From Tilletia caries (Eukaryota > Basidiomycota > Exobasidiomycetes > Tilletiales > Tilletiaceae): 64,000 nucleotides of DNA. This document shows positions 1 to 64,000 of this stretch, one piece after another. Each line of letters opens with the position of its first letter. Position 1 is the first letter of the stretch. The stretch lies in the NCBI GenBank assembly GCA_032718865.1, contig JALUTQ010000038.1, positions 806,001-870,000 on the forward strand. The letters are read 5' to 3'. The position numbers and the translations under genes were made by a program. The notes under the pieces were generated by a model. It ran no database searches. It was not told the origin of the DNA and worked only from the letters and a program-made list of their open reading frames with translations.

Positions 1-1
1 C

Positions 2-3000
2 TCCTCCCCCGCGGCCGCCGCTTCCACCCTGCTCGACTTCCGCTATCAGCAACAGTCCAATCACCAGACTTCCATGCCGTCCTACTCGGGCTCGCGCTAC
101 CAGCCAGCTCCACCCGGCCCCCCTCCTCCCTTCGCCAACCTGGGTTCATCCGACGCCGGCCCGCAGTCATATTCAGAAGAGCAACAGCAACAGGATGACC
201 ACGACGTCTATACCAACGCGCCAAACATGGTGCCCGGCACAGATCCCGACCTGACCTCGGACGACCATCATCATCAACAGGAAAATCTTCGTCCGGCCGG
301 CATCAACGGCGACTCGACAGACCACTCGCAGAATGAGAATCAGCCAGACCTCCAAGCAAATCACACACACGGCACACCTCATCCCGGACCCGGCTCCCCC
401 GACAACGCACAGGATCGTCAGGATTTTCGCGGACGCCCACAGCAAGGTCTTCACCGCATACCGAACCCATCCTCTGACTTCAAACAGGGTGGTAACAACG
501 ACAGCGGCAACGGCAACGGCTCACGCGACCATCCGTGGCAGATGGATCCCCAACTTCAGCAGCAGGATTTTCAGATGCGCCCGCAGCACGGGATACACCG
601 TATACCGCGGGCCCCGGACTTTGATCCGGGGCCTTCCTCTTCCTATCCTTCTTCTTCTTCTTCTGCATCATCACACTTCATCCAGCCCCCTCCCTCTCGA
701 TATCACCCGCACTACCTCCCACCTCCCCCATCCGATCGCGGCACCCCTACCACCGTGCTCCATTCCCTGCCCTCTCATCAGCTGCCGTCGGGTATAGCGC
801 GTCCGAGCAACTTGCCGGGTGCGATGTATGACCATTCCATGACGAACTCGCCCTCGTACTCCTCCCTCGGCCTCCAAACGCCAGCGACAGAAATGAGCTC
901 CCTACCAGGTTCCTCAGCATTAGGATCAGGACCCTCGTTGAACTCGCTCTCCCTCGCCGCCTTCCTGTCTTCGCTCGATACGCTCTCATTGACAGCCTCC
1001 GACGGTCTCACGCCTGCCATGCTTGATTCGAGCTCGTTGGGCGGGAATGCGGGTGGGTATCATCATCTGCAGAGTGCGGATATGTCGCTTTCGTCCTCGT
1101 CGGCTACGGCTCGGCCGGATCATGGGGCGGCGGCGGCGGTGATGTCGGGACAGTATCCGAATCAGGGGTTCGTCCTTGGAAGTGCTCTGTTCACGGACGT
1201 GTCGCAGAACAGCTTTTTGGCGAGTGTCCCGCCTGGCGGGCACGCTGTCTCTGCGATGGGGCCAGTTTCGCAATCAGGCTCCGGACCGCTCCCTACGTCC
1301 GTGGGCAGCGCCGCCTCCTCCTTGTCCAGCCAACAACAACAGCAACAGCTCGCATCAGTCCTTCCTGGCTCACTAGTAGACGTCGGGGCGCCTCAGCCCA
1401 TGGCTGTCACTGCGACGACGGAGGAACTTGCTGGGTTGAGTTACGCCCTTCCTGCTGACTTCAACTGGTGGGATGACTTCTTTAGTAAAGGGCCGTTACT
1501 TGCTGGGGCTGGGACGGCGGGGGCAAGGCTGGGTGGTGCTGTCACGCCTCCGACTGCGACTGCGACTACGGCTGCTGCTCAGGAATCGCCAGAGGACGGT
1601 GTTCGGGGTGTGGAGGTGTCTGGTTCGGGATTATCGCTGGTAGTTGAGAGGACAGAGGGGGAGAAGGAGAAGGAAACAGTACAGCCACTCCCGACAGCGG
1701 GAAAGAAGAAGAAGGACTGCTGTCAGACCAAGGCATCTCCTTCGTCTTTATCAATCCCTGCGGCAGAAGAAGGCAAGCTGCCCACGGCGGGCTCATGCTG
1801 CGGTACCGCTGAACCTAAGACACCACTCCTAGGCACCTTCGCCCCCGCCGACGAGCAGCGCCAGGCCTCCTCATCCCCGCTCCTTGAGCGCACGGAACGG
1901 TCAGGAACGGTACACTGCGTACCGGACCCCAAGGGCGAGGGATGTACCTGTCTATGCAATGCGGAAGTGGCGTTGCTGAGCGTGCGGCGGGTGTTGAAGC
2001 GGACAGAGGCGATCCCGCTCGTCGATGATCTTGGTGATGACGTGGGGTCAAAGCGGAGGGGCACGGCGACGGCGGCTGCTGTGGCGACCACGCTCCATTT
2101 GACGTTGAGTGCGTCCCAGGCTGTCTCGGCGCAATGCGCGTGTTCAGCGGATTGTCCGACATGTCGGGCCGATGGTGGGATGATGACCTCCCCCAACACC
2201 TCTACCAACAAACGGGCGACGCGTCAGGGCTCGGCGTCGGCATCTTCCGACCCCGGGAACGGAGCGGCCCCGAGTCCGCGGATCGTCAGCGCGAGTCTGC
2301 TGGTCAGTACCGCGTTGCAGATCTATACGAGGGCGGTGAAGATGTTGAGGGAGACGTTGAGTAGTGCTGCGCCGCCTGCGTTGTTGGAGGCTGATGCTCG
2401 GCATGAGGCGGAGCGGGAGGAGGACGCGGGCGGGGACGCGGGCGGGGATGGTACCGGTACGCCTGGGTCGGAACTTGTGTTGAGCAGGACGAAGAAGGCG
2501 GGTGGTGCAAGTGGACCTGCTGGGGATGGTGCTGTTGTTACAGCGGCCCCAACGCCCGAGGCGTGGTCGTGTACCCACCCGGGCCACTCGTTGAGCTTGG
2601 TAGCGGCGGACCGGGCCCGTCTTGAACGGACGCGGTCGAGCAGCGGGAGTAGTTCTCGGGCTAGCACGAGTGTGGACGGTGCTGGCGCTAGCGCTGCTGT
2701 TGTTGCTGGTGTTGGTACTTTGGTGCCACCGGAATCACCCCCGACCTCGTGTTGCTCGACTTCGATCGCGAGTACCGGCGCACAAGCCAGCGGGAGCGGG
2801 AGCGCGAGCAGCAGTCATACGCACGGTACACCGAAGGGGAAAGCGACAGCAACAGCGACAGCAACAGCGACAGCAACAGCGACAGCAACAGCGACAGCAA
2901 CAGCGACAGCAACAGCGACAGCAACAGCGACAGCGGTCCCCACCCCGCCCGAAGAACTCGACATCGACATCAAGATCGGGACGACGTACCGTCCGTTACC

Positions 3001-3274
3001 GCACAACGCGCGCCGGATCGCGCTGTTCGCGATGAAGCTCGAGTTGCGCGATTTGCAGGAGGCGTTGAGGAAGGTGGCTGTGCTGGCGCAGGCGGATGGC
3101 GTCGTTGTTGGGTGGGCTGAGGAGAGGGAGAGTGGTGCGGGTGGGGGTGGGGGTGTGGTTGCTGCTACAACACCGACGCCGACGTTGAATCCTATTGATC
3201 GGATGGTGATTACTAAGTTGCATGTGCAGCTGGGCGAGTTGCTTAATACGGTGGAGTCGCTTGGGCAGTGGTAG
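2..3274 (+). CDS. Large low-complexity transcription-factor-like protein, 5' end outside window
   Basis: The frame is open from base 2, so the first ATG (74) is probably internal and the true start, with any DNA-binding domain, lies upstream. The visible 1090 residues are mostly Ser/Pro/Gln/Gly-rich and look disordered, with an aromatic-acidic patch (NWWDDFFSK) that could be an activation segment. Three better-ordered blocks stand out: a Cys cluster followed by a helix (GEGCTCLCNAEVALLSVRR), a second Cys cluster (CACSADCPTC) before SASLLVSTALQIYTRAVKML, and a C-terminal helical block containing KLELRDLQEAL. This spacing of Cys-rich and Leu-rich helices recalls the C-terminal half of fungal zinc-cluster (AflR-like) regulators; the Cys-Cys pairs would also fit a copper-fist protein. 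The family assignment is inference, but the coding call is secure: one uninterrupted frame of more than 3.2 kb. Confidence 0.6.
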   Translation, partial: SSPAAAASTLLDFRYQQQSNHQTSMPSYSGSRYQPAPPGPPPPFANLGSSDAGPQSYSEEQQQQDDHDVYTNAPNMVPGTDPDLTSDDHHHQQENLRPAGINGDSTDHSQNENQPDLQANHTHGTPHPGPGSPDNAQDRQDFRGRPQQGLHRIPNPSSDFKQGGNNDSGNGNGSRDHPWQMDPQLQQQDFQMRPQHGIHRIPRAPDFDPGPSSSYPSSSSSASSHFIQPPPSRYHPHYLPPPPSDRGTPTTVLHSLPSHQLPSGIARPSNLPGAMYDHSMTNSPSYSSLGLQTPATEMSSLPGSSALGSGPSLNSLSLAAFLSSLDTLSLTASDGLTPAMLDSSSLGGNAGGYHHLQSADMSLSSSSATARPDHGAAAAVMSGQYPNQGFVLGSALFTDVSQNSFLASVPPGGHAVSAMGPVSQSGSGPLPTSVGSAASSLSSQQQQQQLASVLPGSLVDVGAPQPMAVTATTEELAGLSYALPADFNWWDDFFSKGPLLAGAGTAGARLGGAVTPPTATATTAAAQESPEDGVRGVEVSGSGLSLVVERTEGEKEKETVQPLPTAGKKKKDCCQTKASPSSLSIPAAEEGKLPTAGSCCGTAEPKTPLLGTFAPADEQRQASSSPLLERTERSGTVHCVPDPKGEGCTCLCNAEVALLSVRRVLKRTEAIPLVDDLGDDVGSKRRGTATAAAVATTLHLTLSASQAVSAQCACSADCPTCRADGGMMTSPNTSTNKRATRQGSASASSDPGNGAAPSPRIVSASLLVSTALQIYTRAVKMLRETLSSAAPPALLEADARHEAEREEDAGGDAGGDGTGTPGSELVLSRTKKAGGASGPAGDGAVVTAAPTPEAWSCTHPGHSLSLVAADRARLERTRSSSGSSSRASTSVDGAGASAAVVAGVGTLVPPESPPTSCCSTSIASTGAQASGSGSASSSHTHGTPKGKATATATATATATATATATATATATATATATAVPTPPEELDIDIKIGTTYRPLPHNARRIALFAMKLELRDLQEALRKVAVLAQADGVVVGWAEERESGAGGGGGVVAATTPTPTLNPIDRMVITKLHVQLGELLNTVESLGQW
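2843..2935 (+). repeat. Hexanucleotide array inside the first gene
   Basis: About fifteen copies of a 6-bp unit (alternating ACAGCA and ACAGCG). In the coding frame it encodes an uninterrupted Thr-Ala repeat. The unit length is a multiple of three, so changes in copy number keep the frame. Confidence 0.9.
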
Positions 3275-3571
3275 GAGCGGGTGGACCTTCGTTACCCATG
3301 GAGACGGGGTCAGGCATGGATGGACGGCATTCCCCCCTTGGTTCGCCTTTTACCTCTACGGTTTTGTACGTTCCGATACGAACTACTTGTCACTTTTCTT
3401 TGCCCCCCTTGATATCCCCCCTTCGCTTTGCACGCCTTTCTTGTCTTTCTCTTTATGTGTAGACTTTGCTAGGGACAAAATGGATCTCTCTCAGATCATC
3501 AGATGTGTATGTACTTTGCTGGCGGCACAGCTGTGATGTTCGATTCATTGCGTGTAGGCTCGCTGGGCTGG

Positions 3572-5358
3572 CTATTCCTTCTCGATCCGGCCAAGTGCGT
3601 CGAGTGGGCCTTTTAATCTGGCGAGGGCGATCATGAGTGCCTCCTGTGTATCGTGGATGCAAAGAGTCAGAAGAGCTAGAAGTTCCTTCGTGCGTCAAAG
3701 ATCCTTGGACTCACCTCTGTCCGAATGGTCCGACTTCCCTGCCCCTCGACGAGGTTGACCCAAACGTCGAAGAGGGCATGCGCATCATCCGCACCCGCCT
3801 CCAGCACTTCATCACGCTCGACTGCGTCCTCCAACCCGCTCAAGCCACCCAGTACGACAATAGCATGTCGGAAGGGCTTCATAGGAGAATCTTCCCCAGC
3901 CTCCCCTGGAGAAAGGACCTCCTCCAACGAAGATCCACGCTCGCTCGTCCCGATCAGAAGGTCGTACCCGCCCTCGAAGGAAGCGGGCGCATCGGAGAGG
4001 GCGAGACCGAGGTTGGGGGCCAGTCGGACGGTGTAGCCCCAGTACATACCTGCCTGCTCTGTGGGGTCGCGTGGGGAGACGAGAGAAGGTGAACTGCCGT
4101 CTTCTGGAATACGAACTGTGACTCGCGTGCCTATCTCGGGCGCAGTTTGTGCCCCGCCGCTGGTGGTGGTGGGGACTGGCACGTCGACTTCGATCGCCCC
4201 TTTCAACCCGACGTTGACCCATACTTTATTCCCATGCGAGCGTTTCCGCTTCTTACCGCTGTGGTGGTCAGCGTCGTAGTTGGTGCTGTAGTCGGATGCG
4301 GAGGAAGGGTCTACGATGACGCCTTCTCGGTACGGGGCTCGGTCTTGGAAGCGGAGGTGGTGTGGGCAGTCGAGTGGGGGGAGAAGACCTGCTAGACGGA
4401 GATCGCGGTGCATCGGGAAGAGAGCTTTTCGGAGATACCTGCAAGATGTGTGTTCGCAAGTTGGGTTAGGGCCTCGAGGATCATGGCACCGTTTTGGTGT
4501 GATGGACCCCGACTCACTGAGGCGTTTCGAGATATTGCAAGATGCGGGCGAGGAAGGCATTGGGATCGAAGCCTGATCTTCCCTCTCCGTCACCGTGCTC
4601 ATCCCCCTCGTGATGGCCCCTGCCCGATCCGTACGCTCCATTTCTATGGTTGGAGTACGCATGCATGCTGTCCCCGCTGTTCAGCTCGGTACTGGCGGAC
4701 TTGCCTTCGTCAAAGACGACAATCTCGTCGACGTTGAAGATGGCACAGGTCCGAGCGATCTGCGCAAGAAAAGAAGGGCCCCTTTCCCATCAGCCTGTAC
4801 ACGAAGATTTTCTGGGCCCATCGGAGGGGGAAAAAAGACTCACCTGTCCTGCGAGACGAGCCTGTAGTTCGGGCGTCTGGGCATTCAGAACGATGCTCCC
4901 GGGTAAGGCGATGCTGATGGTGTATGCACGCGAGCCGTGGGAGGAAGGTATGGCCTTCGCGCTCGGCTTGTGAGGGTTGACTCGTTCGTAGAAGGACAGC
5001 TTGGGGCCTTCTTGCGTATTTTGCTGCTTTGGCGGTGGAGCAAGGGCAGGACTTGACACTGCGATGCGCTTGCCGGGAGCGGGAGCGGGAGCCTCTTTCT
5101 TGGGCTTGGGCGGATCTTCTCGGACGGGCGCTTGCTCTTCCTCCTGCTCTTCGTCTCCTTGTGCCTCTTGTGTATCGTCTGCCGCATCGTTCTCGTCCTC
5201 GTTGGTCCGCTTGCGATGTTTGCCGCGAGATCGCTGAGGAGGAAGAAGAAGAGGGTCAGCTCAACGCACGCTTCAGCCTGGAGGACAGCTTGGAGAGCGA
5301 GGAGACTCACCTTGCGCGCGCGCTTCGCTCCTCCTTCTGCTGCCGTTGCGTCTGTCAT
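3572..5358 (-). CDS. SPOUT-domain RNA methyltransferase (C9orf114/SPOUT1-like)
   Basis: Exons 5311-5358, 4844-5233, 4518-4759, 3715-4438 and 3572-3643 join in phase to give 491 residues. A basic, acidic-patch-rich N-terminus precedes the conserved core of the DUF171/SPOUT family: ISIALPGSIVLNAQTPELQA, then IVVFDEGKS, then YLRKALFPMHRDLRLAGLLP with CPHHLR, and a C-terminal IVVLGGLSGLEDA block ending in EALMIALARL. In this family the trefoil-knot fold binds S-adenosylmethionine; the animal member also has a kinetochore/spindle role. An approximately 35-residue His/Gly-rich insert lies between the first and second core blocks. The gene is divergent from GCN5, with only 148 bp between start codons, so the two probably share a promoter. 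The last exon is 72 nt and was missed by simple ORF reading; it restores the expected family C-terminus. Confidence 0.88.
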
Positions 5359-5506
5359 CTGGTTGTTGTACTGCTGAGCGTCGATAATGGCAGAAGGTGG
5401 GAAGAAGGAAGAAGCAAGAAGGAAGGAATGTCGAGGAGGAGAAGATCGAGCTGACTACCATCACCGCATACATACGCATACATAGACAGGGAACAGCGAG
5501 GACGCG

Positions 5507-8784
<3,278 letters not shown>

Positions 8785-9496
8785 AGTACCGAAGACATCG
8801 CGACGGCTCGTTGCGTGCGCTCGTTTCTCACGCCATCGCAAGGTGTACCTTCCCTTCCCTCCGGCGCGATCCTTTCCTCTTCCCCTTATCACTCGGTCGC
8901 AGGCGACAATCTCGCCCCTTTTCATTGTACTTCTATCCCACATCGCAACCTCACGTCATTCATGCACCTTTGACACAAGGAGGGGGCACCGACTGCCGCG
9001 ACCAGAAAACTGGACCGATGACGGGATGTTGGAACAATTTTTATACATGCCCCGAGAGGGCTGAGAGTAGAACTTGATGACGGGAGAGACAGGAGTCAGG
9101 TCAAGCTGCGCGAGCGGAACGTTGTAGAAGCACGCCTTACGCATCTTGAACATAGGCGTGACAAATCTAGGAGGGGAGCAAAAAGTAAAAGGCAAACGTG
9201 TCGAAAAAGAACGATGAAGACCGTACGGACGAGAAAGCGAAGATGGGTGACCGGATGCTGGAAAAGAAACGGAAGTGTTGACGTGGACCTGTTGCATTGG
9301 AGTAAGATTTGTCTGCCGAGAGGGTGTTCGAGTGAGAGGAGGATGGAAGACCGGCGTTGAATGGTCGAAGGGCTCTTTAGGGTCCGGTCTTCGACCCGGG
9401 GGGACCCTTTCATTCGTGTTCGCCCTGGTCAGGATCAACACATGTTATTGACGAAACCATTTGCGCAAAGCCGAGCGGGAGCCCGTGGACATGACT
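8785..9496. other. Intergenic stretch between convergent GCN5 and histone H1
   Basis: About 710 bp that should hold both 3' UTRs and terminators. A 161-codon open frame on the minus strand (8956-9441) has no recognisable domain. No tRNA, repeat or conserved block was seen. Confidence 0.5.
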
Positions 9497-10810
9497 CTAG
9501 CTGATGCGCTTCTTCTGCAATGGACAAACAGGGGGCGCAAAGCATGTGGCGCAGTTCAGTACAATCGCGACGGAGCAAGAGGAAGTAAGAGGCAATGTAG
9601 GCTCACCGCTGCCTGTTGTACCCGGCCCTTTGCTGCGGGCTTGCTGGATGACGATGATGCGCTGGTAGAGGACTGTTGATACAGGAGAGGATGAGCGAGC
9701 GCACGTATAACTTGCAAACGCAGGGAAAGTCCCAGCGTACATACCTTCGTCTTAGCCTTCTTGGCCTGTCCGTTGGAAGAAAAGAGAAGACAGCTGTCAG
9801 TATCGCCTTGCACGACCAGCCTCCGGTCCACGAAGGACATTCCGGGGGAGAAACACTCACAGGCGGCTTGTGATTCTCCTGTTCCGACTCATCCTCGTCT
9901 TCCGGCTCTTCGGCTTTCTTCTGCTGGTCGGTTGAGATGAATTAGGCGTTTCAATAGCGCATACAAGGGCATCAGCATTGGGTGAACCACATGAAAAAGG
10001 AACGACCAATCACGACAAATCGTACCTTCTTCTGAGAGCTCTTGGCAGCCAGCTTGATCTTGCCCGACGTTCCTGTACATGAAGAAGGAGGTGGTACCGT
10101 CAGTCTAGCAGAAACGACGCGTCTGCGAACCTTGCGAGTTCATTCCACGCACCGTTTGGCAGCACGAGCTCTCCTGAATCGATACCCTTGTCCAGAGCCT
10201 GGCCGTATGAGGAGGGTGGAAAAGTCGAGGATGAGTGACGTTTGTCCCTCGAGTCTCGAATGCTGGCATTTCGTGGGGCATTGTTTGCTCACCTTCTTGA
10301 ACGCAACTTTGGTGTTGGCAGCTTCAGGGTCAACGTCGTACACCTCCCGCATGAAGGCCTTGATGCCCTGTCGGGATAAGCCATGCTCTGGAAAAGATGT
10401 TGCGAAGATATGGAAGAAGTCGTTGTTCGTATAGGAGCGAGGTACGAGTGGAATGCAGGCACATTGGTGTAATTGCAAGCGTGATGAGCGCAGACACTTT
10501 GTAAAGAAGAGGGTGGCATGTCAACTCACTGTCTTCGCTGTTGCTGATGGCCTCTTTGATCTGCTCGTGATTGAATGCAAGTTCCGTACAGCATCGGAGA
10601 AGGTAGACACGGAAAGAGCGGCGCGGTCGTCAGCATGAATGAACGTTGCGTTTCTGATCAGCTGTGGAAGTAGCAGCTCACCATGTCGAGGTAAGTAGGC
10701 TTGTGGCTGGCGGGAGGCGGAGGCGGAGGTGGAGAAGCGCGTTTCTTCTGCTTGCTTGAGGATGAAGCGGCGGACGTGGCTGGCGCTGCCTTCTTCCTCT
10801 TAGTGGCCAT
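9497..10810 (-). CDS. Linker histone H1
   Basis: Nine exons (10682-10810, 10530-10560, 10293-10387, 10153-10198, 10026-10072, 9861-9923, 9745-9765, 9607-9672, 9497-9514) make 171 residues. A Lys/Ala/Ser-rich tail (MATKRKKAAPATSAASSSSK) and a Pro run precede the winged-helix H15 domain, about residues 35-105: HKPTYLDMIKEAISNS, GLSRQGIKAFMREVY, FKKALDKGIDSGELV, GTSGKIKLA. The C-terminal tail is Lys/Ser-rich but carries an acidic stretch (EEPEDEDESEQE), which is unusual for a DNA-compacting tail. The protein binds linker DNA at the nucleosome dyad. Exons as short as 18-31 nt in a 516-nt coding sequence are striking for a histone gene. The acceptor of the sixth exon is ambiguous by one CAG codon (9923 or 9920). 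Confidence 0.9.
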
Positions 10811-11626
10811 GGACGAGTGCATGGATGGCATTGTCGAAGAAAGGTCAGGAGCTTGGTGAAGCTGCTGGGTGTGATGAGACTTTTGCCTTGCTTGCCTGTC
10901 TCTCTTCGCGCAGGCTGTTCCTCGTCGTGGTCTCGTCGTGCAAGAAGATTTTCGAACTGCAAGAGAGACGAAGGCCTGGGTGAAAGCAGGTGGGCGGGGA
11001 GGAGTGAGTGAGTGGGTGAGTGAGTGATGGGAAGGAAAGAGACGTGTGAGCTTGGAGGGGGAAGAAGGGAAGAAAGGTCAGCCATATCAGCTGCAGGTCC
11101 GTCTCGATAAGCATGCAGAAGAGAGACGCGTCCGGACGGAATGCGTGCACAGACAGACAAGCGCGTCCCCATCTCACTTCCGTCCTTCCAAGCTGCGGGA
11201 CGCGTGACGCGTGACGAGATGAGATCGTCCGTGTCGATGCGATCTCTCTCATCGAAACCTCATAAGAAGACGCGACGCGAATCCCTCTTTCGTAGGGTCA
11301 TCCACCCACTCTCTCAAAGTCCTGGCCCACCTCCCCCAAAGCTCGCCTTCAACTGACTGCAGTTGCTCACAAGTCACAACCCGCGCAAGGTGAGGTGCAC
11401 GCTCTTCTCGCCGTGGGAAAGGACGGAGCCTAAAATTCATATGCACTTTGGTCGAACAAAGGAATGCGCAAGTTCCCTTTGTCCTCCGAGTGGCGGCCCT
11501 TTCTGTCGCATCGCTCATCGCTCATCTGGGATCCCAGCCCCCAGGCTTCCCAACCATCCACGCTGACTGCTTTGCATTTCCTCCTCCCCCCCTCCCTGCC
11601 TTTCCCTCCCTTACACAGGGAGAAAA
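10811..11626. promoter_or_regulatory. Divergent intergenic region between histone H1 and STE14
   Basis: About 815 bp between two start codons facing away from each other. It contains pyrimidine-rich tracts (11578-11615 just before STE14) and a short GAGT/GGGT tetramer run (about 11003-11028). No clear TATA box was identified. Promoter function is inferred only from position. Confidence 0.45.
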
Positions 11627-12824
11627 ATGGCCTCCACTTCCTCGACGGCACCGAGTGCCCCTAATTGGACCCCACCCGCCCATCCAACCCAGCCGGACTC
11701 CTCCGTCCAGCAACGCAAGACCCTCCTCACGCCCACCGAGACCGAACGGATCCCGCCGCACCTGAGCAACGCGGCCTTACTCATCGCATTCAACGCCTTC
11801 GGACTCGGTGCCTTGGCAGCGTGGACTTTGCTTCCTTCCCTCGTTGCCCTGGGTCGTCAATTGTTTGAAGGTTCAAATGCGCCACGGCTCGTGCCCGTCT
11901 CGTTGAAGCAGTGCGCGTCGAGCGATGTCTCGCCGTGGAGTCGGGCCCAGTTTGGCATCTATCTCGGATCGTGGGCTATCTTTCACATGCTGGAGTTCGT
12001 CATCACCGCTCGATACAATCCTACCCGACTGTATACAGATTGTACGTTCATGCTTGGCAAGTTTTGAATGCTTCTCACTTCTTCTATTCCTCACCTCATC
12101 ATTTCTGCGCTCTTCCTTCACAGCTTTCCTCCTCCAGAACGGCGTCGGCTATCATATCGCTCATGGAGTTGCCGTATGCGAGTTCGTTCTCGAAGCGTAC
12201 TTCTTCCCCTGCGCCAAAGTACCAACTGCACTCACCATCCTAGGTGCGTGGTGAATCCCCCTGGTCCGTATGCTTCTTAGGGTGCATCTGACGTCTTTCT
12301 CATCAACATCCTCAGGGCTAGGTATCATGCTCGTCGGTCAGGCGGCCCGCTCGCTCGCCATGGTTCATGCGGGAAACAGTTTCAGCCATCAAGTAGCCGC
12401 ATACAAGCGCGAAGATCACGTCCTCGTCACCACAGGGGTGTACGCGTAAGTTCTAGGACGGAGGGGAGAAGCGTCGGAGGAGGTTTAATAGAGACTAACC
12501 TTTGATCCCTTTCGCATGCACTTTTCAGAATCTCCCGCCATCCTTCCTATTTCGGGTTCTTCTACTGGGCCCTGGGGACTCAGCTCATGCTCGCGAATCC
12601 CATCAGCGCTCTCGGCTTCGTCGTCGTCCTCTATCGCTTCTTCTCCGATCGGATACAAAGTGAGTTTTCTGCCGTCCACCTCCCATCCACAATCTTCCAA
12701 ATAGCTCAACTGCTGACCCTTCTTCGGGCTTTCCTAAGAAGAAGAAATGTTCCTCCTCCGTTTCTTTGGCAAAGCGTACGAGGACTACCGGAAACGTGTG
12801 CCAACTCTGCTTCCTTTCATCTAG
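11627..12824 (+). CDS. STE14: Protein-S-isoprenylcysteine O-methyltransferase
   Basis: Exons 11627-12041, 12124-12243, 12316-12445, 12529-12659 and 12739-12824 give 293 residues. Hydrophobic segments fill most of the protein, as expected for an ER membrane enzyme. Diagnostic ICMT blocks are present: FGIYLGSWAIFHMLEFV with YNP, NGVGYHIAHG, GQAARSLAMVHAGNSFSH, RHPSYFGFFYWALGTQ, and a C-terminal KEEMFLLRFFGKAYEDYRKR, which holds the conserved Glu-Glu pair. The enzyme methylates the carboxyl group of farnesylated or geranylgeranylated C-terminal cysteines, including those of Ras/Rho proteins and lipopeptide pheromones. The start at 11627 is the first ATG of the open frame and leaves a hydrophilic 45-residue N-terminus before the first membrane segment. 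Confidence 0.93.
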
Positions 12825-13088
12825 ACGCGCGACCGCGACGGACGTACATGTAAGGGCCCGGGATATCATCCCGAAAACCTCTTTCTCAGACAGGACAGGA
12901 AGAGCACAGACACTGTGTTTGACATTCCTCAGAATTCAAATGCATATGTAGACAGACAAGTCTGTGGTGTATGTGATACGGGTGCGAGTACTGCGCAGAG
13001 ACATGAACCGTGAATGAAATGCGAAAAACATCCGAAACGAATATTGCAGAGGGGTTGCGAAAGAAGATACTGGGACGGGACTCTCCAT

Positions 13089-14726
13089 TCATTTGCCAAA
13101 GCGCTGCTGAACGCTGTTGTAGTACTTGATCGCCCGCACGAACGTAGTCAAGGTGATCGGTCTACGTGGATCGGCCAGTGGGTCGTGGCTGCGTGAATAG
13201 ATTGGGTGTTCAGTCTACCGGCGGGGCTTCAGAAACAAAAGCGTGATGCGACGCGAACTCACAAGATCTCGGTGAGGCGGACCGCCCAGGCTGGGAAACC
13301 GTAGAGTTGTACTGCCCGCTTGGGAACGCCGTGCAGGATGAGGAAGTCTGGCTCGCCGATGTAATCATGTTCTGAGGGATGAACAAGGAAAGGGTAATCT
13401 TCAGCATTGTGTTTTGCCAAACTTTAAGGGCTCCGCATGAAGACTTTGGGTGTATCAGATTCGCTCACCTTGCAACGCTTCGTCCACGCGAGACACGGTG
13501 ATCTCTTCGATCCATTCCAGCATTTCGGCTCGTATTGAGTCCGGTTCGCTCTGCGGAAACGAGTCGTGCCGCCCATGCACCTCCGTCCAACCATCTTCAT
13601 CAACCTGTTCCCCCTTCACCTTTGCCCCACTCTCCTTCTCCTCCCCTTCCTTCGGCCCTGCTGCTGCTCTGGTCCTGTCCAACGCTTCGTCCACCTTGCG
13701 GTCGAGCTCCAGGCGGAAAGATTCGGCTGTCTGTGCGAAGATGTTCTCGCCCTCGCTCGGACAGAGGACGCGCGTGCGGAGGGAGAGCGTGCTGAAGTCG
13801 AAGCTGGAGGAAGATGGAGTGGTGTGGCCGTTGGGAGACGATAGTGCTGTTGCAGACGCGCATTCGTAGTCCTCGCCAGGGTGTGAAGAGGAACCATTCG
13901 CTCCTGTCCGTAATCTGGACCGCGGACGCTTGCGCATAGTTGCCTTTTCGAAGGATATCGTCTCTTCGTCCCCCTTTTCCCCTTCGACGCAGAGATGGCT
14001 GGCTCCATTCACGAGCCCTGCCGACCCATTCTGCAGCGCGCTGCCTTGCTGCTCAACAGGATGACCCTGCAAACCCGCCTTGGCCAAAAGGCCTCCGGTA
14101 TCCATGACAGTCAACGCGCCCACCCCGAGCTGATCGCACCATAGCGCGACCTTCCGCACCTCTATCCGGAGGGACTCGACAGCCAGCCGTTCCGCTTCTT
14201 CTTCGTACGCCTGCACCTGCTCGTCCTGCGGTATTTGCTCGTCGTCAGCGGCAGCATGGACTGGCGGAAGACCCGTGTTTGGCGTTTGCAAGATCAGCGC
14301 GACGTGCTTGGGTATTTGTATCGAGTTTGAGCCTGAGGACGTCTCCTTCGTTGCCGCCGCCTGCGCCTTGGGAGTGAGAGCCTCGCCTGCTGAGGCAGAG
14401 ATGGCATTACCGATCGCGAGCGCTTGGGAAGCTGCGTCGGCGGGGGAAGTCCAGTTCCACGCGTCGGACAGGAGAAGAAGGACAGCGTAGAGCGCGTGGA
14501 GGAGGGTGAAGAGAGTCAATCGGATGGGGTGGAGGAAGAGGATGTGCTGGAAGGATTGTGCATTTGCTGAGGGAGGGCTCGGGTCGGCTGATGATGCTGA
14601 TGCTGATGCTGATGCTGATGCTGATGCTGATGCCGAGGCGGACGAGGAGGAGGAGCTGGTGGCAGAGAACGAGCGTGGCATGGGGCCTCCTTCGGGCGCG
14701 CTCATCTTGGTAGAAGATCGGCCCAT
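13089..14726 (-). CDS. NUS1: Dehydrodolichyl diphosphate synthase complex subunit NUS1
   Basis: Exons 13469-14726, 13263-13371 and 13089-13188 give 488 residues. A Ser/Ala repeat is followed by a membrane segment (LTLFTLLHALYAVLLLLSD), then IPKHVALIL, then VALWCDQLGVGALTVMDTGG, which is the degenerate cis-prenyltransferase core. A long acidic/Ser insert separates this from the C-terminal block EPDFLILHG, GFPAWAVRLTEI, and a terminal RFGK that contains the RxG motif of Nus1/NgBR. The subunit partners a Rer2-type catalytic chain on the ER to make dolichol. The protein is roughly 100-200 residues longer than animal NgBR because of the low-complexity repeat and the insert. The start is uncertain: ATG at 14705 has a better context (A at -3) than 14726, and an upstream in-frame ATG exists at 14885. 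Confidence 0.85.
14593..14634 (-). repeat. GATGCT hexamer array in NUS1
   Basis: About seven tandem copies of a 6-bp unit, read on the minus strand as a Ser-Ala repeat near the NUS1 N-terminus. The array preserves the frame. Confidence 0.9.
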
Positions 14727-15077
14727 GGAGGACGGCAACCGCGAGGGATGGCTGCTGCGAGGACATGTACTTATGTGAAATGGCTGGCCCCAGCGAACGG
14801 AACCTTTCTTCTTGCCTTGCCTTGCCTCGGGAAGAAACACTATTATTACGGGAATTGCATGATGCATGCGCTCTAGTACAAACAAGAATTACTCTGCAAT
14901 GGTTACATGTACAGCCCGGGATACCAAGAGAAGGGGCGTGACGGTGTGACCCGTTCCGGCGTATCGATGTTCGAAGTCGTGGAATAAGTCGGGGCGCGGA
15001 TGAGTTTACTGCGAGCTCCGAAGTAAGTACCTGGAGAACCCGAGAGCCAAGAGCCGTTTTGAGGAAGCCTTCCCTTC
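14727..15077. other. NUS1 upstream region / 3' flank of the 15-16.7 kb gene
   Basis: About 350 bp between two minus-strand genes. It should contain the 3' end of the upstream gene and the NUS1 promoter. Nothing specific is recognisable. Confidence 0.4.
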
Positions 15078-16741
15078 TCATGCACCGCCACCGCCGCCGC
15101 CGCCGCTGCCCGCTCCCTCACTCCGCTCGCCCAAGTCGAGCCAGCTCGCAGCCGTAGGAAGGACCTGAACCCACAAGGGCACCTCATCCGCATCTGCACC
15201 TGCACCTCCATCTGCGCCCTTCCCACTGCTCCGACTTGCCAGCCCGAAGGAGAGCGCCCATCGATGGGTGAGCAAGCCATCGGCTAGCGAGGCATGACCC
15301 AGCTGCTGCTGTCTTCGTCGATTTCCATTCCCATTCCCGTCCGTCGTCAATCGATGATTGTGAGAGCAAGTAGAAGGCGAAGCAGCAGCAGAGGAGCGCG
15401 CCAGACCGTAGATCAGGTCCGCCATCGACACACCGGACGTATCCAAGTCGCCCAGCTCGTGAGCGAGTGGGTCACACAGGGCAGGAGGCGGGTACGCCAC
15501 CGCCAAAGCGAAGACGTCTTGATCCTGCGGGTTGATGGTACCGCTACCCTTGCTGAATGGTTCGAAGTAGATCCGCTGAGCTTCGTCGCGCACCCATAGT
15601 CCGCAGGAGAGCACTTCGGCTATGTGCCGCGGCGTCGTGCCCTTGGACGAGAGGTCATGCCATCCCTGTACCGCGCTGTCCGGAGCACTCTGCGCTTCCG
15701 AGGTAGGTTCGCCAGCATTCATTCCAACCAAGATGATCTCCCCATCATCGTCATCATCCTCGTAGGCAGGAGGAAGAGGAGGAGGAGGAGCGGATGACGA
15801 TCCCAGCTCAGAGATGAGCGCTTCCAACTCTTCCTGTGCCTCCCTCCTAACCCGCAACTCTTCCAGTTGCACATCGGACCAGCCTTCTTCGGCTCGTTGG
15901 AAGAAGAGACCCGGTCGGCATCGCCGCCGCGTTCGTTGTTTTGGGGTAGAAGATGACGCTAATTCGTCATCAGTTGCGGAGACGAAGGGCGAGCCGTCTG
16001 TAAGTCGTTGTTCGAGGAAGCAGAGTGCCTTACGAGCCGCATGGTTTATGGTATCTTTTCCCGTCTTCAGCAGGTCGAGCGTGTGCAGCGCTGCAAGGGT
16101 GAAGAAGAATGGATACATTAATTGACGCAAAGGTGTCAGGATTTGGGAAATTTGCCGCACTCACCCCCGTATGGAACAATCAGCGCGAGCTGTCCCGCGC
16201 GCAACCACGTATGCACGCTCCGGAGCGAGTAGATGAGCACACTGACATCCACAACGCGTATCCCGCGCGCATACCCGAGCGAAGCTGTCGACGTCGCCGT
16301 CGATGCCGAAGTCGAAGCAGATTGACTTCGATCCTTGCCCTTGACACTCCACGACGATGAAGAAGGGGCCGAGAGAATACTAGACGCAGCAGGCGAAGTG
16401 CGCGCACTCCCGCCCACAACCGCGTTCCTCGTCGTAGGCCCATGCTGGCGTATCCTGAGCGAGCCGCCCTGTCGCTGCTGCTGCTGCTGCTGCTGATAAT
16501 GATGCCCGCGCCTGGCGCGTTCTACCGACTGTTCCAAGTCCTGCACACGAGATTCGAGGAAGAGGGCGCCCATGGCGTGGCTGAGGGCATTTTGGCGTGC
16601 GACCTGGTCGTCGGTGCGGACGATGGCGGTGGCGGTAGCGATGGAAGGATACGAGGGATGTAAGACGAGCATTGTTCTTGATCTTGGAAGAGAAAGGGAG
16701 GGGGTGGGGGTTCTCACCTTGTCTGCATCGACCGCGGTCAT
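15078..16741 (-). CDS. Unrecognised basidiomycete protein
   Basis: Exons 16165-16741 and 15078-16090 join in phase to 529 residues. I do not recognise the family. The N-terminal part has a helical block (ALSHAMGALFLESRVQDLEQ) and a Gln run from a CAG tract. The region spanning the intron is hydrophobic and could be membrane-associated (VVDVSVLIYSLRSVHTWLRA, then QLALIVPYGALHTLDLL). Acidic and Pro-rich low-complexity follows, and then an ordered C-terminal half (HIAEVLSCGLWVRDEAQRIY, VFALAVAYPPPALCDPL) ending in a Gly run. An additional in-frame intron may remove residues 9-47 (donor GTGAGA right after codon 8, acceptor CAG before VARQNALSHAM). It would make the start exon 24 nt, and the sequence cannot decide. 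The gene ends 351 bp upstream of NUS1 on the same strand. Confidence 0.65.
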
Positions 16742-17240
16742 TCTCCTCCTGCGTCTCTTATAGGGCCGTGTGTTCGGCAGTCCGCAGTTCCGCAGTTCCG
16801 CAGTTCCGCAGTCCCACAGGTCCGAGGCTCGCGTCGGGAGGAATGGATGAGTTGCTCAGCAGTCAGCGCGCTCAGCAGCGCAGTTCACTCGTTCATGCTG
16901 TGCTGGCCTGGCCTGATCTGCCAAGCTGTCAGAAGTGATGACCCGCCCGGACTGCGCTGACCTCTTGTATCTCGGCAACTTGTCGGGCCGACATTGCCGA
17001 CTCCACAGGGTCCCCTTTCTTCTGTCAGGGGTGGATGGTTGGGTTGGGCAAAGCACAAAATGTTCTGAATTACTTGGTGGGTACAGGAAGGACGAGTGCG
17101 CAGCTCGCGAGGAAAGTTATGGGCTCGGTCCGGGTCTTCTCGATGCGTTCCGTATGACTCTGCCCCGTTGTAGCGGTGACGATTAGGGTAAAGGTCCCAC
17201 GAGGGCAAGGCGAGAGCTTGCAACTTCAACTCGGGCGGCA
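16742..17240. other. Intergenic; short CAGTTCCG tandem run
   Basis: No gene seen. At 16781-16815 there are about four copies of an 8-bp unit (CAGTTCCG). It is the upstream flank of the 15-16.7 kb gene and the 3' flank of the AP-2 sigma remnant. Confidence 0.5.
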
Positions 17241-17665
17241 TCATTCCAGCTTTTCCACTGCCGACAGAGAGATTCTGATCAGTTTACCAAGGTCAGGATC
17301 TCGAATCATAGGGACGAGGGAACGTACACTGCTCTAATCTTGACAACACGACCGTCTTGCTCGTCTCCTCGATCTCTCCTCCCAGGAAGACCTCGTCTAG
17401 AATCGCATACACCTGCAAGAGACGACGGAGTGGTCAGCGAACCCCCAGCATGGAGCGAGCCCAAGTGTCGAAGGATAGGGAGGGAGGCTCACCTTGTAGA
17501 AGTTGAAGACGAGATCCAGCTCGCATACATTCCCAAAGAATGTATCTGCAACAGCATGAACGGAAATCTCAGTAAGCTCAACTGAAGCCATACTGCGAAG
17601 GAAAGCAGAGGGACGACAAACTCACCGATAGCCTCTACAAAGATATCGCCTCAAGGTATGACAAT
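17241..17665 (-). pseudogene. Truncated AP-2 sigma adaptin remnant
   Basis: The C-terminal half of a clathrin adaptor sigma chain is well preserved across properly phased exons (17626 upward, 17493-17545, 17328-17412, 17241-17257): FVEAIDTFFGNVCELDLVFN, FYKVYAILDEVFLGGEIEET, and the terminal LEKLE. The ending and the overall match favour AP-2 over AP-1. Upstream, the expected YLEAI-H-x-FVEAI block is broken: YLEAI is readable at about 17649-17665, but about 4 nt are missing before FVEAI, which puts the two in different frames. The first 85-90 residues of a normal 142-residue sigma chain (MIRF start, longin-like fold) are absent, replaced by the tail of the reductase pseudogene. I read this as a decayed partial copy; a functional sigma gene would be elsewhere. 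Confidence 0.7.
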
Positions 17666-17769
17666 TGCACTGAGCCCATTGAGGCTCTGTGGCCTGAGGC
17701 GGGCTACAGCCACCCCATATCGGTGTCCATGATGGCGATGTTGGAGCTGGGCTCGGAGAGGCCTCTGCT

Positions 17770-19061
17770 GACGAGTCTGAGCTCGAAGGCACAGGCTCGG
17801 TGACGGACCATCGGATCTGGCCGACGTATCCTCGTTCGTTCGTGCGTGCTGCCCTCGCCCATGGCAAACCTGTAGAGTGCAAGATGGATTCGGGAGCACG
17901 GAAAGGTTCCAAGCTCCAGCTCTTGCGATGGCCCGCTGCATCTGGCTTGGGCGCCTTGCTACCCTTGATCAGCAAGTCGACGAACCGCTTCCGCATTCTA
18001 AGCTCGCCCGCCAGCCTCCGACGCGTGCTTCGTGAAGGGCTCCTTCTCCATCGACCCGAATTCGCCCGCTTTGAGGCTCCTCGTCGCGCTGTCGGAAAGT
18101 TTGCTTCAGCCGCGCCATGTCGTCCAGCGCAAGCTCGCCGGACTCTTTGGAGAGTGGAACAAAGTCAATCCCTTCGCTTTCGCCTAGGTTCAGCATCTCT
18201 CTGACCTCCTTGTTCGTTAAGGCCACTTGAGCAACGCCCCGTCGCGCCACGATGCTGACATGCTCCACCCGCGCATCTGCCAGTCGACTGAGCACGGGAG
18301 ATGGAATGCCGGGCCCGGCGAGGAAGGTCGACGTCGGAGAGCGCGTGCGGAGTAGAATTCACGCCACGTCCGGTGCCACATTGCCGGCTCCGATGATAGA
18401 GACGTGACGTGCATCTGGCCGAATAACATCAAGCCAGGGACTCCCCAGTGCACTCCGTCTCCCATCCGATCCTGCGGGCGTATGCGCGTCCGGATGGCCA
18501 CTGTACCAATTGACAAAGTCCAAAGCCCAGCATACCCCGCCCAGCTCTTGCCCGCCGACTCGTGATCCGAGCGTACGAGCGCGGGCGGAGCCGTACGCAA
18601 GGATGATGTGCGTGTAATGCTGCAAGAGCTCTTGGAGCGGGAGTTCGAGAGCCGTGCCGCCCGTCTGTGTACGGCTGGGGGAAGAAGGTCCATCGACGAC
18701 GCGGACGCTGCCAAAGAACCGGAACGTGCTTGCTCAGCGCTCAGCCCGTACCCACACCCGCAGCTCCTTCGCCCTCGCCAGCCTGTCCAGCGCCACGATA
18801 CCGACTCCCCAACGCCGGCACCGACCTGACGACCTCCGTGAACCGATGGCTGACATTCTTCACGTCCGGATGATCCGGCGCCACGCCCGCGCGGACGAGA
18901 CCGAAGGGTGTCGGTAAAGCCTTGTAAATGCGTACTGCGCTGATCGGGGCGGCCGCGGGAGTAGGGGCGGAGGTCAGCGCTCTTGTGGCTGCATAGAAGG
19001 CCGAGGGTCCGCTTCCGATGATGGCGAGCTTGATGGGATGCGCGGCGGCGGCGGCGGCCAT
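17770..19061 (-). pseudogene. Broken ferredoxin/adrenodoxin reductase (FDXR/Arh1-type)
   Basis: Blocks of NADPH:adrenodoxin oxidoreductase appear in order: KLAIIGSGPSAFYAA (FAD-binding Rossmann motif), YKALPTPFGLVRAGVAPDHP, TFRFFGSVRV, HYTHIILAYGSA, GVCWALDFVNWYSG, IIGAGNVAPDVA, ARVEHVSIVARRG, and KRFVDLLIKGSK with KSWSLEPFRAP. They do not form one gene. A TGA at 18359-18361 sits exactly where the family has Arg (VA-R-ILLR), consistent with CGA to TGA. The frame changes again near 18000, and the C-terminal NADPH/FAD-closing region is missing. A shift near 18740-18800 could be absorbed by an approximately 60-nt intron. Several normally invariant residues are also changed (GSGPSA for GSGPAG; GNVAPDVA for GNVALDVA). 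The essential mitochondrial function must come from another copy. Confidence 0.75.
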
Positions 19062-19459
19062 CGTGACACCGCACCGTCTTCCCTGCTTGAGCTTAGACTT
19101 CTTGCGCGCACGCGCGGCGCGGGGGTTCAGGGATGCGAAGGCGTTGCGCGGGGCCGGACTTGGAGATGATGGTTCTCGCCCTCATCGTCGTTCATGGCGG
19201 GAAGAATACCAAAATCTCCGCATCGCCATCGTCATCGTCATCGTCATCGCCATGAAAGATGTGGTCGGCGCGCACAAAGGCGATTGAGGCAAACGAAGGA
19301 GGAGTTGATGGGAGACATTGTTGAAGTGCAGAGTAAGGTCTAAGATACATACATGGGAAGAAAGATGACTGCAGAACCGAAGAGCATGTGCACCTTGACG
19401 AGGTCGCGAGTTGCGTTCGTCGCTCGGGATGATGGCAGCGGTGGAAAGCAAGTGAAATC

Positions 19460-19725
19460 GATATAGGGCGATGAGGTCGGAAGGCGAAGAGGTTGGAGAG
19501 CGAAGAGGGTTGGAGGGTGAAGAGGTCGAAAATGAGGGTGATAGTGGCGAAAGGCGAGGACGTCGGATGGGAGGAGATCGGACGGCGAGGTTGTGAGCAA
19601 GCACGAGGTCGGAACGGAAGGCGATGAGGTCGAGGGCGAGGAGATCGGAAGGCGAGGACGTCGAAGAGAAGAAGAGGTTGAAGCGTCGAAGGGAGAAGTG
19701 AGTAGAAGGCGAAGTCGTAGCGGAA
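19460..19725 (+). repeat. Degenerate GAGGTCGGAAGGCGA minisatellite
   Basis: Imperfect tandem copies of a unit of about 15-18 bp built on GAGGTCGGAAGGCGA. No coding model is supported; an open frame across it on the minus strand is a by-product of the repeat. Confidence 0.7.
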
Positions 19726-20732
19726 AGGCAGCAGAGAGAAAGAGAAGAAGTCATGGTGATCAGTATGACAGTCCGCAAGTGGAGAAGGTAAGGGGACCGA
19801 GAAAACTCACCCCTTGCGGGTCCCGCTCTTCTCTTCCCCACGGGGGCCAGGGCGCATCAGAGCAAGCTCCGAATTGCCCAGCGGCGGGTAGATCATGAGA
19901 GAAGAGCGGAATAGGGAACCAAGGGCCCCCTCGCCATGGTTCCCTGCCTCCAACCTCGTCCACCACACTCCCCTCCTCAGGGGAAAGACCTCCGTCACCC
20001 GCCAGACCTCCCGTCCCTCGGCCGACCTCGCTATCCACAGGCCCAACCACGTGCCGAGCACGCTCGTTGCCCGTCCATCCCCGACCGCAGCTACACGGAC
20101 ACCTTCAACGACGCCGTTACCTCCTCAAGGTACCGACTCGACTGACGCCAAGCTACCAGCCCGCGCGCGCTCCGTGACCCGGGCAGACTGGTCGGAGTAC
20201 CTCCAACACGGCCGAAGTCGGTGCAGACCGACGGCTTGACCGGTGATCGAAGTTGGAGGAGCGGTCCTGTTCGTGCGTTCATGGAAGTGGTGGTTCCTCA
20301 AGGGTGAGAATAAGGTCCATGGAACCCTCGCACGTACTAGGCCTGACACCGTCAGAACCCAGGGCACGAGGCAGACCAACTCACCAAGGAACCACCGAAC
20401 GCAGGAACACCATCGCTCTTCCTCCTTCGACCCCAGTTTACTCAAGCCGTCGATCCGGTACCACCGACCTCAGTACCGTGTGAGGCTCCGACCGTCCCCC
20501 GTGTCCAACGGGCCGCCGGGCGAGCAATGGCCGCCGTCGCAGTCGGTCCAAGGGAGGCCGACGCCGGAAGCGTGTCGCGTAGCTGAACGATTCGGAGACA
20601 CACTGGAGCCGCAGGCGCTCCAGCTGACAGGCAACTGGTTGAGCCATTAGGAATCGCAAAGTCAGCCTCGGTCCATGAGGTTCGGCGTGATCGAGAAGCG
20701 TCTCCCCGTCGAAGGGTCGTGCTTTGGCCTTG

Positions 20733-20898
20733 GCTGGAGGAACTGAAAGAGAATTGTAAAATGTGTACCATATCTGTCTAGCTCATGGTACCATCGATCT
20801 AACTCACAGGGGATCGCTGGAGGAAAGGAAAGAGAATTGTGAAAATGTATACTATATCTATCTAGCTCATGGTACCATCGATCTAACTCACAGGGGAT
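20733..20898 (+). repeat. Tandem duplication of an ~83-bp unit
   Basis: Two adjacent copies (about 20733-20815 and 20816-20898) share GAGAATTGT, CTAGCTCATGGTACCATCGA and TAACTCACAGGGGATC with few differences. No gene is associated with it. Confidence 0.85.
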
Positions 20899-20934
20899 CT
20901 TGGCGACGTGTCTTGCTGGAATCGTCCATAGTTT

Positions 20935-21090
20935 GAGGAGACGGAGGTCGACCGAGACTTGAGGAAGGAAGGTCGACCGAAGCTTGAGGAGGAGAGGTCG
21001 AATCGAGACTTGAAGAGGAGAAGTCGACCGAGACTTGAAGAGGAGAGGTTGAACCGAATACCGAGACTTGAAGAGGAGAGGCCGGGCTGA
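20935..21090 (+). repeat. Minisatellite, ~30-bp units
   Basis: Four to five imperfect units built from GACCGAGACTTGA, GAGGAGAGGT and variants. Together with 21383-21535 it forms a related repeat family interrupted by about 290 bp of unrelated sequence. Confidence 0.75.
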
Positions 21091-21382
21091 TGTCCTTGAA
21101 AGCGTCCGGCATACCAGCCACTTGACCTTCGATGAGGAAACGAGTAGCGGAGATACTGTTCTAGCGCAGGAACTGGTTGAGGGCAGTGGTAGACTAGGTT
21201 GGACCTACCAGGCAGAAGCGATTCAAGAGTAAGCAACCCGTGGAGAAATGCAAAGTGTAGACATGCAGAAGGACTCACCGTCATCGAAGTTGATGCCGAC
21301 ATAGTTGTCGGCTTTCTGGTGAATATCGTTAGGACCTAACCGAGACTTGAAGAGGAGGAGTTGAACCGCAATTTGAGGACGA

Positions 21383-21535
21383 GAGGTCCACCGAAGCTTG
21401 ACGAGGAGAGTTGACCGAAGGAGGAGAGGTTGACCGAAGCGTGATGAAAGGTCCACCGAGACTTGACGAGGAGAGTTGACCGAAGGAGGAGAGGTTGACC
21501 GAAGCTTGAGGAGAGGTCCACCGAGACTTGAGGAG
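21383..21535 (+). repeat. Minisatellite, ~65-bp units
   Basis: Two nearly identical units (21383-21447 and 21448-21512) plus a partial third, containing GGTCCACCGA, GACGAGGAGAGTTGACCGA and AGGAGAGGTTGACCGAAGC. The building blocks are the same as at 20935-21090. Confidence 0.85.
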
Positions 21536-21544
21536 AAGAGCTTG

Positions 21545-21721
21545 GTGAAGGTGAAGGTAGAAGGTAGAAGGTGAAGGTGGAAGGTGAAAGTAAGTTGAAG
21601 GTGAAGGTAGGCGAAGGTGAAGGTGAAGTGGAAGGTAAGGTGTGAAGGTAAGGTGAAGGTAAGGTAAAGGTAAGGTGTGAAGGTAAGGTGAAGGTAAGGT
21701 AAAGGTAAGGTGAAGGTAAGG

Positions 21722-21760
<39 letters not shown>

Positions 21761-21770
21761 AAGAGAAAAG
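21545..21770 (+). repeat. Purine-rich hexamer array (GAAGGT / GGTGAG)
   Basis: About 225 bp of imperfect 5-6 bp units, GAAGGT grading into GAGGGT, with a clean run of GGTGAG near 21720-21755. One strand is nearly all purine plus T at a fixed position. It is not an obvious gene; it lies in the gene-poor island. Confidence 0.85.
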
Positions 21771-23235
21771 GGGGACGAATCAGCGTCCGGAGGCCCTCCT
21801 TTTATGCCTTTTCCCGTCCGTTGGACGACCTGTTTCGACGATGCTTCGGAAACAGAATCTTTGACTGTATCGTGTTGTGAGCAGGAGGGGGCTGGCGGCA
21901 TCCCGCCACTGTGCTGGATCAGGAAAGCAGGGAGGAAAGGGTCAGCTGCCGGGTGTATCTTCTCGCAACCTGCTGGAATCGTAAGGTCAGACAAGCCGTT
22001 GGCTTTGAGCAGCATGCGTGTAGGATCGTCATCTAATGGAAAGGTCAGCTGCTGCCGTGTGATGTTGAGATAAGAAGGTCAGGAATGCCCGTGTTGTATT
22101 CGGCCAGGTGCTGGTGGCCAGGGACACGCCAAGGAAGTGCAGGCGAGTCTGCCTGTCACCTGTCCGCTGGCAGACTAGTTACCTTGCGCTTCGGCAGGCA
22201 TCGGCAGAGAACGAAGGGAAGCTGCTCGTCGAAGGTCTATGGAACGTGTGCCGCTATGCGAGCATCTAGGTGCATTGGAAGGGACATGGAAATAATCAGC
22301 TAATATGCATAAGGCGAAAGAGAGATCAGCTGGTCCGTCGTTCATGCTTAGAGGTTAGCAGTGAGGTGCCTTTTCCTTTGGCATACCTACGGACTGCGGC
22401 CGCCTTCGTGCGATCCGACGAGAAAGGGACAGAGGGAGACCGGAACGATGCAAGTGGGTAGAGGGTATCAGCAAGCAGGAAGGCATTGTTGAGAAGCATG
22501 AGCTAGCGATGGTCAGTGAGTTTCCATGTCATGCACACGTCAGTCGGCTCTGCGCTATCATCTGACAGCAGCATGCAGCTTTCAGAGATGCGTGGGAATG
22601 CTGTCGTTTGTGGGTCAGAACGAGGACATCTAAGGCGTGGTGGATACGAGCATGGTCAGCTGTGCGAGCCTGGAATCCAGAGGACATCTTGGCCCTTGCA
22701 GATCGCAAGAAGAATGCTTACACGTGTCTGTCCGCTGGCTCGCTGCGCAGAATCAGAGAGATAACGACTGGCCTGTTTGCTGTATGCAAGAGAAGCATCG
22801 GAATGATGAGTCGCGACCGCGAGAGTCCTTGACGTGACGAATTCCCTTTCGCGCCGCCTTGCTTCAGTTGCGCCATGCGCTGATCGAAGCTGCATTTCGA
22901 GATGGGATCGCTTGAGCGTGAGAGAGGACCGGCCTGACCGCTGGGAACGGATGGATGCACGGCCGCCAGCAGTGAGCAGTGAGCAGTAGCGTGAGCGCGT
23001 GAGTATGCTGTTCGGGTGGACGTTCGTGGCTGCTCGGCGACAACACAGCAGCGGTGGAGGTCCTCCTCCACATTTCCAGGCAGGCATGGCCGCATGTATG
23101 TATGGCGAAGTACTCGTACATGTGGAACTACATAACTGTACGCTGCTTGTCTATTTCATTCAAAGTGAGAACCCACGCCTACATGCCCGAGGTCTGGAAC
23201 AGGTGCATCATGCACAGGAGAAATGGCCCTCCCAA
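21771..23235. other. Gene-poor stretch, nothing supported
   Basis: About 1.4 kb with only short open frames on either strand. On the minus strand several CTGAC-pyrimidine-AG combinations look like branch point plus acceptor, but no phased exon chain or recognisable protein block could be built from them. Confidence 0.4.
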
Positions 23236-23239
23236 TCTC

Positions 23240-23830
23240 TTTGTCAATCCTCCGAATAGGTACAGCTATTGGGCAAGATTGGGATTTGTCAATACCTTAA
23301 GGGTATTGTCGTACCTATTGCAGGTTCAGGGATTTTGGACCTATTTTTAGCGCAGAAGACCACCAGACGAGTCTCACCTCACCCGTGTTTGGAGTATCTT
23401 CGACGCGACGACGCGTCAAGTCACGTGCTCAGTCCTGACCTTACAGATGCTCGGGCCCAAACGCGGCAGGATCACCGCGGGCATAGGCCCATTGAATTAC
23501 GCTTGCCTGATATACTCTCCTCGCGGAATGGCAGGGCGGGGGGTGGTGCACTCATCGTGTGGCCACGCTCCCAGCGTCAGCATCCTCCGCGAGCCGGGGC
23601 AGGTGTCCAGACGACCGCCACCCATCCAGATCGCCTCCAGAAAAGGGTAGCGGGTTGGGATTGAGACTCTGAAACTTTTTAGCGTCAAAACCAAGTTTCA
23701 ATTTAAAGGGATTGGGATTTTACAACAGCTTGTCAGGCGTATCTCTCATTGACAAGGCTATTGGACCCCCCCCAATAGCATAGCTGTTGTATAGCTATTG
23801 CTCTAAACAATCCTAACCCCCTTTCTCCTG
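23240..23830. repeat. Structured AT-rich segment with nested inverted repeats, possible non-autonomous element
   Basis: Both ends of this segment are AT-richer than the surroundings and fold strongly. On the left, AATAGGTAC (23255-23263) pairs with GTACCTATT (23311-23319) around an inner stem CAATACC/GGTATTG (23290-23308). On the right, ACAACAGCT (23722-23730) pairs with AGCTGTTGT (23782-23790) and encloses two further stems, TGTCA/TGACA (23731-23754) and GCTATTGG/CCAATAGC (23757-23779). The words ATTGGGATTT and AGCTATTG occur in both halves. Whether this is a MITE-like element or a non-coding RNA cannot be told from one copy. Confidence 0.45.
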
Positions 23831-23917
23831 TGATGCTCAAGCTATACGGTCCATTGCGAAGATGGCTTCAGTGATGGAGCCTGGCTATGTTCTCGAGCCG
23901 AAAAAGTCGATCCATCT

Positions 23918-24428
23918 CTAGCCAGACATGATCCATCCGGCCCGCAGCAAGGCGTGCCTCCGCCAGCAGTTGCCGGACGCGTTCCGCATCGGCAGGTGGC
24001 AGACGATCGAGTTAAAGGGCTCCTGCGCGCTCCGCCTCAAGCAGGTAGCGCTGCCAGTCGTGGAGATGGGACACTGTTCCGCAGACGCTCCAGACGAGGC
24101 ATCTTTGTTGTCAGATACATCTTCACGTGAGTGAAGAGTCGCGTTCCGGACATGCGAGAGCACTCACTGTATATGTGGCTCACAATATCGGATGGCTGTG
24201 CGACTGGGGGCCCTGCGCGTGCTACGGGCTGCACAGCACAAAGAAAGGTTCAGAAGCTTGATCGGAGGCACTCAAATCATCGGCCAGATCGATGAGGCCA
24301 CTCACACTTGGCGGCTGAGGTAGAGCCTGACAGGAAGAGCACACCGTTTCAGGAATAGGCACAGACCCGGAAGGGGTGGCGAGAAGGAGAGGAGAAAGGA
24401 TAGGCAGAAGGATGCAAGGATGAATCAT
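23918..24428 (-). CDS. Candidate small secreted Cys-containing protein (weak model)
   Basis: Exons 24306-24428, 24168-24228 and 23918-24120 join in phase to 128 residues. The N-terminus (MIHPCILLPILSPLLLATPS) has the shape of a signal peptide, and the remainder has about seven Cys residues. Nothing is recognised. Reasons for caution: the second intron is only 47 nt; the DNA of the last exon reads as a more helix-like sequence in another frame (YLLEAERAGAL, stop, LDRLPPADAERVRQLLAEAR), which suggests a decayed gene instead; and the surroundings are repeat-rich. Treat as a hypothesis. Confidence 0.22.
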
Positions 24429-24429
24429 T

Positions 24430-25522
24430 GTCAGATCAAGTTGACGAGCAGCTGGACATGCGCAGCGCGGCAAGGCTGTGGCGGTTTTCGTAAGGTGTGG
24501 TGGATATGAAGGGACCTTTCTCGAGGGTGTGGGCGGCATACATGCACTTTATACCCTTCCTTCCCAGCGTTGTGCCATAGCTCAGAGAGGGAAAAAAATC
24601 ACATCAGTCGCCTGCTTGACCGGAAGGGTCGGCCAACTCGCGAGCTTTCCATGATTCTGTGCCTGACCAAGCTTTTTTTCCGTTAGCGCTGTGGCTCCCG
24701 CGAAGACTCCCGAGGTATCTATTCTCGAGAATCGAGATGCTGACGAAGGGGGAGCAGGAAAAGCAGCGAGGGAAAAAGAAGATGTCAGCGTGGAAAAGGG
24801 TCAGATGATTATAAACATTACGCGCTCGCATCCGCGCCTGTGAATGTACACAGGCCGAGTCATCCCTCTGTGTCGCTGGTCCACATCCGCACCGAGCGAT
24901 CTGGAGGGCGAATAGAAGTCTGAAGCGATCTTGTCGGACGCGCGGTCCGGTTGCGTGAGATAGCCATACGCCACTTGAGGCAAGCCAAAGTCGGTGCGCA
25001 TAGCCCCCGCTGCCGCCGGTTTTGGCTCAGATTCCTGTTCTTGACGGAAGTACTCGTTGCCGGTTGCGCTTGCTGTTGCCGTCCACGGTCCAGGGAGGAT
25101 GATCTTTTTGGAGGGGCAAAGCTTTGAGACAGTCTGATAAATATAGGCCTTGCTGCCGTGGAGAACGAGAAGGCCTGTTCCTGGGAGTATCAAAGATGAA
25201 GCGATGAAGAGAAAGGAAGAGAGGGGCAAATGGGAGAGCACAAAGGGAGGGAAAAGAGGCGTGAGCTGCGCGCTGTGAGGGGATGACTTCTCGCCACCGC
25301 ATTTGTATGAAAAAGACGGCGTCCTTCTCCGCCAGCATACTCCCTCATGTCCAGTAAGTAGTTCGTCAATACCCTGCTCACCCAGAGCGTGCTGGTTCTC
25401 GTGTGCCACCTTTCCTGTCGAGGCGCGCGGTGAGATGAGACGCGTCGGTGAAGCTGAGACCGACGCGTGTCGTGTTTTTCCTGCTGGAAGCGGGCGGAGT
25501 TGAAATTGGTCAGGGGGAAAGG
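24430..25522. other. Intergenic, no supported gene
   Basis: About 1.1 kb upstream of TBP. A long minus-strand open frame crosses it (24801-26123) but runs straight through the TBP core promoter and first exon, and it contains no known motif. A shorter part with an acceptor-like site near 25190 (reading TGLLVLHGSKAYIYQTVSK) could be a last exon, but no upstream exon is convincing. Confidence 0.4.
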
Positions 25523-25530
25523 TATAAATA
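25523..25530 (+). promoter_or_regulatory. TATA box of the TBP gene
   Basis: TATAAATA followed by AGAGG lies about 330 bp upstream of the TBP ATG, leaving room for a long, pyrimidine-rich 5' UTR that may contain an intron. It is the clearest TATA element in the window. Confidence 0.6.
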
Positions 25531-25860
25531 GAGGCCCCCCATCCACACGACCACCACCCTCGCCCGCAGCCCGCCCCCCCCCCTCGCACATTCCACCTTC
25601 GCATCGACTGCGGAATAATCCAGGCTCGGTCGAAACGCTCACAACCCAGTTCGCAATCAAGCCCATCTCCCCTCGTTAAATCATCGTGTTGCCCAGTGTC
25701 TCTCCTCTGTTTGTTCTCGCAAAGGCAACAACAGTGGGTATCCCAACCATGCCTCCGCCTAACTTCTGATCGCATCGTTGACCCACCTCTAGTCCCTTTC
25801 CCCACCTCCAGAGCGTAGATCTCGATCGCTTCGTCTCCGCGACTGCACTCTACACTCAAC

Positions 25861-26718
25861 ATGATGAACACGGGTCGAGGTGGTGCTGTGGCTCTTCCGA
25901 CCTCACCCTCGGCAGCATCGAAGGGAAAGGAGAGGGAAGGTGCGGCGGCTGCTTCGACTGGTTCGACAACAGCCCCGACCCCTCTGCCTGAGACCCCTGC
26001 ACACGGCATCGTGCCAACGCTACAGTCAGTCTGCTCGCGGGCGATCCATCCTACCAATGCAGGTTGATGGTACTGACATGTCTCTTCTCCTCTCCCTTCC
26101 CTCCCACAGAAATATCGTCGCAACAGTCAACCTCGACGTCCGACTGGATCTCAAGACGATTGCGCTGCACGCACGCAATGCGGAGTACAACCCCAAGCGT
26201 TTTGCCGCTGTGATCATGCGCATTCGTGAGCCGAAGACGACGGCGCTGATCTTCGCCTCTGGCAAGATGGTTGTCACGGGTGCCAAGAGCGAGGACGACT
26301 CCCGGCTGGCTTCGCGGAAGTACGCCCGTATCATCCAGAAGGTTGGGTTCGAGGCCAAGTTCACCGAGTTCAAGATCCAGAACATCGTCGGATCGTGCGT
26401 ATCATTATGCCGTGTCGTTGCCTTCGCTTGTCTCCCTCCTCATTGCTGACCTTTGTTCCCTCGACTCTCCCCACGAAACACAGATGTGACGTCAAGTTCC
26501 CGATCCGACTGGAAGGTCTGGCATACTCGCACGGTGTCTTCTCCTCGTACGAACCCGAGCTGTTCCCCGGCCTGATCTACCGGATGGTCAAGCCCAAGGT
26601 CGTGCTGCTCATCTTTGTGTCCGGCAAGATCGTGCTCACAGGCGCGAAGGAGCGGGCGGAGATCTACGAGGCGTTTAATCGGATCTACCCGACGCTGTCC
26701 GAGTTCAGAAAGCCTTGA
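25861..26718 (+). CDS. TATA-box-binding protein
   Basis: Exons 25861-26024, 26110-26394 and 26484-26718 give 227 residues. A short variable N-terminus (Ala/Ser/Thr-rich, about 50 residues) precedes the two pseudo-repeats of the saddle. Repeat one runs from [20 protein letters not shown] through [20 protein letters not shown]. Repeat two runs from [20 protein letters not shown] through [19 protein letters not shown] to the end. The Phe pairs that kink DNA are in place. The protein nucleates TFIID, SL1 and TFIIIB. There is a second Met directly after the first; either could start. Confidence 0.97.
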
Positions 26719-27063
26719 GCTGCTGCTCGACCTTTCCCTCACAAGCTCGAGCTCGGGTTCGCATGATCGGCGAGCGACCTTCGACCTGCCTTTCTCTCCA
26801 TCATTCTTTCCTTTCTTTCATCCCCTTCACTTCACTTCACTACCCACTTAGGTTTTTACACGCACTTCACTACTCCCAGCTTCTTGACCCCATCTTGTAC
26901 CTTTAGAGCAATCGTCGCAAACCAATCTCAATCGAAAACATCATCATCATCATCTGTCAATTCCCTTTTGCCGCGTACCGCCCCTCAGTGGAGAGTGGAC
27001 CTTGCTCTTCCTGACCACCACGAGATACACAACCCCAACCCAGCGGTACGCCCCCCAAACACC

Positions 27064-28517
27064 ATGCCAGCCGTACACGCCCTAAGCGACCTCCAGCGCC
27101 GCGTCTCCAAGCAGTTCGACGCCGCCATCGCAGCGGGGGACGCCTTCTTCTACGAGTCCTCGCGCACGGTCGTTTCGGACAGCTCGACGGGGAGTAATCT
27201 TGAGTTTGTGGTTACGTGCGTGCCTGCGCTTGCGCAGAAGGCGAAGGAGGGGCGGGAGGAAGGGGGCGCGCAGGGGAATGGTAATGCGGACGGGGATGGG
27301 GATGGGGATGGGGATGGGGATGGGAAACGGACGGAGCAAAATAGGAAGGACGTCTTCGCGCCGCCTTACGTGCCCAACCTGCTCGTGAAGGAGCTGGACG
27401 ACTTCACGGTCCTGCTGAACAAGTTCGCCGTGCTGCCCAGACACTTCCTTCTCGTCACTCGCGGTGAGTGTTCCAACCAGCGTACATACGAGGGACCGGG
27501 GGGCCTGGCCGAACTTACAGTCTTTCCCCCATATGCTATGCCAGATTTCGTATCGCAGGAACTACCCCCCTCGCCACGCATGCTCGCGCTAGCCTACCGG
27601 ATCCTCCTCACCCAACCAGCCTCGCGCTCCTCGGAGCTGATGGCGTTCTACAACTGCGGTGTCCATTCCGGCGCTTCGCAGCCGCATCAGCATGTCCAGT
27701 TTATTGCGGTTGGGAAGGGGACGTCGAAGAGCGGTGGTGCTGGAGAGGACGGGGAGGAGGAAGGGGATGATGGGGAGGAGGAACGGCACAATATCCCTAT
27801 TGAGGGGCTGTTAGATCGGATCGAGCAGGACGGGAAGGAAGATGGTACGTTCTGTTTCCCCTCCGAGAAGGCTCGCAACCTGCGAAAACCATGCACGGGG
27901 TATCCTCACGCCCTTTTTCTCTTGTGGGATCTTCACAGAACACGTACACGCCCTCCCCGTCCCATGGCAGCACTTCGTCCGCCTCATCAACCCCCCCAGA
28001 GTCCCCACCTCCCCCTCGACGCCCAAAGAGACCCAAGAAACCAAACTAGCCAGCCTGGAGAGCTACATGGCCTCCCGCCTGATGTCCCTCATCGACGCCC
28101 AGTTCCAATCGCGACGGGTGCATGCGATGGCGCCCGGTGGGTCCTTGGAAGGGGGGAAACCGAGCTTCAATCTGTTGCTTTCGAGGAGGGCGTTTCATTT
28201 GGTTCCGAGGGGGAAGGGGGAGGTGAGGGTTCCGTTGAAGGCGGGTGGGGAGACGGAGGTTAGCGTGAATGCGTTAGGTGAGTTTGGGTCCTATCCTTTT
28301 ACACTCCCGTCATCCTGTGCCAATTTGGACAGTTGGGTCGGGGCATGAGTTCTGAATTCCCCCTCTTCTCCCTTTGTCGTCAGGATATGCGGGCTTGCTA
28401 CTTGCTCGTTCGGAGGAGGAAGTCGAGGCGATTCGAGACGTGGAAGGAGGCATTATCGGTATCCTTGGCCAGGCTGGCCGTGAGCCGGTGCCTGATAATA
28501 GTTGGGACAACGCATGA
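27064..28517 (+). CDS. Diadenosine tetraphosphate phosphorylase (ATP adenylyltransferase, Apa1/Apa2 type)
   Basis: Exons 27064-27463, 27545-27844, 27939-28277 and 28384-28517 give 390 residues. Family blocks: FAVLPRHFLLVTR, FYNCGVHSGASQPHQHVQFI with the catalytic His-x-His-x (HQHV) motif, PWQHFVRL, SFNLLLSRRAFHLVPR, and the C-terminal SVNALGYAGLLLARSEEEV. The enzyme cleaves Ap4A with phosphate to ATP plus ADP. It differs from yeast Apa1 by two low-complexity inserts, an Asp-Gly repeat (27292-27324) and an acidic Gly/Glu stretch after the His motif. The ATG at 27064 was chosen over upstream frame extension because conservation begins right after it (LSDLQRRVSKQFDAA). The 5' UTR follows TBP by about 345 bp. 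Confidence 0.92.
27292..27324 (+). repeat. GGGGAT hexamer array in the Ap4A phosphorylase gene
   Basis: Five to six tandem 6-bp copies encoding Asp-Gly repeats in a surface insert. Confidence 0.9.
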
Positions 28518-28639
28518 AAGCGACTTCAATGGGATCACTCATCCTTCATCAGAATAACTTCACTGTGGAAGATAAGTAGAAGTTGCTTTTTGCGAAGGGC
28601 TAGAAGTACAGGTTTTCGGACGGTGTGTTGTGGCGTCGC

Positions 28640-29793
28640 TCATCGGAAGATGACTTGAATGGCTGCGAAGGGGGAACGAGGGTTAGTACGAAGAGGGTCT
28701 TCAGGGGTTTAGAGAGATTGTACGTACTGTATGTTTTGCTATCTGGGCTCCAGTGCGACCACGTCGGAGGCTCATCAATCACCCTGCCCGGCGCAATGGA
28801 TCCGCGAATCGCAGCGGCAGTCCCATTGTCCGGCAGCGCGACCCCGTCCTTGCGCTCGACCATCCTCGACGGGATCTTGAAAGCGATGGTCTCGTACGGC
28901 TCTGCGGCGACGACGAGGTACTGGTATGCTCTGCTCTGGGGTTCCACGGTTTGCTCGAAGGAGGACATGAAGCGGTGCAGTGGTTTCACGTTGGGTGCGA
29001 TGAGGGGCAGTTGGACTTGGAAGAGGAGGCCTTGACGGCCGCCTGGGCCGGAGACGGCGCCGTGTGTGTGTGTTTGTTCGGTTTCTTCCATATCCGCATC
29101 CGCATCGGCATCCGCATCGAGATCTATAGCCGCATCCTCCGTCCCGCCGCCCTCCTTCGCGGCCTTAGCAACCGCCGCGGCATCCTCCTTATCCGCCAGC
29201 CGCTTACTAGCCTCGATGGCTTCCTCCGGAAGGAGCGGTTCCCGAATCTTGGTGACATTATACCCCGGTCTTCCGATCTTGTTGAACCGCTTCTTTGGCT
29301 TTTCAGGGATTGCGTTTGCGCCTGTGATCATGAGGGTGCCCTTGTAGCCGATGGCGCCGAAGCCGGGCCCGCCTACGCCGCGCGCGGCATCTTTTGCCTC
29401 CTTCGCTGCGCGGCGTGCGAGGTTGGTCTGGTGCTTCTTGCCCTGGGTGTGGGCTAGGTAGGAGCCCTCGTTTGTGTGGAGGGTTAGGCAGAGGCGGCAT
29501 TCGAGGGAGCCGAGATGGTTGCGAAGGATGTATCTGGGTGTGGAGTGGGAAGTGTCAGTAAACAAGATGCTGGTTCGCGCATGGGAGTCAGTACACTCAC
29601 GGATCCTTTGCGAGGTCTATTGTCTCGAGGGCGAGGCGGCGGAGACGCTCCCTGCGATCGACATTGGCCTCGGATGCGCCTGCGACACCGGCGCCCTTGT
29701 TACCTGCGCGATTTTGGTAGTCTGCGGGAGAGGCAGAGCACCACGATTGTCAGTGCAATATTCAAGCGCGGAAGACAAGAGGGACTCACCCAT
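28640..29793 (-). CDS. Splicing factor 3A subunit 2 (SF3a66/Prp11)
   Basis: Exons 29790-29793, 29601-29721, 28728-29533 and 28640-28662 give 317 residues. The first coding exon is only four bases (ATG plus one G); the joined N-terminus (MDYQNRAG, GVAGASEAN, RRERLRRLALETIDLAKDP) matches the family almost residue for residue. The matrin-type C2H2 zinc finger is at YILRNHLGSLECRLCLTLHT through HTQGKKHQTNLARRAAKEAK. After an Asp-Ala repeat comes the conserved second half (LLFQVQLPLI, FMSSFEQ, YQYLVVAAEPYETIAFKIPS, THWSPDSKTY-type end TYTIQVIFR). A small final exon replaces the read-through tail and restores the family C-terminus. It is part of the U2 snRNP-associated SF3A complex. Confidence 0.92.
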
Positions 29794-30222
29794 TGCTCAG
29801 AGCCTGGGAAGACTGGTTGATGCTGGGCACTGGGCAGAGCTGCGAAGTGCGAAGTGCGAAGTGCGAAGGTGGTGATGGATTGGGTCACGTGACTGGGCGG
29901 GAAAAGGATGACTCGGTGCCTGTTCGGTCCGCCTCGCTGCTGGCTGGGTCCTGATTATTCTGGAACGAGTCAGTCATCATCAGTCAGTGCGAGCTTCACT
30001 CACTCACTCGCTCGCTCTCGATCCTTCCAGACGTCTGCTCTCCCTCCCAGCGCGACCCGCAGATACTCGTACATAAAGGGGTTTCGTCAGAGGTGTGCAT
30101 TCATACATGTTCTTCATTTTGGTCATTGAAATGTGCAGTTTTGACCGCTCCAAATGAAGACCCCGTGCGCGACCCTTCACCGAGTGTCAAGAAAATAAGA
30201 AGGAGAATGAATTGAAATGAGG

Positions 30223-30297
30223 TGTGCCAGAATGTACGAGTACATGGACCAAAACGCGGCCTCGAAGCGCGTTTTGGCTCACGAACATTCTGGCACA
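30223..30297. promoter_or_regulatory. Nested perfect inverted repeat with heat-shock-like elements
   Basis: An outer 13-bp pair, TGTGCCAGAATGT (30223-30235) and ACATTCTGGCACA (30285-30297), encloses an inner 10-bp pair, CCAAAACGCG (30249-30258) and CGCGTTTTGG (30268-30277). The outer arms carry GAA-nn-TTC type units (GAACATTC), and a third related copy, GAGCCAGAATGTTCGAG, follows at about 30358-30374. GAA/TTC alternation is the binding pattern of heat-shock factor. The stem-loop arrangement itself is seen directly; binding is inference. Confidence 0.6.
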
Positions 30298-30401
30298 TCG
30301 CTCATTGAGGAATCACCGAAACGCCGGATGCTCGAGCAAAGTTTCGAGCAGCGAAATGAGCCAGAATGTTCGAGCACGCATGCACACCGCACTGACGAAA
30401 C

Positions 30402-30410
30402 CCCCTATAA
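30402..30410 (+). promoter_or_regulatory. CCCCT and TATAA elements upstream of the trehalose phosphatase gene
   Basis: CCCCTATAA combines a stress-response-element core (CCCCT) with a TATA-like box 180 bp before the ATG; AGGGG, the reverse orientation of the same core, lies near 30077. Stress induction is typical of trehalose genes in fungi. Confidence 0.45.
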
Positions 30411-30589
30411 GAGCGAGACTCGCAGGCCCCGGCCCTGAGCGCTGACTCACACTCGATATCTCTAATCTCCCCGCGATCAAGCATCAAGCTTTCTCTCAGC
30501 CAAGCCCGTCATCGGCCGATCGACTGCCCAACAAGAACGAAGCCACACACACTGCAATACGATACGCATAAGAAGAAGCGGACGCAAGC

Positions 30590-33500
30590 ATGACTCCGCC
30601 TGCAAAAGCGAACAACGCTCCCGCTCCCGCTCCCGCTCCCGCTCCCGCAGCAGCAGGAAGCAGCGCTGCTCCCGTCGGCACCCTGCCCAGCCTCTCCCGT
30701 CCAGCGATCATGTTCGAACCCTCCTTCGCCGGATCAGTCCTCGAGGCTGCCGGCTCGCTCACCGTTCCGCCGTGCGATCCCAACGCAGTCGCACACGGCA
30801 TCGGCGGCGACGGCAAGGGCACAGCAGCCACCGGAGACCTCGGCTCACACACCTCCTTCCTCACCCTCGCACAGCTCAGGAGCGCAATCTCCTCCCTCAC
30901 AGAAGACTACAACGCAAAGCATCCCCACGCAGAACTCAGCGGTCGCATCATTCACGTCTCCCACTTCCTCCCCTTCCATGTCCGCTTCGAAGACGCTCAG
31001 GAACGCATCTATCCCACGCAACCCCCGCAGCAGCAGCAGCAGCAGCAGCAGCAACCGAAAGGCGCCAGCGATAGCGCAGTGGCTGGAGATGCCGAGGAAG
31101 CCACTGTACAAGGCACCGCTGCTCCACACCACCACCATCATCACAGGCGATGGGCACTCTCCCCCCGTCGCGGACACACTGCCCTCAACGCCGGCATTCG
31201 CTCCCTCACCGAGGCACACAAGCAGGTCTTCGTCGGCTGGCCGGGCGACTTACCCACCTGCCCACCCCCGCAAGACTCCGACGTGCCCGAGCAGCAGCAC
31301 GCCGAGGAAACCACAGCAGGTCCCTCTCAGCACCCGGACTGCAGGCCATCCGAGCTGGACTCCGATCGAGCTCAGATTGAGGATCTCCTGAGCGAGTTGG
31401 AGGCTCCACCTGTTCAGAAGTCCGCTCAGCAAAACGAGCAGGACGGCCAACATCCCACGTCGACCATAGACGATGCTGCCCGTGGCATCAAGTATGTGCC
31501 TGTCTGGATGGACTACAATGTCGCACATGGACACTACGAGGGATACTGCAAGCAAAGTGAGTCTCTCCCTTCCGCACCTTCCATGCGCACATATCCGCAT
31601 GCTCGTCTGACGTCGCTGGCCTCCACCACGCCTCTTAGCACTCTGGCCGCTCTTCCACTACCTCCTCTGGCAAGACGTACCCCAACCAATGTTCTCCAGT
31701 CTCAAGTCAAGACAAAGCAAGCCGGCAAGAGCGACTCACCCCGCCGACCAGGACGACAAGCCCAAGCCCAACGACCACGCTTCCTCCACCTCAGCCCGAA
31801 CTTCGTCTACCAATGCCCATCTTCAACAGAGCCACGCAGACGAGCCTTGCAACGAACACACACACGTGCACGAGGCAGGCCAAGAGCGCGATCGCATGCC
31901 GACAGAAGAAGGAGGAGGAGGAGGAGGAGGAGGAGGAGCTAACGAGCTCGCGCCCGAACTCGTCTGTCGGGACCCACCCAATTCGACATGGGCCTACTAC
32001 CACGCGGCCAATCTGGCCTTCGCCCGTCGGATTGCGGAGCAGTACCAGCCCGGGGATATGGTCTGGATTCACGATTACCACTTGTTGCTCGTGCCTCTTA
32101 TGCTTCGCAAGCTGATTCCGGACGCGCCAATTGGGTTGTTTGTGCATGCGCCGTTCCCGAGTAGCGAGGTGTTTCGCTGTCTTCCCAGTGAGTTGTGCCT
32201 TTACTTCACAGCACACGGGCGCCATTTGAGATCTCCAGTAGCTCACCCTTTTCTCTCTCTGATACAACTCTGCAGAGCGTCGAGAGATCATCGAAGGCAT
32301 GCTGGGAAGCGACCTTGCCTGCTTCCAAGCCTTCTCCTACTCTCGCCACTTCCTCAGCTCCTGCATCCGAGTCTGCGGCTTCGAAGCATCGTCCAACACC
32401 GTGGAGTCACCCTCCGGCCACACAACCTCCATCCAATACAACCCCATCGGCATCGACGCCGACCGGGTCCGACGGGACGCCTCCGCCCCGGGCGTCCAGC
32501 CCAAGATCGCTGCGATCCGGGAGATGTACAGGGGCAAGAAGATCATCATTGGGCGGGATAAGCTGGACGTCGTGCGCGGTGTGACGCAGAAGCTGCAGGC
32601 TTTCTACAAGCTGCTCGCTGATTTCCCCGAGTGGCGCGGGAACGTCATTCTTATCCAGGTCACGGCGCCCTCGTCGAATGAGTCGCGGAGCTTGGAGCGG
32701 AGGGTTAGCGAGCTTGTTAGTCAGATCAATGGCGAGTTTGGGAGTTTGAGTTTCACGCCGGTGCATCATTACCATCAGGTGATCGAGCGGGAGGAGTACT
32801 TTGCGCTCTTGGCGGTTGCGGATTTGGCTTTGATCACGAGTGTGCGGGATGGCATGAACACTACCAGCCTTGAGGTGAGTTCTCTTTTCCCGCCTCTGGC
32901 TTCGGAATTGTATGCTCATCTCTCCTGCATCGTACAGTATGTGATAGCACAAGAAGCTCGCTTCCAGGCGGAGACGGCGGCTGCAGCTGCGGCAGCCTAT
33001 GGCGAGGCCTCCGACAGCCATTTCACTCCCGACCCGGACTACACCGGACCGAGCCCGCTCATCCTGTCCGAGTTCACGGGAACAGCAGGACGGATGCGCG
33101 AGGCGATCCAGGTCAACCCTTGGAACACGTCCGGTGTCGCCAAAGCGATCGACTTCGGCCTGCGGCTGGACCCGGCTCAGAAGAGGGAGCGTCATGCGAG
33201 GCTGTACACCCAAGTTACCAGCCATACCTCTCACACGTGGGCGGCACAGCTTGTGAAGCAGTTGCTGGTGCGGTTGGAGAGTGGGCAGGCTGCGCACTTC
33301 ACTCCGCCGCTCGAGCGGAGGAGGCTTATAGATGCGTACATATCTGCGCGCAAGAGGCTCCTGTTGCTCGACTACGACGGCACACTTACGCCCATCGTCA
33401 AGGATCCTGAGGCTGCGCTGCCGTCGAAGGAGCTCCTTGCGGCGCTGCACACGCTCACGGAGGATCCGCGGAATGTGATCTTCATCATCTCGGGTCGGGA

Positions 33501-34836
33501 CGAGCGCTTCTTGTCGAAGCATCTGGGCCATCTGCGCGGTATAGGCTTCAGTGCCGAGCATGGCTGCTTCGTCAAGGAGCCGGGCTCGGACCAGTGGGCG
33601 AACCTGACGAAGGACTTGGACATGGGCTGGATGGCGGAGGTCAAGAAGGTGTTCCAGTACTACACCGAACGCACGGGCGGGAGCTTCATCGAGCAGAAGA
33701 AGAGCTCGATAACGTGGCATTACCGGAACGCGGACCCTGACTTTGGCTCGTTCCAAGCGAAGGAATGCCAGGCCCACCTCGAGAACCTGACGACCCAGAA
33801 CGAGCTCGCGGTCGAGGTTCTTGTGGGGAAGAAGAACCTCGAGGTCCGGCCCCTGGCGGTGAACAAGGGGGAGATCGTCAAGCGGATCCTGCACCAGCAT
33901 TCGCAGGAGGTCGACTTTGTCTTCTGCGTTGGGGACGATAAGACGGACGAGGACATGTTTCGCGCCTTGGGCAGTCTCGAGCCTGCGACGCCGCTCGTCA
34001 TGGCGGCGATCTCGGCGGCGCGGACGGGGCGGAGTCGGTTTGCGAAGATGTTCAACGCCAGCGGGGGTGGTGGGAGCAGCGGTGGGGAGGATGATAATGA
34101 GCTGGATGACGACGTCGCGCGTGGGGTGTCTCCTATTCGGACGGGCGGGCCGAATGGGGTTCCTGCTGCTATTGCGGCGCTGGCGAGTATGTCGCCGCCT
34201 ACGTATGAGCGGGTGGAGCATGAGGAGGAGGAGTCGGCCAAGAAGGCAGGTGGGGGAGGGAGTGTCTCGTCGTCGCATGAGCTCAGTCTGCCGTTGACGA
34301 TGAGTCCTCCTGCGCCGTTGGGGAGTGGGAGTGGGCATAAGACGAGTGGTGGGTCTGGCAAGGCGGCGGCGGCGGGTGTTAAGGCGACTTCGACGTCTGT
34401 TGTGCCTTCGGAGGCTCCGAGTAGTACGGCGTCGTCCTCGTCCATCTCGGGGCACTCGTCCTCGTCCGTCTTGGACATGTCCGCTTCGGGCGACGAAACG
34501 ACCACGACGGAAAGTTCAGCCACCTCCGTCTCGGGCTCGACTGCCTTCGCGCCCACCGACAAGGAAAAACCAACCCTAACATCCGCGGACCGCGAGACGG
34601 ACCTCCCCTCCAAACAAGCCCAGCAGAAAACAGGCTCGGGCAACCGGCCGTTGATTCTGATGCCGGAGTTGCGGAAGAAGCATATTTTCACGACGATGGT
34701 CGGGCCGAGTGGGAAGAAGACGTTGGCGGATTGGCATGTGGACGGACCGGAGATGGTTATTGATTCGTTGATTGATATGGCGGCGGGGAGGCCGGGGGCG
34801 GATGTTTGGGAGGTGGCGGCGGAGGGAGGTGATTGA
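30590..34836 (+). CDS. TPS2: Trehalose-6-phosphate phosphatase (Tps2-type, with TPS-like domain)
   Basis: Exons 30590-31556, 31639-32187, 32276-32874 and 32938-34836 give 1337 residues. The N-terminal glycosyltransferase-20-like module is in pieces separated by low-complexity inserts: GRIIHVSHFLPFHV, YVPVWMDYNVAHGHYEGYCK, TLWPLFHYLLW, TWAYYHAANLAFARRI, MVWIHDYHLLLVPLMLR, GLFVHAPFPSSEVFRCLP, KLDVVRGVTQKL. The HAD phosphatase module follows: LLLLDYDGTLTPIV (nucleophile Asp), FIISGRD, FSAEHGCFVK, and FCVGDDKTDEDMF. A Ser/Gly-rich stretch of about 200 residues interrupts the end before a conserved terminal block (TTMVGPSGKKTLADWHVDGP). It dephosphorylates trehalose-6-phosphate in the cytosolic synthase complex. 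Poly-Gln and poly-Gly runs in the inserts are unusual for Tps2. Confidence 0.93.
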
Positions 34837-35170
34837 GGGTACATATACGAGACATGCTTCGTCCCCTCTCGACTCCCCTGCTGGCTGCTCGCCTCTTGCA
34901 TCGCTCGCCAATGAATGCAACGGGCTCGACCCGTGTACTGTAGACTCCTTTAAGGACCTTTCTCTGAGCTGACCGAAAGCAATGCCACATTACGAACAAC
35001 AGAAGAACGTCGAGAAAAAGAGTATAGTGTTGCTTCGAGGCGGCCTCGGGATGATCCGGGCGAGGCTCGTTCGAGGTTGGAAGATCGTAGCTACACTCAC
35101 TCACTCACTCAAGCCATCAGCACATCAGCAGCGAGTCGATTGCAACAGCATCGATACGGGTCCCTCGAGA
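34837..35170. other. Intergenic between TPS2 and COQ2
   Basis: About 330 bp. An upstream open frame continuous with COQ2 starts at 34982, but its residues are not conserved-looking. Nothing else is visible. Confidence 0.4.
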
Positions 35171-36841
35171 ATGGCTGCGACGACCTGCGCGCGCGTCCTC
35201 TTCCAGGCCCGGCATCGGACCACCTGCTGCGGGCTGGGTACGTCCAGGGCAGCGCTGCCAATCCGCGCTGCTGCTTCCTTCTTCACAACCACGGCGGCGC
35301 CCCGGCAGCTGCCCACGTCCCAGCAAGTACGATGGAAGGAGAGCGAGAGGATACGGATGGGTACTGCTGCTAGATGGCACCATCATTCAACCCATACGCG
35401 CATGTTCTGTACGTCGCTGAGTCGGTCTGGCGGCGGCGGCGGCGCTGTGAATTCGTCGTCGAAGTCTGATCAGTCGGTAGCGGCAGAGGCAGCGGCGAAG
35501 ACGGAGGCGGAGGCGCGTCGACCATTCCGATTGGATCCGTACCTTCGACTGGCAAGGATGGACAAGCCTATAGGAACCCTGCTCCTGCTCTGGCCCTGTG
35601 GTATGTTCCCTTCGCCCGAGTCTTTGCTTTAAGGCGCTTCTGGCTTTGCTGATGGTGTTCAATTTCATGCTGGGCAGCATGGTCCATCACTCTGGCAGCG
35701 CAGGCGTTGGCTTTACCGCCTGCTGTGCCGCTGTGGAACTTGGTTCTGTTCAGTACGGGCGCGCTGGTCATGCGCGGCGCGGGGTGTACGATCAATGATA
35801 TGTGGGACGTCAAAGTCGATCGGATGGTCGGTTCGTGTCGCCGCAGCGAGGTCACTTCGCAAGGTGTTCTTTCCCCTGTTGAACTCTGAGACCTTACTCG
35901 TTTCCTTTCTCACAGAGCGGACAAGTATGCGACCGATTGCGGCGGGAGAGGTTACGATGTTCCAGGCTTGGTGCTTCCTTGGTGTACAGCTCTCGGCAGG
36001 GCTCGCAGTTCTGCTCAACCTGAACTGGTACAGGTGCGTGCCCTCCCACTCCGTCCGCTTTGCCCCTTCTATTCTATTGGCTGACTTTCGAGGTCTCCTC
36101 AAACCCAGCATCGTCATGGGCGCTTCCTCGCTGGGTTTGGTGGCCGTCTACCCGCTGATGAAGCGTATCACATACTGGCCCCAACTCGTCCTCGGTCTCG
36201 CCTTCAACTGGGGCGCCCTGCTCGGTTGGTCCGCCGTGGCCGGCTCGTCGGCTTGGGCCGTCACGTTACCCATCTATGCGGGTACCGTCTGCTGGACCAT
36301 CGTTTATGATACCATCTACGCGCATCAGGATAAGCGGGACGATGTCAAGGCTGGGGTGAAGAGTACGGCACTGTTGTTCAAGGGACGGACGAAGGCGATT
36401 TTGTCATTGTTCAGCATTGGGTTCATCGCTGCTGTCGCATGGGGCGTATCGCAGAGCAACACCGTCTCTCAAGAGCGAGGAGAGGCAACAGTCGCGGAAA
36501 AGGCAGCTTCAGCTGTAGCGGCAGCCGTCCCAAGCGCAAGCCCGAGCCAGAGCTGGACGTTCGAACGAGTCTCACAAGAACTCAAAGCCGCCTTTGAGAA
36601 GTTGACGACGTCCCACCCGGCCTTCCTCGTCGCCCTCACCGGCGCAGCATCCCACCTCGTCTGGCAGCTGCGAACGGTCGACCTCAACTCGCCCCCGGAC
36701 TGCTGGCGCAAGTTCACGGCGAATCGACAGATCGGGATGATCATCTGGTTTGGGCTGGCCTTTGATTATATGAGGACTGTTGGGGGGCCGGCTTGGGGTC
36801 TCTGGGACGCTCCGCATAGAGTGGGAAGGATACAGCAATAG
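35171..36841 (+). CDS. COQ2: 4-hydroxybenzoate polyprenyltransferase, mitochondrial
   Basis: Exons 35171-35600, 35699-35830, 35916-36033 and 36109-36841 give 470 residues. The first 120 residues are Arg/Ala/Ser-rich and poor in acidic residues, as in a mitochondrial targeting sequence. The UbiA core begins at [20 protein letters not shown], with the first Asp-rich motif [15 protein letters not shown] and the second [13 protein letters not shown]. Multiple membrane segments lie between and after them ([30 protein letters not shown]). The enzyme attaches the polyprenyl tail to 4-hydroxybenzoate in ubiquinone synthesis. A 90-residue loop before the last helices is longer than usual. The third donor is GTTCGT rather than GTRAGT. 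The start at 35171 was chosen because it begins the basic presequence. Confidence 0.92.
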
Positions 36842-37291
36842 ACATGGATCGTCCTTGGAGCTCCCCTTTTGCTCGTCTTGGAAGTAGTGCCAGGACCTTG
36901 AGCTTCGCCTGTACCGAGGTAATACCGCTTAAGGGTGGTGAACCCTGGGGGATTTTTCTTTCGGCCGTAAGAAAAGAACAACCTGTCTGACGGATGTAAC
37001 AAAGGTCAGCCGCGGAGTCTTGAGTCTACGAGTATTGAGATGTGTCTGTGCTGTGATCATGATCGACACGCGTCGCGCGCACGGTGCACGCGACCGTGTG
37101 TGGAAGATCTTTTCACGAGTGCGCCAGACTCGTCCTGACTCCTCTCTTCCACACTCTTGGAGCTTCGCAGACAGACACATCAAGGTCTTCTGCTCAGCTA
37201 GCTTTTCTTTACAGCAACCACCTCAAGAGTCCTTCGCACTACCTCTATTCTTTCCCTTTTTCTTCCCCCAAGAGCAGCTTACGCTCACAGG
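36842..37291. other. 5' flank of the DIRS-type element
   Basis: About 450 bp between COQ2 and the gag-like ORF. It should contain the left terminus and promoter of the retroelement. I could not match it to the 3' flank by eye; a pyrimidine-rich tract (37240-37275) precedes the ORF. Confidence 0.4.
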
Positions 37292-39112
37292 ATGACGATA
37301 ACCAAGAAGACGAAGGGTCGTGCCCTTTCATCGAGTCCCGCCGAGGAGGAGATCGCCAATCTCCAGCGGCGACTCCTGGCAAGCCAACCGTTGGCCTCTG
37401 CCCCGACATCCACTTCGGCGTCGGCCTCGCTCAAGGCTCCGACTCAGGCTCCTCAGCAGCCTTCGACAAGCGGCCGGCCTCAGCTTCGGTCCGCTCTGTC
37501 CGGTCCCTCGTCGTCCACGGCGATCAAGTCCTCTACGGTGGGACCGATTCCCTCCTCGGGTGTTGACCACGACACGGTGGTCGCCCGACAGCAAGTCATC
37601 GCCGACATGCTCCAGGAATCCGAAGATCCTCGTCCCGGCCAGAACAAGGCATCGACCAAGGGCAAGGCCCGTCGAGTCTCGCCGCGCCCCGAGCAGGCCC
37701 CAGCAGAGCACCGGCCTGTCACCCCACCCAGTGGCCTCCATCAGGCACACGTGGACCTCATCGGACATTTTGAGAAGCTCTCTCCTCGCTCCAAAGTGGA
37801 GTGGCTGATGCAGGGCGGCCCGGATGACAAGACGGGGAGCAAGGGTGATCCTCCATCTCAAGCTGCGGCCGGGCCCAACCCATACCGGCAACGTCGTTCT
37901 CAAGACCATTCCCCAGTACGCCCACAGTCTCAGGATCTGCCGGTCCTCAAGAGACCCTTCTACGTCTCTCCGGATGGTCTTCCTGTTGCCCACAAGAGGG
38001 CGAAGGTCGCGGACGACCCGCTGCCGGCGAGGTTCGAGCACCAACGCCAGCAACCCGCTGAGCATAGCGGCCCACCGCAATCGGCGTGGGTTGACGACGA
38101 CGATAACGAGTGGCTCGGCTCGAGCACCGTCCCCCACAACTCGGTCCTCAAGCGCCTTGCAAACGCGGAGCTCATCCCCCTCTGGCACTTCACAGAGGAG
38201 GGCATGCTCTCTGGCCATGCGCGTGGGACTAAGGCCAAGGACCTTCCGGACTCGCTGAGCGGCATGCTCGATTCGGTGGCCAAGTCCGCGGCGCTCCCGG
38301 AGCCAAAGCGTCAGGACGCTGATCTCTCGCTGCCAGAGATGTGGGCGGCCGCCAACAACATGTTGATGTATATGGCGATCATAGCTAACGATGCTGTCGA
38401 CCCGGACAAGAAGAGCCTCCTCACTCAAGAACGAGACGGCTGGCGCAAGGCCTTCAACGAGGTCTTCAACCACCAGCTCGTGATGGAGGATCCGGTCAAG
38501 AACTGGCCGATCCTGGCTGAGTACGTCGACAACATCCGGAAGGAGATATATCTTCGACCGGTCGGCTCCCGCATCAAACCCTTCGGCATCCGGGACAAGC
38601 TCTTCCGCCAGATCAGCGACACTGTCCAGAAGCGGACTGCCGCGGCGGAGCTCTCGGCCACCATTCAGTCGGCATCGGCAGCCGCTGTTGCTGCGGCCCA
38701 AGCGGCCATACACGCTCAACTCGCCTCCAGCAACAAGCAGTCGTCCTCAGGAGCTGCGTCTGGCTCGGGTGGCGGTGATTCCTCATCCAAGAAGTCGAAG
38801 CCCTTTCGGTCAGACCCCTCATCGCAGCCCGCGCGGAGGGGGGTCACTGGCTGCATCATCTGCGGGGTTGTCGACGCGAACCACAAGTACAAGTCCTGTA
38901 CTGGAGCTCCAAAAGGGCACGATGCCCACGCCAAACGAGACAAGGACGGCAACATCGTCCGGCGCTCTGACGGTTCCACCATCTGCCACCAGTTCAACCT
39001 TACCGGCTGCAAGCAATCCAACTGCGGCAAGGGACGTCACGAGTGCAGTGTCTGCGGCGACACCGGGCACCAAGCCTCCGCTTGCTCCCGTCTCGAGCCC
39101 GCTCCGCAGTGA
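37292..39112 (+). CDS. DIRS element ORF1, gag-like protein
   Basis: 606 residues in a single exon. The N-terminal 250 residues are Ser/Pro/Gln-rich; the middle has a helical region (MWAAANNMLMYMAIIAND, FNEVFNHQLVMEDPVKNWPI) suggesting a capsid-like domain; the C-terminus holds two Cys/His clusters, CIICG-x-HKYKSC and a CCHC zinc knuckle CSVCGDTGHQASAC preceded by a further C-x7-C-x4-C group. Zinc knuckles bind RNA in retroelement Gag proteins. The pyrimidine-rich leader ends directly before the ATG. Confidence 0.8.
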   Translation: MTITKKTKGRALSSSPAEEEIANLQRRLLASQPLASAPTSTSASASLKAPTQAPQQPSTSGRPQLRSALSGPSSSTAIKSSTVGPIPSSGVDHDTVVARQQVIADMLQESEDPRPGQNKASTKGKARRVSPRPEQAPAEHRPVTPPSGLHQAHVDLIGHFEKLSPRSKVEWLMQGGPDDKTGSKGDPPSQAAAGPNPYRQRRSQDHSPVRPQSQDLPVLKRPFYVSPDGLPVAHKRAKVADDPLPARFEHQRQQPAEHSGPPQSAWVDDDDNEWLGSSTVPHNSVLKRLANAELIPLWHFTEEGMLSGHARGTKAKDLPDSLSGMLDSVAKSAALPEPKRQDADLSLPEMWAAANNMLMYMAIIANDAVDPDKKSLLTQERDGWRKAFNEVFNHQLVMEDPVKNWPILAEYVDNIRKEIYLRPVGSRIKPFGIRDKLFRQISDTVQKRTAAAELSATIQSASAAAVAAAQAAIHAQLASSNKQSSSGAASGSGGGDSSSKKSKPFRSDPSSQPARRGVTGCIICGVVDANHKYKSCTGAPKGHDAHAKRDKDGNIVRRSDGSTICHQFNLTGCKQSNCGKGRHECSVCGDTGHQASACSRLEPAPQ

Positions 39113-41045
39113 GGGGTTCAAGGCGCTGCTCGACAAACACAATCTGCTGTCGGCCTTCCTAGAGTTGATGGAAGGCCTGGAGAATGGGTTCAGCTTTGGG
39201 ATTCCCCCAATCACGGTCACGAGAACGCCTCCGAACCACAAGTCAGCGACCTCGGACCTCAAGATTCTCAACTCGGCCATCGAGAAGGAGATCGGTCTGG
39301 GGCGGGCCTGTAGACCTTACACGAGGGAGGAGGTCGAGTACCTTATCGGGCCTTTCCAGACTTCACCGCTGGGATTGGTCCCGAAGCCGAACGGCAAGTG
39401 GCGGATGGTGCAAGATTTCAGTTACCCGAGGAAGGGCGACTATCCGGCAATCAACAACTACATCGCGTCCGATGAGTTCGTTTGTGCCTGGCATGGCTAC
39501 TGGGACTTTGTAGACCTGGTGAGTTTCTTCCTTCTTCCTCTGTCTCCGTTGTCGGTCTCGCTCGAGTCGACTTGGGTTCGGTGGACTTGTGTACCGATGG
39601 GTCACAGCTGGTGTGTCGGTTGACCACCATCCCTGAGTGCCGTTCGGCCTCGGTGGAGCGCGCGCATGTCGATCGACTGCGCAGCGGGGGCATGCCGGTC
39701 GGCTGCCCCGTCTTCTCTGTCTGGCGTTTGCCGACGGAGGGCCATTGGGCCTTGGGAGGGTCTGGCGTTCGCCGACCCCGGCGACGGTACACTGCGCTGG
39801 CTTCCCCTTCTCACACATGTCGATCGACTGTGCTAACCTCCTGCTCTTTCCTCGTGACAGGCGCGCTTCATGCCGCCGGGCTCGCTGGCCGCGATGGCGG
39901 ATGCGAGTGAGGCGTTCCGGGCTGTGGGGGCGGCCAAGGATCAGTGGCCAGGCCTCGTGATCCTGGCGCCCTCTGGATGGTTCATTATCGACACGAGGCT
40001 CCCGTTCGGGTTGGCCTCGGCGACAGGGGTGTGGGGCTCGGTGGCCGATGTCACCCTCGCCATCATCCACGCCCACTTCGACACGGAGGTTGGCCTACGG
40101 GCCGTGAAATGGGTGGATGACTTCGTCTTCATGAAGCCCCCGTCCTCCGATCTGCTGCTCGACGACGTGCTCGCGGTCACGGAGCCCCTGGGGTTCCCGT
40201 GGCACCCGGAGAAGAGGTCCGAGTTCGCCAGCGAGGTCCGATACCTCGGCTTCGAGTTCAACGTCCATACCTTCGTCGTCATGCTTCCGGAAGACAAGGC
40301 GGCGAAGTATCGGGAGCGAGTACTGCCCTTCACCAAGTCGGGCCATGTGCGCCTCAAGGACGTGGAGCGGGTGTTTGGGTGCCTGCAGCACATTGTCATC
40401 ATGGCCAGGGACTTTGGTCCACACCTCGCCGACTTCGCCGAGTTCCTCGGGGTCTTCGACCGTGACGACCTGTTCCAGCACAGGTTCATCCCGGCGAGAG
40501 TCCAAGACGAGGCCAAGGTCTGGCTGAAGGCCCTCGGCTCACCCCTACGCAGAAGCTTCGCTGCTCCGGGCCCGCCGTTCCCGCACGACATCTTTGTGGA
40601 TGCCTCCACGGAGTGGGGCATCGGGATCACTAGCGGAGATCGATGGGCAGCTTACAAGTTTCGGCCGGGATGGCAACAGGAATCTCGCCAGATCCTGTGG
40701 GCGGAGGCCGTCGCCCTCGAGTTCGGCTTGCTCGTCGCCATCGAGCTGGGCGGGGCAGGCCATTCGATCCTAATCCACAGCGACAACCAGGGCGTGATTG
40801 GCGCTTTCCGGTTCGGTCGGTGTCGGGGTCGCCAGGCCAACACGGTCCTGAAACGGATCGTCAACCTCGAGCGCGCTCACAAGTTTGAGCTGCGCATCAA
40901 GTACGTTCCGACGGCCATCAACCCGGCCGACGGTCCTTCCCGGGGGGAGTTCCCTCCCGGACCTATGCTACCTGCATTCAACATTCCAGCCCCCGTCCAA
41001 CTGTTCCTCGATGACGTACGGGGGGCTCAACCAAGTGCTCAATGA
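38922..41045 (+). CDS. DIRS element ORF2, reverse transcriptase-RNase H with one intron
   Basis: Exons 38922-39518 and 39861-41045 give 593 residues; the 342-nt intron has GTGAGT and GACAG ends. The ATG at 38922 is the first in frame after the ORF starts at 38688 and lies inside ORF1, in the +1 frame relative to it, so translation by frameshift, reinitiation or a separate mRNA is needed. RT blocks: SPLGLVPKPNGKWRMVQDFS, AAMADASEAFR (motif A Asp), RLPFGLASATGVWGSVAD (motif B), KWVDDFVFM (motif C, VDD). RNase H shows DIFVDAS, WAEAVALEFGLL and IHSDNQGVIGAF, the D-E-D triad. The intron falls just before motif A, so an unspliced transcript encodes no complete polymerase. Confidence 0.85.
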
Positions 41046-42306
41046 GCACCGGGCGGTGGACAAGAGGAGGAGGGCTTCGTCGTCGGTCGCGGGGGCGCCA
41101 ATGCCGACGGGGCAACATACTCCGACTCCGTTCTTTCCCCCATCGATCCAAGGCGCGACTGACGATCTTCCTTCGCACGTCGCCATCTGCGAGGAGCGAT
41201 ACATCACGGCCTCGAATCGGATCTTTCGGTGGGCCCCTTCGCCGGGCCCAGCCTCTTCTCTCTCAACTTCTTCAGGTTTCAACTTCGACCCTTCTGGCCT
41301 CATGAGCGGCTCGGTCACTGAGGTTCTCGAGTTCTCCCTCGAGGAATCCACTTGTGTTTCGTACAGCACCGCCATCATCAAATACTGCGCCTTTTGTGAT
41401 TCTGCCGGCATCCCAATCCAGGACCGGTGTCCACCGTCAAGTGGACTTCTCCTCGCCTTCGTTTCATCCTTCGTCGCGAAAATAAGGGCCGACACGGCCA
41501 AGAAATACTTGGGGGCCGTCGCAACTTGGCATCGGCTGTGGGGACATGACTGGGTCATCTTCCCCCAGGTCACGTACGCCCTGCGAGGGCTCAAACACTT
41601 TCAGCCTCCCGCGAACGACTTACGGCCTCCGATCCTCGCCGCGCATCTGCATGCCGTCAAGGCGCATCTCGATATCGACTCCGATCCCTTGCACGCCGCT
41701 GTGTGGGCGTGCTCTCTGTTCTCCTGGTGGGCAGTCTGTCGACTGGCGGAGACAACGTCTCCCTCAACCCCATCCTTCACTCCTTCTCGAAATGCTACGC
41801 GGGCTTCGGTTCAGGCGCATCGGCAGGTCTTGGGCGGCAAGGAGATCGTCCGCGTTGACCTGCCATGGACCAAGACGACAAAAGAGAAGGGTCAGCAGAA
41901 GCACGTCGTCAAGGTCGGTGGGACCCTCTGCCCCGTCGAAGCCTTCGACAACCATCTCCGGCTCTCTCCTGTTCCGGTTTCTGAACTTTCCACCACGGCT
42001 CTTTTCGCCTTCCGCTCCTCATCGATGCCTGGTTCGACGCTCGTCCTTCCGCTCTCGAAAACAAAGTTCCTCACCACTTTCAACGCTGCTCTCGTCCGGT
42101 CCGGCCAGGAGGCCTTCCAAGGACATTCATTTCGCATCGGTGACGCCACGATGTACTGGCACACGGGCACCGACATCAAGTCAATCAAGCTGATTGGCGG
42201 GTGGAAGGGGAACTCAGTCCTCAAGTACCTTCGGGAATATGCGCGCGGACTTCTGCCGGCGCACGAGCGCGCAGCGGCGGCCATTGCTGAGGCCGCCCCG
42301 TCGTGA
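41011..42306 (+). CDS. DIRS element ORF3, tyrosine recombinase
   Basis: 431 residues from the first in-frame ATG (41011), which overlaps the end of ORF2 by 35 nt in another frame. An N-terminal SAM-like/core-binding region (ESTCVSYSTAIIKYCAFC, KYLGAVATWHRLWG) precedes the catalytic domain. The catalytic set is visible: Arg in SWWAVCRLAETT, HxxR in GHSFRIGDATMYW, and the nucleophile Tyr in the block WKGNSVLKYLREY. In DIRS elements this enzyme inserts the circular cDNA by recombination, without target-site duplication. Confidence 0.85.
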   Translation: MTYGGLNQVLNEHRAVDKRRRASSSVAGAPMPTGQHTPTPFFPPSIQGATDDLPSHVAICEERYITASNRIFRWAPSPGPASSLSTSSGFNFDPSGLMSGSVTEVLEFSLEESTCVSYSTAIIKYCAFCDSAGIPIQDRCPPSSGLLLAFVSSFVAKIRADTAKKYLGAVATWHRLWGHDWVIFPQVTYALRGLKHFQPPANDLRPPILAAHLHAVKAHLDIDSDPLHAAVWACSLFSWWAVCRLAETTSPSTPSFTPSRNATRASVQAHRQVLGGKEIVRVDLPWTKTTKEKGQQKHVVKVGGTLCPVEAFDNHLRLSPVPVSELSTTALFAFRSSSMPGSTLVLPLSKTKFLTTFNAALVRSGQEAFQGHSFRIGDATMYWHTGTDIKSIKLIGGWKGNSVLKYLREYARGLLPAHERAAAAIAEAAPS

Positions 42307-42856
42307 TCTCGTTGTTCTCCTTCCCTTTCTCTCTCTGGTCTGCGTTTGCTTTCCTCCTTCCTGGCATGTCGTTCGACTGCCTTAATGTCGAGATCGTTTG
42401 ATACTCTCCAATCACCCTTGCAATCGAGCTGAACTCACATGGCGGTCGCCTGTGAAGTATCTATCAAAGCTCTGGATATGCGTGATGTAGAAGAACCAAT
42501 CCCTACGTGGGTAATGGTTTCGGCGGTGTCCCTTCAGAGTCCTTCCACCGGCGTCCCTCCTTTGTCGCGACTGACTTCGGGATTATGGGATGGTGGGAAG
42601 GCTCTCTTTTGGGACAGACTTGCCAGACCTCAGGGTCTTACACATGCACGTGTATCTAGGGATACTCGTTACTTCTATGACCTCTAGTAAACAGCTTCAC
42701 ACGCAGGCAGACTCAAGAATAAAACACCAAGTTGCATCAAGAGGCGATCTTCGTGCGCACTGTCCTTCTCGCTGCCAACAACGACAACGGCAGCGACGAG
42801 AAGCGGCGAGGTAGCGGGCGAACGAGCGAAAGGATCTGCGGCGCTGCTCTCCCACG
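42307..42856. other. 3' flank of the DIRS-type element and dynactin p62 promoter
   Basis: About 550 bp. GGCATGTCGTTCGACTG near 42364 resembles two copies of GCATGTCGATCGACTG inside the RT intron (about 39663 and 39816), so the element probably reaches at least this far. No terminal repeat was recognised. Confidence 0.4.
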
Positions 42857-45200
42857 ATGCCGACGTCGGTGCTGTTCCACTGTCCGTGTACAGACGAGCC
42901 GAAGCAGAGCGAACCACCTTCGCTGCCCTCGTACTCGCCCGCGGCGGTGTACTCGTACTTCCCCCTACAGAATCTCTACTTCTGCGACGACTGCGACCAA
43001 GTGCGCTGCGACCGCTGTCTTAACATCGAGATCTCCCAGTTCTTCTGTCCGAGCTGCATGTTCACCATCCAGTCGTCTCACATCAAGGAGCAGCGCAATC
43101 GATGCGACCGAAACTGTTTCCTGTGTCCCATCTGCACCAACACCCTCGTCACCGTGCCCTCGGACCCTCAGGAGGACTTCCCGCCGGAGAGTAAGGAGGC
43201 CAGCATTGGAGGCGCGCCGTACTATCTCTTCTGCACGTGCTGCAAGTGGGACAGCAAGGAGATCAAGCTCGAGTTTGAGCGTCCGACTGGCCTGAGCAGT
43301 GAGTGCCTCGATACCTTCGTGACTTTCCGAGACTTCAGAGCATGTCCAGAAATGACACGCGTCCACATCTTGGTCCCTCTTCCGCTCCGAAGTGCAGCTG
43401 CAACGGTCTGAAGAACAAAGCTACGACGTGCTCGAGCTGCAAAAGCTCCAGGATCACTTCGCCTCCGTGCTCAAGCCTTCCTCGAAGAAGGACGGCACAT
43501 CGGCACACAGGTCTACGCCAGCAACCCTGCGCGCTTCCAAGCTTCTCAGAGACGTGCCCGCCCTCGCCACAAACTCCAAATACCTCCAAGGTCGATCGCA
43601 TCAAGCGCTGCCCAGCCTCTTTCACGGCCGCGGCGGCCAAGGTGGCAGACCGGAGCCGATCACGGAGTGGACGTTCCCCGGAGATCCAAAGCCTTATGAG
43701 GCACAGACGAGCTTTGCGCCCGCGACTGGGGAGGAGCTTAGCGTCTTGGGTAGGAGGGAAGAGTCGAATCGCGACTTCGTGCGGGCGACTTCGGATGATC
43801 AGCTCATTACAAGCCTGGAGCAACGGTGGACTGCGCCAACATTGCCGCCGCGAGTGCAGTGAGTATGCCTTCATGTTGATTGACTCTGGACGCTCCTCGC
43901 TTGACTGACAACAATGGGGCCTCTCCTTCCAGAGATCTGAGACCACAGCGCGTGCCTGCCTCCTTCCGCGCTACGAAGCGTTGCAGCGTCTGCAACCACA
44001 TCTGCATCAGACCCGATGTCAAATCTGGTTTCCACCGGTTCAAGATCAAGACCTTTTTCGGCAATTACGTCCCCGACATCACTGTCGCACCCTCTGCACT
44101 CCAGCCGATGGACCTCAATTCGGATCAATCGGCGCTCTCGAGACTGTCGAGGGGGCGGACGTCGATCAGCATACGTACTGGCGCAGGCATGGGTGGTCGA
44201 CCGGGGGGACGGCCGCAGAGTGTCTTTGGTGCGGCAGGTCTGGGGCTGAGCTCTGGCATGAGTTCCGTCCCTGGCACACAGTCGAGCCTCCTCGCCCCGA
44301 GGGCGGTCGATGTTGAGAACCTGCGGCCGGGAGGCAAGTATGTCTACGAGCTGGTGTTCGCCAATCCTCTTCCCGACAGGATGAACGTGTCCATTGTTGT
44401 AGCGAAGCCATCGGCCGCGGCGGCAGCTGGCGGCTACGGTTTTGGGGCGTCACAGAATGCTGGACACCCTGCTGGTGCTGAGCTTCGCTCGCCTCGATCG
44501 CCTGGAGAGGGCATCCCTCTCAGTCCCGGGGGCTCGAGCATCCAAACGAGTGTGGCGACACCGCTTCGGTTACCGTGGCAGGTGACGCCGTCTGCTGAGA
44601 GCTTCCCCGTTGCTCCGAACAACGATCTGCTGGACGACTTGGACGGGGCTGCGACGCTGGGGAACATCATGGAGGACTCGGTCGACATGTTGGACGACGA
44701 TGTCGACTTTGACGCTAATGATGACGGAGCTGATGGGGATGACGATGATCTGTCGCGCTCAGGAAGGAGGCGACCTGGGAAGCGGAAGGCCGGGTTCAAG
44801 CAGAATGGACATCGGACGACGATCAGCCTAGAACTGGCGCTTGGGAATGATGCCAGCGGAGAGATTGAGGTGAGTAGTGCTATCTCTCCGACCCTTGAGA
44901 AAAAGCTAGTATCTTGTTCACAATGCTGACTTGGCATCTTCGCCCTGGGAAAACCACTCATGCACCAAGTTTGGACTGTTTGTAAGCTACAATACGCAGC
45001 TGGAAGGCTCAGTCCTTCGCCCGAGCACGTCGCCTACCCGCGATCGCACAGGTTCGCCAACAAAGGGACACGGGCATGGGGCGAACGATAAAGTCCTCTC
45101 CTTCTGGACTGCCGTGCGGTTGGGACGATGTGCCTCTCGGACGCATCTGGCTCAGCTTGGGCACTCGGGCCTGTCGAACCTGGCCGCCTCTGGGTTCTGA
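42857..45200 (+). CDS. Dynactin subunit 4 (p62)
   Basis: Exons 42857-43298, 43393-43858, 43933-44869 and 44970-45200 give 691 residues. The N-terminal Cys-rich region (YFCDDCDQVRCDRC, FFCPSCMF, CDRNCFLCPICTNTL, FCTCCKWDS) is the zinc-binding p62 signature. A coiled segment (VLELQKLQDHFASVLK) follows, then RATKRCSVCNHICIRPDVKS and RFKIKTFFGNYVPDI, typical of the domain that caps the Arp1 filament. A disordered Gly/Asp-rich region precedes the last exon, which restores the family end (FGLFVSYNTQ, VLSFWTAVRLG). It belongs to the pointed-end complex of dynactin and helps attach cargo to dynein. The last exon was placed by homology and phase. Confidence 0.9.
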
Positions 45201-46512
45201 ACAGCAACTTCAGCGCGCTCAGCACGTGTCCGTTTGCTCGACGTTTTTTGTGATTGTGTGGGGCTATACACACACATCCCACTGAACCGAGGGCATGATT
45301 GGGAACATTGGTTCTTTGATTTACCCGTCGAATTCGTCATCCAGCGCGCGCACATACATACTCAGTCTCAACTTCTCATACAGGTCTATCTGCCCCCTCC
45401 GGCGCTCCGGCCGTCGGAAAAAAAGAAGAGAGCACCCGTTCGCCCGTTCCTTATTGCTGAGATTAACATTTCTGAACCTCATTGTCCCACTCAGGTAACT
45501 CATTGACCTTATATATGCATGCTGGGTCTTGGCGGCGTGGGACAAAGGAAACTTGGTGCGTTGCGGTTTCTACGCCTCAAAGAAGCCCAAAAGCTTATCC
45601 GCCATTTGACCTTGTCCGCTTCACAATTCGACGAACAAAGGAAGCGCGGCAAGATCGGCGAAGCAACGCCTCAGGCGGCCTCGGGCAGCCTGCCTGATCC
45701 ACAGGCAGGGTTTGTAGAACAAGCCCCTGAAGCACTTTCCTTGTTTTTGGGTATTGGAACTATTAACCACGGTTCTTCGGAGCGCCTATTCACCCGGGGC
45801 ACGAGAAATACTTTGGCACCTCGTCAGTCAGTCAACTTTACCGACGGTCCATGCCGTCGTGGCAGGCACATGCTCAATGTGTAATGCTGATCGTCGCTGA
45901 TCCAATTATGGATCCCTCGCCTCCGCAGACTCGTCCAGCGCGCGCCGCGCGTCGCGGGCGGGATGTTTTGACTCGAACTGACAATCTTTGCTGATGCGCT
46001 GATGCTTCTAAGCCTTGCTTTGTCTGACAGGTGGTCTTCCCTTGATCTCATCTGAAATATCTTATCTCGTCTCACAGGCTGGCACAAGACGGGTCTCTGT
46101 CTGGGCGCAGATCTCAGTTCTCACCAGTAGTCGCGGCCCTTCCGGGTTGCGGGCAGCACTACGCCCTACTTGATTTTGGCCCTTGATCACGTCGCCCGCC
46201 TCTGCCCAAGGCTAAACCTCATGAACCCTCTTCCTCGGACAAAGGATTCGTGAGGCAAACGCCTCAGCGAGCTGCGAGAGTCAAGATGACACGGGTAGTC
46301 CGGCAGCCGTTCTCTTCTCATTTCGCCCGGAACAAGAATGAGACCCGGACAGGTGGTAAACACGAGCTTCGTCGACTGGGCAGGCCATGATTGCCTCCCA
46401 CAAATACTGCGAGCTTCCAAAGGAAATGCAGGGCCCACTTCCTTCTTCTCTTCCATTCCGCCCAATTCCTCAGCCTGACCTTCTGTTTTCTAGTTAGGCC
46501 CTCTTCACCGCC
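45201..46512. other. Intergenic, 1.3 kb
   Basis: No gene supported. A plus-strand open frame of 121 codons (45519-45884) has ordinary composition but no recognisable motif or splice partner. No tRNA-like fold was found by eye. Confidence 0.4.
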
Positions 46513-49500
46513 ATGTCACGCTCGCTGAACCAGGAAGGGCGTCGCGATCCCCTACCAAGACGACGGCTCACGTTTGGTGAGCCAGACAACGCTCAGCCCA
46601 TCAGCCAGGCGGACTCTCTGGAGGTGAGTACAAGCTCCTCTCGTTCCTGTGTGGTGTGCACGCGTGTGATGCTGATCCTGGTCGGTTCATCTATCCGTTC
46701 AGGTATTGGACAACCATGCATCAATACGGAACGGTTTGGAATCTCCCTTTGTGCAGGTCGAACAGCCCACAGCCCCAAGACGGGCTCGCACACGCAGAAG
46801 AACAAGATCCAATAGACCGCCTAGCCTCGACTTGGCTTGCTCCGCGGCCAGTGGGAGCGATTCGGAATATGGGTCTTCCATTAATTTGGAGCTCAAGAAC
46901 TCCGCCGGGTTCTATACCAATCGACCCCGGTCAAGCACATCCTCTTCGACGGAGTTTGAGCACAGCTGGCTACCTCCGCCCTCGCCCACGGTCAGGTTTA
47001 TCGAAGGAGTGGCATCGGCGCTGCCACCGCCTCCCTCACCACAGGTTGTTACTGCCAAGCCGACGTTTGCCGTCCTCCTTGACATCGCGAGCCGCAGAGA
47101 CTTGATTCTCATCGGGATACCGGCCGCTGTGTGTGCTGTTGGCTCCGGACTCGTTCCGGCCGCTCTTACCCAAATCCTTCGAGAAGCGTTCGACGCGTTC
47201 GCGAAGTTCAACCCGAGCGGAGAACCCATCAATGCCGTACCTGAGGAAGCGAAGAAAGTCCTGAAGCACGCCATAGCTACGGTCGTATGGCAGCTCGTGC
47301 TCTTGGCCGTGGCCACCCTGGTCCTCAACCTGATCTCGATGACGGCATGGACGTCTTTGGGCGAGCGGACGGCTTCCAGGGCGCGTACGGATTGCTACAC
47401 GGCCATCTCTGAGAAGGACATTGCCTGGTTTGACCAGGGCATGGTCCAGGACACGGAGTCAGACCAGAAGGAGGCAGGTCAAAGTGCAGCTGGTCTCGCG
47501 ACGAAATTCTCAAGGTACGTTTTGTGCGCCATACTTGTCTCCCTCCTGCCAATGTTGGGTCATCCTAACGTTTCTGAGCGTTGCTTATGCAGAGATGCGG
47601 ACGACGTTCGATATGCGTACGCGAGCTCGTTCGGGAATTTGTTGCGCTTTCTCACAACGACGGTCACCGCGTTCATCCTCGCTTTCGTGCACTCATGGAA
47701 GCTGGCGTTCGTCACCCTCGCCGCCGTTCCACTTGCTGCTCTTCTGACCGGCTTCTGCGAGCGCGCGAGTGGTCCGTTGATTCATGCCGAGCAAAACGCA
47801 CTCTCCGAAGCAGGCCGACTGGTTCAGGAAACTGTAACCTCTATCACGGCAGTCAAGGCTTTTAATGGGCAGAAGAGGGAGTTCAGCCGACTTCGCGCAG
47901 TACTGCAACAGAGCAGCCAGGCTTGGAACCGCACCAGTCTGGTCTGGAGTCTACGTTCAGGTCTTGCTTCATCAATGATGCTCGCCATGTTCGTCCAGGG
48001 CTTTTGGTACGGCTCTCACCTCGTGCAGACTGGACAAGCATCCGCAGGAATCGTTATGACCGTCTTTTGGTCTTGCCTCCTGGTAACCACGAGCACGGAG
48101 CAAGCTCTTCGCGCCATGCTGCCGTTGCAGAAGGGCAAGATCGCGGCAGCCAATATTCGCACGATGTGCATCATTCAACCTTCCAGCACATATACGACGA
48201 GCCGAAGCGTTCTTATTAACGATCCACCCACACTTTGGCGCCGGCTAGCCTTGAGATGGCGACAGCCTGAGTTTAGCTCCCCTCGTACCACCGCTATGCC
48301 CATCGACGCGATTCCACACGCAACAACGCCATCTACCCCGGTCAACAAAACGCTTTCGCCTGAACAAGCGTCCGCTCTGAGCCTCAGTCCACGAAGCCTG
48401 AAACGATCCAAATCGACTCGCGTCGCTGCGATGCGCAAGATTCGGCCGGCAAAAGCCTGCAGTGGGGAGGTCTCTTTTCGTTCAGTGGCTTTTGCATATC
48501 CTTCAAGACCAGGTGTGCTAGCGCTGACCAACGCCGACATGTTCTTCCCATCCGGCGAGACAACTTTTGTCGTCGGCGGCAGCGGCAGTGGCAAAAGCAC
48601 GATCGGCAGCTTGCTCTTGAGATTGTACAAGCCATTGAGCGGTGAAATTTACATCGACAACAACAACATCGGCTTCTTGGACCCACACTGGTGTCTGGAG
48701 AATATCCTGGTCTTGTCTCAATCCCCGGTACTCTTCGACATGTCCATTCACGACAACATTGCGATTGGAAGGACGGCACGAGCCAGGCAATCCGGCGAGG
48801 TCGACCCGGAGACAGGAATCCCCACCGTATCGAGAGAGGACGTAATCTCTGCCAGTCGGACTGCGCTCCTTCACGAGTTTGTGATCTCGCTTCCCGACGG
48901 CTACGATACAATCCTCGGCAGCAAAGGGTTGAATCTTAGCGGCGGTCAGAAGCAGCGGCTTTCTATCGCACGCGCCCGTCTCTGTGATCCTACGATTCTC
49001 GTGCTCGACGAGTCGACCTCAGCACTTGATCAAACGTCCCGATTGCTGGTTCATGAAGCAGTCAGGACGTGGCGGGCAAGATCGACCACCATCATCATCA
49101 CGCACGACCTCACCCAAATCGGAGCGGATGACTACACCTATGTCATGGAGAACGGCCGGATCGTCGAGAACGGGTACCGACGCAATATCGAGAGGCAAAG
49201 GGACGGTAAACTACGCGCCCTTCTGAAAGCGCAGGCTCAAAGCATCTCGACTCTCGCCGTCAGCGATCCCATTAGTTCCGAAACTCCCACAAGTCCAACC
49301 GGCCTGGAAGCCCAAGCTTCCCTGTCACTCGCCCAGGTCTTGGAACAAGGCGCAAATGGTGACCACGAGTTGGAAAGGTCTGCCATGTTCGGGACTGTCG
49401 GAGGACTGAGTCTTCGACCCCTTTCTGTCGCCTTCGATCCGTCGGCGCCTGCCATCGGCCGTGGACGGCGGAGCCTTCATCTGAACTGGATCCAGGGACG

Positions 49501-51538
49501 CAATGCGGCGAAACGGTCGACGCAGGGGAGAGGGTATCTTGCCACTGAGGCAGAATGGTTGGACAGGGCCGGTAGAGCGGCAGCCCTCGGACGCCAGAAC
49601 AATCGTAGGAGAGCACTGAGTGAGAAGACAGCCTTACAGCAGATTGCGACGAACGATCAGGCACATCTCGAGAAAATCCCGCAGGAACAAGCTCCCTCAA
49701 CAACCTTTGCCGCCATTTCGCGCCGAGCATGGACAAAACAACAGAAGAAGGCTCTTACCGTGCTCGGGCTCTTCGCTTGCATAGTCTCAGGATGCACGAT
49801 GCCGATCTTCTCCTACTTCCTGGCTCGGCTTCTCGCGACGATGACTGCGACGGGACAAAATTCGCAGGTGCGCAGGTTCGCCATACTCACACTTCTGCTC
49901 GCCATCTTGGACGGTGTCTGCGTCTTCCTGCGGCAATTCGTGATGGAGACGGTCGCCGAGCTCTGGGTTCGGCATCTTCGAGAAGAGGCATACGATCGGG
50001 TGTTGAAGCAAAGCATGGCATGGTTCCATCTGCCGGACAACCAGGCGGAGCGAGTATCTCATTGCATCGTCCGGGACGGGGAAGATGCTAGAGATCTTGT
50101 CGGTCAGATCTGGGGCCAGCTGCTGGCCATCGCGGCTATGATCGTCGTCGCGTTCATGTGGGCCATCATCGTCGGCTGGCAGCTGACCTTCGTCGGCCTG
50201 GCCTTCGTGCCGCTCTTCGGTGGTGTCGTGTATTTGCAGAGCCGCGCTCTTGCACGCAAGGAGACCACCAACAAGGCAAAGCGCGATGCGGTGACGAAGC
50301 GATTCTTCGACATGACGGCCAACATCCGAGCCATCCGGTCGATGGCGCTGGACCAGATCTTCATGTGCAGATTTGCAGCGGTGGACCAGGAGACACTGCG
50401 GAGTGGGATCCGGACTGGGCCCATCCTGGGTCTTGGAGTCGGCTTGGCGGAGGCTATGACCTATCTGGCGGAAGCAGTGCTTTTCTACGTGGGCACGATT
50501 CTCATCGTCGAAGGCCACTACACCTTCGAGCGCATGATCGTCGTCTTCAACCTGATGGTCTTCGCTGTCACATTCTCATCACAGATGCTTGCGGGCCTGC
50601 CGGGAGTCGCCAAAGCGTCACAGGCGGTCACGAGTCTGGAACGCCTCGTTCTCTTGCCTTCGGAGACCGAAGAAGCTGTCGGCACTGCGAAAGCTCGGTT
50701 GGATGGTGGGATCGAGTTCGACAATGTCAGCTTCCGCTACAACGAGTCCCGAGCGCCCGTCCTCAAGCAGATCTCGTTCAAGGTGCAGCCGGGCGAAACA
50801 GTTGCCATTGTTGGCGCTTCCGGGTGCGGCAAATCAACGATTGCAAGTCTCCTGCAGCGCTTATACGAGCCTACCTCTGGTTCGATCAAGATTGCTGGGA
50901 TTCCGATCGATGCTCTAGACGTTGGCTGGCTGCGCGAACACCTTGCGATTGTTTCACAGTCGCCGACGCTGTTCAACATGTCGATGTCCGAGAACATCTC
51001 GTACGGTGCCAACGGCTTCCCCACTTCCGTCTTGACGTCGGCATGGGATGACTCCAATCGGCGAGAGCACCAAGTACAGACGGCGGCAGAGTGGGCCCAG
51101 ATGGACAAGACGATTCGGAAGCTCCCAGCTGGCTACGAGACGCGACTTGGCGATGAAGGCTCGCAGCTATCAGGCGGTCAAGCCCAGCGAATTGCGATCG
51201 CGCGAGCGCTGATGCGAGAGCACGCCAAGGTGCTCATCCTCGACGAGTTTACGTCTGCCTTGGATCGCAGCAAGCAAGCGGAGTTCATCGACCTGCTCGT
51301 CCTTCGACAGCACAAAGCCTACGCCGAGAAGCCTACCGCATTCGGCCGATGGTTCAACGCAGCCGACGTGAGCGCGGTTGTGGTGACGCACAACTTGGAG
51401 GTGATGCAGCGGTGCGATCGCATCCTGGTCCTATCCGAAGGTCGGATCGTGCAAAGTGGGCCTTATGAACAGCTGATGGCTGTCAACGGCCGGTTCGCAA
51501 CGCTTGCTCGCGGAGGAGAGTGGAACGAAAGCACATAG
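46513..51538 (+). CDS. Full-length ABC-B transporter (MDR/Ste6 type)
   Basis: Exons 46513-46623, 46703-47514 and 47593-51538 give 1622 residues in the order TMD-NBD-TMD-NBD. NBD1: GGSGSGKST (Walker A), LSGGQKQRLSIARA (signature), ILVLDESTSALD (Walker B), IITHD (switch His). NBD2: GASGCGKST, LSGGQAQRIAIARAL, VLILDEFTSALD, VVVTHN. A Ser/Arg-rich N-terminal cytosolic region of about 140 residues and a 150-residue linker after NBD1 are present. Both nucleotide sites look competent. Family members export hydrophobic drugs or, in the Ste6 branch, farnesylated pheromone; the divergent TMD and an insertion between Walker B and the switch His in NBD2 (RQHKAYAEKPTAFGRWFN) hint at Ste6, but this is inference. 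The second intron is 78 nt and stays open if retained. Confidence 0.9.
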
Positions 51539-51687
51539 GTTGGGGAACCCCGTTCAAGGTCGACACGAGAAGGAGAATCTTCGAATGTATTTTAAGGATG
51601 GCTGAACGCCTTCTGTGTCTATAACTTGTACTGTAATTATAACGTAAATAACGTAGATCGATGACAGAAATGATGGACATCCGCTGC

Positions 51688-52458
51688 TCAGACGACTTTC
51701 TGCTCTCGAGACTCGGCAATGACGAAGGCGAGGACGTAGTCGCCATCGTGTGATAGGCTCAGATGGAGAGTGGGAAGTGGACGAGCTGATGCATGCCGTG
51801 ATGGGTCGAAGGTCTTCGAGAAGCGTAGGAATGGCTTTGGACTGCTGGTTCGATCCTGGTCGGTGTCGTCTCCAGGTGACGACTTGTGCACTTCGAGATC
51901 ACTCCATCGCAAGCGATAGTCCGGGTACAGCGCCTTGTATGCTGCCTCTTTGGCCGCCCATCTGTGAAGGTAATGCAAGAAGTGAGAATCCAACATCGTA
52001 AACGCCATCGTTTGAATTCAGACTTCTCACCTAGCACCCAACCAGCGTAGAATTTCAATCGTAGGGAAATCCGCTTGCCGATCTTGTCGCCATCTTCTGA
52101 AATCATCTCCTTCCGTTTCGGTGAGGATCCTCCGCGCGAAATGGTCGACAGCGCCTTCGCCCTGATTTATACCGAATCTATCGTTCGAGGCGGAAGGGAG
52201 ACTGTCCGGATTTTGGCCTCGCCGTGACAGTGTCCGTCTTTCTTGGCGGACGAAGAGATCGTGGAGGCGCGGTACGAAGACAATGTCGGTCCCGACTCCC
52301 AGCACCTTGCTCGATACGGAAGACCAAGCTGATCGGTCTGAATGGTTCTTGACACCAGAGTCGGTGTAGAAGCGCGCCGGGCTCGGGAATGAGGCACGAT
52401 GCTTGCTCGATACGGAAGCGCGGCGTGACGGCAACATAAGTGCACGCATCTCTCCCAC
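51688..52458 (-). CDS. Holo-[acyl-carrier-protein] synthase, probably mitochondrial
   Basis: Exons 52031-52458 and 51688-51961 give 233 residues. The N-terminus (MLPSRRASVSSKHRASFPSP) is rich in Arg and Ser and lacks acids, like a mitochondrial presequence. The AcpS fold follows: VLGVGTDIVFVPRL with the metal-binding Asp, FARRILTETE, and RWAAKEAAYKAL with the second metal ligand (Glu). The end, LHLSLSHDGDYVLAFVIA, is the typical AcpS third motif. It transfers 4'-phosphopantetheine from CoA to acyl carrier protein, here likely mitochondrial ACP. An insert of about 30 residues lies between the first two motifs. The start may be at 52458 or at one of two in-frame Mets shortly after. It is divergent from TOR (537 bp). 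Confidence 0.88.
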
Positions 52459-52995
52459 CAGTCTCCAGCGTACTTACTCCATCATACCACCCTACCAAAG
52501 CGTTGTCACCGTCGCGGTCAACTTGTTGGTCGAAAGTCATCGTCCCTCGAGTGTGGGAAGCTTATTATAAGCCATTCTCATACCGTTCCTTTGTCCCGGT
52601 TGTAGCCGATTCTCGGGCGTCTGTGCCTCCTGCTTCCCGATCCACTCACGGATTTTGAGGTCGCAACTAGTTCGCACGACGATGGATGTGTATGGATCGT
52701 GCACCCATCACTCTCCGGGCCACGAGAACAGGGCAGAGCCCAGAGGAGCTGCAGCACCGCGCGGTAGAAGCGTTCAACGCGGCCCGTGTTCGCCCAGCAT
52801 CCATCCGCGTCCGGGTCTCCACGCGACACACCGAGTCGAGCGCTAACCGGCGACGAGCCAGCGCGATACACGAGCTGCAGGCGACCGAGGTGCTCAGCAA
52901 GCGAACTGCTATTGGACGAGCGATAAGGCCAAAAGTGCTGGAAAGCCTACAGCCACGATCTCGGTCTCGTCACTGGTGGCCATCCGCTCTCATAC
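52459..52995. promoter_or_regulatory. Divergent region between the holo-ACP synthase and TOR genes
   Basis: 537 bp. An open frame (52686-53186) crosses it and the first TOR exon in another frame; it lacks recognisable motifs and is discounted. CTTATTATAAG near 52560-52570 is a TATA-like candidate for the minus-strand gene. Confidence 0.4.
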
Positions 52996-55900
52996 ATGGC
53001 TGCCAACGAGTCGCTGCCTCATACGGAGGTGCTCTCGCGCATCTTCAGCAAGCTCAAGAGCGAGTGAGTCTTCCCTTTGTCCTGTCCACCGATTCGTGGC
53101 AGCCACGCATACGCATCAATACTGATGGCTATTCGCATCCTCTTCTGCCTTCAGACAGCCATCCATTCGTCGCAGCGCAAGCTTAGAGCTTCGCAAATAC
53201 GTGAGCGCTCCCCAGTCGCGCAGGCAAAACGTTGATAAACCTCTATCTGACCTCCTTTGTCTCCGCCCTTTTCTCGCAGGTTAAACAAGTTCCTGCCGAG
53301 TTCCGTCTCGATCCCCTCTCAGCTTTCAACAATGATCTCACCATGCGCACGGTGGGCATGTCGCATGCCGCCGGTGTCACCGAGAAGCTGGGCGGAATCG
53401 CGGCTATAGGTGAGTAACCATTGCTCACGACGAATGAGCTGTGGCGCCGAAAAGCTCGCGGACATGACTGACTTCTATTTGTGACTTGATTCCGTAGAGC
53501 AACTGGTTCACGTGGACATGGGATCCGGTGACGAATCCAAGCGATACCTTTACCGCCTGTATCAATTGTTGCGTCACAACCTCCCATCAAACAGCGCGGA
53601 AGTCATGACGCAGGCTTCAAAGGCACTTGGTGTGTGCTTTCCGCGTCATTTTTGAGCTCTGCTCCCTCCCAAGCTGCTAACCCTCTTTCCTTTAATCAAG
53701 GTATGATCGTACAAATTGCGGGACCGACCTTCACCGACCAATTCATGGAGATGGAGACACATAGAGCCTTGGATCTTCTGAGTGGTCAGTCCGTCCCAAA
53801 GCGTGGTCCAATATATATATTCCGCGCTGACTAGCTTCATTCGAGATCATCACAGCTCGCGACGAGTTTGGGCGCTACGCAGCAGTTTGCATCATTCGAG
53901 AGCTAGCCTCTAGCGTGCCGAATCTGCTCTACCCATTCGTCCCTCGCATTTTGGACCATCGCATTTGGTCTGCACTACGGGATACAAAGGTAGGTGACCT
54001 AGGATCGTAATCACCTTTGACGTGCCATACTCACTCCAAATACTCACTTACAGTTACAAATACGGGAAGCTGCTGCTCGCGCCCTCGGTGCCTGTCTGAA
54101 AATACTGTCCGGCAGATCCAAGACACTTGATTCCTATGTGCCCGGCAGCGTTTGGAAGGAGGCCTACGAAGGGCTCATCGTGCAGAAGACAGCGTTTCTT
54201 CCGGCACCCGAGGCGATTCACGGCAACCTACTCGCTGTGCAGCAACTCTGCTTTCACTCCCGCGCATTCATGGAAGACCATCTTGATGAAGCGTGCGATG
54301 CTATCATTCCGCTTCACCGGAGTCGCGACTTGCAGATTCGGAGAACAGTGGTCAGCGACCTCATCCCGGGATTGGCAAGGTGCGATCCAATCTTGTTCAA
54401 AGAGCGGCTCCATGGCGTTATAACAGCATTAATCGATCAAATGAGGAAGGATAAGGGAGACAGAGAGACGTGGGAGCAATGTGAGTCTCTACTTTCTTCT
54501 ACACAGATCGATCCGAAGACAGAGTAGCTAAAGGAAGTATATCTGCACTTCAATAGCCTTCAAAGCCATCGGACTCCTCGCCTCCATCATGCGAGGAGGT
54601 ATCGAACCTTACGCCCGAATCATCGTTTCAAGCCTGAAGGAAGGTTTCCTGATGCGTGGCAAGAAGAATGCACCTTTCGAGGCATACATGTTCGGATGCA
54701 TCAGCAATCTTGCCATCGCGTTAGGCGAGCGTCTGATTTATTCAGCGGAATTGCTGCGCTTGATGCTGACGTGCCCAATCAGCGCCGAGCTGGTCGATGC
54801 TTTGGAAAAGATGGTCGATTCCGACGGATCGCTGAAGCCCAGAGTACAAGGTGGGTGTCAATCCGACTCGGGTACCTCCGACACGTGTAAGACTCACGGA
54901 GTATTATCTCTTTACACAGACCGCCTCCTCGACCATATCGCATTGGTCTTGATCAAAAAGCCGGAAGGCAGCGCGGTGTCACCCCCTCGGTCAAGACGGG
55001 GATCCCGCGATTCTGCATCACCAGAGATCGTTGAAGATACTGGAGCTATCGTCATTGCCCTAAACACCTTAGGCTCCTTCGATTTCAATGGTGAGCGCTC
55101 ATATGGTTTGCGTCTTACCTTCTGGATGATCTGACAAGCACTGATGGCGGAACCTTTTACTTGTAGGACATATGCTCAGCAACTTCGTAAGGTCGTGTAC
55201 GCTACCGCACTTGAAGCACGAAAACGTAGAGGTGCGCAAGGCAGCAGCGGTCAGCTGTGCCAAATGGTTCAGCCAGGATCCGATTTCTTGCTCGGACAGC
55301 ATCCACGCAATCGAGGTTGTAAATGATGTTCTAGACCAGCTTGTCGCGGTCGCGATTGCAGATCCAGGTGAGATCGACACTGGTGACTCCGAACGTATCT
55401 CCTGAAGCTGATCGTCCTACCTTCACCGTTGCTGCCCAACCAGATCCCATACTGCGCTGCACCGTTTTACAGCACCTCACAGGATTTGATCATCACCTCG
55501 CCCAGGATGAACATGTGCGGTCTATTTTCATCGCCCTGAACGATGAAGTTTTCGACGTCCGCCGCGTGGCCGCCTCGATGATCGGCCGACTTGCGCAAGA
55601 GATGCCCTCCGTCGTCATGCCACAGTTGCGGAAAGCTTTAATACGACTGCTGACAGAGTTGGACTACGCAGTGCTCAAGTAAGTGCTATTTGTTCTCCAG
55701 TTATTATGGCACTCCTGACCATGTGACGCATCTTTGTTTTGTCAGTCGGAGAAAAAGGGAAGCGACGAAGCTACTCACAGAGCTTTTGAGATCGTCTCAG
55801 CACCTACTCAAGTGGTATGTTCTCCCGATACTCCACGTCCTACTACCCAAGGCCAGAGACGAGGATGCCCGTGTGGCCGCGCGCGCGATCGAGTGTCTTG

Positions 55901-58900
55901 GAGAGCTTGCCAAGATCGGAGGCGACGACCTTTCCAAGTCCGTGAAGGACATAATCGCGCTCGTAGTCGATGAACTGAACGCGAACACGACAGCCGGCAG
56001 TACTTCTAAGCGTGATGCCGCCTTGCGAACGCTGGGGCTTGTTGTGTCCAATTGTGGATACGAGGAAAATCCTTATCTGCAACATCGCGCGCTGTTGGGC
56101 AACCTCATCAAGATCCTCCGAACGGAGCAGGCACCCGAGATCAGAAGGGAATCGATACGGGTGATGGGAGTGCTGGGAGCCCTTGATCCTTTTCGGTACA
56201 AAGTAAGTAGTACTCATTGGATCTTGCTACTTGTTCCTGAATGCTGAACACTGCTTGGGGCTGATTGACCGTTTTCTCCTGAAGCTCCTTGATCGATCGT
56301 CGGACGACAGCACACGGGAAGGAGCGAAGGACGGCAGCGTTGACTTATTCGAGCTTGCGATGATGGCAGGCCCAACATCTGATGAATATTGTCAAAACGT
56401 GGCGGTCGAGGAGTTATTAAAGGTGCTCAGGGACAGCGCCTTGACTGCACATCACTACCTAGCCATCGAGGGCTTGACCTACATGTTCCAGACGCAGGGT
56501 CTGAAGTGTGCCAACTTTTTGCCTCAAGTGAGTTCGACGAGACTTCTTCAGGGCTATTGGGGCACATTGCTTATCAAAGATTCGTCCCTCCCTTCAGGTT
56601 ATACCTGCCTTCTTGCACGTCATTCAAACCTGTCCAGCCGCACATGCCGAGTCGTACTACCCAAAACTTGCTCAACTGGTGGGTTTCATCAAGCAGCACA
56701 TCCGAAACTACCTGCCCCAGGTCTTCGCTTTAATCAAGGACAAATGGACGGCGACTCCGAATGCTCAAGGGCCTATTGTGGACCTCATCCAAGCGCTGGC
56801 CAAGTCGCTCCAAGGAGAATTCAAGGCGTACCTCCCACAAGTGCTACCGGACATGATCCAGACATTGGAGGCCGACGTGGCGTCACGGCGCGAGGCGGCT
56901 ATGCGAAAAATCCTGGACACCTTTGCTGTGTTGGGAGCCAATCTCGAGGATTATCTCCAGTTGGTCTTGCCTGCCATCGCTCAAGTGCTGGAGCATCCAG
57001 ATGCTGCGATCAAGCTCCGGATTGCTGCTGCTCAGACACTCGGCACGTTGGCAAGAAGGCTGAACATTTGCGATCATGCGTCTCAGGTGATTCAACCTCT
57101 GCTTCGTAGCCTCGGCTCCGGTCCCCCGGAGCTGCAGTCATCCATCTTGGACACGCTCACCGTCATCGGCGCGCAGCTTGGTGATACCTTCAAAATCTTC
57201 GTTCCAATCATCAACAAAGTCATTGCTCATCAAGACGTCCGGCATGAGCGTTACGAGCGACTATCTACCAGGGCTCTTCAAGGGATTCGAATCACTCCAG
57301 ATCTAGCGGGTCCTGACCCTGCCATCGCTGCCAAAGTGTCTGAGGCTCCTGTCGCGGATCTACCGCAATTGCAGGTGAACGAACGAGTTCTCAAGCAGGC
57401 CTGGGACACTTCCAACGTCTCCACTGCAGAGGACTGGCGGGAGTGGCTTCGAAGAATAGCAGTAGAGTTCTTGCGCGAGTCGCCATCGCATGGGCTTCGC
57501 GCCTGTAGAACGTTGGCCGAGAATCACCAGCCAGTCGCCCTCGCGCTATTCAACGCGGCATTCACCTCATGCTTCAAGCTGCTCGAGGACAGCTGCCAAG
57601 CCAATGTACTCAAAGCGATCGAGACCGCGCTTCATGCGCCAGATACTCCCGATCAAGTCGTCGCCACCCTGCTCAACTTGGCCGAACATGCCGAACATGA
57701 TTCAAAAGGTATGGCCATCGATGCGAAGGTGCTAGGCGACTGCGCGCTCAAGTACGGATTGTATGCCAAGGCAATACATTACAAGGAAACCGAGTACTTC
57801 CAGCAACCCTCGTCCAAAATCCTCGAATCCCTGATCGACATCAATACCAAGCTACAGAATATCGATGCCGCCCAGGGCGCACTCCAGTTGGCTGAGGACG
57901 ATTATCAGGTTAAGGACCATCAAGAATGGTTCGAGAAGTTGCACAGGTGGGAAGACGCTCTTCATGCCTACGACGAAAAACTCAGGATCAAGCCCGACAG
58001 TTGGACCTCCAACTTTGGGCGAATGCGATGCTTGCACGCACTGGGCGAGTGGGAGCAGCTGTCCAATCTGGTGCATGACCGGTGGACCAACCCAGGTGTA
58101 CGAGAGGACCAGCTCAACAAGATGGCTCCGTTGGCCGCTGCGGCGGCTTGGTCACTCGGTCACTGGGACAGGATGGACGATTACATCGGCGCGATGCGGA
58201 GCGACTCGTCGGAGCGGTCATTCTACCGTGCTCTCGGATATGTGCATCGCGCCCAGGCCGACCAGGCACAGAAGCAGATCGATCGCGCCCGTGACCACCT
58301 CGACATGGAGCTCAGCAGTGCTTTCAACGAGAGCTATGGGCGAGCGTACAGCCTCATTGTGCGGACCCAGATGTTGTCCGAGCTGGAGGAGGCGCTTGCG
58401 TACAAGACCACGTTCAGGGATCAACGGGACCGACAGGCGAGCATCCGATCGATGTGGATGAAGCGTCTGGAGATGTGCCAGCCCGAGGTAGATGTCTGGC
58501 AGCGCATCTTGTCGGTCCGGAGCATCGTGCTCACCCCAGAAGAGGACGTCGATTCGTGGATCAAGTTTGCCAATCTCTGTCGCATATCGGGACGTATGGT
58601 CTTGGCTCAGAAGACGATCAACTCTCTACTAGGCGTTGACCAGACGGGCCAGAGCTACGTGGACGAGCACGCTCCGCCACCGGTGATCTATGCTCATCTC
58701 AAGTTCAGCTGGGCACACGGATTCAAGGAGGAGAGCTTGCTCTATCTCCGCGAATTCACCAAGAATCTGGCAATCGATCTTGGCCTTGGTCCACGAGAGG
58801 ATGGTACGACAGGATCAGATGACTGGAATCCGCCAGTAATTCAACAGAAGGACGCTCGACTTCTGGCCCGCTGCTTCTTCAAGCAAGCACAATGGCAGGT

Positions 58901-61065
58901 GGAACGCAACAAAGCTTGGGTCACGGACAGGGACTGCGACGTAATCGGGTCATACTGGCGTGCGACCCAGCTTGACCAGACCTGGTACAAACCATGGCAC
59001 GCTTGGGCGCTCGCGAATTTTGAGATCATCACGTATCAAGAACAGCACGGCGGAGCGAAACAGCTGATGGAAGCCAGCATCGTACCAGCCATCGAGGGCT
59101 TCTTCCGCTCCATTGCTCTCGCCGAGGGCAGCGCTTTGCAAGACATTCTCCGCCTCTTGACTTTGTGGTTCAAGTTTGGTGATCAAGTCAACGTCGATGA
59201 GGTGGTTCGGGAAGGATTGCGGACGATTTCAATCGACACTTGGCTCGGGGTGATTCCTCAAATCGTCGCGCGCTTTGACAATCCGAGCGAGAGGGTGCGG
59301 GGTCTCATCCACGTGCTCATGTGCGAGCTCGGCAAAGTCCATCCGCAAGCGCTGGTGTATGCCCTGGGTGTGGCATCCAAGTCACCGTTGCCGTTGCGGG
59401 CGAAGGTTGCCGACGACATCATGCAAGAGATCCGCAAGCACTCCTCGGATCTTGTCGAACAGACCGAGGTCGTTACACGGGAGCTTATTCGCGTTGCCAT
59501 TCTTTGGCACGAGATGTGGGCCGAAGCTCTGGGAGAAACGGAGAAACTTGAGGCAGACGCCGTATTGGCGCTCTTACACCCACTGCAAGAACTTCTGGAG
59601 CATGGCGCCGAAACTTTGACGGAGGTCTCCTTCACTCAGGCTTTTGGTCGGGCGCTGTGCGATGCGTGGAGCTGTGCTATACGATACCAGCGCTACGGTC
59701 AGATCGCTGACCTCGACCAGGCTCGAGATCTTTATCATGCCGTCCGATGCAAGATCCAGAAACAATTGCCGCTGATCACGGGACCGCGGCTCGAATTGCA
59801 GGAGTGCTCTCCACGCCTACTTGAGGCCTTCAGCCTGGATCTCGCCGTTCCTGGCACGTACGATGTCGGCAAGCCTCTCATCACGATCCGTCAGTTTGAA
59901 CCAACTGTGAGAGTCTTGACATCGAAGCAGCGGCCCCGGCAGATGAAGCTGCGTGGGAGCGATGGGCGAACGTACCAGTACCTCCTCAAGGGCCACGAGG
60001 ATACACGACAGGACGAGCGCGTGATGCAGCTGTTCGGCCTGGTCAATACGCTGCTTTCAAACGATACGGAGTGCCACAAGCGCCGACTCGACATCCGACG
60101 CTATGCCATCATTCCGCTCTCCCCGAATGCCGGTATGATCCACTGGGTCGAGGACACAGACACGATGCACGTATTGATCAAAGAGTATCGAGAGCAGGAG
60201 AAGATTTTGCTCAACATCGAGCATCGTCTGATGCTGCAGATGGCACCCGACTATGAGCATTTGACGCTGCTACAGAAGGTTGAGGTGTTCCAATACGCCC
60301 TCGACAACACCAAAGGTCAAGACTTATATCGGACACTCTGGCTCAAGTCCAGAAATTCGGAGGTCTGGCTGGAGCGAAGAACGACCTACACCCGGTCGAT
60401 TGGGACAGCCAGCATGACTGGGTACATCCTTGGCCTTGGAGATCGCCACCCGAGCAATCTGCTCTTCCATCGAATCACCGGCCAGATCGTGAACATCGAC
60501 TTTGGCGACTGTTTCGAGTTTGCCACTATGCGTCCGATGTACCCAGAACGAGTCCCGTTCCGACTGACACGGATGCTGATCAACGCGATGGAAGTCGGGG
60601 GTCTGAAGGGTACATTCAAGATTACTTCGGAACATGTGATGCGCGTTCTTCGCAAGAACAAGGAGAGCGTACTGGCCGTCTTGGAAGCGTTCGTCCTCGA
60701 CCCGCTCATCACATGGAAGATGTTGGCGCCCGAGACGAGGCCGGAAGGGGACGAGACGAGCAAGTACGTCACGGCTGCCGCGGGTGAGCGGCACGCACGG
60801 CAAGACGGAGGCCGGCGCGTGGATCGAGTGGCGGAGATCATGAATCGACTGCAGAGCAAACTCGAAGGTCGTGACTTTGACCCCGCTCAAGAGCTCGCGG
60901 TGCCGGAACAAGTTGAGAAGCTGGTGGCAGAGGCGACGTCCGTTTTCAATTTGGCACCCTCTTTCCTGGGTTGGTGCAGCTTCTGTAAGTCGATTACCGC
61001 TTCCGCCGCCCACCGTTTTCCGGACGCATCCCAGACTGACATTTTGATCCTTGCTTACAGGGTGA
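52996..61065 (+). CDS. TOR kinase (PI3K-related) with divergent FRB domain
   Basis: Fifteen exons: 52996-53063, 53155-53200, 53280-53409, 53498-53629, 53701-53784, 53856-53989, 54054-54480, 54557-54850, 54920-55090, 55167-55367, 55444-55678, 55746-56202, 56285-56527, 56598-60984, 61061-61065; 2337 residues. N-terminal HEAT repeats (GGIAAIEQLVHVDMG, EAAARALGACLKI) lead to the FAT domain in the long exon, then FRB (about 1835-1935, starting ILWHEMW), then the kinase: GHEDTRQDERVMQLF, ILLNIEHRLMLQMAPDYEHL, GLGDRHPSNLL (about 2155) and IDFGDCFE (about 2174), so catalysis should be intact. FATC ends in FLGWCSFW, where the last Trp and the stop are encoded by a 5-nt exon. In FRB the residues that contact FKBP-rapamycin are replaced and the first loop is shortened. 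It may be the cell's TOR or a second, TOR-like paralogue. Confidence 0.93.
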
Positions 61066-61218
61066 ACTCAGTATTTGTCCAGTGCGGTGTCAAACCCCGC
61101 CCACGCATCCTCGCCCTCGCCCTCACCCTCGCCCCTCGCCCTTTCACCTTTCCCTCTCGCTCTTGCTCTCGCCCTTCACCCTTCGCGCGTCGTTCTCGGA
61201 CTCGCTCTTGCTCCTACT

Positions 61219-61268
61219 CTCGCTCTCGCTCTCGCTCTCGCTCTCGCTCTCGCTCTCGCTCTCGCTCT
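61219..61268 (+). repeat. TCTCGC hexamer array downstream of TOR
   Basis: About eight clean copies of a 6-bp pyrimidine-rich unit, with degenerate copies before it. It lies in the TOR 3' flank; an open frame running through it after the TOR stop is an artefact of reading past the last splice site. Confidence 0.9.
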
Positions 61269-61710
61269 CAATCTCAATTTCGCCCTCTCGACCCATCCTC
61301 CATATTAGACAAAGTTCGACTTCACACTCATCGGCCAGCCAGACAACTTCGATTTCTATACACAGCACATAAGCTGCTTCCGGAACGCTTTTATTCGCAC
61401 CTGTGCACCTTCTTTGCATTCTTCCTGCACCTAGTTTTTGTACCAGTCTAATTCCATGTATGTATGTCCAGGATCGACCCTCCGGCAACGCAGCCAGGCG
61501 GTTGGTCCTTGCGAACTTGCGAACTTCAGCTACTCCGTTCAGGTACCGTTTTAGGAGCTTCGGAGTGGAACGGCTTGGGACGAACGGGGTCGCGAAGAAA
61601 AAGTTCAGGAAGTGCGCGCCTGTTGCTGTTGGATCTCGTCGTCGACCTCACTTCTTCTCGCCAGCGTCACTCCGAACACTTCTTGCGCGCGCATCGTTTG
61701 AGCATACAAC

Positions 61711-62191
61711 ATGGGAAACGGTAACAAGTGAGTCTGCCACAGCCCGGCCTTGGGAATGCTGCCCGGTCAGAGACTGACTCGTCATTTTACCCCCCTTAGG
61801 GCTCAGCAGAAGCGGGATCGCAACGCAAAGGACGCGAAGGGCGATCCGAAGTCGCAGCTCAAGACCAACGAGGCAGCCATGAACGTCAAGTGCTCCGTCT
61901 GCTTCCAGACCTTCCTCTCCACCGTCCGAGAGCCAGCGTGAGTTCATTGCCTCTCCTCCTGCCGCCCGCTTTTCCCGCTCGTATTAGCTCACCCATTGGT
62001 ATTTACTTCATGCCCGCAGACTGAAGCAACACGCAGAGAAGCACAGCAAGGTGAGTTGCGCATGACTTGGAGGTCACCCTCGCTGCTGTTATGCTGCGAT
62101 TAGAGCACATGTAGCTGACTTAGCTCGTCCATTTTTGTTCGCTTCACAACAGGAACTGCCCGCGTGCTTCCCCGGCTGGACGAGCAAGTGA
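61711..62191 (+). CDS. Small conserved zinc-finger protein (At2g23090/4F5-like family)
   Basis: Exons 61711-61727, 61800-61937, 62020-62050 and 62153-62191 encode 74 residues. The N-terminus MGNGNKAQQKRDRNAKDAK is the basic 4F5/SERF-like motif; it is followed by KCSVCFQTFLSTVREPALKQ and HAEKHSK, a C2H2-type finger, and a short end FPGWTSK. This small protein family is widespread in eukaryotes; its function is poorly defined. All junctions are in phase, and the exons are too short for simple ORF finding. Confidence 0.88.
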
Positions 62192-62456
62192 GCTGATACG
62201 CTCACAGTCCGGAAGAAGCAGCTCGACCTCGAGGCCCGCTCGCGATTCGTCTCCAGCTGCATCGCCCGGTCGCGCTCACCGTGACAAGGGTCGGATCGGA
62301 TCGGATCTACTCCCCTAGCCCTTCCTTTGGGCGTGTTGACGTCTTTTCCCCATCATAGAGGCCCCTCATCCTTCTTTCCTGCCATTCACTTGTATTTGTT
62401 GTCCAGCTGAGAGTGCGTCTCTTGCGTAAAGAAGCGCGAAGCGTGATATAGGAAGC

Positions 62457-63682
62457 ATGTCGCGAGTTGGAGAGAAGCTCGCGGCCGACTTGCTCCTTCC
62501 CCATTATGTACCACCACCACTCGCCCGCGCGCAATCTTCTACATTCACATCGCCAAGGAATATGACAGCCTCACGCAGCGCAGCGCTCTTGCGCGCCGCA
62601 TTGCCTCAAATCCCGTCGCACGGCTTCACCCTCGCTGCTGTCGTGGCCGGAGCACGACACCTTCCCAACGACTTCTACCGCGGTCGGCCGACACCCCAGA
62701 GCGGCGGGGACGACACCGACCAGCTGAGGGGAACCATCGGGGCCCTCTTCCCCGGTCCGCCTACAGCGCGCACGTCGGTGGAACGCACATTGTTCAGCGC
62801 ATGGGATCGGGACGCCTGCGCCCAAGCTTTCGAGGCGAAGGAGGTTGAGCTGCGCAACGGTTCCAGCGGCGGCGGCGGTGGCGGTGGCAGCCCGGAGGAC
62901 GCGAGCAGTGCGGGTCTGCAGACTGTTACTGCTATGCTTCAGAGGAGGCTGGCCTCGAACGATCCGGTGCGAGATTACCTACTGAAGGTATGTATGTGCT
63001 GAATGAGGTGTTGAATGCGTGACTGCGAGCTCATACTGATGTATACCCTTCTACCTGCGCATCGAACGCAACAGGCCTTCGCCCTCGAAAGCGCACACCC
63101 ACTCCCGCTCCCCTCCCTCCCTTCAAGTGTCCAGACGGCCCTCCCCTTCCTCCGCCTCTTGCCCCAACACCCAGCCTTGCCAGATCCCCTTCCCCTCCTC
63201 AGCCGAGCGGGAAGAATAGCGGACGAGGCCTGCCGCTCACCACTCGTTTCCCAGGCATGGCGTCAGAGTCTCGACGGTCCTGAATGGTATGCGATCAGGG
63301 CAAGGCTGGCTTTTGCCTATCTGGCCGGAGGTGAGAGACCAAATACAATTCCTGGCCGGCTGTCGTCGACCTCGTTGCTGAGATCAGCTAACCTTTCTTT
63401 TGGCATGCCTTGCTACAAACTCCTCAGAGCTCCACCTGCTGTCGCCCTCTAGTACACTGGCTTCGTCCCAGGACCTGCTGCGCCGCCTGGCTCAGCGACC
63501 GGCCCTGCTCGATGCGCTATCCACAACGAGTGGCAACGTCCGATCGTTCCTCGAATGGGGCGGGCGGAGCTGGATAGGTACGTCCCAGCCACTGACTTCC
63601 GGGTGAACTTGAAAAAGTGATAGCGCTGACTGTCCCCGCGGCGTTCCCTCCTTCAGGTATCTTGAGAAGTCGCGGGTTATAG
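62457..63682 (+). CDS. COQ9: Ubiquinone biosynthesis protein COQ9, mitochondrial
   Basis: Exons 62457-62987, 63075-63330, 63428-63577 and 63657-63682 give 320 residues. A presequence-like N-terminus precedes AALLRAALPQIPSHGFTLAA (the TetR-like helical start of COQ9). Then come an unusually long Gly/Ser loop, MLQRRLASNDPVRDYLLKAF, PLPLLSRAGRIADEACR, WYAIRARLAFAYLAGGELHL, and WGGRSWIG at the end. COQ9 binds lipid and presents quinone intermediates to COQ7 in the inner-membrane CoQ synthome. COQ2 of the same pathway lies 26 kb upstream. The last exon contributes only eight residues and is the least certain part. Confidence 0.85.
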
Positions 63683-63784
63683 ACATGCCATTGAAATGCT
63701 TGAAGGAAAGTACAGGTTGCAATTGGTGTGACACATAAATCGTGATTGAGCAAAGAGCAGCGAAGGTCCGCGACCCACAGTGGC

Positions 63785-64000
63785 TCAGGTATTTCGAGGT
63801 TTCTGAGAGAAGAAAGAAGCGATGTTGCCACTCGTACCACCACTCTTCTTCGCCTTGCCGCTCTTTCCTGACGAACCCGACCCGCTCTTTGCCGAATTCT
63901 TGCCAGTCGTCGGCCTTTGAGACGATGCTTGTGATGAGGACGAGGAAGAGGAGGAGGCCGCGGCCGCTCGAGCGGCAGCAAAAGCCTGGCTGCCCGCTAA
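63785..64000 (-). CDS. C-terminal end of an unidentified protein, rest outside window
   Basis: The open frame enters from the right edge and stops at 63785-63787. The 71 visible residues are Ala/Ser-rich and then basic Gly/Ser/Lys-rich, ending in GNIASFFSQKPRNT. The terminal hydrophobic-x-x-Phe-Phe after a basic disordered linker resembles a PCNA-interacting (PIP) box as found at the ends of replication/repair proteins such as DNA polymerase delta and RNase H2 accessory subunits. Without the rest of the gene this remains a suggestion. It converges with COQ9, about 100 bp apart. Confidence 0.5.
   Translation of the reverse strand, partial: LAGSQAFAAARAAAASSSSSSSSQASSQRPTTGKNSAKSGSGSSGKSGKAKKSGGTSGNIASFFSQKPRNT

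What the first reader, a model, noticed from the sequence alone, without database searches (positions are those of the whole stretch)
59485..59775. TOR kinase whose FRB domain lacks the rapamycin-binding residues
Aligning the FRB to human mTOR by eye: after ILWHEMW the family has L-E-E-A-S-R-L-Y-F; here it is L-G-E-T-E-K-L followed by a 5-residue deletion, so the position equivalent to Ser2035 is Glu and the Phe2039 position is lost. At the other end, the family W-D-L-Y-Y-H-V-F is R-D-L-Y-H-A-V-R, so Trp2101, Tyr2105 and Phe2108 equivalents are Arg, His and Arg. The kinase (GDRHPSN, IDFGDCFE) and FATC (GWCSFW) are intact. The prediction is an active TOR that cannot bind FKBP12-rapamycin: either a dedicated TOR-like paralogue (as with Tlk1 in Cryptococcus) or an intrinsically resistant species.
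Basis: partly seen in the sequence, partly recalled or inferred. Interest (0 to 1): 0.78.

Follow-up and report, generated by a model that had tools for sequence, protein, structure and literature searches.

The report
Rapamycin-blind second TOR kinase in Tilletia
A wheat-bunt type fungus carries two copies of the growth-control kinase TOR side by side; one keeps the site that the drug rapamycin needs, while the other looks like a working kinase that has lost that site, which makes it a natural test of what the site does for the cell.

Summary
The window encodes a full-length TOR (52996-61065, 2337 aa, no stop or frameshift) whose FRB has Glu for Ser2035, a 5-residue deletion removing Phe2039, and Arg/His/Arg for Trp2101/Tyr2105/Phe2108. 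Ser2035, Trp2101 and Phe2108 are invariant in 155 of 155 reference TORs.

It is a paralogue. A second TOR with a canonical FRB lies about 9 kb beyond, tail-to-tail; no third was found. A T. laevis protein is identical to the canonical copy over 801 aa, so the organism is a Tilletia of the bunt group. T. horrida has both kinds too: its divergent copy has a same-size deletion and loses the same positions, mostly to other residues.

Constraint separates the domains: of conserved columns the divergent copy lost 8 of 32 in the FRB but 2 of 139 in kinase+FATC. Ectopic gene conversion has homogenised parts of FAT and kinase within each species; most of the FRB shows none.

Best reading: an active TOR isoform blind to FKBP12-rapamycin and without FRB substrate docking, possibly TORC2-dedicated. 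Activity, drug blindness and complex membership are inferred. Slow decay is the main rival.

The parts
52996..61065 (+). divergent TOR gene, 2337 aa, 13 introns before 56600 plus one in the last codon
   Evidence: spliced alignment to T. horrida TORs, start codon, last intron
59481..59762 (+). FRB domain with altered rapamycin-binding face
   Evidence: PF08771
59541..59543 (+). Glu codon at the Ser2035 position
59549..59550 (+). junction where five residues (Tyr2038, Phe2039 and neighbours) are missing
   Evidence: same size in T. horrida P0004
59724..59747 (+). RDLYHAVR: Arg, His, Arg at the Trp2101, Tyr2105, Phe2108 positions
60438..60515 (+). intact catalytic loop (GDRHPSN) and IDFGDCF motif
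60894..61065 (+). FATC with a 76-base intron (60985-61060) inside the last Trp codon
57945..58544 (+). main gene-conversion tract (codons 1324-1523), shared with the canonical copy
   Evidence: pS 0.00-0.16 per 40 codons, runs, tree
59268..59519 (+). converted tract ending inside FRB helix 1 (codons 1765-1848)
   Evidence: pS 0.23-0.39; tree leans to species pairing
59988..60227 (+). partly converted kinase tract (codons 2005-2084)
   Evidence: pS 0.27-0.29
60348..60467 (+). weaker low-pS kinase stretch (codons 2125-2164)
   Evidence: pS 0.42

Best explanation
It is the second member of an old Tilletia TOR gene pair: a full-length, probably catalytically competent TOR whose FRB is predicted to fold as usual but no longer presents the aromatic groove that binds FKBP12-rapamycin, phosphatidic acid and substrate helices. 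Kinase and FAT stay like the canonical copy through purifying selection and ectopic gene conversion, while the FRB and the N-terminal HEAT solenoid have diverged. I infer that the canonical copy serves TORC1 with FRB-docked substrates and rapamycin sensitivity, and that the divergent copy works where FRB docking is not used. The likeliest such place is TORC2, where Avo3/Rictor covers the FRB. Shown: sequence, pairing, conservation, conversion. Predicted: fold. Inferred: activity, drug blindness, complex.
For: Two TOR genes found in the genome. Contact residues lost in the divergent copies of both species, kept in the four canonical Tilletia TORs. At columns at least 95% conserved in 155 references and unchanged in those four, the window copy lost 8 of 32 in FRB against 2 of 139 in kinase+FATC (p=2.3e-5); T. 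horrida P0004 also 8 of 32 and 2 of 139. Outside conversion tracts: 8 of 23 against 2 of 85 (p=4.7e-5), P0004 8 of 23 against 1 of 85 (p=1.1e-5). dN 0.165 and dS 1.17 between the copies, ratio about 0.14, with dS near saturation. The N-HEAT tree joins the two divergent copies (AU p 0.0003 and 6e-7 for the species pairings), while codons 1324-1523 pair the copies by species (AU p 1.6e-5 for paralogue class). FRB model mean pLDDT 82; 0.8 A over 89 residues to mTOR FRB chain 5wbh_E. One Raptor and one Rictor gene. Passages: Avo3 occludes the FRB in TORC2 (PMC5700991); the FRB docks TORC1 substrates (PMC7464330); an N-terminal region of about 500 residues steers TORC1 or TORC2 assembly in yeast (PMC6023025, abstract and section 2.4).
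Against: No expression, activity or binding data. The divergent copies evolve fast in N-HEAT too (branches 0.39 and 0.43 against 0.07 and 0.03), so relative branch lengths do not single out the FRB. The FRB tree alone favours paralogue class only weakly (AU 0.81 against 0.19). At the five lost positions the two species differ at four (the fifth is deleted in both), so no new conserved surface is seen. The structure model rests on an alignment with canonical FRBs. Nothing direct supports TORC2.
Confidence: 0.6

Rival explanations
1. A slowly decaying duplicate: the divergent copy is under relaxed constraint and its FAT and kinase look healthy partly because gene conversion keeps copying them from the canonical gene.
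For: General acceleration, N-HEAT included; different residues in the two species at the lost sites; conversion tracts in FAT and kinase; a F. oxysporum TOR paralogue is dispensable for growth (PMC8435236 passages); no T. maclaganii divergent copy seen in the listed hits.
Against: Open over 2336 codons in the window and full-length in T. horrida, although the duplication is older than their split; conserved kinase+FATC columns outside conversion tracts are kept, 83 of 85 and 84 of 85; dN/dS about 0.14.
Confidence: 0.25
2. Target-site bypass: the FRB was lost under selection by rapamycin-type macrolides of soil actinomycetes, giving a TOR that keeps working in their presence.
For: The lost residues are those named for drug and lipid binding (PMC2997006 passages); F. 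oxysporum strains with an extra TOR were less rapamycin-sensitive (PMC6001611 passages); two FKBP12-like genes.
Against: The canonical copy keeps the drug site; N-HEAT diverged as well; one substitution would be enough for resistance.
Confidence: 0.12
3. Assembly or base-calling error in the FRB codons.
For: None found.
Against: T. horrida P0004 lacks the same number of residues at the same place and the same functional positions; the frame is open on both sides.
Confidence: 0.01

Closest known systems
S. cerevisiae TOR1/TOR2 and S. pombe tor1/tor2 pairs
   Same: Two full-length TOR paralogues; in S. cerevisiae they divide TORC1 and TORC2.
   Different: The FRB residues are reported conserved in all fungal species compared by Shertz et al. 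(PMC2997006 passages).
Fusarium oxysporum lineage-specific TOR paralogues
   Same: Extra TOR in plant-pathogenic fungi.
   Different: On average 95.9% identical to the core TOR, sharing a kinase-domain change, some truncated; the passages seen report no FRB loss (PMC6001611; PMC8435236).
Trypanosomatid TOR4
   Same: A TOR paralogue that does not offer the rapamycin-binding domain.
   Different: TOR4 is said to lack the FRB domain (PMC3160303 passage); here the domain is present by profile and only its face is changed.
Cryptococcus neoformans Tlk1
   Same: Second TOR-like kinase in a basidiomycete.
   Different: Not compared here; one passage says it is dispensable (PMC7596385).
Allomyces macrogynus possible second TOR
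   Same: A fungal TOR duplicate with an abnormal FRB, read by its authors as perhaps a copy being lost.
   Different: There the FRB appears to overlap the kinase domain (PMC2997006 passage); here domain order is normal and the domain is five residues short.

Membership tests
TOR kinase (PIKK) | FAT, FRB, PI3/PI4-type kinase and FATC domains in this order | tested here: met
   PF02259, PF08771, PF00454 and PF02260 over cut-off in P0001; best solved match by sequence is yeast-type TOR2
TOR kinase (PIKK) | N-terminal HEAT solenoid | tested here: met
   window 52996-56700 aligns along its length with T. horrida TORs; mTOR_dom matches in P0004; the window's own N-terminal part was not scanned with Pfam
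TOR kinase (PIKK) | catalytic loop and metal-binding motif | tested here: met
   GDRHPSN and IDFGDCF present
Rapamycin-sensitive TOR | Ser2035, Phe2039, Trp2101, Tyr2105 and Phe2108 equivalents | tested here: not met
   Glu, deleted, Arg, His, Arg
Rapamycin-sensitive TOR | binds FKBP12-rapamycin | not testable with these tools
   needs a binding assay
FRB-less TOR (trypanosomatid TOR4 type) | FRB domain absent | tested here: not met
   FRB present by profile and predicted fold
TORC2-dedicated TOR (yeast Tor2 type) | stable association with Avo3/Rictor, not Kog1/Raptor | not testable with these tools
   one gene for each partner found in the genome

The most novel reading that the evidence does not exclude
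Tilletia keeps a natural separation-of-function TOR: selection plus recurrent gene conversion hold the FAT and kinase of two neighbouring TOR genes alike, while the FRB groove of one has been given up for good, so the fungus runs one TOR with and one without FRB docking, the latter probably committed to TORC2.
Probability: 0.33. Interest if true: 0.75.

Novelty: new variant of a known kind. Interest (0 to 1): 0.6.

Why it matters
Ser2035, Trp2101 and Phe2108 are invariant in 155 of 155 reference TORs here, and a survey of fungal TORs called them conserved in every species examined (PMC2997006 passages). They are kept although rapamycin is not a normal ligand, so their native job (lipid binding, substrate docking, complex control) is a real question. 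A kept, apparently active TOR that has dropped them beside one that has not lets that question be tested by comparing two natural proteins. It also suggests that FRB-directed inhibitors may leave part of TOR output untouched in these smuts.

Tried and rejected
Assembly error: rejected because T. horrida P0004 has a same-size deletion at the same place. Only TOR of a resistant species: rejected, a canonical copy was found. A third TOR in this genome: none found; other hits on C4, C32 and C28 are short and 24-50% identical and are taken as other PIKK-type kinases, which was not tested.

The FRB as the fastest domain: not borne out; N-HEAT branches are about as long. Only the loss of conserved sites singles out the FRB. 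Conversion avoiding the FRB more than chance: not tested; many other stretches are unconverted too, and nine conserved FRB columns at its start lie in a converted tract. Selection against conversion there is therefore not claimed as shown.

A model of FRB+kinase+FATC (556 aa) had mean pLDDT 60.6 and was poor over the kinase; the FRB was modelled alone. Canonical FRBs are in its alignment, so the fold is a consistency check only.

A divergent-copy protein of T. laevis, T. caries or T. controversa was not among the listed hits of three protein searches (120 of 631, 120 of 1798 and 23 of 23 listed); poor gene models could explain this. For T. maclaganii only a canonical copy was listed. The tail-to-tail order in T. 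horrida could not be seen; only that P0004 and P0006 both list a contig of 56,327 bases.

Print: searches (listings only: the top titles and abstract openings) showed no report of a Tilletia TOR pair or of gene conversion between TOR genes; the library lacks most subscription papers.

Full report
What is there. The window is C33:806001-870000 of a 38.1 Mb genome in 40 contigs. The TOR gene starts at an ATG at 52996, has 13 introns found by spliced alignment to T. horrida TORs and a fourteenth inside the last codon (60985-61060), and ends at 61065. It gives 2337 residues without a stop or frameshift. FAT, FRB, kinase and FATC pass Pfam cut-offs; the best solved relative by sequence is a TOR2 chain.

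The FRB. Of 212 proteins held, 155 non-Tilletia TORs of 2000-2700 aa served as references. They are top-ranked hits of FRB-centred searches whose lists were cut at 120, so TORs with unusual FRBs are under-sampled. Ser2035, Trp2101 and Phe2108 are invariant, 155 of 155; in the window they are Glu, Arg and Arg. The Phe2039 column is aromatic in 155 of 155 and deleted here; Tyr2105 is His; Leu2031 is kept. Human numbering is by motif and recalled. Roles in rapamycin resistance (yeast S1975, W2041, F2048) and phosphatidic-acid binding (L1971, F1979, Y2045) are from passages of PMC2997006, which states that all six are conserved in the fungi examined.

The neighbour. The FRB profile gives two hits in the genome: the window's (86 bits) and one at C33:877249-877545 on the other strand (140 bits). 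A full-length TOR search finds only these two TOR genes. The second gene (residues 1-2350 at C33:883930-876028) has a canonical FRB. The two are tail-to-tail, about 9 kb between stop codons, and 75% identical in protein. The canonical protein is identical over 801 of 801 residues to T. laevis CF336_g4763 (P0190), so the organism belongs to the T. laevis / T. caries / T. controversa group. A published T. caries assembly is of similar size (38.18 Mb, 46 contigs; PMC10684912 passages); which species this is was not settled.

Elsewhere in Tilletia. T. horrida proteins include P0004, with a divergent FRB, and P0006, with a canonical one, both listed with a contig of 56,327 bases, so probably on the same contig. 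P0004 also has 15 residues where references have 20, and Leu, deletion, Gln, Arg, Tyr at the five lost positions. The same positions were lost but mostly carry other residues. P0003 (T. horrida) and P0005 (T. maclaganii) are canonical.

Conservation by domain. At columns at least 95% conserved in the references and unchanged in all four canonical Tilletia TORs, the window copy lost 8 of 32 in the FRB, 2 of 139 in kinase+FATC, 4 of 124 in FAT, 2 of 24 in M-HEAT and 5 of 64 in N-HEAT; P0004 lost 8, 2, 3, 1 and 8 of the same. FRB against kinase p=2.3e-5 in both; FRB against the rest p=9e-5 and 1.4e-4. Thresholds of 90% and 99% point the same way. By branch length, however, N-HEAT of the divergent copies is as fast as the FRB.

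Gene conversion. Between the window's two genes synonymous differences are near saturation over most of the length (pS about 0.5-0.9 per 40 codons), but pS is 0.00-0.16 over codons 1324-1523 and 0.22-0.42 over 964-1003, 1124-1163, 1564-1603, 1765-1848, 2005-2084 and 2125-2164. Identical runs of 135, 113 and 107 bases exceed the longest run of 2000 shuffles of codons among amino-acid-identical positions (maximum 84); the fourth run (59) was reached in 15 of 2000. Trees: N-HEAT joins divergent with divergent (AU p 0.0003 and 6e-7 for the two species-pair topologies); codons 1324-1523 pair the two copies of each species, in both species (AU p 1.6e-5 for paralogue class). M-HEAT, unconverted FAT and both kinase segments do not decide; the FRB segment leans to paralogue class (AU 0.81 against 0.19) and the stretch just before it leans to species pairing (AU 0.038 for paralogue class). 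So the duplication is older than the split of the two lineages, and parts have since been homogenised within each. The tract before the FRB ends within helix 1, at ILWHEMW.

Is kinase upkeep only a by-product of conversion? It seems not: outside the tracts 2 of 85 conserved kinase+FATC columns are lost in the window copy and 1 of 85 in P0004, against 8 of 23 FRB columns in each (p=4.7e-5 and 1.1e-5). IDFGDCF lies outside the tracts; GDRHPSN lies inside one.

Structure. AlphaFold2 of the divergent FRB alone has mean pLDDT 82; it aligns to 5wbh_E at 0.8 A over 89 residues and to 1fap_B at 1.1 A over 90. Canonical FRBs are in its alignment, so this is a consistency check. The groove residues change from aromatic to mostly charged.

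Mechanism. FKBP12-rapamycin, phosphatidic acid and amphipathic helices of TORC1 substrates are reported to use the FRB (PMC2997006 and PMC7464330 passages). In TORC2 the FRB is covered by Avo3/Rictor and substrates come through Avo1/Sin1 (PMC5700991 and PMC7464330 passages). An N-terminal region steers TORC1 or TORC2 assembly in yeast (PMC6023025, abstract and section 2.4). A copy that changes N-HEAT and FRB but keeps FAT, kinase and FATC fits work without FRB docking; TORC2 is the likeliest home, by inference. One Raptor and one Rictor gene were found. Two FKBP12-like genes are present, so the canonical copy should still be a rapamycin target.

Limits. No expression, binding or activity data; no DNA of other Tilletia, hence no between-species dN/dS of the divergent copy; divergent copies from two species only. 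Decay with partial rescue by conversion remains the main rival.

Noticed in passing
G000 C1:2281653-2281940 and C1:2285006-2285306, minus strand (L010-L012, L014): Two FKBP12-like genes 3.4 kb apart, both ending ..YGARG.PPVIPPNATL.FEVELLKI* (named by motif): rapamycin's receptor also looks duplicated.
   Followed up: partly
protein P0003 (T. horrida, contig 158,415 bases): A canonical-FRB TOR that in the first window of 60 residues is only 27% like P0006: a third TOR of T. horrida, or a TOR of another species under that name.
   Followed up: no
window 57945-58544 (codons 1324-1523 of the TOR gene): The same FAT stretch pairs by species in T. horrida too: possibly a recurrent conversion hot spot.
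   Followed up: partly
protein P0190 (T. laevis): The T. laevis record found for the canonical TOR is an 801-residue truncated model; no divergent TOR of this group was listed among the protein hits.
   Followed up: no
window 46676-51538: Long open frame that looks like a full-size ABC (multidrug-type) transporter about 1.5 kb upstream of the divergent TOR; named by eye.
   Followed up: no
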